A model generated the notes under the pieces. The model was not told where the DNA came from. It searched no databases and was given only the letters and a program-made list of their open reading frames with translations. Source: Archivesica marissinica (lineage: Eukaryota > Mollusca > Bivalvia > Venerida > Vesicomyidae). Taken from it: a DNA stretch of 64,000 nt. Made by a program: the position numbers and the translations under genes. Shown one piece after another: positions 1 to 64,000 of this stretch (positions within the stretch are counted from its first letter, which is position 1; every line of letters begins with the position of its first letter). Where the stretch lies: contig CM026390.1 of assembly GCA_014843695.1 (NCBI GenBank), positions 10,425,890 to 10,489,889 on the forward strand, written 5' to 3'.

Positions 1-144
1 ATTCATACTTGTCATTAACTTTTATCACGCTGTTGGCAAAATGAGGAGATGTCATGAAGATTTGAATGAAATGTCGACCCCTACTTTCTAGGAAAAATAT
101 TCTGCATTTGTTATCTCCTCATTTTGCGTACAGCATGCTAAATG

Positions 145-384
145 TTAACCCATTCAACACCAAACAACTGACATTGACTGATGCATGATATTTTTTACCA
201 ATAAATTAATAAGAAAATTACATTGGGACCAGTACATTTATCAAGATGTGTAATTTTGTCTAAAAATAGTAATATTACTGGCAAAATGTGCAGATCCTGA
301 TGAGATGGCTCATCACGAGCAGGCTCATCTGGATCTACTCTTTTTGTAAGCCTATTTAGAGGTATGTGGTGTTGAAAGGGTTAA
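145..384. mobile_element. TTAA-flanked MITE, family 1
   Basis: About 240 bp bounded by TTAA, with ends CCCATTCAACACC and GGTGTTGAAAGGG. An inner hairpin around gcagatcctgatgaga...tcatctggatc is shared with copies at 4117, 10384, 19713 and 53371. Confidence 0.75.
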
Positions 385-459
385 TCTCATTTCACTTTAA
401 TATTACAAGGAATCAGTATTGTTTGAGTTTTACTAAATGTTTTGCTTTGCTTAATCAGA

Positions 460-721
460 GTCCGCCTCCGTGGTCGAGTGGTTACGGTCACTGACCTACC
501 ACTGTAACCTATCATCACTGATGGTCACAGGTTGGAGCCCCGCTCAGGCTGTGTCTCATTTATATGAAAAAGTTGGCAGTTTCTTATGGAGGTTGGTGCA
601 CCCAAGTACTGGTTAACCGCTGGAGCCTGCCCAGGAAAGGTGTTGTTAGTTAAACTGCCCGCTGGCGATATAGCCCAAAATGGTGCTGATGCAGGCATAA
701 AGCCCGAAATATAAATATAAA
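460..721 (+). mobile_element. SINE family A (tRNA-headed), full copy
   Basis: The head TCCGCCTCCGTGGTCGAGTGG carries a pol III A box (tggtcgagtgg) and a degenerate B box (ggttggagccc). It is followed by the family body and an AT-rich tail (aaatataaatataaa). A 13-bp near-perfect target duplication, ttgcttaatcaga/ttgcttaatcgga, flanks it. Confidence 0.8.
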
Positions 722-886
722 TTGCTTAATCGGACAGTTGGTTCCAATGTTACAGCCATTATTTATTTACCTTATTAATTTCAATTTAAGCAAATTCTGA
801 AATAAAAATGTGAGAAAACATTTTGAACATTGCCTGTAGATAGAAACTAGCTGAGTAGTCTAATGTTTAACATGTCTGTACTTCAG

Positions 887-931
887 GATCTGATTGTGAT
901 GCGGGATGCTTTTGATATAATTCTGCCAAAG
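887..931 (+). CDS. ADSL: ADSL coding exon a (15 codons)
   Basis: Reads [15 protein letters not shown] between acceptor ttcag and donor gtttgt, in phase 0 at both ends. It corresponds to the DLIILRNALDLLLPK stretch of vertebrate ADSL. No upstream exon (the region ending in the GDNT motif) is visible in bases 1-886. The donor is immediately followed by a 21-bp minisatellite. Confidence 0.93.
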
Positions 932-3900
932 GTTTGTACGTTAGCTCACCTGAACTCTTGTACGTTAGCTCACCTGAACTCTTGTACGATTGATGTGAGC
1001 TCTTGTACGATCGATGTGAACTCTGGTACGATCGATGTGAGCTCTTGTACGATCGATGTAAACTCTTGTACGATTGATGTGAACTCTTGTACGATCGATG
1101 TAAACTCTTGTACGATCGATGTGAACTCTTGTACGATCGATGTGAACTCTTGTACGATCGATGTGAGCTCTTGTACGATCGATGTAAACTCTTGTACGAT
1201 CGATGTGAACTCTTGTACGATCGATGTGAACTCTTGTATGTGAGCTCTTGTACGATCGATGTGAGCTCTTGTACGATCGATGTGAGCTCTTGTACGATCG
1301 ATGTGAGCTCTTGTACGATCGATGTGAGCTCTTGTACGATCGATGAGAGCTCTTGTACGATCGAGATGAGCTCTTATGCGATCGATGTAAACTCTTGTAC
1401 GATCGAGATGAGCTCTTGTACGATCGATATAAACTCTTGTACGATCGATGTGAGCTCTTGTACGATCGATGAGAGCTCTTGTACGATCGAGATGAGCTCT
1501 TATACGATCGATGTAAACTCTTGTACGATCGAGATGAGCTCTTGTACGATCGATATAAACTCTTGTACGATCGAGATGAGCTCTTATACGATCGATGTGA
1601 GCTCTTGTATGATCGAGATGAGCTCTTGTACGATTGATGTGAGCTCTTTTACGATCGAGATGAGCTCTTGTACGATCGATGTAAACTCTTGTACGATCGA
1701 GATGAGCTCTTGTATGATCAATGTGAACTCTTGTACGATCGATGTGAGCTCTTGTACGATCGAGATGAGCTCTTGTACGATCGATGTGAGCTCTTGTACG
1801 ATCAAGATGAGCTCCTGGTCAATCGATGTGAACTCTTGTACGATCGATGTGAGCTCTTGTATGATCGAGATGAGCTCTTGTACGATAGATGTGAGCTCTT
1901 TTACGATCAAGATGAGCTCTTGTACGATCGATGTAAACTCTTGTACGAGCGATGTGAACTCTTGTACGATCGATGTGAGCTCTTGTACGATCGATGTGAG
2001 CTCTTGTACGATCGATGTGAGCTCTTGTACGATCGATGTAAACTCTTGTATGATCAATGTGAGCTCTTGTACGATCAATGTGAGCTCTTGTACAATCGCG
2101 ATGAACTCTTGTACGATTGATGTGAGCTCTTTTACGATCGAGATGAGCTCTTGTACGATCGATGTAAACTCTTGTACGATCGAGATGAGCTCTTGTATGA
2201 TCAATGTGAACTCTTGTACGATCGATGTGAGCTCTTGTACGATCGAGATGAGCTCTTGTACGATCGATGTGAGCTCTTGTACGATCAAGATGAGCTCCTG
2301 GTCAATCGATGTGAACTCTTGTACGATCGATGTGAGCTCTTGTATGATCGAGATGAGCTCTTGTACGATAGATGTGAGCTCTTTTACGATCAAGATGAGC
2401 TCTTGTACGATCGATGTAAACTCTTGTACGAGCGATGTGAACTCTTGTACGATCGATGTGAGCTCTTGTACGATCGATGTGAGCTCTTGTACGATCGATG
2501 TGAGCTCTTGTACGATCGATGTAAACTCTTGTATGATCAATGTGAGCTCTTGTACGATCAATGTGAGCTCTTGTACAATCGCGATGAACTCTTGTACGAT
2601 TGAGATGAGCTCTTGTACGATCGAGATGAGCTCTTGTACGATCGATGTGAACTCTTGTATGATCGATGTGAGCTCTTGTACGATCGAGATGTGCTCTAGC
2701 TCTGATAGAAAGTTACCTTGGGGCGATACCTAGGCTGATATTACTTTGATATGAATTTGAACATTCAATAATTGAAATCATGCTCTTCATTATCCATTTA
2801 TCAGTTATAAATCACAATTACTGAATTAGATTATTATAAGATACACTAAAACTATTACCACGAAACTACCAACATCTGTTATCTGTCACACACTGGTACA
2901 ATATGGGGAGTAAACAAACTAGCATGTGTTATTTAAAAAGAACTAGTTCTGATACGGCTGTTTGTGGTTTGATACGGGCACGTGACCTTATCAATCCAAC
3001 AATCGTAATATCAGACCAGAAAACACAGCGTATCATCCTGAGTTGTAGACAGTATTGTGATAGGCAAAAAATAGGCTCAAATTCATATCTAAGTAATATT
3101 ACACTTTATTTGACTTTAATTAGCAAATATGTCTGTCCAGCTCCAGTTTATACACATTTATTTTAGCTCAATTGCGAAACAAGTTCTTACAACTTATCAC
3201 TTGCGAGACCTCATTCCTGATGGAATCCATTGCAACGATGAGATAGAAGGGCACAGGCGCAACGGCTCCAGCTGGGCTCGAACTCCGGACCTTGCGCACC
3301 TGAAGCGAACGCGCTACAATTTCGCTATCACGACTTTCAGTTCAACATTTACTTGTTTGTTTGATGTTGTTTCTGATCCGCATATCAACAGGTATTGCAC
3401 ATAGTTCCTGTAGAAATCGTGTAGCACTGTGCCCTGTTAAATATGGGTCATCCGACCGGAATGATGGTGTACAGTCAAACCTGTCTTAAGCATCCAGGCA
3501 AGGGAATCTCAGAAAGTGGCTGCTTAGGACAGGTGGCTGCTTAATAGAGGACAAATGTATAATAAAACAGCATATTGGGAATCTGGAAACTGGCTGCTTA
3601 ATAGAGGTGAACACTAACACAGGTTTGACTGTATATTGATAAGTTGTATTTCTAGTTGGCAAGATGTATCCAAAGATTGTCGGTGTTTGCTGAGGACTAC
3701 AGAAGTTTGCCGTGTCTGGCCTATACTCATTTACAGTATGTATGTATGTACAGCTATAATACCTCTATGTGCCTTCATGGCCGAGTGGATAACATCGTTG
3801 CCTTCATATTACTTGCCCATCACTGCTGCTGGTTTGACTTGCACTGGTGTTCTCGAATTATTTCATGTGAGTAAGCTATCCAGTTGGCTTGCAGAAGGTC

Positions 3901-6900
3901 GGTGGTTCTACCTTGGTGTCTGTTCATGCCTGACATTGTGCTCTGAGGGAGGCACCCAGGATCTTCCTCAATCTATAAATAGCTAAAATTAAATCGCTAT
4001 GTGAACTAATGTGCGATGTTAAACACCAAAACCATAGTTTTGACCAAAATTCAAGAATACTTGCTTTGAAAGACCAACTTTGTACCTAGCTGCAGCTTCT
4101 ATTATGCAATATAACATTAACCCATTCAACACCAAGTAACTCACATGGACTGGTCCATGATATTCATAAACCAATAAATGAATCAGAAAATCACATTTGG
4201 ACAAGTTCATTTATCAAAATGGGTAATTATGTCTAAAAATAGTCATATCACTGGCAAAAAGTGCAGATCCTGATGAGACGGCTCGTCACGAGCCGGCTCA
4301 TCTGGATCTACACTTTTTGTAAGCCTATTTAGAGGTCTGTGGTGTTGAAAGGGTTAAGCATCAGATGACAGAACTGTTGCCCAATTAAGTTAATTTGCAT
4401 AAATTAAGCTTCATTGTTACTGTTATTGTTGAAGTCTGTCTTGCCTACCCGCAAACCTTGTCTCATATTGGAGAGGACAACATTTACTAGTTTATACAAA
4501 TTTATTTTAGCTCGATTGCGAAACAAGTTCTTACAACTTCTATTACCATAATCACTCTCGAGACCTCATTCCTGATGGAGAGAGAGGAGGCAACGTGGAA
4601 TTTAAATGCCTTGCCTACGGTCACAATCGTAACGTCTCCAGTTTACTCCATTTACTGTAATCTATTTAGATAAACAGTTACTGTAAGCTATTTAGACAAA
4701 CCTCGCGCCATGAGACAAATGACAAAATTACATTTTTCTTTACTAGATCTACCTATTGAGATGAATCTAAGATATACGCATTAAGCAAAGGGCTCAAGCT
4801 CACATCCTCTCGATTGCGAGGTGAACACCATATCCATTATGTCACGGAGGCGCCATAATATAATACTGGCTGTCCAATTAGCACAGTGGTTAGCGCAATC
4901 GCTTAGCACCAATGCAACCTGAGTGCGATACTTGGACTGGGAAGTATGTGAGATAGTATGGTTGTCACCAGATCGGACAGGTGCGTTTTCTCAGGGTACT
5001 CCGCTTTCCTCCCACAAAAATGACCACATTTACACTTTCATCCAATGAGAGTGATTAATATAAGTTGTTAAAACTTACTTCGCAATCGTAAAATAAACAA
5101 ATTTTAAACTTATAATATAATACTAGAAATGTAATCTAAACTTGGGCCGCCGTTGACAATGCTACAAAAACATCACAATAGGACACACAAAAGGCCGCCT
5201 CCGTGGTCGAGTGGTTCAGGTCGCTGACTTGTATACCACTCTAACCTATCATCACTGATGGTCACTGGTTCAAGCCCCTCTTAGATGTGTCTCTTTATAT
5301 GAAAAAGTTGGCAGTTTCTTACAGAGGTTGATGCACCAAGTACTTGTTAACTGCTGGAGCCTGCCCAAGAATTGTGCAGTTAGGTAAACTGCCCATCACT
5401 CATATGGGTAGCTCAACAGACAGCGACGATAAATAATGTTTAAAAAATCTTTGTTTTGTTGGCATCACAGCAAAACTATTTTTTCCTATCATTTCAAATT
5501 TGGACATTGCCTGTTCTTTCTCTGTAAAACTACATCAATGAGCAATAGTGCATGGGTTTGCATTACCTCCTTGACAGATAAAGTCTGATTTATCCTGAAC
5601 TGTATATTGCTCCTTTTAATTGAATACTTTGTTTTAACTGTTGATCCCTAACCAGATGTTGCGGTATGATAAATGTGAATTTACTTGATAACATAGAACA
5701 TATGTCGAGATGTAATAATTTATTCATTATAATATAAGAAAACAGGTAAACATTGAAAGTATGTGATGCAAAGGAAACCACGATGAAAACAGAGGAAACC
5801 AATGAGAGACATCGGTCAGTTACTGCCCCTGAATACTCCCTAATTGAAAACCGATAACAATTATAGTATGTGATGGAAAGGATATCACGATGAAAACAGA
5901 GGAAACCAATTAAAAAGACCTGTCCTCCTTCAAGAGTATTCAGGGGCAATAACTAGTCTCTCATTGATATTGATGACAGCGAACAAGGTTAAATATCTTT
6001 CAGACCAGCTCAGTTAACGACAGTGGGGAAGAGGGGCTGTCTCTGGATCCAAGATCTGCTGATGGACTTGCGCAACATTGAACGTGCACGCAGTGATCTG
6101 CGGTTCAGAGGGGTTAAAGGTACAACGGGAACACAGGCTAGCTTTCTTGCTCTATTTGATGGAGACGGTGGAAAGGTAACATTTTTATATAATTATCTAC
6201 TATTTAACATATTGCAAAATGAGCTTTAACATCTTGTATTAATCATTTTAGTTGGTGCGGTTGAAACGTATATATGATCATTCGTGTGGGATATACCCTG
6301 AGAAAACCCACCTGTTCGATCTGGTGACCACCGTAGCATCTCACATGCTTAGTGACTGTTGGAGTTTAGTTGAAGTCACACAACAGTAAACAATCTTACG
6401 TGTTTACAGCTTGTTTTCTGGATGCAATTAAAGACATATCCTGGAATAAGTTGTAGCGGAGAGAATTTTCTAAAATTGTGCATGCACATACTACGAGATA
6501 TAATAGCCTGAAAACATACTTCATATTAATAATAGGTCGCCATGGTTACATTTGTACGGTGTCTATTTTTTAGAACACCACTATTCGGCATGTTCACGAA
6601 ACCTGGGGCAAATAAATAAAATAAAAAAATACAAGGTACCAAAATGTCACAAAAACAACATATAAGGAATGCACTGTTTGGTCAAACAACATATAAGGAG
6701 TGCACTGTTTGGTCAAACAACATATAAGGAATGCACTGTTTGGTCAAACAACATATAAGGAATGCACTGTTTGGTCAAACAACATATAAGGAATGCACTG
6801 TTTGGTCAAACAACATATAAGGAATGCACTGTTTGGTCAAACAACATATAAGGAATGCACTGTTTGGTCAAAATTATGTATTATACCTTATAATATAAGT

Positions 6901-9900
6901 AATAATCTTCCAAGATCCTTTATAATGTTTAATTTGCTAAAAACTTTTATTTCAGGGTCAAGGGTTGTCAAATTGTAAAATATTAACATTTTCATGAATA
7001 ACAACAATTCTAGCGGAGAGATTTGTACAATTTTTGTGATAGATATTGATCAATATATATAATATCAGAAAATACAATTAAAAACTACACGTCGTCACGC
7101 TTGTTTCTGAGATATATAACTATAGGTTACCATGCTTGTTTCTGAGATATATAACATTTAATTATCTCCCTTTATCAAAAAACGATGAAGATTTCAATCT
7201 GAGGCGTATTATTGGAAGTTGTTCCAATAAACATATTTTGTCACTAAAAGTTTGTTTTTTTACTCTTTATAAAGACAGATAATTGAAAACACTTTCAATA
7301 ATACGCTTCAGATTTGTTACTCTAGGCTTTCCGGCTGATAATTTCTCCTTATATAGTTGAGACAAACCATCTAAACCATTCCGAATAATGGCCAGTTTTA
7401 AATGCTGGAGTCAAAGTCCGCTACTTGCTATTTTTTTCACCATTTCATTTGATAACGCCTTGTCACTTACTAAGCAACTCATTGTTGACACATAGTTGGA
7501 GATATATCGTGATCTGCCTTACAAGGAAATAGCGTGTCTGAATCGATGGCAACTGCATCGTCACAGTTTTGGGCTGATATTTGTTCCTATCGTTGAAAGA
7601 AAAGTAATTCTTACAATACTTTACCTTCTTTTCGAAATGAAACATCCTGATTTGCGTCTCTTCACTGACGGCATCGCAAATTCGTTTAGATTTTTATATT
7701 GTATTTGGAAACGCGAAAATGATTTGTTTGACCGAAATCCGTTCAAGTTGTAATGAACTCAAAGTACCGAAACATAAATAAGCGGAAAGAGTATGTGGGG
7801 AAACATGCGCACTAACAACTCTGGATATGTCTTTATGTTCTGTCATAATTTTAACCCTTTCCCTCGTAGAGATTTAGGTTAATATACTATTATATCTCCA
7901 TACAAACAACAGCCATTTAGCTATCATGCAGTGGATAAGTAGTGGCCATATCTATCCCACCTCCATAGATATTACTGGGACTATATGAGATTCTGGACTT
8001 TATATGAACATTGGTTTGGCTACCACATTGTCAATGTATGTCGTATTGGTAACGGTGTCAAGAGGTGCTTCTATGAGGGAAAAGGTTAAGATGAAGTAAT
8101 ATTTTCAACTGATCCTGCTGTCATTTTTTTCAGGTGGAAATATTGGACAAGCTTGTTACAGAAATGGCAGGATTCAAGCAGTATGTGGAATATTAATAGT
8201 TTAATTAAAGTCCCTATTTGCGGCTTCTTTATTTTTCAAGTGAAAATATTAATGGCTTTTGAAAATTTTATGGTGTGCGGTATACACGGGTATTCAGTTT
8301 TTCTCCCCGTTTTAGTGCCAAAAAGTAGATGCGCGTTTTACACGATAGCGCGTTATACATCGGTAAATACGGTAGACTAAAATTCATATTCAAATGTATC
8401 GCAATGTTATCTTTAACATGCCACTATATGTATTTTCAATCTTATTGATGATTTTGTAAATAAATATCGACGTCATAGTTCTGCTTAGTAGCCATTATGT
8501 TCTGTCGCCACGAGTGAATCATTTTCTTTGTGTGTTTTACGTTTATTTATCGTCGCTACCGGTTGCCCATATGAACGACACCTCCTGAAGCGATTAGTCA
8601 CTTTAGATTTTTGGAGGATAATGCAATGATACAGACAAAGACCCATTCCAATATCTCATCTGGGTATCTTACGAGCACAATGTAAAGCACCGACACGAGA
8701 CCTCGGTTTAAAGTCCCATCTGAAAGACTTAATTTACATGTTGCCCATATGAGCGACACCTCCTGAAGAGATTAGTAATTTTAGAGGATAGTGCAATGAT
8801 ACAGACGGAGACCCATTCCAGAGTCTCCTCTGGTTCTTTTACGTGCACGGTGTAAAGACCTCGGTTTACCGTTCCCATCTGAAAGACTGTTAATTTTATT
8901 AGGGTCAGACGGGGGATCGAACCTGCGATCCCTGGATTACCAGTCCAGCATATTACCACTGGACTACAGATCCGTCAGAACCATTTTCATTGGTGAAGAT
9001 CGTTTCACAATTGAACCCTTCATACGCATGACCAGTTTTAAGACTGCCAAATAAATAATTATGTTTTAGGTACTTCCTGATCTGTGGACAGACATATTCA
9101 CGGAAAGTGGACATTGACTGTCTAAGCACATTAGCAAGTCTTGGAGCATCCATACATAAGGTAACATTTTGTAGCCAGTAATTATTAATATAACTAGAGA
9201 TGTTACGGACGGAAACGATATCTATGTATCACTAATGCATGGCTGCCTATACGTTATCTATGTATCACTAATGCATGGCTGCCTATACGTTATCTATGTA
9301 TCACTAATGCATGGCTGCCTATACGTTATCTATGTATCACTAATGCATGGCTGCCTATACGTTATCTATGTATCACTACGTTATCTATGTATCACTAATG
9401 CATGGCTGCCTATACGATATCAATACGTACTGCTCACCTTTCACAAGTGGCAGCTTTCTTGTAGATTAAAAATGCACCGATCGCATTATTCAATGGTTGC
9501 AAATGCACAGAAGATGTAGTGTTTGTTTTCTGGACGAATGGGAATTTATGTGATAAGAATTACTGCTATGTATTCATATTAAAATTGTCCAATTGTTTTC
9601 AGGGAACTAGTTTCCAAGCTTTCACTGGTGTGCGCATAGAAATACTGGCTTAAGCTGGAATCCAGAAATGGCCAGGTCAATCTATTTACGTAGTTGAAAT
9701 TCTGCAACAATAATTGGTTCCCATATGATTCGTGGATGTTCCAGCAGAGATGTGGAATATACTATTATGTTGGACAGGGTTTCATGTTATTGTCAACATT
9801 TTGGCATTTTTTCTAAACTATGCACTTTATAATTTATATACATTCACTCAATACCATATACGAGTGTATATTATGAGTGAGTTTTCAATTGTCCTTCTAT

Positions 9901-12900
9901 TACATATTTTTCTTGTTAATTCACATGGTTGATTGATTGGCAAGTATACATGGAAGACACGTTGGAAGACATTGTGTACAAGAAATATACAGCCAAAGCG
10001 AGATTGTCCATTATGTTTTAAGCTGGGCGTAGCCCTTTAATTAGACCTATGCATGTAATTCCTTTAATGAGAGACATTCGTCAGTTACTGCCCCTGAATA
10101 CTCCATTAAAGTATGTAGGTCCTCTTTAGTTGTTTCCTCTGTTTTTATCGTTGTTTCCTTTGCACAACATACTATTAATTGTGTCCACTTCCTCATCCTT
10201 TAATTATTATGTTACTATATCTCGACAGATATCCTACTGTATATCCAATGGGTACTTATCTGTAAACAATTGTTATCAATTAATTAGCATGAATTTTGAT
10301 CAAATCATTTATCATACCACATCATCTTGTTAGGGGAAAACAGTTATCGAAAAGTCAGCTAGCTCTCTCATTGTTATCCAATCTTAACCCTTTCAACACC
10401 ACAGACCTCTAAATAGGCTTACAAAAAGTGTAGATCCAGATGAGCCGGCTCGTGACGAGCCGTCTCATCAGGATCTGCACTTTTTGCCAGTGATATGACT
10501 ATTTTTAGACATAATTACCCATTTTGATAAATGAACTTGTCCAAATGTGATTTTCTGATTCATTTATTGGTTTATGAATATCATGGACCAGTCCATGTGA
10601 GTTACTTGGTGTTGAATGGGTTAAAATCACTTTTCCCTGGTCATTACCATGACATGACAGCATGTTGCACAGTGATCACCATGACATTATGATATTTTGC
10701 AGTCAAGGTCACTGTTACTAAATATAGAAAACAGCTTCCCATTCTGTACACAAGAGTGATTGAAATAACTTAACACACATGTCAGATCACCATCACTTGA
10801 CAATGTGCTGCCTGGACAATTTAGTAATATTGATTTAGAAAAATAGATTCTGCACCATTACATTGTCATACATGGACATATTTTGAAATATCTTTACTCA
10901 AATGTTCACCCTGCCAACAACCCTCACTGGGAATCACGAGTCTCCCGATTTGCACCCATTAATTCGATCTTCCTCAGGAGGCTCATTCTTCAGATTTTGA
11001 AAAAAATTCATGTTATGTTTGGGCAATAACGGAGTATTATGGATAATTCGATAATCGTCTACTCAAACAGACTGATTAGTTGATTGTCAGTTTGCAAACA
11101 CCAATTAACCCATTTCATTCTGGATACATTTAAAGGATTTTGCAAACAACAGGATCTATGTTGTTTGCTACATAGCCAAGTGTCTTAGCAAGATCATCTG
11201 AATAGCAAACAGTCCGCCTCCGTGGTCGAGTGGTTAAGGTCGCTGACTTGTATACCACTGTAACCTATCATCACTGATGGTCACGGGTTCGAGCCCCGCT
11301 CAGACCGTGTCTCATTTATATGAAAAAGTTGGCAGTTTCTTACGGAGGTTGGTGCACCAAGTATGGTTAACCGCTGGAGCCTGCCCAGAAAGGTGTTGTT
11401 AGTAAACGCCCGCCGACGATATAGCCCAAAATGGTGCTGATGCAGGCGTAAAACCCGAAATATAACATAACATAATAACTGAATAGCAAACAGCATAGAG
11501 CCTGATCAGACGGCACGTTCCGTGGCAGCTGATCTGGCTCTATGTTCTTTGCAAATACTGTTTGAATGGTATCCAGAATCTAATGGGTTAATAAATTCAC
11601 ATACCGTATATACTCGGCCATAAGTCGACCTTATTTGCTTCTAAAATTTGCCCCAAAAAGCTGCATCGACTTATGGCCGAGTCACACAATGTTTTACAAA
11701 TATTTCCGAAATTTTGCTGCCGATTTACATCAATTATCATTGGCAACTATGCTAATATTTGCTGCAGTTATGCATACTCGCTACCATGTTAAATAAAAAG
11801 TTCAAAAACGGTTCAAGTTATCGTTGTTTTATATATTGAGAGTTTATAATATGCTATTAGTGTGGTTTCATTGCATTGGATATTCTGGATGTAAATATTC
11901 TTTGATCTCCAAGAGAGCCGACAGTTTCAAAGCAGCGAATTTCTGTCCTTTGATCTACCCGACAAATTTTCTGAAAAAGTTGCCTCGACTTATGGGCGGG
12001 TGCATGCAAAATACACGTTTTTAGCTCCAAAATACGACCTCGACTTATGAGCGAGTATATACGGTACCTGTAACATTTAAATCAAGTATTCCTTCAACCA
12101 ATGATATTATAATCCTACGTAAATCCGTGAATTTGTAAAGCTACCTGCAAACAGTCTTTGATCTCAACATCTAAAGGTAGTGCCAGGGTGCTTAGCGTAT
12201 TGTTCCCAGCCATTAGTAGGCTCATGAAATACTAGTTTAATATTTGCATGAAGAAACATCCTTCGAAAACATCTCCCTCTTGAAGACCCCAATCTACCTC
12301 TTTGGAAAGTCAAATCTCCCTCTTAGGGGGCAGCCACAAGTTGGCAGGTCTGGCATGACGACATCATATCCACATTCAAGGTTACTGTTACTAAAGTGCA
12401 AAGATGGTTTCCTCTCAAAACCCTTATTACACATGGATATATTTTGAAATTCAGCATTTAAAATCTAGATAAATCAGACGGCACATTTTTTAGTATCATA
12501 TTCCTTGGTAGATAACCTTGATATTATTAATACTGATCAGTTATGCACATGTATGTTTTACTCCTCAGATTTGTACAGATATACGGTTACTGGCCAGCTT
12601 TAAAGAATTAGAAGAACCGTTTGAAAAGGATCAGATTGGTAACATATTTGGATTTATTATTTAGACTTATTATCTGGTGACTACCATACCATCTCGCATA
12701 CTACCCGGTCCGAGGATCGAACCCGAGTTGCAATGGTGAGACGCGAGCGTGCTAACCACAGCGCTAATCGGACAGCCTAAAATATCACAGTCAAATGAAA
12801 CCCTATTGTACAAATATTCGTTTTGCATCGGTCAAGCGTCCAAGATCAAATGTAAACGTCAAATCTGGCCATTTCATTCATCACTTTATGGAATAAGCTT

Positions 12901-15900
12901 CACATTATAGTGTATTGTGCACAGTCTAGTACAAATTTCTAAAGTCAAGGTCACAGAATAAAAGACCAGATGAGTCTTACACATGGCACATTAACTGACA
13001 CCCCTCTGTGACTGCACAGAAATAGTATAGCATCATTAGAATGTTTCTTGGGCATAAAGTGGCAGAGTGGTTAAAATTGTTGACTTCAAATCACTTGCCT
13101 CTCCTCGCTGCTTGTTCGAATCCCACTGGGGGCGTCAAATTATTTCATGTGAGGAAACTATCCAGCTGGCTTGTGGAATGTAGGCCAATAATAGCTGGAG
13201 AATTGCCAAATGGCCTACGCTGTTGGTGCGACATTAAACTCCAAAAACAAACAAGCAAATTTTGGTCATAAAAACGGACTACATGTTTGTTATCAAACAT
13301 TACGTGGAGCATTTGTAATGATATGCCACAATTCACCACAGTCAAATTATGGCATATTGTTTTTGGTATTGTCTTCTGTCCATCCATGCACCTTTGGCTA
13401 GTCAGGGGCTTTATCTCTATAAAAAAACTGGCCGAATGTTGATGAAATTTTACAGGAGTGGTCAGTAGCAAGCCTAGCTGTGCATGTCATCATCGTGTTT
13501 CCCTATATCAATACAGTCAAACCTCTCCAGAGCAAACACCACCTGGATACACCCACGATTGGTTGTTGTAGAGAAGTTGTTGTTCTAGGGAGGTTCAACT
13601 TTTTGAAGTTTGGAAATGCGGGAATAGTCAGTTTCGACAGTTATGATTGCTGTTGTTGGGAGGTGTCGTTCATGAGAGGTGAAATTGTATTAAAATGCAA
13701 CATGATGTTATAAAGATGGTGTCGCTCATGGGAGGTGATGTTTGGGGAGGTGGGACTGTACATATTATCATTGAAATATGACTAGTGTGTTGCAGCAAGT
13801 CGACAGACGGATCTGTATTCCAGTGATAACACGCTAGACTGGTAATCCAGTGATCACAGGTTCGATCCCCCGTCTGACCCTAATAAAATTAAGTCTTTCA
13901 GATGGGACGTTAAACTGAGGTCTCATGTCGGTGCTCTACACCGTACATGTAAAAGAACCAGAGGAGACTCTGGAATGCTCTATCTGTATCATTGCACAAT
14001 CGACCAAAACTCTAAAATGACTAATCTCTTCAGGAGGCGTTGCTGATATGGGTAACCGGTAGCGATTATAAATAAACGTAAAACACACAAGCAAGTCGAG
14101 AGATTGACGACAGTGGATGCTTAATAATTAGTAATGGTCACGACTATAATAAAATAACAGTTTGGGAATACACGTTGGCTTACACAAATCATGCGTCCAT
14201 TAGTACTGGTTTTACTATGTTCATTGTTGGCAAGTGGTTACGGTCATCGACTTCATATCACTTGCCCGTCACCGCTGCAGGTTCGAATCTCACTGGTGTG
14301 TCAAATTCTTTCAATTGAGGAATCTATCCAGCTGGCTGGTTGGTTGTGTGCCCATCCGTGCAGGAAATTGCTTGAGAGTTACCACATGACCTAAGCTGTA
14401 TGTTCGACATTTAACCCACAAAACAAACAAACATCAGTTCTTATTTTCAATTGTTCTGTATATCGGTGTTCCGATAAGGATGTATTATATGCAGGTTCCA
14501 GTGCTATGCCATACAAGAGAAATCCAATGAGAAGTGAGCGTTGCTGTTCTCTATCCCGGCATCTCATGTGCCTCATACAGAACCCATTGATGACGGCGTC
14601 TACACAGTGGATGGAGAGAACGTTAGACGACAGCGCTAACAGGTGACACATCACTGACTTCATCCTGTGTAATGTGATACAAGACATTGCCTGTACACAT
14701 GAAAAGTTGATAAAATGCAACACATTTATTTGTCTTTAATTTTTTAGTTTATGCAAATTTATTTTAGCTCGATTGCGAATCAAGATTAATAGCTCTCGGG
14801 ACCACATTGCTGTTGTAATCCATCGCCATGAAGGAGAGAGAAGAAGCAATGTGGAAATTGAAATTCCTTGCCTTAGGGCCCAATAGGCTACATCTGGGCA
14901 TGAACTCTGCCATTTTGTATCCAAATGTGACTAGTGCAGTCAGGTGAGGGATTCAGGTTTTGCTTAGCTAGAGTCCGTCCTTCCGATTCTGGATCCTCAA
15001 TTTTGAACTACATAATATCTCATATCCCATGCAACATCCATGTTCAAGATCAATGTCACTGTTTTGAAAAATGGCTTTCGCTCCATAACGTTGTCAGACA
15101 TGGAAAGATCTTGAAATAACTTGGCACAACAAACAAGGGCATCCGTGACATGTGAGCACATTCAAAGACTTATTTTAAAGAAAGAGAATTAAAATGTTGT
15201 AATCCAACAAGCAGTCATGCTAAAATCCTTAATTTCAATTGGTTTCCCATCATGCAAAGCGACGTCAAGGAAGTCATGGTAGCGCATTCGCTTGATTTAC
15301 TCTCAGCACAACCATTCAGAAGATTGGGACCAAGTTCGAGACTTTAGAAATGTTTCCTAATTCTTCAAAGCTTTCATGATGTTTCTGGAGTTGTGTCTAA
15401 ATTGAAGGTTTTCATGATGTTTCTTGAGTTGTGTCTAAATTGAAGGCTTTCATGATGTTTCTGGAGTTGTGTCTAAATTGAAGGCTTTCATGGTGTTTCT
15501 TGAGTTGTGTCTAAATTGAAGGCTTTCATGGTGTTTCTGGAGTTGTGTCTAAATTGAAGGCTTTCATGGTGTTTCTGGAGTTGTGTCTAAATTGAAGGCT
15601 TTCATGGTGTTTCTGGAGTTGTGTCTAAATTGAAGGCTTTCATGGTGTTTCTGGAGTTGTGTCTAAATTGAAGGCTTTCATGATGTTTCTGGAGTTGTGT
15701 CTAAATTGAAGGCTTTCGTGATGTTTCTGGAGTTGTGTCTAAATTGAAGGCTTTCATGGTGTTTCTGGAGTTGTGTCTAAATTGAAGGATTTCATGGTGT
15801 TTCTGGAGTTGTGTCTAAATTGAAGGCTTTCATGGTGTTTCTGGAGTTGTGTCTAAATTGAAGGCTTTCATGATGTTTCTTGAGTTGTGTCTAAATTGAA

Positions 15901-18900
15901 GGCTTTCGTGGTGTTTCTGGAGTTGTGTCTAAATTGAAGGCTTTCATGGTGTTTCTGGAGTTGTGTCTAAATTGAAGGCTTTCATGGTGTTTCTGGAGTT
16001 GTGTCTAAATTGAAGGCTTTCATGATGTTTCTGGAGTTGTGTCTAAATTGAAGGCTTTCATGATGTTTCTGGAGTTGTGTCTAAATTGAAGGCTTTCATG
16101 GTGTTTCTGGAGTTGTGTCTAAATTGAAGGCTTTCATGGTGTTTCTGGAGTTGTGTCTAAATTGAAGGCTTTCATGGTGTTTCTGGAGTTGTGTCTAAAT
16201 TGAAGGTGATCCTCAAAGCTTGTATGTGGAAGTCGTGATAGCGCAGTGGAAGCACGTTCACTTCATGTGCGAAAGGCCCCGAGTTCGAGTCCCACTGTAG
16301 CCGTTACGATTGTGCCCTTAGGCAAGGCATTTAAATTCCACATTGCCTCTTCTCTCTCCCTCATGGCGATGGATCCATCAGGAATGAGGTCTCGAGAGTG
16401 ATTAATATAAGTTGAAAGAACTTGTTTCACAATCAAGCTAAAATAAATTTGTATAAACTAAAGCGACGTCACATAATTTTGTTTTATTAATGGGAATCTA
16501 ATGCAGATCTATTACTATTGAGCTAAAGTCTGTCGACAGGATTACACTGACTGGCCAAGCTTGACCATAAGCATTCTTGCTTTGACCGTTCACAGATTTC
16601 TCTGGGGTTACAGACTGACCAAGCTTGACCATAAGCATTCTTGCTTCGACCTTTCACAGATTTCTCTGGGGTTACTGTTTTAAGCATTTTACTGAGACAT
16701 TTGTAACAATCGCATAGTAGGAAAGAGGTAACCATACAAGCAGGTTGCTTTCTCTTCAATCCTACATGAAGTCGTGATAGCGTAGTGGATGCGCGTTAGC
16801 TTCAGGTGCGAAAGGTCCGGAGTTTGAGCCCCACTGAAGCCGTTACGATTATGCCCTTAGGCAAGACATTTAATATCCACGTTGCCTCTTCACTCTCCCT
16901 CGTGGCGATGGATTCCATCAGGAATGAGGTATCGAGAGGGCTAAATAAAATAAAAATTAAATCTTACATGTATCATATTTTTTATAGTTGACTAATTCCT
17001 ATCTAGTATCTCTCATAACATAGACACATTTTAATCAACAAGTATATCTACCATCAGTTTAACACTCTTCATATATTTATGATATTTTGTTTTTCATTGC
17101 ATGCAAATTGTATATGTATTATTATGATGATGAGCTATGTAATGCTGAAGTCTAATAAACAATATAATAATATATGTTTATTCAAAGAAATAACTATTGT
17201 TTAACCCTTTCCTTCATAGAGATTTAGGTTAATATACTATTATATCTCCATACAAACGGCAGCCATTTAGCTATCAAGCAGTGGATAAATAGTCACCATA
17301 TCTATTCCACCTCCATAGATATTACTACAACTACATGAGATTCTGGCCTTAATTATGAACATTGGTTTGGCTACTACATTGTCAAAGTATGTCGTATTGG
17401 TAATGGCGGCAAGAGGTGCTTCTATGAGGGAAAGTGTTTAACTAATTGCATAGTACATGTAATTTTAATTTATGGCATTTCAGGAGAGTAAGCCTTGCTG
17501 AGGCATTTCTGACAGCTGATATAGTGCTGATCACACTGCAGAATATCTCCGAAGGCCTCGTCGTTTATCCTAAGGTATAATTGAGAAGCACAACCTTGAA
17601 CAGGTTTATTCACTGTCGCCCAATGGTTAATCAGGACAACGCCTCCAGAAGTATGTTATTGTGGAAGCCGTGATAGAGCAGTGTTAGCGCGTGCGCGAAA
17701 GGTCAGGAGTTTGCGCCCAGCTGTAGCTGTTACATTTGTGCCCTTAGGCAAGGCATATAAATTCCACATTGGCTCTTCTCTCTCCCTCGTGGCGATGAAT
17801 TCCATCAGGAATGAGGCCTCGAGAGTGATTAATATACGTTATTGGACCTTGTTTCGCAATCAAGCTAAGATAAATTTGTATATTAGTCGTATTGGATAAT
17901 GGAAGATACAGAAGACGCTTCCAATTCCAGAAGCATCTCTGGTCCTTTTACATGCCCAGTGTAAAGCACCGATACACAAAACCCCTGTTTAAAGTCCCAA
18001 TGAAAGACTTCATATTATTAGGGTCAGAGGGGATCGAACCTGCAATCCCTGGATTCACAGTATGTGTTAACCACGTCTATCGCGTTGATATGTATTCAAT
18101 ACCGGTATGTGCATTATTAGGTAGGATTTATACTTGAATAATTGCCTGAACAAATTATTTATGTCCAACGATAAACAGATCAGGGAATAATAAACAACAA
18201 ACCTGGTAAGGACTTTGAAACTAGAACATTGCAAATTGAAAAAGCCTACTGTACTATGCTCTAAACCTGTTCTAGTTTATAACCTCATTTGTCCGCTACG
18301 TCTTGGTGAATTTTAAAGCCATAGCTCATTGGTATGATGTTGCACACAATATTTATCAATATATAGGTCATTGAGAGAAGATTGAAGTTAGAATTGCCGT
18401 TCATGGCCTCCGAGAATATAATCATGGCCATGGTTAAAGCTGGAGCTGATCGACAAGTAAGTACAGTACAAGCTGATAGACAGGTAAGTATAGTATGAGC
18501 TGATAGACAGGTAAATATAGTACAAGCTGATAGACAGGTAAGTATAGTATGAGCTGATAGACAGGTAAATATAGTTAGAACCAATATAGTGGTAAATACC
18601 ATAGGAGGTATGCTGGTAAGTATAGTACAAGCTGATAGACAGGTAAGTATAGTACAAGCTGATAGACAGGTAAGTATAGTACAAGCTGATAGACAGGTAA
18701 GTACAGTACAAGCTGATAGACAGGTAAGTACAGTACAAGCTGATAGACAGGTAAGTACAGTACAAGCTGATAGACAGGTAAGTACAGTACAAGCTGATAG
18801 ACAGGTAAGTACAGTACAAGCTGATAGACAGGTAAGTACAGTACAAGCTGATAGACAGGTAAGTACAGTACAAGCTGATAGACAGGTAAATAAAGTTAGA

Positions 18901-21900
18901 ACCAATATAGTGGTAGAGGTTATTACTTAGCTAGTTTCATATCAGCATAGGTATCGACCTGTGGTAACTTGGTATCAGCCTGAGACCGAATTTGAACATT
19001 TAACAGTTGAAATCATGCTCTCCATTATCCATTTATAAGCTATGCACAATTACTGAATTAGATAAACGATTGAAATATTACCAAGAAACTACAAACATCT
19101 GTTAGCTGTCACTGAGACGCTACAGGAAGTAAACAAACCGAGTGCGCATGTGTTATTTTCTCAGGAGCTAGTTATGTTCCTTTTTTTCTGCAAATAACGG
19201 CAAAAAAATAGGCTAAAATTCATATCTAAGTGATAACGGTAAATATCAATTTTAGGGTGATAGGAATATCGATAAGGCATAGTCTACAGCTGCAAATGAG
19301 TAACACTCATTTCCTTGTGCATTAAAAATTGTCTATAATCCTGTTATACCTATATCAATAAATGCACTAATCTATACTTGTATGCAACAAAGATGGTTGA
19401 ATCTGCACCATCTACCGGGTATATGTTAAAAGACATGCTTTATATAGCGTAGCATTATGAAGCAATTTCCAACGATAGTTGGTCTATAGAGGGTAGCGGG
19501 ATGGAGCAACGGCATTGGAGTTTCTGTTCATTACTTCTATTTTCGTCTCTTTGTGGTAGTTTTAATTTATGCAGCCTCGTTCTGAGATCACCACAACTTG
19601 GAAGAATTTGTTCAGAGAAGTTTTATTATTTTAATTTTACCGCATTCCTCCCCGTCGTCCTCCTTTTTGGCACATTCTTTGCTTGTACTTGTGTCCAACT
19701 TTATGTCACACTTTAACCCTTTCAACAAAATCACATTTGGACAAGTTCATTTATCAAAATGGGTAATTATGTCTAAAAATAGTCATATCACTGGCAAAAA
19801 GTGCAGATCCTGATGAGACGGCTCGTGACGAGCCGGCTCATCTGGATCTACACTTTTTGTAAGCCTATTTAGAGGTCTGTGGTGTGGAAAGGGTTAATTG
19901 GTTGAATTATATAATTACTTGTTTAATATAATACTTTTCATCTTGCTTCTCACGCCAGACATGTTCATGGGTGTTTAGTGACTTTGTATAAATTGTTAAG
20001 ATGTGATGAGGGATGGGCGGCCCCTCATATCGTATTACCGTAGGAAGCAAATAAATAGTGTCACATATCGTATTACTTATTAGGCAAATAAATGGTGTTC
20101 TTTGTCACATGATAATGAACAGAAACCTTTTTCAGGTATGCCATGAACAGATACGCGTGTTATCTCAGGAAGCTGGCAACAATGTGAAACAGGAAGGTGG
20201 GGATAATGACCTAGTGGAGAGGATCAGACAATCTCCATACTTCGCACCCATACATAGCAAACTGAATACGATACTGGATCCTTCAACATTTACTGGTCGT
20301 GCACCAGAACAGGTCTGTTTGGGGGGATGATAGGCAGTTTAAAAATAGATTCAAAACAAACTACTACGGCAAAGCACCTTTTAAAAAAAGGAAAAAGTTA
20401 AAAAGAAAACCAGTACAAATCGGATAATATACAAAAAGATATGTCCATTTTATATGTTGTTGGTGGAATAAAACTTCAACCTGCCAACTTAGATTGACAA
20501 CATCACCATATCAAATGATTATTTAGATTTTATGCTTTAACCCTTTCCTTCATAGAGATTTAGGTTAATATACTATTATATCTCATACAAAGGACACCCA
20601 TTTAGCTATCATGCAGTGTATAAGTAGTCACCATATCTATCCCACCTCCATAGATATTACTGGGAATACATGAGATTCTGACCTTTATTATAAACATTGG
20701 TTTGGCTACTACATTGTCAATGTATGTCGTATTGGTAATGTCGTCAAGAGGTGCTTCTATGAGGGAAAGGGTTAAATGATATTTACAATAGCCTATCTGT
20801 ACTAAGAGAAAGAGATGTATTCATAATACTTAATCTATCAAACATCATACATGAGAAGTACCCCCTTACAGGAGGGAATGTCCCCTTTCAAGGTCCAGCT
20901 ATGTTTTCACCAAATGACAACAATTCCCTACACATCCTTATTTGTCTTATACTTTTAATTCAAATTTCTCCAAACAATTACTCCTAGCCCTTGAAATGGT
21001 GAACATGTGTAAAATACTGGTAACATTTCACCAAATGACAACAATTCTACACATCCTTATTTGTTTTATATAAATGATTCCCCTAACAATTAATCCTAGC
21101 CCTTGAAATGGTGAACATGTGTAAAATACTGGTCAAATCTATTCCAAGTTGAATATTCATTTGAGCCGTAATAATGAGACCAGGCCAGACTTCTACCGGT
21201 ATATGATATTGTGCTTTCGACATGGTGCTTTCTACAGACGGATCTGTAGTCCAGTGGTTAACACGCAATCCAGGGATCGCAGGTTCGATCCCCCGTCTGA
21301 CCCTAATAAAATTAACAGTCTTTCAGTTGGGACTTTAAACCGAGGTCTCGTGTCGGTGCTTTACACCGTGCACGTAAAAGAACCAGAGGAGACTCTGGAA
21401 TAAGTCTCTGTCTGTATCATTGCACTATCCTCCAAAATCTAAAATGACTAATCTCGCCGATAAATAAACGTAAAACACACACATGGTGCTTTCATCAGTA
21501 AATCCTGACTTTTATTATAGCAGCCTGTGTGGCGTAGTGGTTAAGGTGTCCACCTACGGAGCAGGAGGTCGAAGGATCGAACCTCGCCAGGAGTACTTTC
21601 TGATATGGCCGGTTGGTGAGCCACCAGCTAGTTAAATAATGGTTACCGATTGCCCATCAGCCTGACGGCTGGCCTTCACCAATAGGAGGTTCATCATAGT
21701 CAGAAATAGCTTCAATATTATAGGGTGACACTACACATACATTATAGCCCATAATTTAAAAAAAAGGTGTTTGTTTCCCGACCGACCCATTAAAATAGGC
21801 CGGACTCAGTTTTATCGACCATTTTCTAAATAAGAAAATTTGTACAGGAATTTACTAAGCATGGTTCACATTTGAGGATACTACCAGTGTGATCTTCGTT

Positions 21901-23263
21901 ACAAAACTGCCAATTCTTCTGTACATGTATATTATGAACACATACATATCCGTTATTTTGAATTCCTTCATACCGAAAAAATATTTTGCCAAAACCTAAG
22001 TTTGATATACCGGTAAGCGATGTTTACCATATTTCCCAAGATTATGTTTCTCGGAGATCGCAAGCCTACCTGTCTACACGTGTCCCATAATGAATCCTTT
22101 TCCAAGTTTGTTATTGTCAGTTATAACCGTGATATGGGCATACTGGGTAAGAAAACCGCCATAATATCGTATTTAATAAATATGGCGCATATGGCTTACA
22201 TGTAAATAACTTTATATCCGAAACTATGATAATGATGCAATAACGGTGCAGTTCCAGAGCGTAGTGTCAAGCTAGCTATCTCCCAGATTGGTTACCGGCT
22301 CCTTCACTAGTTTCAGCACTTTGGTTCGCAACAGACATTGTGAATGAGTGGACATGGTAAAACGGGGAGTTATATATCGCTTGGCACGTTTCACTCATTA
22401 TTGACACGCTACGGTTTGCTTCTGCGGAAAGATGTTAATTTGAACCAAAACAAACTAATTAATTAATTTAATCATTATTATGAGTCGTTTAATCATTAGT
22501 ACCTGTAGTGAACAAATTCTAATAACTTTAGTTTAATCATATTTCATTGCTCGATTCGTTTTACATATACATGTGAATATAAAACATGACAAATTAAAGA
22601 AAGGCAAACGTATCGGGCCACAAGTTCTAGCAACATTAGTTACTACCTTCCCTGTCCTGCTAATTACTGTCACAGTAAACACCGTCAACTATATTTATTG
22701 ATTGTTTGCACAGACATGGCGGTATATTTGCCGAATTAAAGTCACACTTAGGCGACAAACTTGCACTTTGACGAATGTGAAATACTGCACATTTATACTG
22801 AAGGAACCAGTAAATTTACATAAAACGTAGTCGACTATGTGCAAAATGATAGTATTGAAACACGACATTGACCTACTTTCGGATAACCGTTGAATTTGAC
22901 ATAAGCGATTTCGAGTTAACTGATGCTGTATATAGCTTCATATTTCTCATCAGATTTGTTTATACTGAAATTGATGTGTCTGGCGGTTGTTTCTTAATAT
23001 TATACCAACACTATCATCATTTGGAAATGCTACCTTTTTTGTAAAAACAAAATAATATTTTCCGACTTATAACGTGATTCAATCAACAGTTGGTATGCAA
23101 GACAGACACCCTATAAGCTTTATTAGTGCCGACCTATCAATATCATCAATAGCATGTTGAATCTTGTCTTCCACAGGTTATACAGTTTCTCGAGGACGAG
23201 GTAAAACCAGCCATCAAGTTGTACTCCAATAAACTTGACGAAATATCTGAACTCAACTTGTAA
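887..23263 (+). CDS. ADSL: Adenylosuccinate lyase, 3' eleven coding exons (5' part outside window)
   Basis: Purine biosynthesis enzyme of the fumarase/aspartase superfamily. It cleaves SAICAR to AICAR and adenylosuccinate to AMP, releasing fumarate, and works as a cytosolic homotetramer. The coding parts are 887-931, 3656-3735, 6004-6175, 8134-8180, 9070-9160, 12569-12638, 14495-14642, 17484-17574, 18367-18456, 20136-20312 and 23177-23263. They total 1098 nt, 365 residues plus TAA, and all phases join cleanly. Recalled alignment to the 484-residue human enzyme gives a constant offset of about 119. This puts the catalytic His (human 159) at residue 40 of this fragment, in YTHLQPAQ, and the flexible-loop Ser (human 289) at residue 170, in the signature [38 protein letters not shown] and KQEGGDND are also present. 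The first roughly 119 residues are encoded upstream of base 1. Introns are loaded with SINEs, MITEs and minisatellites. The 3' UTR and poly(A) site were not located. The identity is very secure from continuous family similarity. Confidence 0.96.
935..2700. repeat. 21-bp minisatellite in ADSL intron a, starting at the splice donor
   Basis: The unit is gtacgatcgatgtgagctctt with variants (aactctt, gagatga). It starts with two 24-bp units three bases after the donor of exon 887-931. A 483-bp block (23 units) around 1626-2108 is repeated almost exactly at 2109-2591. Because the unit is a multiple of 3, long ORFs run through on both strands. They are artefacts. Confidence 0.95.
3146..3343 (-). mobile_element. 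SINE family C copy
   Basis: The reverse complement begins GAAAGTCGTGATAGCGAAAT and has a tRNA-like head, B box gagttcgagccc, the cattcctgatggaatcca body and a tagtttatacaaattta-type tail. Confidence 0.75.
3470..3633. mobile_element. MITE with TACAGTCAAACCTGT ends
   Basis: 164 bp with inverted ends tacagtcaaacctgt / acaggtttgactgta. The internal sequence has inverted gctgcttaatagagg motifs. Relatives are at 13512-13760 and 54003-54182. TA-type flanks suggest a mariner-like origin (inference). Confidence 0.7.
3656..3735 (+). CDS. ADSL: ADSL coding exon b, catalytic His exon
   Basis: Acceptor tttctag, donor gtatgt. It encodes [15 protein letters not shown] then [12 protein letters not shown], with the last Gln codon split CA|A. 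The His of THLQ is the family's catalytic histidine. PCLAYTHLQ replaces the PTLGFTHFQ I recall for the family: T to C, G to A, F to Y and F to L. A 164-bp inverted-repeat MITE ends 22 bp upstream of the exon. Confidence 0.93.
3772..4030 (+). mobile_element. SINE family G copy
   Basis: Head gccttcatggccgagtggataa, then cacttgcccatcactgctg, and the 3' body ttatttcatgtgagtaagctatccagctggc ending near gatgttaaacaccaaaa. Other copies are at 13050 and 14217. Confidence 0.65.
4117..4357. mobile_element. TTAA-flanked MITE, family 1
   Basis: Near-identical to 145-384, with ttaa cccattcaacacc ... ggtgttgaaaggg ttaa. Confidence 0.78.
4490..4640 (-). mobile_element. SINE family C, 3' portion
   Basis: tagtttatacaaatttattttagctcgattgcgaaac tail plus the ctcgagacctcattcctgatgg body in reverse. 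The tRNA-like head is missing or replaced by unrelated sequence. Confidence 0.6.
4868..5105 (+). mobile_element. SINE family D copy
   Basis: Head ggctgtccaattagcacagtggttagcgc with A box, degenerate B box, then the agatcggacaggtgcgttttctcagg body and a gagtgattaatataagttg 3' end shared with family C. Confidence 0.7.
5193..5440 (+). mobile_element. SINE family A copy
   Basis: gccgcctccgtggtcgagtggttcaggtcgctgacttg, then the ggttcaagcccc B box and the family A body. The 3' end differs, carrying a cagcgacgataaata tail as in family B. Confidence 0.7.
5801..5965. mobile_element. Inverted-repeat MITE upstream of ADSL exon c
   Basis: Ends aatgagagacatcggtcagttactgcccctgaatac / gtattcaggggcaataactagtctctcatt are inverted repeats. 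A related copy lies at about 10066-10376. The right end is only 38 bp from the exon at 6004. Confidence 0.65.
6004..6175 (+). CDS. ADSL: ADSL coding exon c
   Basis: Acceptor tctttcag, donor gtaaca. The first base completes Gln, then [32 protein letters not shown] and [18 protein letters not shown] follow, ending FDGDGGK. This is one of the most conserved ADSL segments and contains the KGTTGTQ substrate-binding region. Confidence 0.97.
6244..6365 (-). mobile_element. SINE family D fragment
   Basis: ttttagttggtgcggttgaaacg...gagaaaacccacctgttcgatctggtgaccacc is the reverse complement of the family D body. The tRNA-like head is lost. Confidence 0.5.
6657..6871. repeat. 31-bp minisatellite, seven units, ADSL intron c
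   Basis: Seven almost identical units of acatataaggaatgcactg-tttggtcaaaca in the intron between exons c and d. One unit has gag for gaa. Confidence 0.93.
7194..7316. repeat. Short inverted repeat (possible MITE)
   Basis: aatctgaggcgtattattg and caataatacgcttcagatt are inverted repeats separated by about 85 bp. No target duplication was resolved. Confidence 0.5.
7851..8089. mobile_element. TTAA-flanked MITE, family 2
   Basis: ttaaccctttccctcgtagagatttagg ... gcttctatgagggaaaaggttaa, about 239 bp, bounded by TTAA. Copies are at 17201, 20537 and 51136 (inverted). Confidence 0.75.
8134..8180 (+). CDS. ADSL: ADSL coding exon d (47-bp small exon)
   Basis: Acceptor ttttttcag, donor gtatgt. Encodes [15 protein letters not shown] plus CA of the next Gln. 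Matches the VEQLDKMVTEKAGFK segment of the family. The reading frame continues open past the donor for two codons, but phase and homology place the boundary at 8180. Confidence 0.94.
8538..8976 (-). mobile_element. SINE family B, full copy plus adjoining 3' partial copy
   Basis: In reverse, acggatctgtagtccagtggtaa...cgcaggttcgatcccccgtctgaccctaataaaattaa with A and B boxes, then the gtctttcag body and cgacgataaataaacg tail. A second, headless body (8538-8735) abuts it. Confidence 0.75.
9070..9160 (+). CDS. ADSL: ADSL coding exon e
   Basis: Acceptor tgttttag, donor gtaaca. The first G completes Gln. The rest reads [15 protein letters not shown] then [15 protein letters not shown], the [10 protein letters not shown] segment typical of ADSL. 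Ends in phase 0. A 36-bp tandem array begins about 60 bp into the following intron. Confidence 0.96.
9219..9415. repeat. 36-bp minisatellite, ADSL intron e
   Basis: About 5.5 units of tatctatgtatcactaatgc-atggctgcctatacgt beginning 58 bp after the exon e donor. One unit is shortened to about 19 bp. Confidence 0.92.
10066..10376. mobile_element. Degenerate relative of the 5801-5965 MITE
   Basis: Left end aatgagagacattcgtcagttactgcccctgaatactcc matches the other copy. The right end, ctagctctctcatt, is weakly inverted. Confidence 0.45.
10384..10624. mobile_element. TTAA-flanked MITE, family 1 (opposite orientation)
   Basis: ttaaccctttcaacacc ... ggtgttgaatgggttaa. Near-identical to 4117-4357 read in reverse. 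Confidence 0.78.
11104..11594. mobile_element. TTAA-flanked MITE, family 3, split by a SINE
   Basis: ttaacccatttcattctggatac ... gtatccagaatctaatgggttaa with internal gcaaacaacatagatc-type hairpins. It is interrupted at 11213-11478 by a family A SINE. Confidence 0.78.
11213..11478 (+). mobile_element. SINE family A with 15-bp target duplication
   Basis: Complete copy: tccgcctccgtggtcgagtggttaagg A box, cacgggttcgagccccgctc B box, body, and (ataac)n tail. It is flanked by exact duplications of ctgaatagcaaacag at 11198-11212 and 11479-11493, inside a family 3 MITE. The TSD shows retrotransposition. Confidence 0.88.
11603..12065. mobile_element. DNA element with TACCGTATATACTCG inverted ends
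   Basis: Ends taccgtatatactcggccataagtcgac and gtcgacttatg-type sequence ending tatacggta are inverted. Internal copies of the cgacttatggccgagt motif are present. About 463 bp and non-coding. Confidence 0.65.
12569..12638 (+). CDS. ADSL: ADSL coding exon f
   Basis: Acceptor ctcctcag, donor gtaaca. Encodes [18 protein letters not shown] then EKDQI plus the first base of Gly. Matches [24 protein letters not shown] of the family. Confidence 0.96.
12660..12776 (-). mobile_element. SINE family D, head region
   Basis: In reverse, ggctgtccgattagcgctgtggttagcacgct...gggttcgatcctcggaccgggtag with clear A and B boxes, followed by the gtatgcgagatggtatggtagtcacc body. The 3' half is missing. Confidence 0.65.
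13050..13258 (+). mobile_element. SINE family G copy
   Basis: aaagtggcagagtggttaaaattgttgac, B box tgttcgaatccc, then attatttcatgtgaggaaactatccagctgg and a cgacattaaactccaaaaacaaacaagc 3' end. Confidence 0.7.
13512..13760. mobile_element. MITE with TACAGTCAAACC ends
   Basis: tacagtcaaacctctcc ... ggaggtgggactgta imperfect inverted ends. Related to 3470-3633. Confidence 0.55.
13803..14096 (+). mobile_element. SINE family B copy
   Basis: cgacagacggatctgtattccagtgataacacgctagactgg head, ggttcgatccccc B box, gtctttcagatggg body, caggaggcgttgctgatatggg and a aaataaacgtaaaacacac end. Confidence 0.78.
14217..14430 (+). mobile_element. SINE family G copy
   Basis: tgttcattgttggcaagtggttacggtcatcgacttcatatcacttgcccgtcaccgctgcaggttcgaatctc, then the family G body. 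It ends 65 bp upstream of ADSL exon g. Confidence 0.6.
14495..14642 (+). CDS. ADSL: ADSL coding exon g, fumarate-lyase signature exon
   Basis: Acceptor tatgcag, donor gtgaca. Encodes [34 protein letters not shown] and [16 protein letters not shown]. It holds the superfamily signature SSxMPxKRNP, whose first Ser is the catalytic base on the mobile loop. Confidence 0.97.
14745..14895 (-). mobile_element. SINE family C, 3' portion
   Basis: tagtttatgcaaatttattttagctcgattgcg tail and catcgccatgaaggagagagaagaagcaatgtggaa body in reverse. It lies about 100 bp downstream of exon g. Confidence 0.6.
15372..16207. repeat. 38-bp minisatellite, about 22 units, ADSL intron g
   Basis: Unit aaggctttcatggtgtttct-ggagttgtgtctaaattg. 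Related longer units that also contain gtgatcctcaaagc occur outside the gene at 26066-26122 and 26639-26735. The array therefore seems to have grown from a dispersed repeat. Confidence 0.94.
16222..16464 (+). mobile_element. SINE family C, full copy
   Basis: gtggaagtcgtgatagcgcagtggaagcacg A box, ccgagttcgagtcccac B box, cgttacgattgtgcccttaggcaagg body, and tataaact tail. It abuts the 38-bp array. Confidence 0.78.
16540..16680. repeat. Two-copy 66-bp tandem duplication
   Basis: ctgaccaagcttgaccataagcattcttgcttcgacctttcacagatttctctggggttac occurs twice in a row with few differences. Confidence 0.75.
16765..16945 (+). mobile_element. SINE family C copy
   Basis: atgaagtcgtgatagcgtagtggatgcgcg ... 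ggagtttgagccccac ... ttcatcaggaatgaggtatcgagagg. The 3' end is truncated into AT-rich sequence. Confidence 0.73.
17201..17441. mobile_element. TTAA-flanked MITE, family 2
   Basis: ttaaccctttccttcatagagatttagg ... cttctatgagggaaagtgtttaa. It ends 43 bp before ADSL exon h. Confidence 0.75.
17484..17574 (+). CDS. ADSL: ADSL coding exon h
   Basis: Acceptor atttcag, donor gtataa. The first G completes Arg. It encodes [15 protein letters not shown] then [15 protein letters not shown]. Phase 0 at the 3' end. Confidence 0.96.
17662..17884 (+). mobile_element. SINE family C copy
   Basis: gtggaagccgtgatagagcagtgttagcgcg ... aggagtttgcgcccag ... ccatcaggaatgaggcctcgagagtgattaatata and a aaatttgtatatta tail. 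Confidence 0.73.
17900..18070 (-). mobile_element. Degenerate SINE family B fragment
   Basis: tcttttacatgcccagtgtaaagcaccg ... gaaagacttcatattattagggtcagaggggatcgaacctgcaatccctggatt is family B in reverse, with a diverged head. A similar variant is at 62335-62525. Confidence 0.6.
18367..18456 (+). CDS. ADSL: ADSL coding exon i, with its 5' splice site amplified in tandem
   Basis: Acceptor aatatatag. Encodes [15 protein letters not shown] then [15 protein letters not shown], 30 codons, phase 0 at both ends. The homology-supported donor is CGACAA|gtaagt at 18457. The next 27 bp end in a stronger match, GACAG|gtaagt at 18484, and using it would add nine in-frame residues, VSTVQADRQ. Further downstream copies cross an in-frame TGA. 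The 3' boundary is therefore 18456 or, less likely, 18483. Confidence 0.93.
18457..18912 (+). repeat. 27-bp minisatellite made of the ADSL exon i donor splice site
   Basis: Four units (18457-18564), two diverged spacer units carrying gttagaaccaatatagtg, then ten units (18616-18885) and a closing diverged unit. The consensus is gtaagtacagtac followed by aagctgatagacag. The second half copies the exon end agctgatcgacaa and the first half copies the start of the intron. Each junction between units thus recreates CAG|gtaagt. The array reads open in the exon frame through unit 1 only. Unit 2 contains TGA. Confidence 0.95.
19713..19897. mobile_element. TTAA-flanked MITE, family 1, internally deleted
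   Basis: ttaaccctttcaaca joined directly to aaatcacatttggacaagttc, then the standard right half to ggtgtggaaagggttaa. About 55 bp of the left arm is missing. Confidence 0.72.
20136..20312 (+). CDS. ADSL: ADSL coding exon j
   Basis: Acceptor tttttcag, donor gtctgt (a weak consensus). Encodes [47 protein letters not shown] and [12 protein letters not shown], 59 codons, phase 0 at both ends. KQEGGDNDL and DPSxFTGRAxxQV are ADSL hallmarks. Confidence 0.97.
20537..20775. mobile_element. TTAA-flanked MITE, family 2
   Basis: ttaaccctttccttcatagag ... gcttctatgagggaaagggttaa. Confidence 0.76.
20904..21134. repeat. Two-copy tandem duplication of about 115 bp, ADSL intron j
   Basis: ttttcaccaaatgacaacaattc ... 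cctagcccttgaaatggtgaacatgtgtaaaatactgg is present twice with small indels. Confidence 0.78.
21236..21482 (+). mobile_element. SINE family B copy
   Basis: agacggatctgtagtccagtggttaacacgc, caggttcgatcccccgtctgaccctaataaaatta, standard body, ending in aaataaacgtaaaacacacaca. About 30 bp of the 3' body is deleted. Confidence 0.78.
21524..21730 (+). mobile_element. SINE family F (tRNA-headed)
   Basis: gcctgtgtggcgtagtggttaaggtgtcc A box and aggatcgaacctcgcc B-box-like segment, then an unrelated body. This is the only copy seen in the window. A diverged tRNA pseudogene is possible. Confidence 0.5.
21740..23170. other. Rest of ADSL intron j: nothing recognised
   Basis: AT-rich single-copy-looking sequence with no coding similarity on either strand. 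ORFs here are short and have no family resemblance. Confidence 0.5.
23177..23263 (+). CDS. ADSL: ADSL terminal coding exon
   Basis: Acceptor cttccacag. Encodes [15 protein letters not shown] then [13 protein letters not shown] and a TAA at 23261-23263. Corresponds to the QRFLEEEV...L C-terminus of the family. No clear AATAAA was seen in the next few hundred bases, so the transcript end is not called. Confidence 0.95.
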   Translation, partial: VIQFLEDEVKPAIKLYSNKLDEISELNL

Positions 23264-23933
23264 TGTAAGCCGACCATTATGTTGAAGATAAAGTGAACCA
23301 GCCAGTATGTTATACTCGGCCATGAAGTATGAAATGTCACGTGATACAGTCGTACAGGTATTACAAACTTGGGCAGGAAATATATATGCTGAAGATGGAA
23401 TTCCGGCATATGGTCCATTGATATTAATTTTCAGTGTTAGTGGTACAGGTCACTATAAATGGAAGGTGCTCAACAAAGCTATTATCATTCCGATTCAGTT
23501 GGAACATAGTTTATGAGGTCACAGTTTATGAGGTCACGCTTCAAGTAAGCCGACAAATGATGCTCAACAAACATTTCAAGTAACAGATTTAGGTATATAC
23601 ACAATAACCATATGAACATGTATGCATATTTGAACTGCAGAAAGAGTATAAACCACATGCATACATGCATCTAGTGCATTCTACCCTTCAATTTGACTAC
23701 AACTAACCGACTGTTATAGCCGACAGTTTGGTACCGTAATTTCTACAGGTACTCGGCTGTAAATTATAACAGATTGATCATTTACTTTCGGTAATAAGTA
23801 CTTCAGTTTTGTCCGTAAGATAATCTACCGGTATATTCATACTATTGTTCAATGCCTGCATGTTTGCTGCAAGTCAGTTTTGTTCTTGCCTTTTGATGAT
23901 TTTATGCATTTAATTATTTCCTAGTACAAAATG
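23264..23933. other. ADSL 3' flank
   Basis: Presumably contains the ADSL 3' UTR. It has repeated gtaagccgac motifs (23266, 23545) and no recognised gene. The poly(A) site is not identifiable by eye. Confidence 0.4.
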
Positions 23934-25814
23934 TACCGTATTTATCGATGTATAACGTGCTATCATGTATAACGCGCACCCACTTTTTGGCACGAAAATC
24001 AGTGAAAAACTTGGTTCTGGTGTATACTGCGCACCGTAAATTTTCACAAGCCCAAATTTCTCAAGATACGATATAATCACCCTCTATGGTTTATATATTC
24101 CGATAGAAAAAGAAGAAATTGTGGAGGCCTATGTTGTGCATGGTTTTGAAATATTAACATACTCCATGATTTTTGTATTCCCGTACAAAAAGAAAAAATC
24201 GTGCGGGCCTACGTCCGGAAGTGCATGGTTTTGATAAATCCCCAACGCCGTACTGTGTTCCGACCTTGCGACTGCCACGAGCCTCTGCATACTTGATAGT
24301 GGAGATTTTTTTATTACGTTTATTTATCGTCGCTACCGGTTACCCATATGAGCGACGCCTCCTGAAGATATTAGTCATTTTAGATTTTGGAGGATAGTGC
24401 AATGATACAGACAGAGACCCATTCCAGAGTCTCCTCTGGGTCTTTTACGTGCACGGTGTAAAGCACCGACACAAGACCTCGGTTTAACGTCCCATCTGAA
24501 AGACTTAATTTTATTAGGGTCAGACGGGGGGATCGAACCTGCGATCCCTGGATTACCAGTCCAGCGTGTTACCACTGGACTACAGATCCGTCTGTAATAA
24601 TGGAGAGCTTATCTCTAGCAGTGTAGGGGTTTCTGAATTTTAAGTACTGTGACAATAACTGAGATTTGACAATTCTGAGTTGTATTTTGAGCGATAGAAC
24701 GAACGATGTAGTTTTGTTTAAAGTCGCCACCGCATAAATGCATTTGGGCGACTGAACTTTCTAAGTTGTTTATGTTGATTTCTCTCTAAGTTGTTTATGT
24801 TGACGAAGCTGTGAAGGCATCCTCGTTCTTCAGGGTGACAAGTCCTGGTTTCTCTTTCTAATGGGTCCTCTGTAGGGCCACCCTCCTCACTGTTGGTCAC
24901 CCCGCAGCAGCATTAATACGGATCTGACAGTTAAACATCTGGTCGTCGATTGTCACTCAGGGGAGCGTGGATGCCACGACTGTTGCCGCTCCCTCAGGTC
25001 GGCCGTCTCGTCTATCCGCCGGAGAAGTAGAAGAATGAAGAGAAAGTGTCTTGAGCGATAGATATCAATCAACGGAGTGTACTGCTTGTCTAATGACAGC
25101 TTCTATGACATTGAATTAAATATGCATAAAGTGATAATTATTTTCTCAAACTTCTCAACACCTACTTAAATTTCTTAACACCTCAAATATGTCCATGCAA
25201 ACTTCAAAATGCGTCAAACTAATTAACAGGGACCCCATTGTATTGGGTATATAAACAGTGTTACAAACAATTTGTTAAAAGCTAACACATTATTTGTATT
25301 ATGTTTTTAAGAATTACATTTTAATATTTCTAATAAAGAAACAAATAAATATATTTAAAACATATGATATATGATCTCAATATCTCCGATAAACTATAAA
25401 TTCCAATGTTCTGTTATCTTACCTACATAGAGCTCAATACCACCTAAGAATCGCTTTATACAATATAGTACAAAAATGTACGGGAAATAGACAATCAATA
25501 GAATCACGTTTCAACATCCGCCATTGTAAGTTTTTGATGAAATTTCCCAAATTCAAAGCAAATAAATGCTATCTATGTTCATAGTTGGTCTAAAGCAATG
25601 CCATTATATATATCATCGGTACATTGTTAGAACAGTTATTTTATAATGTTTGCCAAACATACCTACTTATTGAAAAGTGGTGGGGACGATGTGGGTCGAA
25701 ATTTTGCCTGGAAAAAAATGTTGTGAAGGCTGTACCCGTGTATAATGCGCACTAGACAAATTCCTCAAGGATTTCAGTAATAAAAGTGCGCGTTATACAT
25801 AGCAGATGACGGTA
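23934..25814. mobile_element. Inverted-repeat DNA element of about 1.9 kb between ADSL and ZDHHC4
   Basis: Left end taccgtatttatcgatgtataacgtgc with an inner tataacgcgcaccc. Right end gtgcgcgttatacatagcagatgacggta is its imperfect inverse. No transposase ORF was seen. A family B SINE sits inside at 24317-24596, and a solo end-like fragment is at 8277-8378. Confidence 0.6.
24317..24596 (-). mobile_element. SINE family B, full copy nested in the 1.9 kb element
   Basis: cgtttatttatcgtcgctaccggttacccatatgagcgacg ... cagacggggggatcgaacctgcgatccctggatt ... ggactacagatccgtctg in reverse, with intact A and B boxes. Confidence 0.8.
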
Positions 25815-26065
25815 CATGTATTTCCCAGTACATGTATTTCCCAGTATTCCACATTTATTATTTTGGTTCCAACATTATATGTCATCATTGATAGATAGTT
25901 GTTATATGTGGATTTCTGTGTCGGAAGCTACCTTTTCTTCAATCTCAAACTTCAGATTGGTTTAGCCGAGACTAAATCTTTGAATCAACCAATCAAATTA
26001 ACTGAACTTTAGTTTGTCTGAGAAAAGTTGTATAGCCTCTGACGCTGGCCTGAGGTTATAAAACC

Positions 26066-26735
26066 TCATGGAATGGTGTCTAATTTGAAGGTGATCATCA
26101 AAGCTTTCATGATGTTTCTGGAATGGTGTAACATAATGACTGTTTACAAAATAGTTAGTCAAGGTGATTAGAGGAAGCTTAATCCCATCATTTATATATT
26201 GTGAAAAAGTGCAGAAACATGGGGTATTAGGTCGCCTGGTGTATTCGCTATTACTGCATGGTTGATTGTATACCTGAGGGAATGCACTAAAGGAGACTGG
26301 ACTGCAGGATAGATAAGATGCACCCGAGTTCGATAAACATGGTTTTGACAGAAGCTATAAATTGTAGGCTCAGTTTAGCTATCGAACCAGTTGTACAAAC
26401 AAACATGTCCGTGGGAATTGGCAGCTGAGCTGGTAATCAACATTGTCCAAATACCAGATTGAGTGTGCCTAAGCGGATATAGAACTGGTTTTCATTGGTA
26501 ACCAATTCTGTAAAATGTAGTCGCATTTGGCTGCACCTTGTTAGCAAGGTGGGCAGCCATGTTGTGGGGATATTAAAACATGGTGCACAGCACTTTGGGA
26601 GAGAGATTCATTTTGGTTCTATTACTGAAAACTGAACAAGCTTTCATGATGTTTCTGGAATGGTGCCTAAATTGGAGGAGGTCCTCAAAGCTTTCATGAT
26701 GTTTCTGGAATGGTGCCTAAATTGGAGGCAGCATT
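26066..26735. repeat. Dispersed relatives of the 38-bp ADSL minisatellite
   Basis: One unit near 26066-26122 and two tandem units at 26639-26735 of aaagctttcatgatgtttctggaatggtgcctaaattggagg. These lie in the ADSL/ZDHHC4 intergenic region just past the ZDHHC4 stop codon. Confidence 0.75.
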
Positions 26736-26816
26736 CAGCAACTCTAGAGTGGTGATTCACTTCCAACTATACAGAGCTTCCAGTAGCATGAAATACAACA
26801 CACACACACTATCTTA

Positions 26817-27152
26817 TCAACTCACTTTTATTTTAGATCTAATAAAGTGATGTGGAAAGACAACTTCCAAACAATTATTCAGTAATCCGCGCGAAAATGG
26901 TCGGTATACAGATGTGACATTATAACAGTATATCTTAGACTGGTCAGTGTCATTGCTAGCTAAACGTCCCTGGCAATAAGCACATTCCTCGGAGTGTTTC
27001 GTCTGTAGTTCCTGCAGTTTGTAGCGCTCGTTGGTCGTCTGGTTTGACCAGATGAGATATAAATGCTGGATAAGGAACACGCCTACTAGTATTGTCAGTA
27101 CCACTACGGCGATGACCAGGAACACGAGACGAGGAAGCTCCATAAACAAATG
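26817..27152 (-). CDS. ZDHHC4: ZDHHC4 terminal coding exon
   Basis: Acceptor tataatttcag. Encodes [35 protein letters not shown] and [14 protein letters not shown], then a Cys-containing tail ending RSKIKVS and TGA at 26819-26817. It contains the last membrane helix and the TTxE motif. The [14 protein letters not shown] tail resembles the SHGLRSNLQEIFLP end of ZDHHC4. Confidence 0.94.
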   Translation of the reverse strand, partial: HLFMELPRLVFLVIAVVVLTILVGVFLIQHLYLIWSNQTTNERYKLQELQTKHSEECAYCQGRLASNDTDQSKIYCYNVTSVYRPFSRGLLNNCLEVVFPHHFIRSKIKVS

Positions 27153-30100
27153 CTGAAATTATATATATGTAGATGTAGTGCCACGTGAATTTGAAGTTTC
27201 ATTAATTTTAGAACTATATAATACAAGGCCACCGCCCCAAGCGTGAATGACTGTATAAGTGGTGGTTCACGAAATATATTTTGACGCATCAAATATTTCT
27301 GAAAAATACACATTAAGTTCACTCTTGGGGCAGGGAACAGCCCGTAGAAACAGTATGCAACTTTCATGGTAGAGATCATGACACACATTCTTTAATTCAA
27401 AATGCTACCGTGCTCATTTTCAGAAATGCTTTTCATTGGAAAATAAAAAGCAATAACAACGAACAGCCCCTCTAAGAATGTGTAGTAGATCATTCAACTG
27501 GCACAAATATAATGTTATCTTGGCATATATAAGTGATGTATTATTCTGTTAGAATAGTAGTATTTCACAGCCCATTTCCTCATAATTGCCTCTCCCATAT
27601 ACCAGTATTTAAGCTGATAAATGTTGTTGTTTTGTTTGTTCGGGTTTACTCCTCCATCAGCACCATTTTGGGCTATGGTGGGTAGTTTACCTAATCACAC
27701 ATTTTGGGCTATGGTGGGTAGTTTACCTAATCACACATTTTGGGCTATGGTGGGTAGTTTACCTAATCACACATTTTGGGCTATGGTGGGTAGTTTACCT
27801 AATCACACATTTTGGGCTATGGTGGGTAGTTTACCTAATCACACATTTTGGGCTATGGTGGGTAGTTTACCTAATCACACATTTTGGGCTATGGTGGGTA
27901 GTTTACCTAATCACACATTTTGGGCTATGGTGGGTAGTTTACCTAATCACACATTTCCTAGGCAAGCTCCAGCAGTTAACCAGTACTTGGTGCATAAGAA
28001 TTGCCAACTTTTTCAAATAAATAGACAGGGGCAAAAAGTCAGCGATCTTAGCCACTCGACTACGGAGGTCAGCGATCTTAGCCACTCGATACGGACGCGG
28101 ACGATAAATGACAGCGACCGTTCTCTGTATGTCTTTTCTACTATACCTGGAAGGCGACTAACCTGGAATGCGACTTCTACTATACCTGGAAGACTACCTC
28201 TACTATACCTGGAAGGCGACCTCTACTATACCTGGAAGGCAACCTCTACTATACCTGGAAGGCGACTTCTACTATACCTGGAAGGCGACCGATTCTACTA
28301 TACCTGGATGCGACCGATTCTACTATACCTGGAATGCGACCGATTCTACTATACCTGGAATGCGACTTCTACTATACTGGAAGGCGACCGATTCTACTAT
28401 CCTGGAAGGCGACCGATTCTACTATACCTGGAAGGCGACCGATTCTACTATACCTGGAAGGCGACCTCTACTATACCTGGAAGGCGACTTCTACTATACC
28501 TGGAAGGCGACCAATTCTACTATACCTGGAAGGCGACTTCTACTATACCTGGAAGGCGACCTCTACTATACCTGGAAGGCGACCTCTACTATACCTGGAA
28601 GGCGACCGATTCTACTATACCTGGAAGGCGACTTCTACTATACCTGGAAGGCGTCGTCTACTATACCTGGAAGGCGACTATACCTGGAAGGCGACTTCTA
28701 CTATACCTGGAAGACGACTATACCTGGAAGGCGACTTCTACTATACCTGGAAGGCGACTATACCTGGAAGGCGACCGAATCTACTATACCTGGAAGGCGA
28801 CTGATTCTACTATACCTGGAAGGCGACCGATTCTACTATACCTGGAAGGCGACCGATTCTACTATACCTGGAAGGCGACCGATTCTACTATACCTGGAAG
28901 GCGACCGAATCTACTATACCTGAAAGGTGACCGATTCTGCTATACCTGGAAGGCGACCGATTCTACTATACCTGGAAGGCGACCGATTCTACTATACCTG
29001 GAAGGCGACCGATTCTACTATACCTGGAAGGCGACCTCTACTATACCTGGAAGGCGACCTCTACTATACCTGGAAGGCGACTATACCTGGAAGGCGACTT
29101 CTACTATACCTGGAAGGCGACTATACCTGGAAGGCGACCGATTCTACTATACCTGGAAGGCGACCGATTCTACTATACCTGGAAGGCGACCGATTCTACT
29201 ATACCTGGAAGGCGACCGATTCTACTATACCTGGAAGGCGACCGATTCTACTATACCTGGAAGGCGACTATACCTGGAAGGCGACCGATTCTACTATACC
29301 TGGAAGGCGACTATACCTGGAAGGCGACCGAATCTACTATACCTGAAAGGTGACCGATTCTACTATACCTGGAAGGCGACCGATTCTACTATACCTGGAA
29401 GGCGACCGAATCTACTATACCTGAAAGGTGACCGATTCTACTATACCTGGAAGGCGACCGATTCTACTATACCTGGAAGGCGACCGAATCTACTATACCT
29501 GAAAGGTGACCGATTCTACTATACCTGGAAGGCGACCGAATCTACTATACCTGAAAGGTGACCGATTCTACTATACCTGGAAGGCGACCGAATCTACTAT
29601 ACCTGAAAGGTGACCGATTCTACTATACCTGGAAGGCGACCGATTTACTATACCTGGAAGGCGACCGATTCTACTATACCTGAAGGCGACCGATTCTACT
29701 ATACCTGGAAGGCGACTGATTCTACTATACCTGGAAGGCGACCTCTACTATACCTGGAAGGCGACCGATTCTACTATACCTGGAAGGCGACTTCTACTAT
29801 ACCTGGAAGGCGACCTCTACTATACCTGGAAGGCGACCGATTCTACTATACCTGGAAGGCGACCGATTCTACTATACCTGGAAGGCGACTGATTTTACTA
29901 TACCTGGAAGGCGACTGATTCTACTATACCTGGAAGGCGACCGATATTGTTATCGGTTTAATATTCCCATCATTGCTGTCGTAGTACGATGCCTTGAACA
30001 GTTTCATATCGTCGGCATGGTCCAGGACACACCCGGTGCCCACGTATATACCCTGCAGGAACATGGCAATCAACGAGACCATGAACAAAATAAAATGTCG

Positions 30101-33100
30101 CTGATTCAGTGCTCCTACACAGTTGTTTGTCCAGATACAATGATGGTCAAATTTATGTACACACCTGTTGCATATAGCTGTAATAAACGCAATGACATAT
30201 TATAAACACTGTAATAAACGCAATGACATATTATAAACACTGTAATAAATGCAACGACATATTATAAACGCAACGACATATTATAAACACTGTAATAAAC
30301 GCAACGACCTATTATAAACACTGTAATAAACGCAACAACATATTATAAACACTGTAATAAATGCAACAACATATTATAAACGCAACGACATATTATAAAC
30401 ACTTGTGAATAATATTAAATTACATTCTTTCTGTTTTAGTTTGAAACATCTATGTAGTGAAAGTGATTAGTACTGGTTTGTCGAAGTATACTAACATGTG
30501 TCCATACCACAAGTGGTTACATCTAACTGGTTTGAAATACTGATGTGTGCATATACCACACGTGTATAAATCTAACTGGTTAAAACAATGATATATCTAT
30601 ATACTGACAAGTTTACATCTAACTTGTTTGGTCCTCGGATCGGGATTTATGTAAGATGGATTGGTGGTTGCCAGATCAGACAGGAGTGTTTTCTCTGGTT
30701 TCTTCCCACACGAATGACCACATATACGCTTTCATCCGCATAAAGGAGAAGATTAATATATAAGTTTATTAAAGCTTCGTAATCGATGTAATCAAGTTTA
30801 TAATTTAGCATTTTAAAATATAATTTATAATCACAACTAAAGTTGCTTTTGCAAACAGCATAGAGCCAGATCAGACATGCCGTCTGATCAGGCTCTGTTG
30901 TTTGCTATTCAGATTGTGGCGCTAAAACACTTTACTGAATAGCAAACGGCATATATTGATCACACCCAGCATTACGTTATGTTTGTTCCAATTTATTCAT
31001 CATTTCAATGGTTAACTGGTTTGATGTACCGTACTAGTGTACATATAATGACAAGTGTACATACCACAATGCTTAGATCTGGCTGGTTTGGCTAGCCTGC
31101 ATGTAGAGCATTCCTTCTTGCCCTGATACATGACCCCATCGTGTGGATACACCTGCATATACTCTTTGTGATTATCTTGTGTTATTTCTCCTGGATCACC
31201 TGTAGAAGTGACGTATAGAATGATTAAAACTGACAGTGATTCAGTTACTCGAGTGATGCGTTGAACCAGACCATGATTTATTAGTCATGCCACCTGGCTA
31301 TTTAACCCTTTGCCTGCTGAGTAAATAAAATCACATTTGCAAACAACATAGATCCAGATCAGCCGCGGCGTAACGCCGCGTCTGATCAGGATCCATGTTG
31401 TTTGCTATTCAGCCAAGTGTTTTAGCTCCACTATCCAAATAGCAAACAGCATAGAGCCTGATCAGACGGCACGTTCTGTGCCGTCTGATCTGGCTCTATG
31501 CTGTTTGCAAAGGTGATTTTATCTGCCGCTAGCGTGCAAAGGGTTAAGATCAATAAAACACCTAATGCCATATTAATTTAAGATCTTAGAGTGGTGGAAC
31601 CTATGCTTGGCGTATTTGTCCATTTACATCCGTATTTATATAGTTCTAGGCTAATTTCGCTGACAGAGCTGAAGCATGGTTCAATAGCATTCCGTTGCGT
31701 GTATCGGTAGCCTGATGCAACTGTCACTTGACTGGTTTGGTTCAGCAGATGGATATAAACAAACAAATCATTGGGAGAATATTTCCACCGAAAATGATAC
31801 GGTGTATGAGCAATTCGGGTAGCTATCCGAATTTATAAAAATCTACACTTAACCCAAAAAATAATTTCTATACCATTTCTGATTAAGACCAATAAGTGTT
31901 TTTATTCAATGATGTACTATATCAAAATAAAATATTCAACAAGTTATGGTGGATAAATAAAAAATAACAAGTATGCCGTGTATAAGTGCCCTGAAGTCTA
32001 GAGTTCCCCATATAAACGGGTGCTGACCCGACACCGTTGCGATAGCGATAGAGTTTTTTTTAAAGTTCTTTTTACGACTTAAGAAAATAATAATATACAG
32101 GTGTCATATAGAATATTGACCCACCAAAATAATGACCCCCCCCCCCATCCTCAAAGCCTACAAAAACAATGTTATCAATATATTTTATTAATAAGCTATA
32201 AAATTAACAATTACCAATAAAATTATATTGAATTTATGTATGAAAAAAGACATACACTCAACTTAATTGGTATTTGAAACCATGCAGCTCACAATAAATA
32301 CCATAAAATAGCACAGTACTAACCATTCTCATCATATTCATGCATGTTCTCTTAAACTTTCCAGAAAATGTGTATAGCTATATAATATGCTGTTAACCAT
32401 TATAATTCTGACGGGTGTTGCTAATTTTGCCACAGGTGTGAATGAAAATCCCCATAATAAAGCAATAAAACCTTATTGTTGGAGCACTGCAATCAACTGT
32501 GACACTGTGTTTTTTACATTTATTTATCGTCGCTACCGGTTGCCCATATGAGCGACGCCTCCTGAAGAGATTAGTTACTTTATATTTTGGAGGATAGTGC
32601 ATGATACAGACAGAGACCCATTCCAGAATCTCCTCTGGTTCTTTTACGTGCACGATGTAAAGCACCGACACGAGACCTCGGTTTAACATCCCATCTGAAA
32701 GACTGTTAATTGTATGGTCAGACGGGGGATCGAACCTGCGATCCCTGGATTACCAGTCCAGCGTGTTACCACTGGACTACATATCCGTCTGTAAAAACTG
32801 TGACACTTCCTGTGTTACATGTTTTATATCATTCATAATACATAATATTTTATTATTGTATGAGCAAGGACAGATAACATTATGTTTTATAATGTGTGCC
32901 TCCCAGTGCAAGAAACTGTTAGTGTAGATTATCTGATTGAGGGTAGGTCACTTTCCATGCCATAGAATAACGACCCCCCCTATGTTTACACAGTGAGAGT
33001 GGTCACTTTTCCATGCCGTAGAATAATGAACCCCCTGTATGTAAACTATATGAGTGAGGGGGAGGATCACTTGTCCATGCCATAGAATAATGACCCCCTG

Positions 33101-36100
33101 TATAGTAACTATATGAGTGAAGGGGTCACTTTTCCATGCCATAGCATAATGACCCCCCCTGTATATTAACTATAGGAGTGCAGGGGGTCACTTTTCCATG
33201 CCATAGAATAATGGCCCCCCTGTATATTAACTATATGAGTGAGGTGGGTCACTTTTCCATGCCATAGAATAATGACCCCCCTGTATATTAACTATATGAG
33301 TGAGGGGGTCACTTTTCCATGCCATAGAATAATGAACCCCCTGTATGTAAACTATATGAGTGAAGGGGGTCACTTTTCCATGTCATAGAATAATGACCCC
33401 TCAGTATGTAAACTATACGAGTGAGGGGGGTCGCTTTTACATGCCATATAATATTGACCCCCTGGTATATTAACTATATGAGTGAGGTGGGTCACTTTTC
33501 CATACCATAGAATAATGACCCCACAGTATGTAAACTATACGAGTGAGGGGGGGGGTCACTTCCATGCCATAGAATAATGATCCCCCTGTATATTAACTAT
33601 ATGAGTGAGGGGGTCACTTTTCCATACCATAGAATAATGACCCCCCTGTATGTAAACTATACCAGTGAGGGGGTCACTTTTCCATACCATAGAATAATCA
33701 CCCCGCTATGTGTAGATTATATGAGTGGGAGGGGGTCACTATCCATACCACAGAATAATCATCCCATATGTGTAGATTATATGAGTGGGAGGGTGTCACT
33801 ATCCATATCACAGAATAATCACCCCCATATGTGTAGATTATATGAGTGGGAGGGTGTCACTATCCATATCACAGAATAATCGCCCTCATATGTGTAGATT
33901 ATATGAGTAGGAGGGGGTCACTATCCATATCACAGAATAATCATCCCCATATGTGTAGATTATGAGTGGGAGGAGGTCACTATCCATATCATAATCACCC
34001 CCATATGTGTAGATTATATGAGTGGGAGGGGGTCACTATCCATATCACAGAATAATCACCCCATATGTGTAGATTATACAAGTGGGAGGGTGTCACTATC
34101 CATATCACAGAATAATCATCCCCATATGTGTAGATTATATGAGTGGGAGGGGGTCACTATCCATATCACAGAATACTCACCCCATATGTGTAGATTATAC
34201 AAGTGGGAGGGTGTCACTATCCATATCACAGAATAATCATCCCCATATGTGTAGATTATATGAGTGGGAGGGGGTCACTATCCATATCACAGAATACTCA
34301 CCCCATATGTGTAGATTATACAAGTGGGAGGGTGTCACTATCCATATCACAGAATAATCATCCCCATATGTGTAGATTATATGAGTGGGAGGGGGTCACT
34401 ATCCATATCACAGAATACTCACCCCATATGTGTAGATTATACAAGTGGGAGGGTGTCACTATCCATATCACAGAATAATCATCCCCATATGTGTAGATTA
34501 TATGAGTGGGAGGGGGTCACTATCCATATCACAGAATACTCACCCCATATGTGTAGATTATACAAGTGGGAGGGTGTCACTATCCATATCACAGAATAAT
34601 CATCCCCATATGTGTAGATTATATGAGTGGGAGGGGGTCACTATCCATATCATAGGATAATCATCCCCATATGAGTGGGAGGGGGTCACTATCTATATCA
34701 TAGAATAATTTTGCAATAAGCTGGTTTAATCAAACACTTGTCCATACATTGGTAAAATATACCAATGATGAGCAAAATAATTGGGACGACTTCATCCATC
34801 CCGCTTTACTGGCTTATCGATATGGCATGGAAAAGTGACCCCCTCACTCATATAGTTAATATACAGGGGGGTCATTATTCTATGGCATGGAAAAGTGACC
34901 CCCTTCACTCATATAGTTAATATACAGGGGGGTCATTATTCTATGGCATGGAAAAGTGACCCCCTCACTCATATAGTTAATATACAGGGGTGTCATTATT
35001 CTATGGCATGGAAAAGTGACCCCCCTCACTCATATAGTTAATATACAGGGGGGTCATTATTCTATGGCATGGAAAAGTGACCCCCCTCACTCATATAGTT
35101 AATATACAGGGGGGTCATTATTCTATGGCATGGAAAAGTGACCCACCTCACTCGTACTGTGTAAACATAGGGGGGGGGTCATTATTTATGGCATGGAAAA
35201 GTGACCCATTCACTCATGTAGGGGGGGGTCATTATTTTATGGCATAGAAAAGTGCCCCCCCCCTCAGTTTTACAGTTTAAACATAGGGGGGTCATTATTC
35301 TATGGCATGGAAAAGTGACCTACCCTCAATCAGATAATTTACATTATGGGGGTCACATTCTACATGTATGCATGGAACAGTGACCTACCCTCAATCAGAT
35401 AATTTACATTATGGGGGTCACATTCTACATGTATGCATGGNNNNNNNNNNNNNNNNNNNNNNNNNNNNNNNNNNNNNNNNNNNNNNNNNNNNNNNNNNNN
35501 NNNNNNNNNNNNNNNNNNNNNNNNNNNNNNNNNNNNNNNNNNNNNNNNNNNNNNNNNNNNNNNNNNNNNNNNNNNNNNNNNNNNNNNNNNNNNNNNNNNN
35601 NNNNNNNNNNNNNNNNNNNNNNNNNNNNNNNNNNNNNNNNNNNNNNNNNNNNNNNNNNNNNNNNNNNNNNNNNNNNNNNNNNNNNNNNNNNNNNNNNNNN
35701 NNNNNNNNNNNNNNNNNNNNNNNNNNNNNNNNNNNNNNNNNNNNNNNNNNNNNNNNNNNNNNNNNNNNNNNNNNNNNNNNNNNNNNNNNNNNNNNNNNNN
35801 NNNNNNNNNNNNNNNNNNNNNNNNNNNNNNNNNNNNNNNNNNNNNNNNNNNNNNNNNNNNNNNNNNNNNNNNNNNNNNNNNNNNNNNNNNNNNNNNNNNN
35901 NNNNNNNNNNNNNNNNNNNNNNNNNNNNNNNNNNNNNNNNNNNNNNNNNNNNNNNNNNNNNNNNNNNNNNNNNNNNNNNNNNNNNNNNNNNNNNNNNNNN
36001 NNNNNNNNNNNNNNNNNNNNNNNNNNNNNNNNNNNNNNNNNNNNNNNNNNNNNNNNNNNNNNNNNNNNNNNNNNNNNNNNNNNNNNNNNNNNNNNNNNNN

Positions 36101-39100
36101 NNNNNNNNNNNNNNNNNNNNNNNNNNNNNNNNNNNNNNNNNNNNNNNNNNNNNNNNNNNNNNNNNNNNNNNNNNNNNNNNNNNNNNNNNNNNNNNNNNNN
36201 NNNNNNNNNNNNNNNNNNNNNNNNNNNNNNNNNNNNNNNNNNNNNNNNNNNNNNNNNNNNNNNNNNNNNNNNNNNNNNNNNNNNNNNNNNNNNNNNNNNN
36301 NNNNNNNNNNNNNNNNNNNNNNNNNNNNNNNNNNNNNNNNNNNNNNNNNNNNNNNNNNNNNNNNNNNNNNNNNNNNNNNNNNNNNNNNNNNNNNNNNNNN
36401 NNNNNNNNNNNNNNNNNNNNNNNNNNNNNNNNNNNNNNNNCATAGAATAATGATCCCCCTATATGTAAACTATATGAGTGAGGGGGTCACTTTTCCATAC
36501 CATAGAATAATGACCCCCTATGTGTAAACTATACGAGTGAGGAGGGTCACTATCCATATCATAGAATAATCACCCCCATATGTGTAGATTATATGAGTGG
36601 GAGGGGGTCACTATCCATATCACAGAATAATCATCCCATATGTGTAGATTATATGAGTGGGAGGGTGTCACTATCCATATCACAGAATAATCATCCCCAT
36701 ATGTGTAGATTATATGAGTGGGAGGGTGTCACTATCCATATCACAGAATAATCATCCCCATATGTGTAGATTATATGAGTGGGACAGTGTCACTATCCAT
36801 ATCACAGAATAATCACCCCGCTATGTGTAGATTATATGAGTGGGAGGGTGTCACTATCCATATAACAGAATAATCATCCCCATATGTGTAGATTATATGA
36901 GTGGGAGGGTGTCACTATCCATATAACAGAATAATCACCCCCATATGTGTAGATTATATGAGTGGGAGGGTGTCACTATCCATATCACAGAATAATCATC
37001 CCCATATGTGTAGATTATATGAGTGGGAGGGTGTCACTATCCATATCACAGAATAATCATCCCATATGTGTAGATTATATGAGTGGGAGGGTGTCACTAT
37101 CCATATCACAGAATAATCATCCCCATATGTGTAGATTATATGAGTGGGAGGGGGTCACTATCCATATCACAGAATACTCACCCCATATGTGTAGATTATA
37201 CAAGTGGGAGGGTGTCACTATCCATATCACAGAATAATCATCCCCATATGTGTAGATTATATGAGTGGGAGGGGGTCACTATCCATATCACAGAAAAATT
37301 GCCCTCATATGTGTAGATTATATGAGTGAGAGGGGGTCACTATCCATATCACAGAATAATCATCCCCATATGTGTAGATTATATGAGTGGGAGGGGGTCA
37401 CTATCCATATCACAATAATCACCCCATATGTGTAGATTATATGAGTGGGAGGGTGTCACTATCCATATCACAGAATAATCGCCCCCTTATGTGTAGATTA
37501 TATGAGTGGGAGGGGTCACTATCCATATCATAGGATAATCATCCCCATATGAGTGGGAGGGGGTCACTATCTATATCATAGAATAATTTTGCAATAAGCT
37601 GGTTTAATCAAACACGTGTTCATACATTGGTAAAATATACCAATGATGAGCAAAATAATTGGGACGACTTCATCCATCCCGCTTTACTGGCTTATCGATA
37701 TGGCATGGAAAAGTGACCCCCTCACTCATATAGTTAATATACAGGGGTGTCATTATTCTATGGCATGGAAAAGTGACCCCCTTCACTCATATAGTTAATA
37801 TACAGGGGTGTCATTATCTATGGCATGGAAAAGTGACCCCCTCACTCATATAGTTAATATACAGGGGTGTCATTATTCTATGGCATGGAAAAGTGACCCC
37901 CCTCACTCATATAGTTAATATACAGGGGGGTCATAATTCTATGGCATGGAAAATTGACCCCCTTCACTCATATAGTTAATATACAGGGAGTCATTATTCT
38001 ATGGCATGGAAAAGTGACCTGCCGTCACTCGTACTGTGTAAACATAGGGGGGGGGGTCATTATTTATGGCATGGAAAAGTGACCCATTCACTCATGTAGG
38101 GGGGGGTCATTATTTTATGGCATAGAAAAGTGCCCCCCCCCCTCAGTTTTACAGTTTAAACATAGGGGGGTCATTATTCTATGGCATGGAAAAGTGACCT
38201 ACCCTCAATCAGATAATTATGGGGGTCACATTCTACATGTATGCATGGAACAGTGACCTACCCTCAATCAGATAATGTACATTATGGGGGTCACATTCTA
38301 CATGTATGCATGGGGTGCATGGGGGTCACATTCTGCATGGGGTGCATGGGGGTCACATTTTTACATGTATGCATGGGGTGCATGGGGGTCACATTCTACA
38401 TGTAATGCATGGGGGTCACATTATGCATGGGGTGCATGGGGGTCACATTCTACATGTATGCATGGGGGTCACATTCTACATGGGGTGCATGGGGGTCACA
38501 TTCTACATGTATGCATGGGGGTCACATTCTACATGTATGCATGGGGTCACATTCTACATGTATGCATGGGGGTCACATTCTACATGTATACATGGGGTGC
38601 ATGGGGGTCACATTCTACATGTATACATGGGGGTCACATTCTACATGTATGCATGGGGGTCACAATTCTACATGTATGCATGGGGTCACATTCTACATGT
38701 ATGCATGGGGTTCACATTCTACATGTATGCATGGGTTCACATTCTACATGTATGCATGGGGGTCACATTCTACATGTATGCATGGGGGTCACATTCTACA
38801 TGTATGCATGGGGGTCACATTCTACATGTATGCATGGGGTGACATTCTACATGTATGCATGGGGGTCACATTCTACATGTATGCATGCGGGGTCACATTC
38901 TACATGTATGCATGGGGGTCACATTCTACATGTATGCATGGGGGGTCACATTCTACATGTATGCATAGGGTCACATTCTACATGTATGCATGGGGTTCAC
39001 ATTCTACATGTATGCATGGGGTTCACATTCTACATGTATGCATGGGGGTCACATTCTACATGTATGCATGGGGGTCACATTCTACATGTATGCATGGGGG

Positions 39101-42100
39101 TCACATTCTACATGTATGCATGGGGGTCACATTCTACATGTATGCATGGGGGTCACATTCTACATGTATGCATGGGGGTCACATTCTACATGTATGCATG
39201 GGGTCACATTCTACATGTATACATGGGGATCACATTCTACATGTATGCATGGGGGTCACATTTACATGTATGCATGGGGGTCACATTCTACATGTATGCA
39301 TGGGGTGCATGGGGGTCACATTCTACATGTATACATGGGGGTCACATTCTACATGTATGCATGGGGTGCATGGGGGTCACATTCTACATGGGGGTCACAT
39401 TCTACATGTATGCATGGGGGTCACATTCTACATGGGGTGCATGGGGGTCACATTCTACATGTATGCATGGGGGTCACATTCTACATGTATGCATGTATGG
39501 GGTCACATTCTACATGTATGCATGGGGTCACATTCTACATGTATGCATGGGGTGCATGGGGGTCACATTCTACATGTATGCATGGGGTGCATGGGGGTCA
39601 CATTCTACATGTATGCATGGGGGTCACATTCTACATGTATACATGGGGTGCATGGGGGTCACATTCTACATGTATGCATGGGGGTCACATTCTACATGTA
39701 TGCATGGGGATCACATTCTACATGTATGCATGGGGGTCACATTCTACATGTATGCATGGGGGTCACATTTACATGTATGGGGGTCACATTCTACATGGCT
39801 GCATGGGGGTCACATTCTACATGTATGCATGGGGTGCATGGGGGTCACATTCTACATGTATGCATGGGGGTACAGTCTAATGTATGCATGGGGGTCACAT
39901 TCTACATGTATGCATGGGGGTCACATTCTACTGTATGCATGGGGTGCATGGGGTCACATTCTACATGTATGCATGGGGATCACATTCTACATGGGTGCAT
40001 GGGGGGTCACATTCTACATGTGTGCATGGGGGTCACATTCTACATGTATGCATGGGGTGCATGGGGGTCAAGTTTCTACATGTATACATGGGGGTCACAT
40101 TCTACAGGTATGCATGGGGGTCACATTCTACATGTTACATGGGGTCACATTCTACATGTATGCACTGGGGGTCACATTACTACATGGGTGCATGGGGGTC
40201 ACATTCTACATGTATGCATGGGGTGCATGGGGGTCACATTCTACATGTATGCATGGGGTGCATGGGGGTCACATTCTACATGTATACATGGGGGTCACAT
40301 TCTACATGTATGCATGGGGGTCACATTCTACATGTGTGCATGGGGGTCACATCTACATGTGTGCATGGGGGTCACATTCTACATGTATGCATGGGGGTCA
40401 CATTCTACATGTATGCATGGGGGTCACATTCTACATGTATGCATGGGGATCACATTCTACATGTATGCATGGGGTGACATGCGGGTCACACTTCTACATG
40501 GATACATGGGGGATCACATTCTACATGTATGCATGGGGTGCATGGGGGTCACATTCTACATGTATGCATGGGGTGCATGGGGGTCACATTCTACATGTAC
40601 ATGCATGGGGGTCACATTCTACATGTATCATGCATGGGGGTCACATTCTACATGTATACATGGGGGTCACATTCTACATGTATACATGGGGGTCACATTC
40701 TACATGTATATGCATGGGGGTCACATTCTACATGTATGCATGGGGGTCACATTCTACATGTATGCATGGGGGTCACATTCTACATGTATGCATGGGGTCA
40801 CATTCTACATGTATGCAGGGGGTCACATTCTACATGTATGCATGGGGGTCACATTCTACATGTATGCATGGGGGTCACATTCTACATGTATGCATGGGGT
40901 CACATTCTACATGTATGCATGGGGGTCACATTCTACATGTATGCATGGGGGTCACATTCTACATGTATGCATGGGGTGCATGGGGGTCACATTCTACATG
41001 TATGCATGGGGGTCACATTCTACATGTATGCATGGAAGTTTCTTGCACTGCATACATGGGAGGCCCACGTTATAAAGTATAATGTTGTCTGTCATTGCTC
41101 ATACAATATTAAAATATTACTTATTATGAATGATATAATTCATGTAACCAGTGTATTGGGAACACAGGAAGTGTCACTGTTGGTTGCAGCTCTCTCATAA
41201 TTATAGTCTACACATAGAGGGGTCATTATTCTATGGCATTGATGTTCAGTGTATACATAGGGGTGGGGGTCATTGTTCTTATTTGTTTTATGTTTGTCTG
41301 TGTAAATATTATGTGAACCTCCTAGTTATACAGCACCCACCACCTCATGATCATCTTTAGAAATTGATAAGAGACAAATTATCTGCATACTTTTTTTTTC
41401 AGATTCAATATATTTATGTTATTCTGTACATCGTTGAATCAAAATATATGTTGTTAGGTCTTAAACAGTGCTAATTAACATTTAATTATAATAAATTCAA
41501 TATTTTCCCACTATATATTGCTATATGCAAGGGGGGTCATTTTTCCGCAAGGGGGGTCAATATTCTATGGCTGAATAATGACCCGCGGGTTGGATATATG
41601 CCGAGCATAGGTTCCACCACTACTATTTACCTGGTTATTGAGTCCTCATCACTCTGGATCGCTAATTGTAATATCTGTTTTACTTTATTGAAATGTGAGG
41701 TTTACATTATCTGTATATGGTTGCACATTGCCTTTCAGTTCATACATTGCAATGTTTACAATAAAGAAATTAGATCTTCAATGTATAATTAATAATTCTG
41801 TCTGCATAGGCTATCAGATTATGTTGTCGCCTGAAGTGACCTTTTTACAATTGTGCCCTTAGGCAAGGCATTTAAATTCCACACTTCTCTCCTCGTGGTG
41901 ATGGATTCCATCAGGAATGAGGTCTCGTGAGTGATTAACCCATTTCATTCTGGATACCGTTCAAACGGTATTTGCAAAGAACATAGGAGCCAGATTAACC
42001 GCCACGGAACGTTCCGTCTGATCAGGCTCTATGCTGTTTGCTATTCAGATGATCTTGCTAAGACACTTGGCTATGCAGCAAACAACATAGATCCTGATCA

Positions 42101-45100
42101 GCACGCAGCGTCACGCTGCGGCTGATCTGGATCTATGTTGTTTGCAAAAGCCTTTAAATATATCCAGAATGAAATGGGTTAATATAAGTTGTAAGAACTT
42201 GTATCACAATCTAGCTAAAATAAATTTGTATAAACTAGTAATATATTTCGTTAAATGTACCAGTATAAGAAACCAAAGTACACACACCTATCTAGCAAAC
42301 ATCCTTACATGTCCAAGCATAATCCCACAATAATATTTGCCTCATTTTAAATTATACAAAATTTACCTGCCTCCTGCCAATGGATGGGCGTGGCACACAG
42401 ATCGATAACATTCTTACCTGTCCAAGCCTTGTGCCAGAAGAAGTAGTTGGTAAACACGGCAACAAAGGGCCAGAATGTGTGATTGTAGTTTGGGTAGTGA
42501 GAATACAATATCGGGATCATATCCACCAACCATACCAGGTGTGCCAGTATACACAACACAAAGTATATCAGCTGGAATACACAGTTTCTGAAAAAACACA
42601 AGAAATCACATGACTGGTAAGACTGTGTGTGTTTTATGTTTATATAGCGTCGCTACATGTTGCCCATATGAGCGACACCTCCTGAAGAGATTAGTAATTT
42701 TAGAGGATAGTGCAATGATACAGACGGAGACCCATTCCAGAGTCTCCTCTGGTTGTTTTACGTGCACCGTTTTAAAGCACCGACACTATACCTTGGTTTA
42801 AAGTCCCAATGAAAGACTTGTTAATTTTATTAGGTTAAGACGGGGAATCGAACCTGGGATCCCTGGATTACCAGTCCAGCGTGTTACCACTGGACTACAG
42901 ATCCATCTGTCTGGTAAAACTGTAAATATACCAATTCTTTACTTCTAGCGTCACTCGCGATAATAATGCTTTCAATGTTCATTCGGTGAAATATACCGAC
43001 GGACAAAAGTTTGCATGAGTTTTTTTTAATTAAAGTCGATAACAAGCAGTACGACATTATATATTATGAAATCTAATTTGATTTTGACCAACTTTTCAGA
43101 GAATGTGCATGATATATTGACAATTTAGATTACATAATATTATCGATCGAGACCTGGAAATTTTATGCTATACTGGAAAACAAGACATTGAAAAGCAATA
43201 GTACTATTACTAAGAATTGACATTAACCCGTTACTGCTCATAAATGCCATATAACACCTTTTTCAGGAGAGAGATCTACATAAGTATTTTATACTTCTCA
43301 ATCCTGCTGACACACTATATATTATAAATGACAATGTATGTATATTGAAATAAAATAACATCTTTTTCCGCTTCCCACATATAGCTGCTTGTTCCATGCC
43401 GTTATCTATTCCAACATACCTATTTACATTGCTATTGCTGTTTGTGTCCATTTTCGATTGAATTTCCTCACTACTGAAACAGCTGAAATATGCTCTCGAA
43501 GCTACGGGCATGCATATTCACAGTATTGGGTAGCTTGATATTAAGGCGTGTCTTACAGGTTTACGCTGTTCAATGAATTGTCTAATTACCCGGTCCTGTA
43601 CACGGTAAGTGACAAATCTGGCCTAAATACAAAGTGTAATTCGTTTTCTTTGTGTCATTGAAAAATATAATTAATGTACCGTAAATATAAGTAATGTCAA
43701 TCACTCAGACTATTCACCAACTACTTGCTGTCAATCACTCAGACTATTCTCCCACTATTTGCTGTCAATCACTCTATTCTCCCAGTATATGCTGTCAATC
43801 ACTCAGACTATTTTCCCACTATTTGCTGTCAATCACTCAGACTATTCTCCCACTATATGCTGTCAATCACTCAGACTATTTTCCCACTATTTGCTGTCAA
43901 TCACTCAGACTATTCTCCCACTATATGCTGTCAATTACTCAGACTATTCTCCCACTATTTGCTGTCAATCACTCAGACTATTCTCCCACTATTTGCTGTC
44001 AATCACTCAGACTATTCTCCCACTATATGCTGTCAATCACTCAGACTATTCTCCCACTATTTGCTGTCAATCACTCAGACTATTCTCCCACTACTTGCTG
44101 TCAATCACTCAGACTATGCTCACACTATTTGCTGTCAACCACTCAGACTATTCTCCCACTATATGCTGTCAATCACTCAGACTATTCTCCCACTATTTGC
44201 TGTCAATCACTCAGACTATTCTCCCACTATATGCTGTCAATCACTCAGACTATTCTCCCACTATTTGCTGTCAATCACTCAGACTATTCTCCCACTACTT
44301 GCTGTCAATCACTCAGACTATGCTCACACTATTTGCTGTCAACCACTCAGACTATTCTCCCACTATATGCTGTCAATCACTCAGACTATTCTCCCACTAT
44401 TTGCTGTCAATCACTCAGACTATTCTCCCACTATATGCTGTCAATCACTCAGACTATTCTCCCACTATTTGCTGTCAATCACTCAGACTATTCTCCCACT
44501 ATATGCTGTCAATCACTCAGACTATTCTCCCACTATTGCTGTCAATCACTCAGATTCTCCCACTATTTGCTGTCAATCACTCAGACTATTTGCCCACTAT
44601 ATACTGTCAATCACTCAGACTATTCTCCCACTATATGCTGTCAATCACACAGACTATTCTCCACTATTGCTGTCAATCACTCAGACTATTCTCCCACTAT
44701 TGCTGTCAATCACTCAGACTATTTCCCACTATATGCTGTCAATCACTCAGACTATTCTCCCACTATTTGCTGTCAATCACTCAGACTATTCTCCCACTAT
44801 ATGCTGTCAATCACTCAGACTATTCTCCCACTATATGCTGTCAATCACTCAGACTATTCTCCCACTATTTGCTGTCAATCACTCAGACTATTCTCCCACT
44901 ATTTGCTGTCAATCACTCAGACTATTTGCCCACTATATGCTGTCAATCACTCAGACTATTCTCCCACTATTTGCTGTCAATCACTCAGACTATTCTCCCA
45001 CTATTTGCTGTCAATCACTCAGACTATTCTCCCACTATTTGCTGTCAATCACTCAGACTATTCTCCCAGTATATGCTGTCAATCACTCAGACTATTCTCC

Positions 45101-48100
45101 AACTATTTGCTGTCAATCACTCAGACTATTCTCCCACTATATGCTGTCAATCACTCAGACTATTCTCCCACTATATGCTGTCAATCACTCAGACTATTCT
45201 CCAACTACTGCTGTCAATCACTCAGACTATTCTCCCACTATTTGCTGTCAATCACTCAGACTATTTGCCCACTATATGCTGTCAATCACTCAGACTATTC
45301 TCCCACTATTTGCTGTCAATCACTCAGACTATTCTCCCACTATTTGCTGTCAATCACTCAGACTATTCTCCCACTATTTGCTGTCAATCACTCAGACTAT
45401 TCTCCACTATTTGCTGTCAATCACTCAGACTATTCTCCCACTATTTGCTGTCAATCACTCTATTCTCCCAGTATATGCTGTCAATCACTCAGACTATTCT
45501 CCCACTATATGCTGTCAATCACTCAGACTATTTTCCCACTATTTGCTGTCAATCACTCAGACTATTCTCCCACTATTTGCTGTCAATCACTCTATTCTCC
45601 CAGTATATGCTGTCAATCACTCAGACTATTCTCCCACTATATGCTGTCAATCACTCAGACTATTTTCCCACTATTTGCTGTCAATCACTCAGACTATTCT
45701 CCCACTATTTGCTGTCAATCACTCTATTCTCCCAGTATATGCTGTCAATCACTCAGACTATTCTCCCACTATATGCTGTCAATCACTCAGACTATTTTCC
45801 CACTATTTGCTGTCAATCACTCAGACTATTCTCCCACTATTTGCTGTCAATCACTCTATTCTCCCAGTATATGCTGTCAATCACTCAGACTATTCTCCCA
45901 CTATATGCTGTCAATCACTCAGACTATTATCCCACTATTTGCTGTCAATCACTCTATTCTCCCAGTATATGCTGTCAATCACTCAGACTATTCTCCCACT
46001 ATTTGCTGTCAATCACTCAGACTATTTGCCCACTATATGCTGTCAATCACTCAGACTATTCTCCCACTATTTGCTGTCAATCACTCAGACTATTCTCCCA
46101 CTATTTGCTATCAAATCATTTGCAACAATCTCCCATAGTTTATATCTTTCTCTGGAGTTTAGATAATTATGTCTGTATATAATATGTTCTAATTCTAGGC
46201 ATGCACTATGTAAGTATTCCTGTATATAACATATCCTAGTATTCTAGGCTAGTGGCATGCACTATGTAAGTATTCCTGTATATAACATATCATAGTATTC
46301 TAGGCTAGGTTGGCATGCACTATGTAAGTATTCCTGTATATAACATATAGTATCCTAAGTATTCTAGGCTAGGTTGGCATGCACTATGTAAGTATTCCTG
46401 TATATAACATATAGTATCCTAAGTATTCTAGGCTAGGTTGGCATGCACTATGTAAGTATTCCTGTATATAACATATCATAGTATTCTAGGCTAGGTTGGC
46501 ATGCACTATGTAAGTATTCCTGTATATAACATATTATCCTAGTATTCTAGGCTAGGTTGGCATGCACTATGTAAGTATTCCTGTATATAACAAATATCAT
46601 AAGTATTCTAGGCTAGGTTGGCATGCACTATGTAAGTATTCCTGTATATAACATATATATCCTAAGTATTCTAGGCTAGGTTGGCATGCACTATGTAAGT
46701 ATTCCTGTATATAACATATAGTATCCTAAGTATTCTAGGCTAGGTTGGCATGCACTATGTAAGTATTCCTGTATATAACATATAGTATCCTAAGTATTCT
46801 AGGCTAGGTTGGCATGCACTATGTAAGTATTCCTGTATATAACATATAGTATCCTAAGTATTCTAGGCTAGGTTGGCATGCACTATGTAAGTATTCCTGT
46901 ATATAACATATAGTATCATAAGTATTCTAGGCTAGGTTGGCATGCACTATGTAAGTATTCCTGTATATAACATATATATCCTAGTATTCTAGGCTAGGTT
47001 GGCATGCACTATGTAAGTATTCCTGTATATAACATATATATCCTAAGTATTCTAGGCTAGGTTGGCATGCACTATGTAAGTATTCCTGTATATAACATAT
47101 AGTATCCTAAGTATTCTAGGCTAGGTTGGCATGCACTATGTAAGTATTCCTGTATATAACATATAGTATCCTAAGTATTCTAGGCTAGGTTGGCATGCAC
47201 TATGTAAGTATTCCTGTATATAACATATAGTATCCTAAGTATTCTAGGCTAGGTTGACATGCACTATGTAAGTATTCCTGTATATAACTATAGTATCCTA
47301 AGTATTCTAGGCTAGGTTGACATGCACTATGTAAGTATTCCTGTATATAACATATAGTATCCTAAGTATTCTAGGCTAGGTTGGCATGCACTATGTAAGT
47401 ATTCCTGTATATAACATATCATGTATCCTAAGTATTCTAGGCTAGGTTGGCATGCACTATGTAAGTATTCCTGTATATAACATATAGTATCCTAAGTATT
47501 CTAGGCTAGGTTGGCATGCACTATGTAAGTATTCCTGTATATAACATATAGTATCCTAAGTATTCTAGGCTAGGTTGGCATGCACTATGTAAGTATTCCT
47601 GTATATAACATATAGTATTCTAGGCTAGGTTGGCATGCACTATGTAAGTATTCCTGTATATAACATATAGTATCCTAAGTATTCTAGGCTAGGTTGGCAT
47701 GCACTATGTAAGTATTCCTGTATATAACATATAGTATCCTAAGTATTCTAGGCTAGGTTGGCATGCACTATGTAAGTATTCCTGTATATAACATATAGTA
47801 TCCTAAGTATTCTAGGCTAGGTTGGCATGCACTATGTAAGTATTCCTGTATATAACATATAGTATCCTAAGTATTCTAGGCTAGGTTGACATGCACTATG
47901 TAAGTATTCCTGTATATAACATATAGTATCCTAAGTATTCTAGGCTAGGTTGACATGCACTATGTAAGTATTCCTGTATATAACATATAGTATCCTAAGT
48001 ATTCTAGGCTAGGTTGACATGCACTATGTAAGTATTCCTGTATATAACATATAGTATCCTAAGTATTCTAGGCTAGGTTGACATGCACTATGTAAGTATT

Positions 48101-51100
48101 CCTGTATATAACATATCATAGTATTCTAGGCTAGGTTGACATGCACTATGTAAGTATTCCTGTATATAACATATCATAGTATTCTAGGCTAGGTTGACAT
48201 GCACTATGTAAGTATTCCTGTATATAACATATAGTATTCTAGGCTAGGTTGACATGCACTATGTAAGTATTCCTGTATATAACATATAGTATTCTAGGCT
48301 AGGTTGACATGCACTATGTAAGTATTCCTGTATATAACATATAGTATTCTAGGCTAGGTTGACATGCACTATGTAAGTATTCCTGTATATAACATATAGT
48401 ATTCTAGGCTAGGTTGACATGCACTATGTAAGTATTCCTGTATATAACATATAGTATTCTAGGCTAGGTTGACATGCACTATGTAAGTATTCCTGTATAT
48501 AACATATAGTATTCTAGGCTAGGTTGACATGCACTATGTAAGTATTCCTGTATATAACATATAGTATTCTAGGCTAGGTTGACATGCACTATGTAAGTAT
48601 TCCTGTATATAACATATAGTATTCTAGGCTAGGTTGACATGCACTATGTAAGTATTCCTGTATATAACATATAGTATTCTAGGCTAGGTTGACATGCACT
48701 ATGTAAGTATTCCTGTATATAACATATAGTATTCTAGGCTAGGTTGGCATGCACTATGTAAGTATTCCTGTATATAACATATAGTATTCTAGGCTAGGTT
48801 GACATGCACTATGTAAGTATTCCTGTATATAACATATAGTATTCTAGGCTAGGTTGGCATGCACTATGTAAGTATTCCTGTATATAACATATAGTATTCT
48901 AGGCTAGGTTGACATGCAAACTTTAATATCAGTGTGGAAACATGAATGATTTGTTGTTTCTTTGTTTGTGTTTTACGCCGTCATCAGCACCATTTTGGGC
49001 TATATAGCCGGCGGGCAGTTTACCTAACAACACCTTTCCTGGGCAGGCTCCAGCACCAGTATTTGATGCACCTACCTCTGTAACAAACTGCCAACTTTCA
49101 TATAAACGGACTTGGCCTGAGCAGGGCTCGAACCCGTGACCATCAGTGATGATAGGTTACAGTGGTATGTATACAAGTCAGCGAACTTAACACATTTCAT
49201 TCTGGATACATTTAACAGCTTTTGCAAACAACATAGCAAAGTTTCTTAGCTAGATCATCGGAATAGCAAACAGCATAGAGCCTGATCAGACAGCATGTTC
49301 ATCTGGCTCTATGTTCTTTGCATATACTGTTTGAACGGTATCCAGAATCAAATGGGTTAACCACTCGACAATGGAGGCAGTCTGAAATGATTTGTCGTAA
49401 ACGTATATACACGTACATGTATAATTATTATCATTTTCAAGCGTCTTCAAAGAGTTGCACTACTGTTATGGTACAGGCAAGAAAATGTGCAACAATACAA
49501 GGTTAGTTTACTTGTGCTGAAGTACGTGATTAGTACATGAAATTTTATATAAAGTAATGTGCAAAAACGACGAGACAATGAGTATATATTATTGCTGCCA
49601 ATAATAGAAATTAACTAACCACGTATCCGCTACATTTTACTGAAAAAGACAAGCTATATAAGGGAATTATTTGATTAATCGCTCATTATATTTGTTTAAC
49701 AGGCCCGCATTAGCCTGTTGTGCATCAGTTTGTGCAGTGACTGGTGGGTTTTGTTGTATAAGCAAAATTAATTAATATGACGTAAGCTTTTTAAAGCAAA
49801 TAATATGCACCATGTTCAACAGTTGGGTGTGGTCAAGATCTAGTACAATGTTAAGATCCATCACGACAAGTATGGACAGAGGTACTGACGTCTTTGACTT
49901 GGGTCAATGAAGTCCCGATTTGTCAGCCAATTTCCGAAAGACGTCAGAACCTACCGTTATGCTCATCTCTGTAAAGCATAGGCTTCAAAATAGAGAGAAG
50001 TTCTTGGTATATCGACTCTTTGCACACTAGCAGTGAAAATAACATTTACATAACGACACAATTCTAATGAAATTCCCTGACATATTTCCAGACTTTTCAG
50101 TTACAAATCAGAAAAAGATAGTCTGCTACAATTATTTAGGCTATTTATAACCTTTATTTTTATCCAGCATTCAAAGAGTTATGGTGAAGATTTGTGTCTC
50201 CACCAAATATAATATTATACATGTATACCAGGGTTCCTGCTGTCGGTCGCCAATTGCGACAAAAAAAAACTAATATTGGCGCTAAATTTTGTGAATTGGC
50301 GAAAATATTTGGCGCAACTTTTTTTCTTTCTTTTTTTTAAGCTCATGTTTTGTCAAATACATGGCTTCAAATATTTATTTGTTAACTATATGGCTCTTAG
50401 TTGGCTCCAAGTTTTTTTTAATTGGCTCCAGTGTTTTTCAATTGGTGACAGTAGTGGCGCAGATAAACATTCAGACAGAGTGATGTTGAACCCTGGTATA
50501 CCACATGAAACAAGAGCTGTTAGAAGGAATGCACTCAACTATTCAAAGAACAGAGGAAGAACAAATACAAATGTACTGCAGTACGTGTATTTTATAGATA
50601 TATGTTTAACTTCATATTTATAATAATTTATTTATACTGAGCTGGACTCAAACATCCTACTCTTGGATAATGAAGAAGTATGTTGTTTAGTATCATTGTG
50701 TTGTGTTGATTGGACCAACATACTAGCTGTTCTAACTGCAAAAGGCGGTATAATTTTATAAAAATGCATGACGACAGTATTTGGGCATCCTGCCTAGTAT
50801 GATTGAGAGTTGTTCAAGACCTAGCAAATTTGCAGGAAATCTTTAACCAGAAATTTTAATTACCAAAGGGAGATAACTGGGCTAATTTATTGGACATTGT
50901 TTATAGAACTTGCCTCACACAGACAACTGATGAGGAACATGTATATCAAGTTTCTGTGTAATGCATCGAGTGACTCAAGAGATTTATAAGCCATCTTACT
51001 ATATAACTAACTACATTTTCAGTGTAAAACTGGGGACATAATTCTGTTAAATTATGGAGTTATGGAACCTGACTGAACTATCTCACTTTGGTAGGAAACA

Positions 51101-54100
51101 GCTGTTTGAAGTTCTAAATCTATACATTGAGTAGTTTAACTCTTTCCCTCATATAGGCACCTCTTAGACACCATTACCAATACGACATATGTAGTAGCTA
51201 AACCAATGTTCATAATTAAGGCCATAATCTCATGTAGTCCCCGTAATATCTAAGACGGTGGTATATATATGACGACTACTTATCCACTGCATAATAGCTA
51301 AATGGCTGTCGTTTGTATGGAGATATAATAATATATTAACCTAAATCTCTATGAAGGAATGGGTAAAGAGATATAGCTAGCGATGACAGCGAGCACAATA
51401 GGCCTTCTTATTATTTGAAAAGTTTAGTTTAAACAATATTTTTTTCATGAATAGTACATAGCACAGGAATAGTTGCAACCGCATAGTTAGGATAGGGGAA
51501 AACGTTACATAATAACTTATTCGAAACCATTTCCTTATATACAATTACATACACACATAGTATGTTATGACAGGTTACAGTACAAGTAGTATCTTTAGTA
51601 GGAACTATTTTATAATGTTAGAAAGCGAGCTTAAGCAAAAGACGGAATTAAAACATGCAAGAAAAACGTTCGGAAATGTATGCTTTCAGTTGGAATGTTT
51701 CGTTTTAATATAAAAGGAAGAGAGACACAAAGAAACTGGGAAAAAAAAACCTGTGATTTTCGAAAAGTTTAAAGTGCACTGATGAGTTCATTTACATGTT
51801 GGTGTTGCAAGAGCGGGTGATATTATGATTACCGTCTTATACATTGTATTTTCATTTTTACCCCCAAATTTGCCCCCAAGTGAATTGATTAATTGTGAAA
51901 TTACTATTTGTAAATGACCTCACTTTAAGGATATTTATAATAACAATGTAACTGGCAGTTCCTTCACTAATGTCCATCACTAATGTCCACTAGGACAAAT
52001 TTGGCATTGAATTTCAAGAAAACAAGAGCATAGAGGAACTACGGTAACACTCTTCATCAGCTTCATTTGAATCAAAATAACTCCGGGAGAGAGACTTTCT
52101 CCCCATAGTCTCCCATGGCTCAAGTCCTAGGAATGGCAAGATCACAACAGCTGGGGTAGCTGACCACAAATAGCCAGTAGATTTCTTAAAGGAAAAACGC
52201 CAACAATGGTAACATTGCTATTAATATCATCATATTCAACATGTCTGGCTGTAAAAAACATGTTTATAAAAACCCTTTTGAGGAGTTTATAGCGATTAAT
52301 ATGTTATGTTATATTTCGGGTTTTACGCCTGCATCAGCACCATTTTGGGCTATATCGCCGGCGGGCAGTTTACTTAACAACACCTTTCCTGGGCAGGCTC
52401 CAGCGGTTAACCAGTACTTGGGTGCACCAACCTCCGTAAGAAACTGCCAACTTTTTCATATAAATGAGACACGGTCTGAGCGGGGCTCGAACCCGTGAAC
52501 ATCAGTGATGATAGGTTACAGTGGTATACAAGTCAGCGACCTTAACCACTTATAGCGATTAAACGTCCACATATTGCGCAATAACTAGATCATGATCATA
52601 GTCATTTTAAAGCAGCATTACATCGTATGAAATAAAAGATATTTGAAAAATTCAATTTTTACGTATGGGTAGCAATGCTGCTACACATTCTAACATTATA
52701 ATGTGTATGCTTATGTGTTTTTTGCGATAAAACAAACTCGAAACCAAAAGTAGGACTTTCCGAGTCGATCAGTAACAAACTTGTTTACAACCGGAACGCA
52801 TCGTCTGCACTTGCTTACATTCGGAATGCATCGTCCCCATTTGTCCCACGTTGTCTTTTTTAATTAAATTACTTGATATGTTGATTCATACCTCTGTTAG
52901 CTAAGTCTTTTAGGGACATGTCTACATCCCAGTGAGGGGTTTAACATTAGAGGAAGATAGATAGTCTTTTATGTTCAAAATATATACGTTGTTTTCTACA
53001 TCCTCTGTTGTTTCACGCATGCGCACTGTGCGTGTTTACATTTCGTTGATAAACTGTGTTGATAAACAAATTCGCGTATACGACGGTTTAAATTTATTGG
53101 AATTTTATCGTTTCTGAGTGACTATTTCGATTTTTGTAAACACACACACATTAGTATTTATATTTTATTTATTGCGATGTAATGCTGCTTTAAGAATAAT
53201 TCACTCGGATTACTTTTGCCTTTATCACTTTTGCATGATGCATGTGATGTCACAACCGCACTTCCGACAGTTTTTATCGGAATAAATATTAACAGCCGGC
53301 AACCGCAATAGCTCAAATCATGGCATGCAAATGAACTACAATTAAAATAATATGCATAATTAATGCCATTTTAACCCTTTCCACACCACAGACCTCTAAA
53401 TAGGCTTACAAAAAGTGTAGATCCAGATGAGCCGGCTCATGACGAGCCGTCTCATCAGGATCTGCACTTTTTGCAGGTAATATTACTGTTTTTAGACAAA
53501 ATTACCCATTTTAATAAAATGAATTGGTCCAAATTTAATTTTATTATTAATTTATTGGTCTAAGAATGTCATGGACCAGTCCATGTCAGTTACTTGGTGT
53601 TGAATGGGTTAAAGCAATTTCACTGAATCTGTCAGAGAATGGAATCATAATATGGAAACACTTGTTATGATGTCACACAGGTCAGGTAACAGAAATGACG
53701 GCGGCATATATCGCTGCAGTCTGACTAATTTAGTAATTTTAAATTGCTGTACAAGATTTGTTTTTTTTGGTTTAAAAGTATTATGATTATGAAAGCATTG
53801 CTGAAACATGCTTAATCGATTGCAGGCTATGAAAACGCTAAACTTTATTTTGAAATGTGTAAAATCACCTGTGCGACATGAATATTTATAATAAATTACC
53901 GTTTAAACAGTAGATAGTTGCATATCTTGATAACAGTGTTTTGTAAAATGCTGGGTATGACTCTCGCAACTGACTGAAAATAGAACATCCAAAATATATA
54001 ATTACAATCAAACCTGTGTTAGTGATTCACCTCCATTAAGCAACCAACCTGTATTAAGCAGCCAGTTTCCAGATTCCCATTTGGTTGTTTTATTATATAT

Positions 54101-56851
54101 TTGACCTCTATTAAGCTGCCACCTGTGCTAAGCAGCCACTTTCTGACTCCCTTGGCTGGCTGCTTAAGACAGGTTTGACTGTCTGTATTTGATTCTTAGA
54201 AAGCAATGTTACCGTAACTCAGTGGTATTGTTAATACAGATTTACAGGAATTTTTATTAAAATTTCATGATTTATGTACAAGTAGACAAAGAAATATATC
54301 ATAATGTATCAATTTCCGGAATGTTTTTCTGTCATTTTCAGAGAGTAATTCCTGCCAATGAAAGCACTGGTAACTGAACTCCTGTTAATGAAAGCACTGG
54401 TAACTGAATTCCTGTTAATGAAAGCACTGGTGACTGAACTCCTGTTAATGAAAGCATTGGTAACTGAACTCCTGTTAATGAAAGCACTGGTAACTGAACT
54501 CCTGTTAATGAAAGCACTGGTAACTGAACTCCTGTTAATGAAAGCACTGGTAACTGAACTCCTGTTAATGAAAGCACTGGTAACTGAATTCCTGTTAATG
54601 AAAGCACTGGTGACTGAACTCCTGTTAATGAAAGCACTGGTAACTGAACTCCTGTTAATGAAAGCACTGGTAACTGAACTCCTGTTAATGAAAGCACTGG
54701 TAACTGAATTCCTGTTTATTGAAAGCACTGGTGACTGAATTATTGTCAATGAAAGCACGGGTAGCTGAATTAATGTCATTGAAAGCACTGGTAACTAAAT
54801 TATTGTTAATGAAAGCACTGGTAACTGAATTCATGTAAATGAAAGCACTGGTAACTGAATGCATGTCAATGAAAGCACTGGTAACTGAATTCCTGTTAAT
54901 GAAAGGACTGGTAACTGAATTCATGTAAATGAAAGCACTGGTAACTGAATTCATTTTAATGAAAGCACTGGTAACTGAATTCATGTAAATGAAAGCACTG
55001 GTAACTGAATTCATGTAAATGAAAGCACTGGTAACTGAATTCATGTAAATGAAAGCACTGGTAACTGAATTCATGTAAATGAAAGCACTGGTAACTGAAT
55101 TCATTTTAATGAAAGCACTGGTAACTGAATTCATGTAAATGAAAGGACTGGTAACTGAATTCATGTAAATGAAAGCACTGGTAACTGAATTCATGTAAAT
55201 GAAAGCACTGGTAACTGAATTCATGTAAATGAAAGCACTGGTAACTGAATTCATGTAAATGAAAGCACTGGTAACTGAATTCATGTAAATGAAAGCACTG
55301 GTAACTGAATTCATGTAAATGAAAGCACTGGTAACTGAATTCATGTAAATGAAAGCACTGGTAACTGAATTCATTTTAATGAAAGCACTGGTAACTGAAT
55401 TCATGTAAATGAAAGGACTGGTAACTGAATTCATGTAAATGAAAGCACTGGTAACTGAATTCCTGTTAATGAAAGGACTGGTAACTGAATTCATGTAAAT
55501 GAAAGCACTGGTAACTGAATTCATTTTAATGAAAGCACTGGTAACTGAATTCATGTAAATGAAAGGACTGGTAACTGAATTCATGTAAATGAAAGCACTG
55601 GTAACTGAATTCATGTAAATGAAAGGACTGGTAACTGAATTCATGTAAATGAAAGCACTGGTAACTGAATTCATTTTAATGAAAGCACTGGTAACTGAAT
55701 TCATGTAAATGAAAGGACTGGTAACTGAATTCATGTAAATGAAAGCACTGGTAACTGAATTCCTGTTAATGAAAGGACTGGTAACTGAATTCATGTCAAT
55801 GAATGGACTGGTAACTGAATTCATGTCAATGAAAGGACTGGTAACTGAATTCATGTAAATGAAAGCACTGGTAACTGAATTCATGTCAATGAAAGGACTG
55901 GTAACTGAATTCATGTCAATGAAAGGACTGGTAACTAAATTCATGTCAATGAAAGGACTGGTAACTGAATTCATGTCAATGAATGGACTGGCAGGGCCGT
56001 CGCTGGAGCTATTTTGATGATATGCACAGCCAAATATGCTTGTTTGTCGAGTGAGCTTAGCGAGCGAGTACGCATTTCAATGCATTTTGTAACATACAAT
56101 TGCAGGACTAAAGTTCTCACAACAAGCCGTATAAATGTACACATTAAGGCTAGATATATAATATACATGATCTATCGCCCTTATCAATTAAACAAGCATG
56201 TAAAATAGCACACACTAAATTTAGAGGTGCACGATATTTGCAATGGGCTCAATTATTCCGCCACTCCACACATCACGGTGCCTATGTATCCCTACTTCCC
56301 CCGCCCCCCCGGGGTTTTAAATTTTAATGCATTTTTGGAGTTTTCTTTTTTTTTCATTTTCTGAGACCAATGATACGCACGTGCGTACTTGCGTATGCCC
56401 AGCGACGGGCCTGACTGGTAACTGAATTCCTGTTTATTGAAAACATTGGTAACTGAATTAATGTCATTGAAAGCACTGGTAACTGAATCAATATCAAATG
56501 CTTTTTTGAATGAAAGCACTGGTAACTGAATTCCTGTTAATGAAAGGACTGATAACTGAATTCATGTTAATGAAAGCACTGGTAAATGAATTCATGTTAA
56601 TGAAAGCAATGGTAACTGAATTCATGTTAATGAAAGGACTTTTGTAGTAATTAATATAAGTTGTAAGAACTTGTTACGCAATCAAACTAAAATAAATTTG
56701 TATAAACTAAAGTTGTACGTACCTCCGTAATAATCTGTCTCAACGTCCCAATAGGTCCTGTACATAAGACAGCTGAATCCCGATACAGCATACACAGTGT
56801 GCCCACGACAAACAGTATGCAGTAAATGATTAACATATACAGAAGCTCCAT
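26817..56851 (-). CDS. ZDHHC4: ZDHHC4-like palmitoyltransferase, complete six-exon gene
   Basis: DHHC-type S-acyltransferase: it autoacylates the DHHC cysteine with palmitoyl-CoA and passes the acyl chain to protein cysteines at membranes. Coding exons on the minus strand in order are 56851-56723, 53973-53900, 42587-42418, 31199-31065, 30177-29930 and 27152-26817. They total 1092 nt, 363 residues plus TGA, with all phases compatible and all introns GT-AG. Hydrophobic segments lie near residues 3-24, 70-95, 104-118, 196-220 and 258-287. The DPG motif is at 126-128 and the cysteine-rich domain starts at C155. DHHC is at 180-183 with catalytic C183, and the TTxE motif is TTNE at 291-294. The C-terminus is KIKVS, a possible K-x-K-x-x ER-retrieval signal. 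The order [18 protein letters not shown], then NQTTNE, and the length are closest to vertebrate ZDHHC4 (344 aa as recalled). The gene is convergent with ADSL. Confidence 0.92.
27629..28110 (-). mobile_element. SINE family A with an internal tandem expansion
   Basis: In reverse this is a family A SINE: ccatcagcaccattttgggctat, tcctaggcaagctccagcagttaaccagtacttgg, and gtcagcgatcttagccactcgac, the last block duplicated. The segment attttgggctatggtgggtagtttacctaatcacac is repeated in tandem inside it. Confidence 0.8.
27663..27953. repeat. 36-bp minisatellite born within a SINE
   Basis: Eight near-identical units of attttgggctatggtggg-tagtttacctaatcacac inside the family A SINE body. The same stretch is single-copy in the other family A copies (for example 52339-52385). 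Confidence 0.88.
28135..29945 (-). repeat. 26-bp minisatellite made of the ZDHHC4 DHHC-exon donor splice site
   Basis: On the minus strand the unit is gtatagtaga-atcggtcgccttccag. Its last 15 or so bases are the end of exon 5 (TCGGTCGCCTTCCAG) and its first bases are the intron start gtatagtag. Roughly 70 units, including 17- and 22-bp short forms, keep the core CTTCCAG|gtatag, with length changes confined to the part between cores. Read-through from the exon meets TAG in the second codon. Confidence 0.95.
29930..30177 (-). CDS. ZDHHC4: ZDHHC4 coding exon 5, catalytic DHHC exon
   Basis: Acceptor gtttattacag, donor TTCCAG|gtatag. Encodes [34 protein letters not shown] and [15 protein letters not shown], then a lumenal loop ending SVAFQ. 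DHHC is the active site. Both splice sites sit inside tandem arrays: the acceptor is repeated upstream (30178-30395) and the donor downstream (28135-29945). Only the copy adjoining the homologous coding sequence keeps the frame. Confidence 0.95.
30178..30395 (-). repeat. 31-bp minisatellite made of the ZDHHC4 DHHC-exon acceptor
   Basis: On the minus strand the unit is tgtttataatatgtcattgc-gtttattacag. The copy next to exon 5 provides the real acceptor gcgtttattacag|C. About five further copies of the tttattacag end lie upstream, with some partial units of 19-20 bp. Confidence 0.92.
30633..30800 (+). mobile_element. SINE family D, 3' portion
   Basis: ggtcctcggatcgggatttatgtaagatggattggtggttgccagatcagacaggagtgttttctctgg ... 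atgaccacatatacgctttcatcc ... gattaatatataag. Confidence 0.55.
30838..30960. mobile_element. Fragment of MITE family 3
   Basis: ttgcaaacagcatagagccagatcagacatgccgtctgatcaggctctgttgtttgctattcag plus ctgaatagcaaacggcata match the inner hairpins of family 3. The TTAA ends are absent. Confidence 0.6.
31065..31199 (-). CDS. ZDHHC4: ZDHHC4 coding exon 4 (DPG and first zinc-binding residues)
   Basis: Acceptor cttctacag, donor gtatgt. Encodes [29 protein letters not shown] and [19 protein letters not shown] follows TM2 as in other DHHC enzymes. CxxC and KPARSKHC open the cysteine-rich domain. Confidence 0.94.
31303..31546. mobile_element. TTAA-flanked MITE, family 3 relative with two strong hairpins
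   Basis: ttaaccctttgcctgctgag ... ccgctagcgtgcaaagggttaa. Two perfect-looking stems sit inside: gatccagatcagccgcggcgt/acgccgcgtctgatcaggatc and agcctgatcagacggcacg/cgtgccgtctgatctggct. Confidence 0.75.
32513..32793 (-). mobile_element. SINE family B in the left arm of the palindrome
   Basis: Complete reverse copy (tttatttatcgtcgctaccgg ... gacgggggatcgaacctgcgatcc ... ggactacatatccgtctgt). It is absent from the matching place in the right arm (about 41180), so it inserted after the arms formed. Confidence 0.8.
32948..34710 (+). repeat. 60/61-bp minisatellite with 121-bp higher-order unit, plus orientation
   Basis: Unit roughly ggggtcacttttccatgccatagaataatgaccccctgtatattaactatatgagtgag. From about 33700 it becomes gggtgtcactatccatatcacagaataatcatccccatatgtgtagattatatgagtgggag. 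Between 34082 and 34660 a two-unit 121-bp block repeats at least four times almost exactly. Confidence 0.93.
34711..34820. repeat. Unique core of the inverted array (copy 1)
   Basis: ttgcaataagctggtttaatcaaacac ... gcttatcgatatgg separates plus and inverted arrays. It is repeated with few changes at 37590-37700. Confidence 0.85.
34821..35330 (-). repeat. Inverted 60-bp array (copy 1)
   Basis: Reverse complement of the 32948-33700 unit: catggaaaagtgacccc-ctcactcatatagttaatatacaggggggtcattattctatgg, about nine units. It ends in agtgacctaccctcaatcagataat next to the gap. Confidence 0.9.
35441..36440. other. Assembly gap of exactly 1000 N
   Basis: Exactly 1000 N, which looks like a placeholder of unknown true size. 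Any ORF crossing it is meaningless. Confidence 0.99.
36441..37589 (+). repeat. 60/61-bp array, plus orientation (copy 2)
   Basis: Same unit and same 121-bp block as 33700-34710, ending with the identical transition catcgtataggataatcatccccatatgagtggg-type sequence into the unique core. Confidence 0.92.
37590..38200 (-). repeat. Unique core and inverted 60-bp array (copy 2)
   Basis: Core 37590-37700, then inverted units to about 38200. Nearly identical to 34711-35330, including the unusual ggggggggtcattatttatgg and gtgcccccccccctcagttttacag irregularities. Confidence 0.9.
38275..41035. repeat. 26-bp minisatellite, about 100 units
   Basis: Unit gcatgggggtcacattctac-atgtat with short inserted gcatgggg-type half units and one-base losses. 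The start of the same array appears at 35353-35440, cut by the gap. Long ORFs in several plus frames are by-products. Confidence 0.95.
41838..42233 (+). mobile_element. SINE family C split by a TTAA MITE
   Basis: acaattgtgcccttaggcaaggcatttaaattcc ... aggaatgaggtctcgtgagtga, then the MITE 41935-42182, then tataagttgtaagaacttgt ... aaataaatttgtataaacta. Confidence 0.8.
41935..42182. mobile_element. TTAA-flanked MITE, family 3, nested in a SINE
   Basis: ttaacccatttcattctggataccg ... atatccagaatgaaatgggttaa. The SINE's single TTAA (gagtgattaatataag) is duplicated on both sides, giving direct proof of a TTAA target-site duplication. Confidence 0.87.
42418..42587 (-). CDS. ZDHHC4: ZDHHC4 coding exon 3
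   Basis: Acceptor gttttttcag, donor gtaaga. Encodes [33 protein letters not shown] and [18 protein letters not shown], then HKAWT, carrying two membrane segments of the four-to-five TM topology. Confidence 0.92.
42627..42912 (-). mobile_element. SINE family B copy next to ZDHHC4 exon 3
   Basis: gttttatgtttatatagcgtcgctac ... gacggggaatcgaacctgggatccctggattaccagtccagcgtgttaccactggactacagatccatctg in reverse. It lies 40 bp upstream (in gene direction) of exon 3. Confidence 0.78.
42913..43693. other. ZDHHC4 intron 2 segment: nothing recognised
   Basis: Unique-looking AT-rich DNA. A minus-strand open stretch ending AATAG|gtatgt near 43418 was tested as a missing exon and rejected. The true exon 2 is at 53900. 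Confidence 0.5.
43694..46110. repeat. 34-bp minisatellite, about 71 units, ZDHHC4 intron 2
   Basis: Unit tgtcaatcactcagactatt-ctcccactatttgc, with variants atatgc, cttgc, and a 29-bp form lacking cagac. The period is 1 mod 3, so the same sequence is read in all three plus frames, each open for about 800 codons. Confidence 0.96.
46195..48917. repeat. 64/55-bp minisatellite, about 45 units, ZDHHC4 intron 2
   Basis: Unit ctaggctaggttggcatgca-ctatgtaagtattcctgtat-ataacatatagtatcctaagtatt. Units before about 48115 are mostly 64 bp. After that they are a uniform 55-bp form lacking tatcctaag. Each carries tatgtaagtatt, a donor-like motif, but on the strand opposite to the gene. Confidence 0.95.
48969..49384 (-). 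mobile_element. SINE family A split by a TTAA MITE
   Basis: ttttacgccgtcatcagcaccattttgggc ... ggctcgaacccgtgaccatcagtgatgataggttacagtgg, then the MITE, then ccactcgacaatggaggcag. Confidence 0.8.
49187..49360. mobile_element. TTAA-flanked MITE, family 3, nested in a SINE
   Basis: ttaacacatttcattctggatac ... ggtatccagaatcaaatgggttaa. Internally deleted (174 bp). It interrupts a family A SINE at its gaccTTAAccac site, which is duplicated. Confidence 0.82.
49400..50220. other. ZDHHC4 intron 2 segment: nothing recognised
   Basis: Read on both strands with no convincing exon or repeat family. A donor-like tacaag|gttagt on the plus strand at 49498 has no coding support. Confidence 0.45.
50222..50505. 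mobile_element. Inverted-repeat element with taccagggttc ends
   Basis: gtataccagggttcctgctgtcgg ... gatgttgaaccctggtatac. The terminal gtataccagggtt and aaccctggtatac are exact inverses. The interior has repeated attggcgcaa/attggctccaa motifs. Confidence 0.65.
50506..51135. other. ZDHHC4 intron 2 segment: nothing recognised
   Basis: No coding similarity or repeat family identified between the taccagggttc element and the family 2 MITE. Confidence 0.4.
51136..51366. mobile_element. MITE family 2 (opposite orientation)
   Basis: ttaactctttccctcatataggcacctctt ... cctaaatctctatgaaggaatgggtaa. It is family 2 in reverse. The right TTAA is mutated to GTAA. Confidence 0.72.
51367..52300. other. ZDHHC4 intron 2 segment: nothing recognised
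   Basis: A minus-strand open stretch ending AATCACAG|gtttt near 51752 was examined as an exon and rejected for wrong phase and a weak donor. Confidence 0.4.
52301..52549 (-). mobile_element. SINE family A, full copy
   Basis: tatgttatatttcgggttttacgcctgcatcagcacc ... gagacacggtctgagcggggctcgaacccgtgaac ... gtggtatacaagtcagcgaccttaaccact in reverse. The 5' 20 bp of the tRNA head is missing. Confidence 0.8.
52607..53193. mobile_element. TTAA-flanked element, family 4, about 0.6 kb
   Basis: TTAA then agcagcattacatcgtatgaaataaaag ... attgcgatgtaatgctgct then TTAA, with inverted ends. A second copy is at 63318-63930. It contains a GC-richer core with cgcatgcgcactgtgcgtg. No transposase ORF. Confidence 0.8.
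53371..53612. mobile_element. TTAA-flanked MITE, family 1
   Basis: ttaaccctttccacacc ... ggtgttgaatgggttaa. It lies 290 bp downstream (gene direction) of ZDHHC4 exon 2. Confidence 0.77.
53900..53973 (-). CDS. ZDHHC4: ZDHHC4 coding exon 2
   Basis: Acceptor tattttcag, donor CG|gtaatt. Encodes [16 protein letters not shown] then ICNYLLFK, with the split Arg codon completed by exon 3. It aligns with the IIPxCLQ...HYLFxxRN linker of ZDHHC4. It starts in phase 0 and ends in phase 2, exactly as exons 1 and 3 need. Confidence 0.87.
54003..54182. mobile_element. MITE with TACAATCAAACCTGT ends
   Basis: tacaatcaaacctgtgttag ... cttaagacaggtttgactgtc. Same family as 3470-3633. It abuts the upstream side of ZDHHC4 exon 2 (30 bp away). 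In both genes a copy sits within 35 bp of an acceptor. Confidence 0.68.
54351..56640. repeat. 30-bp minisatellite, about 60 units, ZDHHC4 intron 1, interrupted by a MITE
   Basis: Unit ttcatgtaaatgaaagcact-ggtaactgaa. The left part prefers ctcctgttaatg and the right part ttcatgtaaatg/ttcatgtcaatg. Array runs 54351-55991 and 56414-56640. It lies between exons 1 and 2. Confidence 0.95.
55992..56413. mobile_element. 422-bp MITE nested in the 30-bp array
   Basis: Ends cagggccgtcgctgg and ccagcgacgggcctg are inverted with one mismatch. It is flanked by an exact 5-bp duplication actgg (55987-55991, 56414-56418) of array sequence. CAGGG ends resemble hAT-type elements, but a 5-bp duplication is not the usual 8, so the superfamily is open. 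Confidence 0.8.
56640..56712 (+). mobile_element. SINE family C, 3' tail
   Basis: gtaattaatataagttgtaagaacttgttacgcaatcaaactaaaataaatttgtataaactaaa, between the 30-bp array and the ZDHHC4 exon 1 donor. Confidence 0.65.
56723..56851 (-). CDS. ZDHHC4: ZDHHC4 coding exon 1 (start codon)
   Basis: ATG at 56851-56849, reading [31 protein letters not shown] and [12 protein letters not shown], with donor gtacgt. The N-terminal membrane anchor matches the hydrophobic start of ZDHHC4. The start was chosen as the first ATG followed by a membrane segment. An upstream 5' UTR exon cannot be excluded. Confidence 0.85.
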
Positions 56852-56943
56852 CTTCACAGGTTATCTCATACTCATATATTGCTTTGTGAAATTTTAACCA
56901 CCATCCTTAAAAACAAACAAATTAAGTAATTCAAATATTCTTT

Positions 56944-57172
56944 CATTTTATGTATGTATGGTATGTATGTTCCTTTAATGTCAAACCCCTCGCGGGGACT
57001 TAGACATGTTTTCCTGGACAGGCTTAGCCGACCTAAGCGATTAACCAGTACTAAGCAATGTGTGTGTGAGGTGCCTTGCTCAATGACACTACATACGTGG
57101 CCTGACCGAGTATCGAACCCGGGACCGTTTGATTCCAAATCCGACGCTCTACCACTGGACCACGGACGCCAT
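56944..57172 (-). mobile_element. SINE family E copy
   Basis: In reverse, ggcgtccgtggtccagtggtagagcgtcgg A box and tcccgggttcgatactcggtcagg B box, then gagcaaggcacctcacacaca and ccccgcgaggggtttgacattaaagg with a catacatac tail. Confidence 0.82.
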
Positions 57173-57179
57173 ATCATTA

Positions 57180-58170
57180 TTAAATATATATAATATCTGT
57201 TAGAGAACTTAATCTCTCCATATAGTTTTTGTGATTATGACCGAGAAATCAGTCATTTGTGATGGAAAGTAGACCACCCTGGGCATGAACAAAGCAGTGG
57301 ACGAATAACATTATACCTCGAGAATTTGGGCCCATCGAAAACAAGAGATACCACAATACCAACTAGATTTCCGATAATATCCTGGCGTGAAGAGTTTTTG
57401 GCGAGAACATCTGTTATGTACTCAGTACTATATCACCGGAAACCAGTAACACTGGGATATTGAATGAATCGAATGTTAATAGCTTCCATTGTGGGTGCGT
57501 TTAACGTGTGTGGAAGCCGAATGTTCCAAGGTTTTGTGCGATCTGTCAAAGAAATAGATTAATGATTTTGCCAGAACTGTTTAAAGTTAGGTCACACACA
57601 CACCCATTTTGTCAACAACTGAACAGCTGATGGTTGACATAGATAAACTGATAAAATAAATATTATGATAATGAAAATTAAATAAAGAGCTTTACCATCT
57701 GGAGAACAGGGACTACCATGCTACAGTAATTTATTTTACACATGTTATAACTGGTGCTGTATCAACGTTCGGGTACTTACTTGAACAACATGTACGAAAT
57801 ACTGATATTTAAGATTATTCAAGATTCGATTTGAAGGAATTTTATACATTTTAATTCTCATGACGCACCGATCATAGAATTTTGATTTACCCAAATCCAC
57901 TAGAATAATCTGACTGTCACACTATAAGGTTTGGCACGTAAAGGGTGTTAATATACTGTTTATTTTATAATATGGCAAGACCCCTACTGCCATGGATCTT
58001 ATATGAAAACAAGCGTTACCTATCAATGGGAGAAAGCCAATAAATATGAAGTCAAAATCAATTGCGAAATTGACATTATAGGCGGAATATACCATTGTCG
58101 TACCGGTATTCAGCCAGTTAAGGCTTTTCAGTGAATGGCTTCTTGTCAGTTTGTTTTACATTTTATTGCT
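57180..58170. other. 5' flank of ZDHHC4: nothing firmly recognised
   Basis: Probably contains the ZDHHC4 promoter and any non-coding first exon. No TATA box, CpG-rich block or homologous coding segment stands out by eye. Confidence 0.35.
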
Positions 58171-58171
58171 G

Positions 58172-58434
58172 ATAGACTGATCTGTACTCCAGTGGTAACA
58201 CGTTGGACTGATAATTCAGGGATCGCAGGTTCGATCCCCCGTCTGACCCTAATAAAATTAACAGTCTTTCAGATGGGACTTTACACTGTGCACGTACAAA
58301 AACAGAGGAGACTATGGGGTGGATCTCTGTCTGTATCATTACACTATCCTCCAAACATCTCAAATGACTAATCTCTTCAGGAGGCGTCGCTCATAGGAGC
58401 AACCGATAGCGACGATAAATAAACGTAAAACACA
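58172..58434 (+). mobile_element. SINE family B copy
   Basis: agactgatctgtactccagtggtaacacgttggactg, gcaggttcgatcccccgtctgaccctaataaaattaac, body, and cgacgataaataaacgtaaaacacac. Confidence 0.8.
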
Positions 58435-58439
58435 CTGTT

Positions 58440-60210
58440 GTTGCTGAGTTATGTATATTGTCAATTGAGTTCCGTCCTTGTTGACAATGCAAGTGGACAT
58501 CGTGGCATTTCAGGACTCGTCAGTTAAGCAACATCCCATGAGACAATTAAATTTGCTCAGCTGTTTATACATACCTTTATTTCCTACAATACTGGAGAGC
58601 AGAACAAATACGCATATAGCATATATATATACACATAGTAGTTGCATGGAAAGCAATATATACAAAATGTAATATTATATAGAGAGAAAATTACTATTGA
58701 AAATGTGACGAGTTGGTATAAGGTCTCCATCGTCCAGATATGACAGTAACTAATCAATACGTGTATATCGTATATAAAGGAAGGACAGCTTCCACCGAGT
58801 CGTCACTCTACATGTAATCATATATATGTACATCATAACACCCACATGAGTAATTAGTATTCAAAAGAATGCATAAGGATGTATCCAACTCATTGGATCT
58901 CATGTATTTTTCGTCAAATTCACTACGCTTGCCGAAACGAAATACAAGGGGAACAGTGTAACTGCTGGCTGAAATACAGATTCGAGTTTTACCTGTAGAT
59001 AGTATTTTGTGTCTTCCTAAGACAGAAACATATATAAATGTCATAAAACAAAAGAAATTCAATATATGTTTTACAAGAAAATGGTTGCACACAAGAAAAC
59101 ACCGAGAAATGGAGAGAAAACAACAGTAGTACCCCGATCTTTTCCTCAGTGGAAATACATGTAGTACCAACAGAGCATGCATAGGAATTCTAATCAACTT
59201 AAGCACTAACTATGAAATAATAAATCAGGCTGAAATAATTTCATGTAGATTACAGCTAGTAAAAATAAAAATATGTAACTCTATGGTTACACTTACAGAC
59301 CTAACATAGATGACACAGCATTATTTATAATACAAAAAACGTAGTGGAACATACGGTTATGAATAATAGCAGTGAAACCCTTACTAGTATTCTTAGAGGA
59401 GATTTCAATAATGTTTTAGATTTCCAGATAAATATATTGAGTGAGAGAATATATACCAACACGAAATGTTCATCCAAAATAAACGACATTATTAATAATA
59501 ATGAATTATATGACATATATATAATAATAGGCTATTATATTTCGACATCCAAATACAAAACAATTTACTCGACATTCAAATCATAAACTAGCAATCTTTT
59601 GTCGATTAGACCATTTACTCTTATCAGCTAATTTATTGAATACAGTACAGTGACAAATTGTAACATGATTCGGGGATTTCTATCAAAACACTCCGTAGTT
59701 ACTTTAATGTGAAACATTAAGAGGTCCGTGATATTTTAAACTTAACAAAGTATTTACTACAGTCAGATTTTAAGTATAATATTAAAGAGTATATTGAAAA
59801 GACCTTGGGTTATGTGTAAAGCATGATCCCAATAAAGCAAGTATGCATGGCCCCATATGGACCAATTGGTCCCATATGATCCCATAGGGGTTTCTTATCG
59901 AGGTTGGTGAACCAAGTACTGGTTAACCGCCGGCGCCTGCCCACGAAATGTGTAGTTAGGTAAGCTGTCCGCAACCGGTAGCGACGTTAAATAAACTTAG
60001 CCTATTTTTCATGCATTGTGCATAATATTGGAAAATCCAAAATATTGAAACTAAAACACATCTGCTTAACTACTCAGTAACATTTAATGGATTCGTTGGA
60101 TTTGGGTAAAAGAGTAATAGACTGCATATCAGATTGTTCTTAAAATTTATCAAATGTGTTGACATGTTTTAAAATACGTATAGCAGACTAATTCTACATG
60201 TGCGATAAAA
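58440..60210. other. Intergenic region between ZDHHC4 and the RRM gene
   Basis: AT-rich, no recognised exon. A short family A SINE tail fragment (ggttggtgaaccaagtactggttaaccgccgg) lies near 59900-59995. Confidence 0.4.
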
Positions 60211-60276
60211 ATGGCTCGAAAGCCACTACAAACATTTGACGTTTTTGTTGGTAACTTACCAACCGATGCAAATGAG
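60211..60276 (+). CDS. RRM protein coding exon 1
   Basis: Starts at the ATG of MARKPLQ and carries RNP2 (VFVGNLP). It ends in phase 0 at AATGAG|gtac. It lies 3.4 kb from, and divergent to, the ZDHHC4 start codon. Confidence 0.72.
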
Positions 60277-63033
60277 GTACTTTTTCCACATATAGGTTTC
60301 AACATCGATGTTTCTACAGCCATTTTTCACAATGTACAAACCATGTATTATTAAATTTAAAGTTGCAATATTACCGGATGGACGGGTTTCGTCTATCACG
60401 GTTTGTGTCATAAGACACAATTTTTTTTTTGGCCTATGGTCATATATTAATTAATGTTTACTAAAGGCAACAAACGGAAATTAACATTCATTGTGGCGTC
60501 CGTGGTCCAGTGGTAGTGCGTCGGATTTGGAATCGAACAATCCCGGGTTCGATACTGGGTCAGGCCACTGTGGCGTCATTGAGCAAGGCACCTCACACAC
60601 ATTGCTTAGTACTGGTTAATCACTTAGGTCGGCTAAGTCTGCCCAGGAAAACATGTCTAACGTCCCTGCGAGGGGTTTGACATTAAAGTAGCATACATAC
60701 ATACATGCAGAAAAACAACGAGAAACTAGGTAAAAACGACCAGATCACTGATATGCCCTTGTGGTCCCGACTGGAAGACCTTATTCTATCAACCCCAGAA
60801 CCAGACACAGTAACACCTATACCTACAAACACATACACGCAGCTAAAGACTCGTACAAATACTCTTTCTATCCTAGAGCCGTTGCTCAGTGGAACATGCT
60901 ACCGCCCACTATATATGCCGCAGACACATTGGACGCCTTCAAGGCCCTGATCCCTGTGTCTGACCTGACCTTACCCCAATATACTTTGCATAAATTGCCA
61001 CAATTATGTACATAGTTTTATAAAAAACACTTATATATATATAATATATCTAAAGTAAAAATATGTCTATTCACTGTATCCTTTCTAATGAGCACTTTCT
61101 GATCAAGCACTTAACTAACACTTTTTGTTACGGCGCCAACACCTAATCTTCATAAGTGAAGGAGTGCTGTATACACGAAGAAGAAGAACAACAAATACTT
61201 TTTATTTCATGGAGATCGGTCAAATAACACCAGAATGGCACATTGTTTCATCGTGAACAGCAGAAAATGCAATGTTGTCGTTTTTGCTGGGCGTTCGGTT
61301 TTTGATTTGGCGGTATGTTTTCTCGTCGTTTTACACCGTGTAATGCGCATAACATCTAAAATTCACATCTACTTCGTTAAATGCAATTGTTCTCTCGCGA
61401 ATCATGCTGTTTGCAGCCTCAGTGTGCAGATCCAACAGAGCAATACAGAAAACAAGTCCAAAACAAAAGTAAAATCCAATAATTGTTCCATTTTGGATAA
61501 GATCCGCTGCTGTTTTCATATGGATTTACATGTTTCATTTTTGACCAATGAGAAAACAGCACTCATTCACATCGGATATTGTCAAAAACCATAGGGCGCA
61601 AAAAATTGTGTCTTGTGCCTGTGGTCTATCCGATCATTACATCCTTCAGGTATAGTTCAGTGGTTTATCATATTGACAATGCTACATACTGGATCCATTA
61701 TTTCTCCAAAATATGTCACAAGACATTCATGCTCCAACAGTTTACCAGTTGTATTTGGAATCCACCAATGGTCTGGTCTGTGCCCTGTCTCTTTGTTTCT
61801 TACCCTTAGACAATCTACCAAACAGCCTGTTTATATGTCTACATCCCCACAACGGGTTCGACATTAGAGGAAGATAGATAGCATCAGTTGGGCCAGCCTC
61901 TTTGCTCACAATACCATAGTTTACCTCATCACAAAATCCTAGTCCTCGGCAGAAACATTACAACGTGACCTACACCTCTTAAAATCTTGGGAAAAGGAAA
62001 TGTTATTTTAAACTTATTTATTTTACGATTGCGAAGCAAGTTTTAACAACTTATATTAATCACTCTTGTTGGTGCGGATGAAAGCGTAAATGTGGTCATT
62101 CGTGTGAAACCGGGATGCATTGGTGAGAAGCGAGCTAACCACTGCGCTAATCGGACAGCCGGAATTGTTATGTTTTAACTACATTATACAAACAATACAC
62201 ATCAAGAGAATAGTGCACATTCTGTCTGTCCGCAGAAGTAAGAAGCAACCGTACTGTCAATTAACACATTTTAATTTTCAACATTACACCATTGGTCCAT
62301 CATACAGTCCGTAAATTATCGATTAATCGGGGTGACTCCTCCAGAAATTTATTGATTATTCTACGTTTGAGGATAGTGCTTGATACAGATAGACGCTCTA
62401 ATTTTAGAAGCATCAATGGTTCTTTTACATGCCCGATGAGTATGTGTAAAATATTTTATGGTCAGATGGGGGGATCGAACCTGCGATCCCTGGATTCGCT
62501 TTGTAACATGTTAACCACTATATATTCCATAGTTTATACCAACCCACACACAATTAGTAGGCATTACCCATCGGTGGACATTTATTAATCTCAGGTGCAA
62601 ATGTGTTATGCGTATTTTTGATCAATAATAGTTCCATTCAGTGTCGAAAATCACATGAAATTTGTCACGTTTGCCAGCTGATCTCACTTATGTGTACAAT
62701 AATTGTACATGTATGTTAGTATAACAGCGTAGATACTAGCAGTCCAGCACAATGATAAATCAACCATTCTGATTCAATTTCGTGCTCAACATGAGAGATT
62801 ACATTATGATTTCAATTGAAGACGGGTCAGTGACATAAATATACATGTATGAGCTACCATTGATAGGCCTTAGTGAAAGTTTTTATTTTACGTTTATTTG
62901 TACCGTATTTGCTCTAAAGACTTCTCTTTTTTTTCCAGAGGAATGTTGGAAAGATTTTCATACCGTATGGTGAAATAGCCGGCATTACTGTGAAAGAGAC
63001 AGCGAAGGTGCAACCACCATTCAATAAATATGC
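60211..63033 (+). CDS. RRM-domain protein, first two coding exons (continues off the right edge)
   Basis: Exon 1 (60211-60276) reads MARKPLQTFDVFVGNL then PTDANE, with donor gtactt. Exon 2 (62939-63033) follows acceptor tttttccag and reads RNVGKIFIPYGEIAGI, TVKETAKVQPPFNKY plus the first two bases of Ala, with donor gtatgt. VFVGNLP is an RNP2 motif, followed by the IFIPYGEI helix-strand of an RNA-recognition motif. KYA should begin RNP1 in the next exon, outside the window. Phases match (0 to 0). The RRM subfamily cannot be decided from 53 residues. Confidence 0.75.
60494..60697 (+). mobile_element. SINE family E copy
   Basis: tggcgtccgtggtccagtggtagtgcgtcgg and cccgggttcgatactgggtcaggcc boxes, gagcaaggcacctcacacacattgcttagtactgg, gcgaggggtttgacattaaag, then a catacatacatac tail. 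It lies in intron 1 of the RRM gene. Confidence 0.83.
60698..61195 (+). mobile_element. 3' end of a non-LTR retrotransposon
   Basis: The open frame ending at 61015 reads HIHAAKDSYKYSFYPRAVAQ then WNMLPPTIYAADTLDAFK. This matches the common SFFPRxxxxWNxLPxxxxxxxSLxxFK tail that follows reverse transcriptase in CR1/Jockey-type elements. It is followed by a 3' UTR and a gaagaagaagaa tail. Heavily 5'-truncated and directly joined to the family E SINE. Confidence 0.7.
61196..62000. other. RRM-gene intron 1 segment
   Basis: No exon recognised. Near 61840-61880 there is a short tctacatccccacaacgggttcgacattagaggaagatagatag motif, also found inside both TTAA family 4 elements. Confidence 0.4.
62005..62162 (-). 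mobile_element. SINE family D copy, internally deleted
   Basis: aaacttatttattttacgattgcgaagcaagttttaacaacttatattaatcactc tail ... ggtgagaagcgagctaaccactgcgctaatcggacagcc head in reverse. Much of the body is missing. Confidence 0.6.
62330..62530 (-). mobile_element. Degenerate SINE family B fragment
   Basis: tttgaggatagtgcttgatacagatagacgc ... ttcttttacatgcccgatgag ... gtcagatggggggatcgaacctgcgatccctggatt, the same diverged subtype as 17900-18070. Confidence 0.6.
62939..63033 (+). CDS. RRM protein coding exon 2
   Basis: Strong polypyrimidine tract and cag acceptor at 62923-62938, ending at TATGC|gtatgt. It supplies helix 1 and beta-2 of the RRM (GKIFIPYGEIAGITV). Confidence 0.75.
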
Positions 63034-63317
63034 GTATGTATTTTAAGCTAAGTACATGTATGGATTCTAACCACCTGGATTTTCTCTCACTAGTGACTAG
63101 ACTATAATTAACATTAATTTGAAAGGACAATAATATATGCATCATATAGACATCCATATATAAAATGCTTGAAAACAAATCGCTTAGAATTAAAACCAGG
63201 GCTCAATCTAGGTCAGAATTTTTGGGAGAAGTGAGAAAGCGCGTGATCGCTTCCTTAAATGGTGTTCTTTAATATACTATTGCAAAATTGGGTTAAAATG
63301 CACAGTACAACCAACCA

Positions 63318-63930
63318 TTAAAGTAGCATTACATTGTATGAAATAAAAAGATATTTGAAAAATTCAAATTTTACGTATGGTATGCTGCTACACATTCTAA
63401 CATTATACTTTGTATGCTTATGTTCAATTGGTAAACAATGTATTTTTGCGATAAAACAAACTCGAAACCGAAAGTAGGACTTTCCGAGTCGATCGGTCAC
63501 GCATTTGTTTACAAACAGAACGCATCGTCCGCACTTGTTTACATTCGGAATGCATCGTTCCCATTTGTCCCAAGTTGTCTTTTTTAATTAAATTACTTGA
63601 TATGTTGATTCATACCTCTGTTATCTAAGTCTAATAGGGACATGTCTACATCCCCGCGAGGGATTCGGCATTAGAGGAAGATAGATAGATAGTCTTTCAT
63701 GTTCAAAATATATACGTTGTTTTCTACATCCTCTGTTGTTTCATGCGCGTTGTTTCATGCGCGCTGTGCGTGTTTACATTTCGTTGATAAACAAATTCGC
63801 ATATGCGACGGTTTATATTTATTGGAATTTTATCGTTTCTGAGCGACTATTTCGATTTTTGTAAACACACACACATTAGTATTTATATTTTACCCAAAAC
63901 ATCCTTTATTACGATGTAATGCTACTTTAA
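63318..63930. mobile_element. TTAA-flanked element, family 4, second copy
   Basis: TTAA agtagcattacattgtatgaaataaaaag ... ttacgatgtaatgctact TTAA. Highly similar to 52607-53193, with a few small indels. It sits in the RRM gene intron after exon 2. Confidence 0.82.
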
Positions 63931-64000
63931 ATACAACATTTCAATAGAAGGAGTGCTTTATAATGGGCTTTATAGTGTATCTTACTAGAAATTATGTTTG

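Follow-up and report, generated by a model that had tools for sequence, protein, structure and literature searches.

Amphioxus 'mirage' minisatellites are described in Adh3, the globin genes BflGb6 and BflGb9, troponin C and PGBD5, and are reported not to disturb splicing (PMC3087553, PMC3902484). As these accounts present them, mirages are tandem repeats that lie across an exon–intron boundary, with AG/GT in many units (here and below, a slash within a motif marks the splice junction). They are homogenised inside and diverge at their edges, and both 5′ and 3′ boundaries can be affected (PMC3087553, PMC3902484); the clam donor arrays analyzed here resemble them in spanning a boundary and in keeping AG/GT in many units, and the ZDHHC4 donor array also in its homogenised interior and divergent edge. 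The Adh3 mirage has units of 10–72 bp, and BflGb6 haplotypes carry 6 and 3 units of 150–160 bp, in contrast to the 75 units of the ZDHHC4 array described below (PMC3087553). The host is a bivalve here, whereas the described mirages are from amphioxus.

Human segmental duplications contain internal tandem repeats that form minisatellites at exon–intron boundaries, with an average unit of ∼30 bp, as here. For the human boundary repeats, ∼4 copies are described, and transcripts attest to altered splicing and to new introns (PMC2812944); the clam arrays are described here at the level of genomic DNA. In the Rogers model of intron gain, exemplified by potato RdRp, ATP2A1 and 24-bp repeats of fission yeast, a short AG/GT-bearing segment is tandemly copied, as in the ZDHHC4 array, but the new intron arises inside or beside an exon, whereas the ZDHHC4 array sits within an existing intron (PMC4974935). 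Two further reports, PMC5896119 and PMC12783039 (intronic minisatellites of earthworm metallothionein genes), were judged from what they present to be off the point. Among the matches listed from the open-licence PMC literature, no title addressed junction-spanning arrays in bivalves.

Results

The host gene and its exon 5

The window is the whole 64,000-base stretch of DNA that was analyzed. Six exons of the host gene were placed by tblastn on the minus strand, from 56.85 to 26.8 kb (exon 2 starts at 53973), and seven exons of ADSL on the plus strand, from 9.07 to 23.26 kb. Splice dinucleotides fitted 21 of the 23 boundaries of the two genes as entered, the other two being coordinate slips. 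The product of the minus-strand gene contains the Pfam DHHC domain PF01529 (E 8.7e-27). The closest protein is a ZDHHC4-like of Mercenaria mercenaria (64% identity over 99%), followed by proteins of Ruditapes, Mactra, Mya and Dreissena, and the top five of 95 protein matches are bivalve ZDHHC4 or ZDHHC4-like. Judged by these matches, the host gene is the ZDHHC4 palmitoyltransferase, and the window comes from a bivalve, probably a heterodont. The end of exon 5 encodes ISVAFQ/HLF, and the pattern (S or Y)(V or I)AFQ/HLF is kept in all five closest bivalve relatives; a wider junction peptide pattern fits 13 of the 36 proteins examined. The features discussed below are collected in Table 1.

Table 1. 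Junction arrays and neighboring features of ADSL and ZDHHC4 in the window
Feature	Position	Strand	Basis or detail
ADSL exon ending ...AGADRQ, donor CAA/GTAAGT	18367..18456	+	tblastn, splice site
Donor-junction minisatellite of ADSL, 27-bp unit, 16.9 copies	18444..18896	+	
Coding part of the last ZDHHC4 exon, including the stop (HLFMELPRL... to ...SKIKVS)	26817..27152	-	tblastn, splice sites
ZDHHC4 intron 5, 2777 bp, with the donor array and a second array of 36-bp units	27153..29929	-	
Donor-junction minisatellite of ZDHHC4	28141..29945	-	75 units; consensus TAGAATCGGTCGCCTTCCAG/GTATAG
ZDHHC4 exon 5, 248 bp, carries DHHC, ends ITISVAFQ	29930..30177	-	tblastn, splice dinucleotides, Pfam DHHC
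Array on the acceptor side of ZDHHC4 exon 5, units of 31 and 19 bp, six TTATTACAG sites	30178..30412	-	
Possible single degraded duplicate of the ZDHHC4 exon 3/intron 3 junction	42283..42339	-	109 bp downstream of donor at 42418

A donor-junction array of 75 units

The original prediction, made from the letters of this stretch, placed ∼70 tandem copies of the ZDHHC4 exon 5 donor junction at 28135..29960. The array is present on the minus strand, and gene, exon and junction unit were all correctly named. The unit joins the end of exon 5 to the start of intron 5, and the array runs from the exon into the intron: unit 1 consists of the final 16 bases of exon 5 plus gtatag, i.e., ATCGGTCGCCTTCCAG/gtatag. 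TRF reports a period of 26 with 45.9 copies in the main row; the count of 75 units is anchor-based. As in a mirage, this is a minisatellite-like tandem array with the exon–intron boundary within the unit and AG/GT in many repeats.

Counting the exonic unit, lengths are 26 bp (n = 41), 23 bp (n = 20), 17 bp (n = 8), 25 bp (n = 5) and 22 bp (n = 1). The 26- and 17-bp classes were thus foreseen, but the predicted 22-bp class should be 23 bp. The claim that lengths vary only in the spacer holds for the deletions of 3 or 9 bp, all 28 of which fall there, but not for one-base deletions, which hit the core in units 11, 64, 65 and 74 and the core edge in unit 68. The 9-mer CAGGTATAG (CAG/GTATAG) occurs in 72 of the 75 units (shuffles: 0.008). 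There are 62 copies of the 13-mer core CTTCCAGGTATAG in the array and none outside it on either strand of the 64-kb window. A core kept in nearly every unit, as predicted, is borne out for CAGGT (73 places; 72 of the 74 non-exonic units), but a core substitution yields CTTTCAG in six units.

Variants along the array are arranged in blocks. A linked variant pair recurs in the neighboring units 14/15, 16/17, 18/19, 21/22, 24/25 and 42/43, and of the 18 listed variants 7 are private to the last 12 units, at the far edge. Recurring linked variants together with private edge variants are as expected from unequal exchange with edge decay. Since the peptide encoded at the exon copy is kept in the closest relatives, the exon copy is the older one and the array derives from it.

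Core and spacer substitutions, and the decoy donors

The predicted preservation of the core was attributed either to recent homogenisation or to selection on the splice core, with a comparison of substitution density as the check. Scored against the 26-bp consensus (74 units), the 13-bp core has 3 distinct substitutions and the spacer has 10 (binomial p 0.047); when small indels are counted as well, the figures become 7 and 14 (p 0.078). A copy-level Fisher test gives p 0.003, but shared copies enter it as if they were independent. As the core had been chosen with the array in view, we asked how frequently one half of the unit would be this cold if substitutions were scattered at random. This coldest-half test, applied to 10 of the 17 arrays of the window, gave p 0.142 for the ZDHHC4 donor array (12 distinct substitutions in the alignment) and no p below 0.05 in the nine others. 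A 34-bp array at 43.7–46.1 kb that does not sit at a junction shows the same degree of unevenness (p 0.083). In the ADSL donor array the core is not cold (p 0.488), and four of its copies carry +5 G>A. Uniform divergence along the unit is neither cleanly observed nor excluded. These tests reveal no special protection of the splice core, and between the two predicted alternatives the data favor recent homogenisation, which is enough without selection.

By U1 pairing, the ZDHHC4 exon 5 donor ranks third in strength among the eleven donors of ZDHHC4 and ADSL (−7.2; range −4.8 to −11.0), and 71 decoys share its 9-mer (72 sites with the real donor). The remaining 988 bases of intron 5 contain no donor as good. 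As had been predicted, a distal donor would lead to an immediate in-frame TAG: the retained array sequence begins GTA TAG, i.e., Val-stop.

These numbers bear on a reading in which the decoy donors are functional and kept by selection on the splice core, so that ZDHHC4 is tuned by unproductive splicing and more copies mean less productive mRNA. The 71 shared 9-mers set in an intron with no other donor as good, the immediate stop after distal use and the nominally significant core deficit (p 0.047) are what it would lead one to expect, but the deficit fades once the choice of the core is allowed for, a non-junction array is as uneven, the ADSL array is without a cold core, and core-breaking variants occur in units 11, 64, 65 and 74. 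We consider this reading quite improbable. Concealment of the ZDHHC4 decoys by RNA structure was rejected, since in predicted folding the real donor is less open than 53 of the 71 decoys.

Intron 5 also contains a perfect 36-bp array (27664–27956; 8.1 copies, 100% matches), whose minus-strand unit carries the donor-like TTAG/GTAAAC; TAG/GTAAAC is slightly weaker (−6.7) than the ZDHHC4 donor. A 646-aa stop-to-stop frame on the plus strand (27621–29561) spans the 36-bp and 26-bp arrays and is most likely a repeat artefact.

The same structure in ADSL

The same junction-array structure arises independently in ADSL. There, too, the unit joins exon end to intron start; it is in frame with the exon, reads VSTVQADRQ, and contains 13 exon bases, two of them changed. 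Both differences between exon copy and array unit are synonymous (CGA versus AGA, and CAA versus CAG). The decoys comprise 11 CAG/GTAAGT and 3 CAG/GTAAAT. Owing to the CAA-to-CAG difference, the real donor is weaker than the CAG/GTAAGT decoys: with the 9-base U1 end, CAA/GTAAGT pairs at −5.1 kcal/mol, as compared with −11.6 for the eleven decoys. Two early units carry TGA, so only the first decoy yields a stop-free insert, of 9 residues. A relatives search was run with a short joined query, full-length ADSL proteins lying outside the length limits. Among the 120 relatives listed of 4630, 57 fit the junction pattern; none of these 57 has an insert of more than one residue, and VSTV is found in none of the 120.

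Predicted folding makes 12 of the 14 ADSL decoys (11/11 GTAAGT, 1/3 GTAAAT) less open than the real donor (0.003–0.027 vs. 0.060), which lends weak support to the idea that RNA structure may hide them. The flank past the array end (GTTAGAACCAATATAGTGGTA, 18895–18915) recurs within the array at 18574–18594; by its sequence, this recurrence suggests an exchange that included the array edge.

Other boundaries and arrays

Exon 5 of ZDHHC4 is bordered by an array on its acceptor side as well. The sixth TTATTACAG site is the exon 5 acceptor itself, and the array stops exactly at the splice AG; its unit carries the acceptor and no clear exon sequence. Of the five upstream sites, four would shift the reading frame and one (174 nt) would not, frame alone being considered.

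All 23 boundaries were tested for junction duplicates (200 shuffles each). Leaving the three arrays aside, one boundary, the donor of ZDHHC4 exon 3, stands out. Among the remaining boundaries, P was 0.035 for the ADSL acceptor at 18367 and 0.065 for the donor of ZDHHC4 exon 1. In these tests the ZDHHC4 exon 2 acceptor, a boundary hundreds of bases from an array, was placed 12 bases off; in the array-edge comparison below it was 14 bases off and the exon 1 donor one base off. The exon 3 candidate matches at 17 of 20 bases and scores 24, compared with a best of 14 in 300 shuffles. The same score is equalled by 1.6% of 1854 overlapping array-free controls, some of them at the same place, and because of this background the segment is only suggestive of a single junction duplicate. 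The acceptor-side array, the ADSL donor array and this possible duplicate were absent from the original prediction.

Minisatellites abound in the window, where 19478 of the 64000 bases (30%) belong to 17 array loci with at least three copies. Two pairs of related 61-bp arrays (32930–38219) flank a 1000-N gap at 35441–36440, as a block duplication or an assembly effect. An array edge is found no more than 20 bp from three of the 23 splice boundaries, compared with an average of 0.39 when the 17 arrays are placed at random (P 0.0046, 5000 trials). If arrays grow until an exon stops them, a 30% cover would make 3/23 unremarkable, and only the two units containing exon sequence would then count; 0.15 to 0.39 such seeds are expected. 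This one window makes it likely, without proving it, that duplication is biased towards junctions.

Discussion

We propose, with a probability of roughly 0.8, that these arrays are 'mirage'-type minisatellites that were recently homogenised and are probably neutral, the exon-proximal donor being the one normally used. A short segment across the exon–intron junction would have been tandemly duplicated, and the duplicate then multiplied and homogenised inside the intron by unequal exchange or slippage, while the exon copy of the unit would stay anchored by coding constraint. The array itself is probably without a function of its own. Against the proposal stand the nominally significant core deficit (p 0.047) and, in ADSL, decoys that look stronger than the real donor. 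Splicing would normally occur at the exon-proximal donor and, on the other side of exon 5, at the exon-proximal acceptor; transcripts from a distal ZDHHC4 donor would read Val-stop and be non-productive.

Length or order of the ZDHHC4 array might instead be distorted by the assembly, which was troubled by repeats elsewhere, as the 1000-N run at 35441–36440 with similar 61-bp arrays on both sides indicates. The ZDHHC4 donor array, however, is without N, its distinct variants lie in ordered blocks and a structure of this kind recurs in the ADSL array, so that such a distortion is very improbable. Least probable of all is a chain of recursive-splicing or intron-gain steps, in which the AG/GT of each unit recreates a donor and allows staged removal or a new intron: each full unit does have a short pyrimidine-rich stretch with adjacent AG and GT, but no branch point was identified, intron 5 already has its own acceptor, ATTTCAG, and units of 17–26 bp are far below the usual intron size. 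Speaking for intron gain, tandem duplication of an AGGT-carrying segment, with CAGGT in the ZDHHC4 array as counted above, is a published route (PMC4974935), and the authors of one amphioxus account propose mirages as an intron source (PMC3087553).

By analogy, the mirage-type reading would extend a known kind of array from amphioxus to a mollusc; what stands out is the copy number, the occurrence of arrays on either side of a single exon, and the presence of two affected genes in one window. At such junction arrays, automatic gene prediction may put exon ends in the wrong place.

In a wider reading, which we regard as unlikely, junction minisatellites would recur throughout the genome in this bivalve lineage and serve as natural arrays of competing splice sites: the unproductive fraction of ZDHHC4 mRNA would be set by array length, and partial use of the stronger, in-frame second donor of ADSL would give an enzyme isoform with the 9-residue insert VSTVQADRQ. 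The two arrays offer natural test pieces for the spliceosome's choice of one donor among many, with 71 identical decoys in ZDHHC4 and stronger decoys in ADSL.
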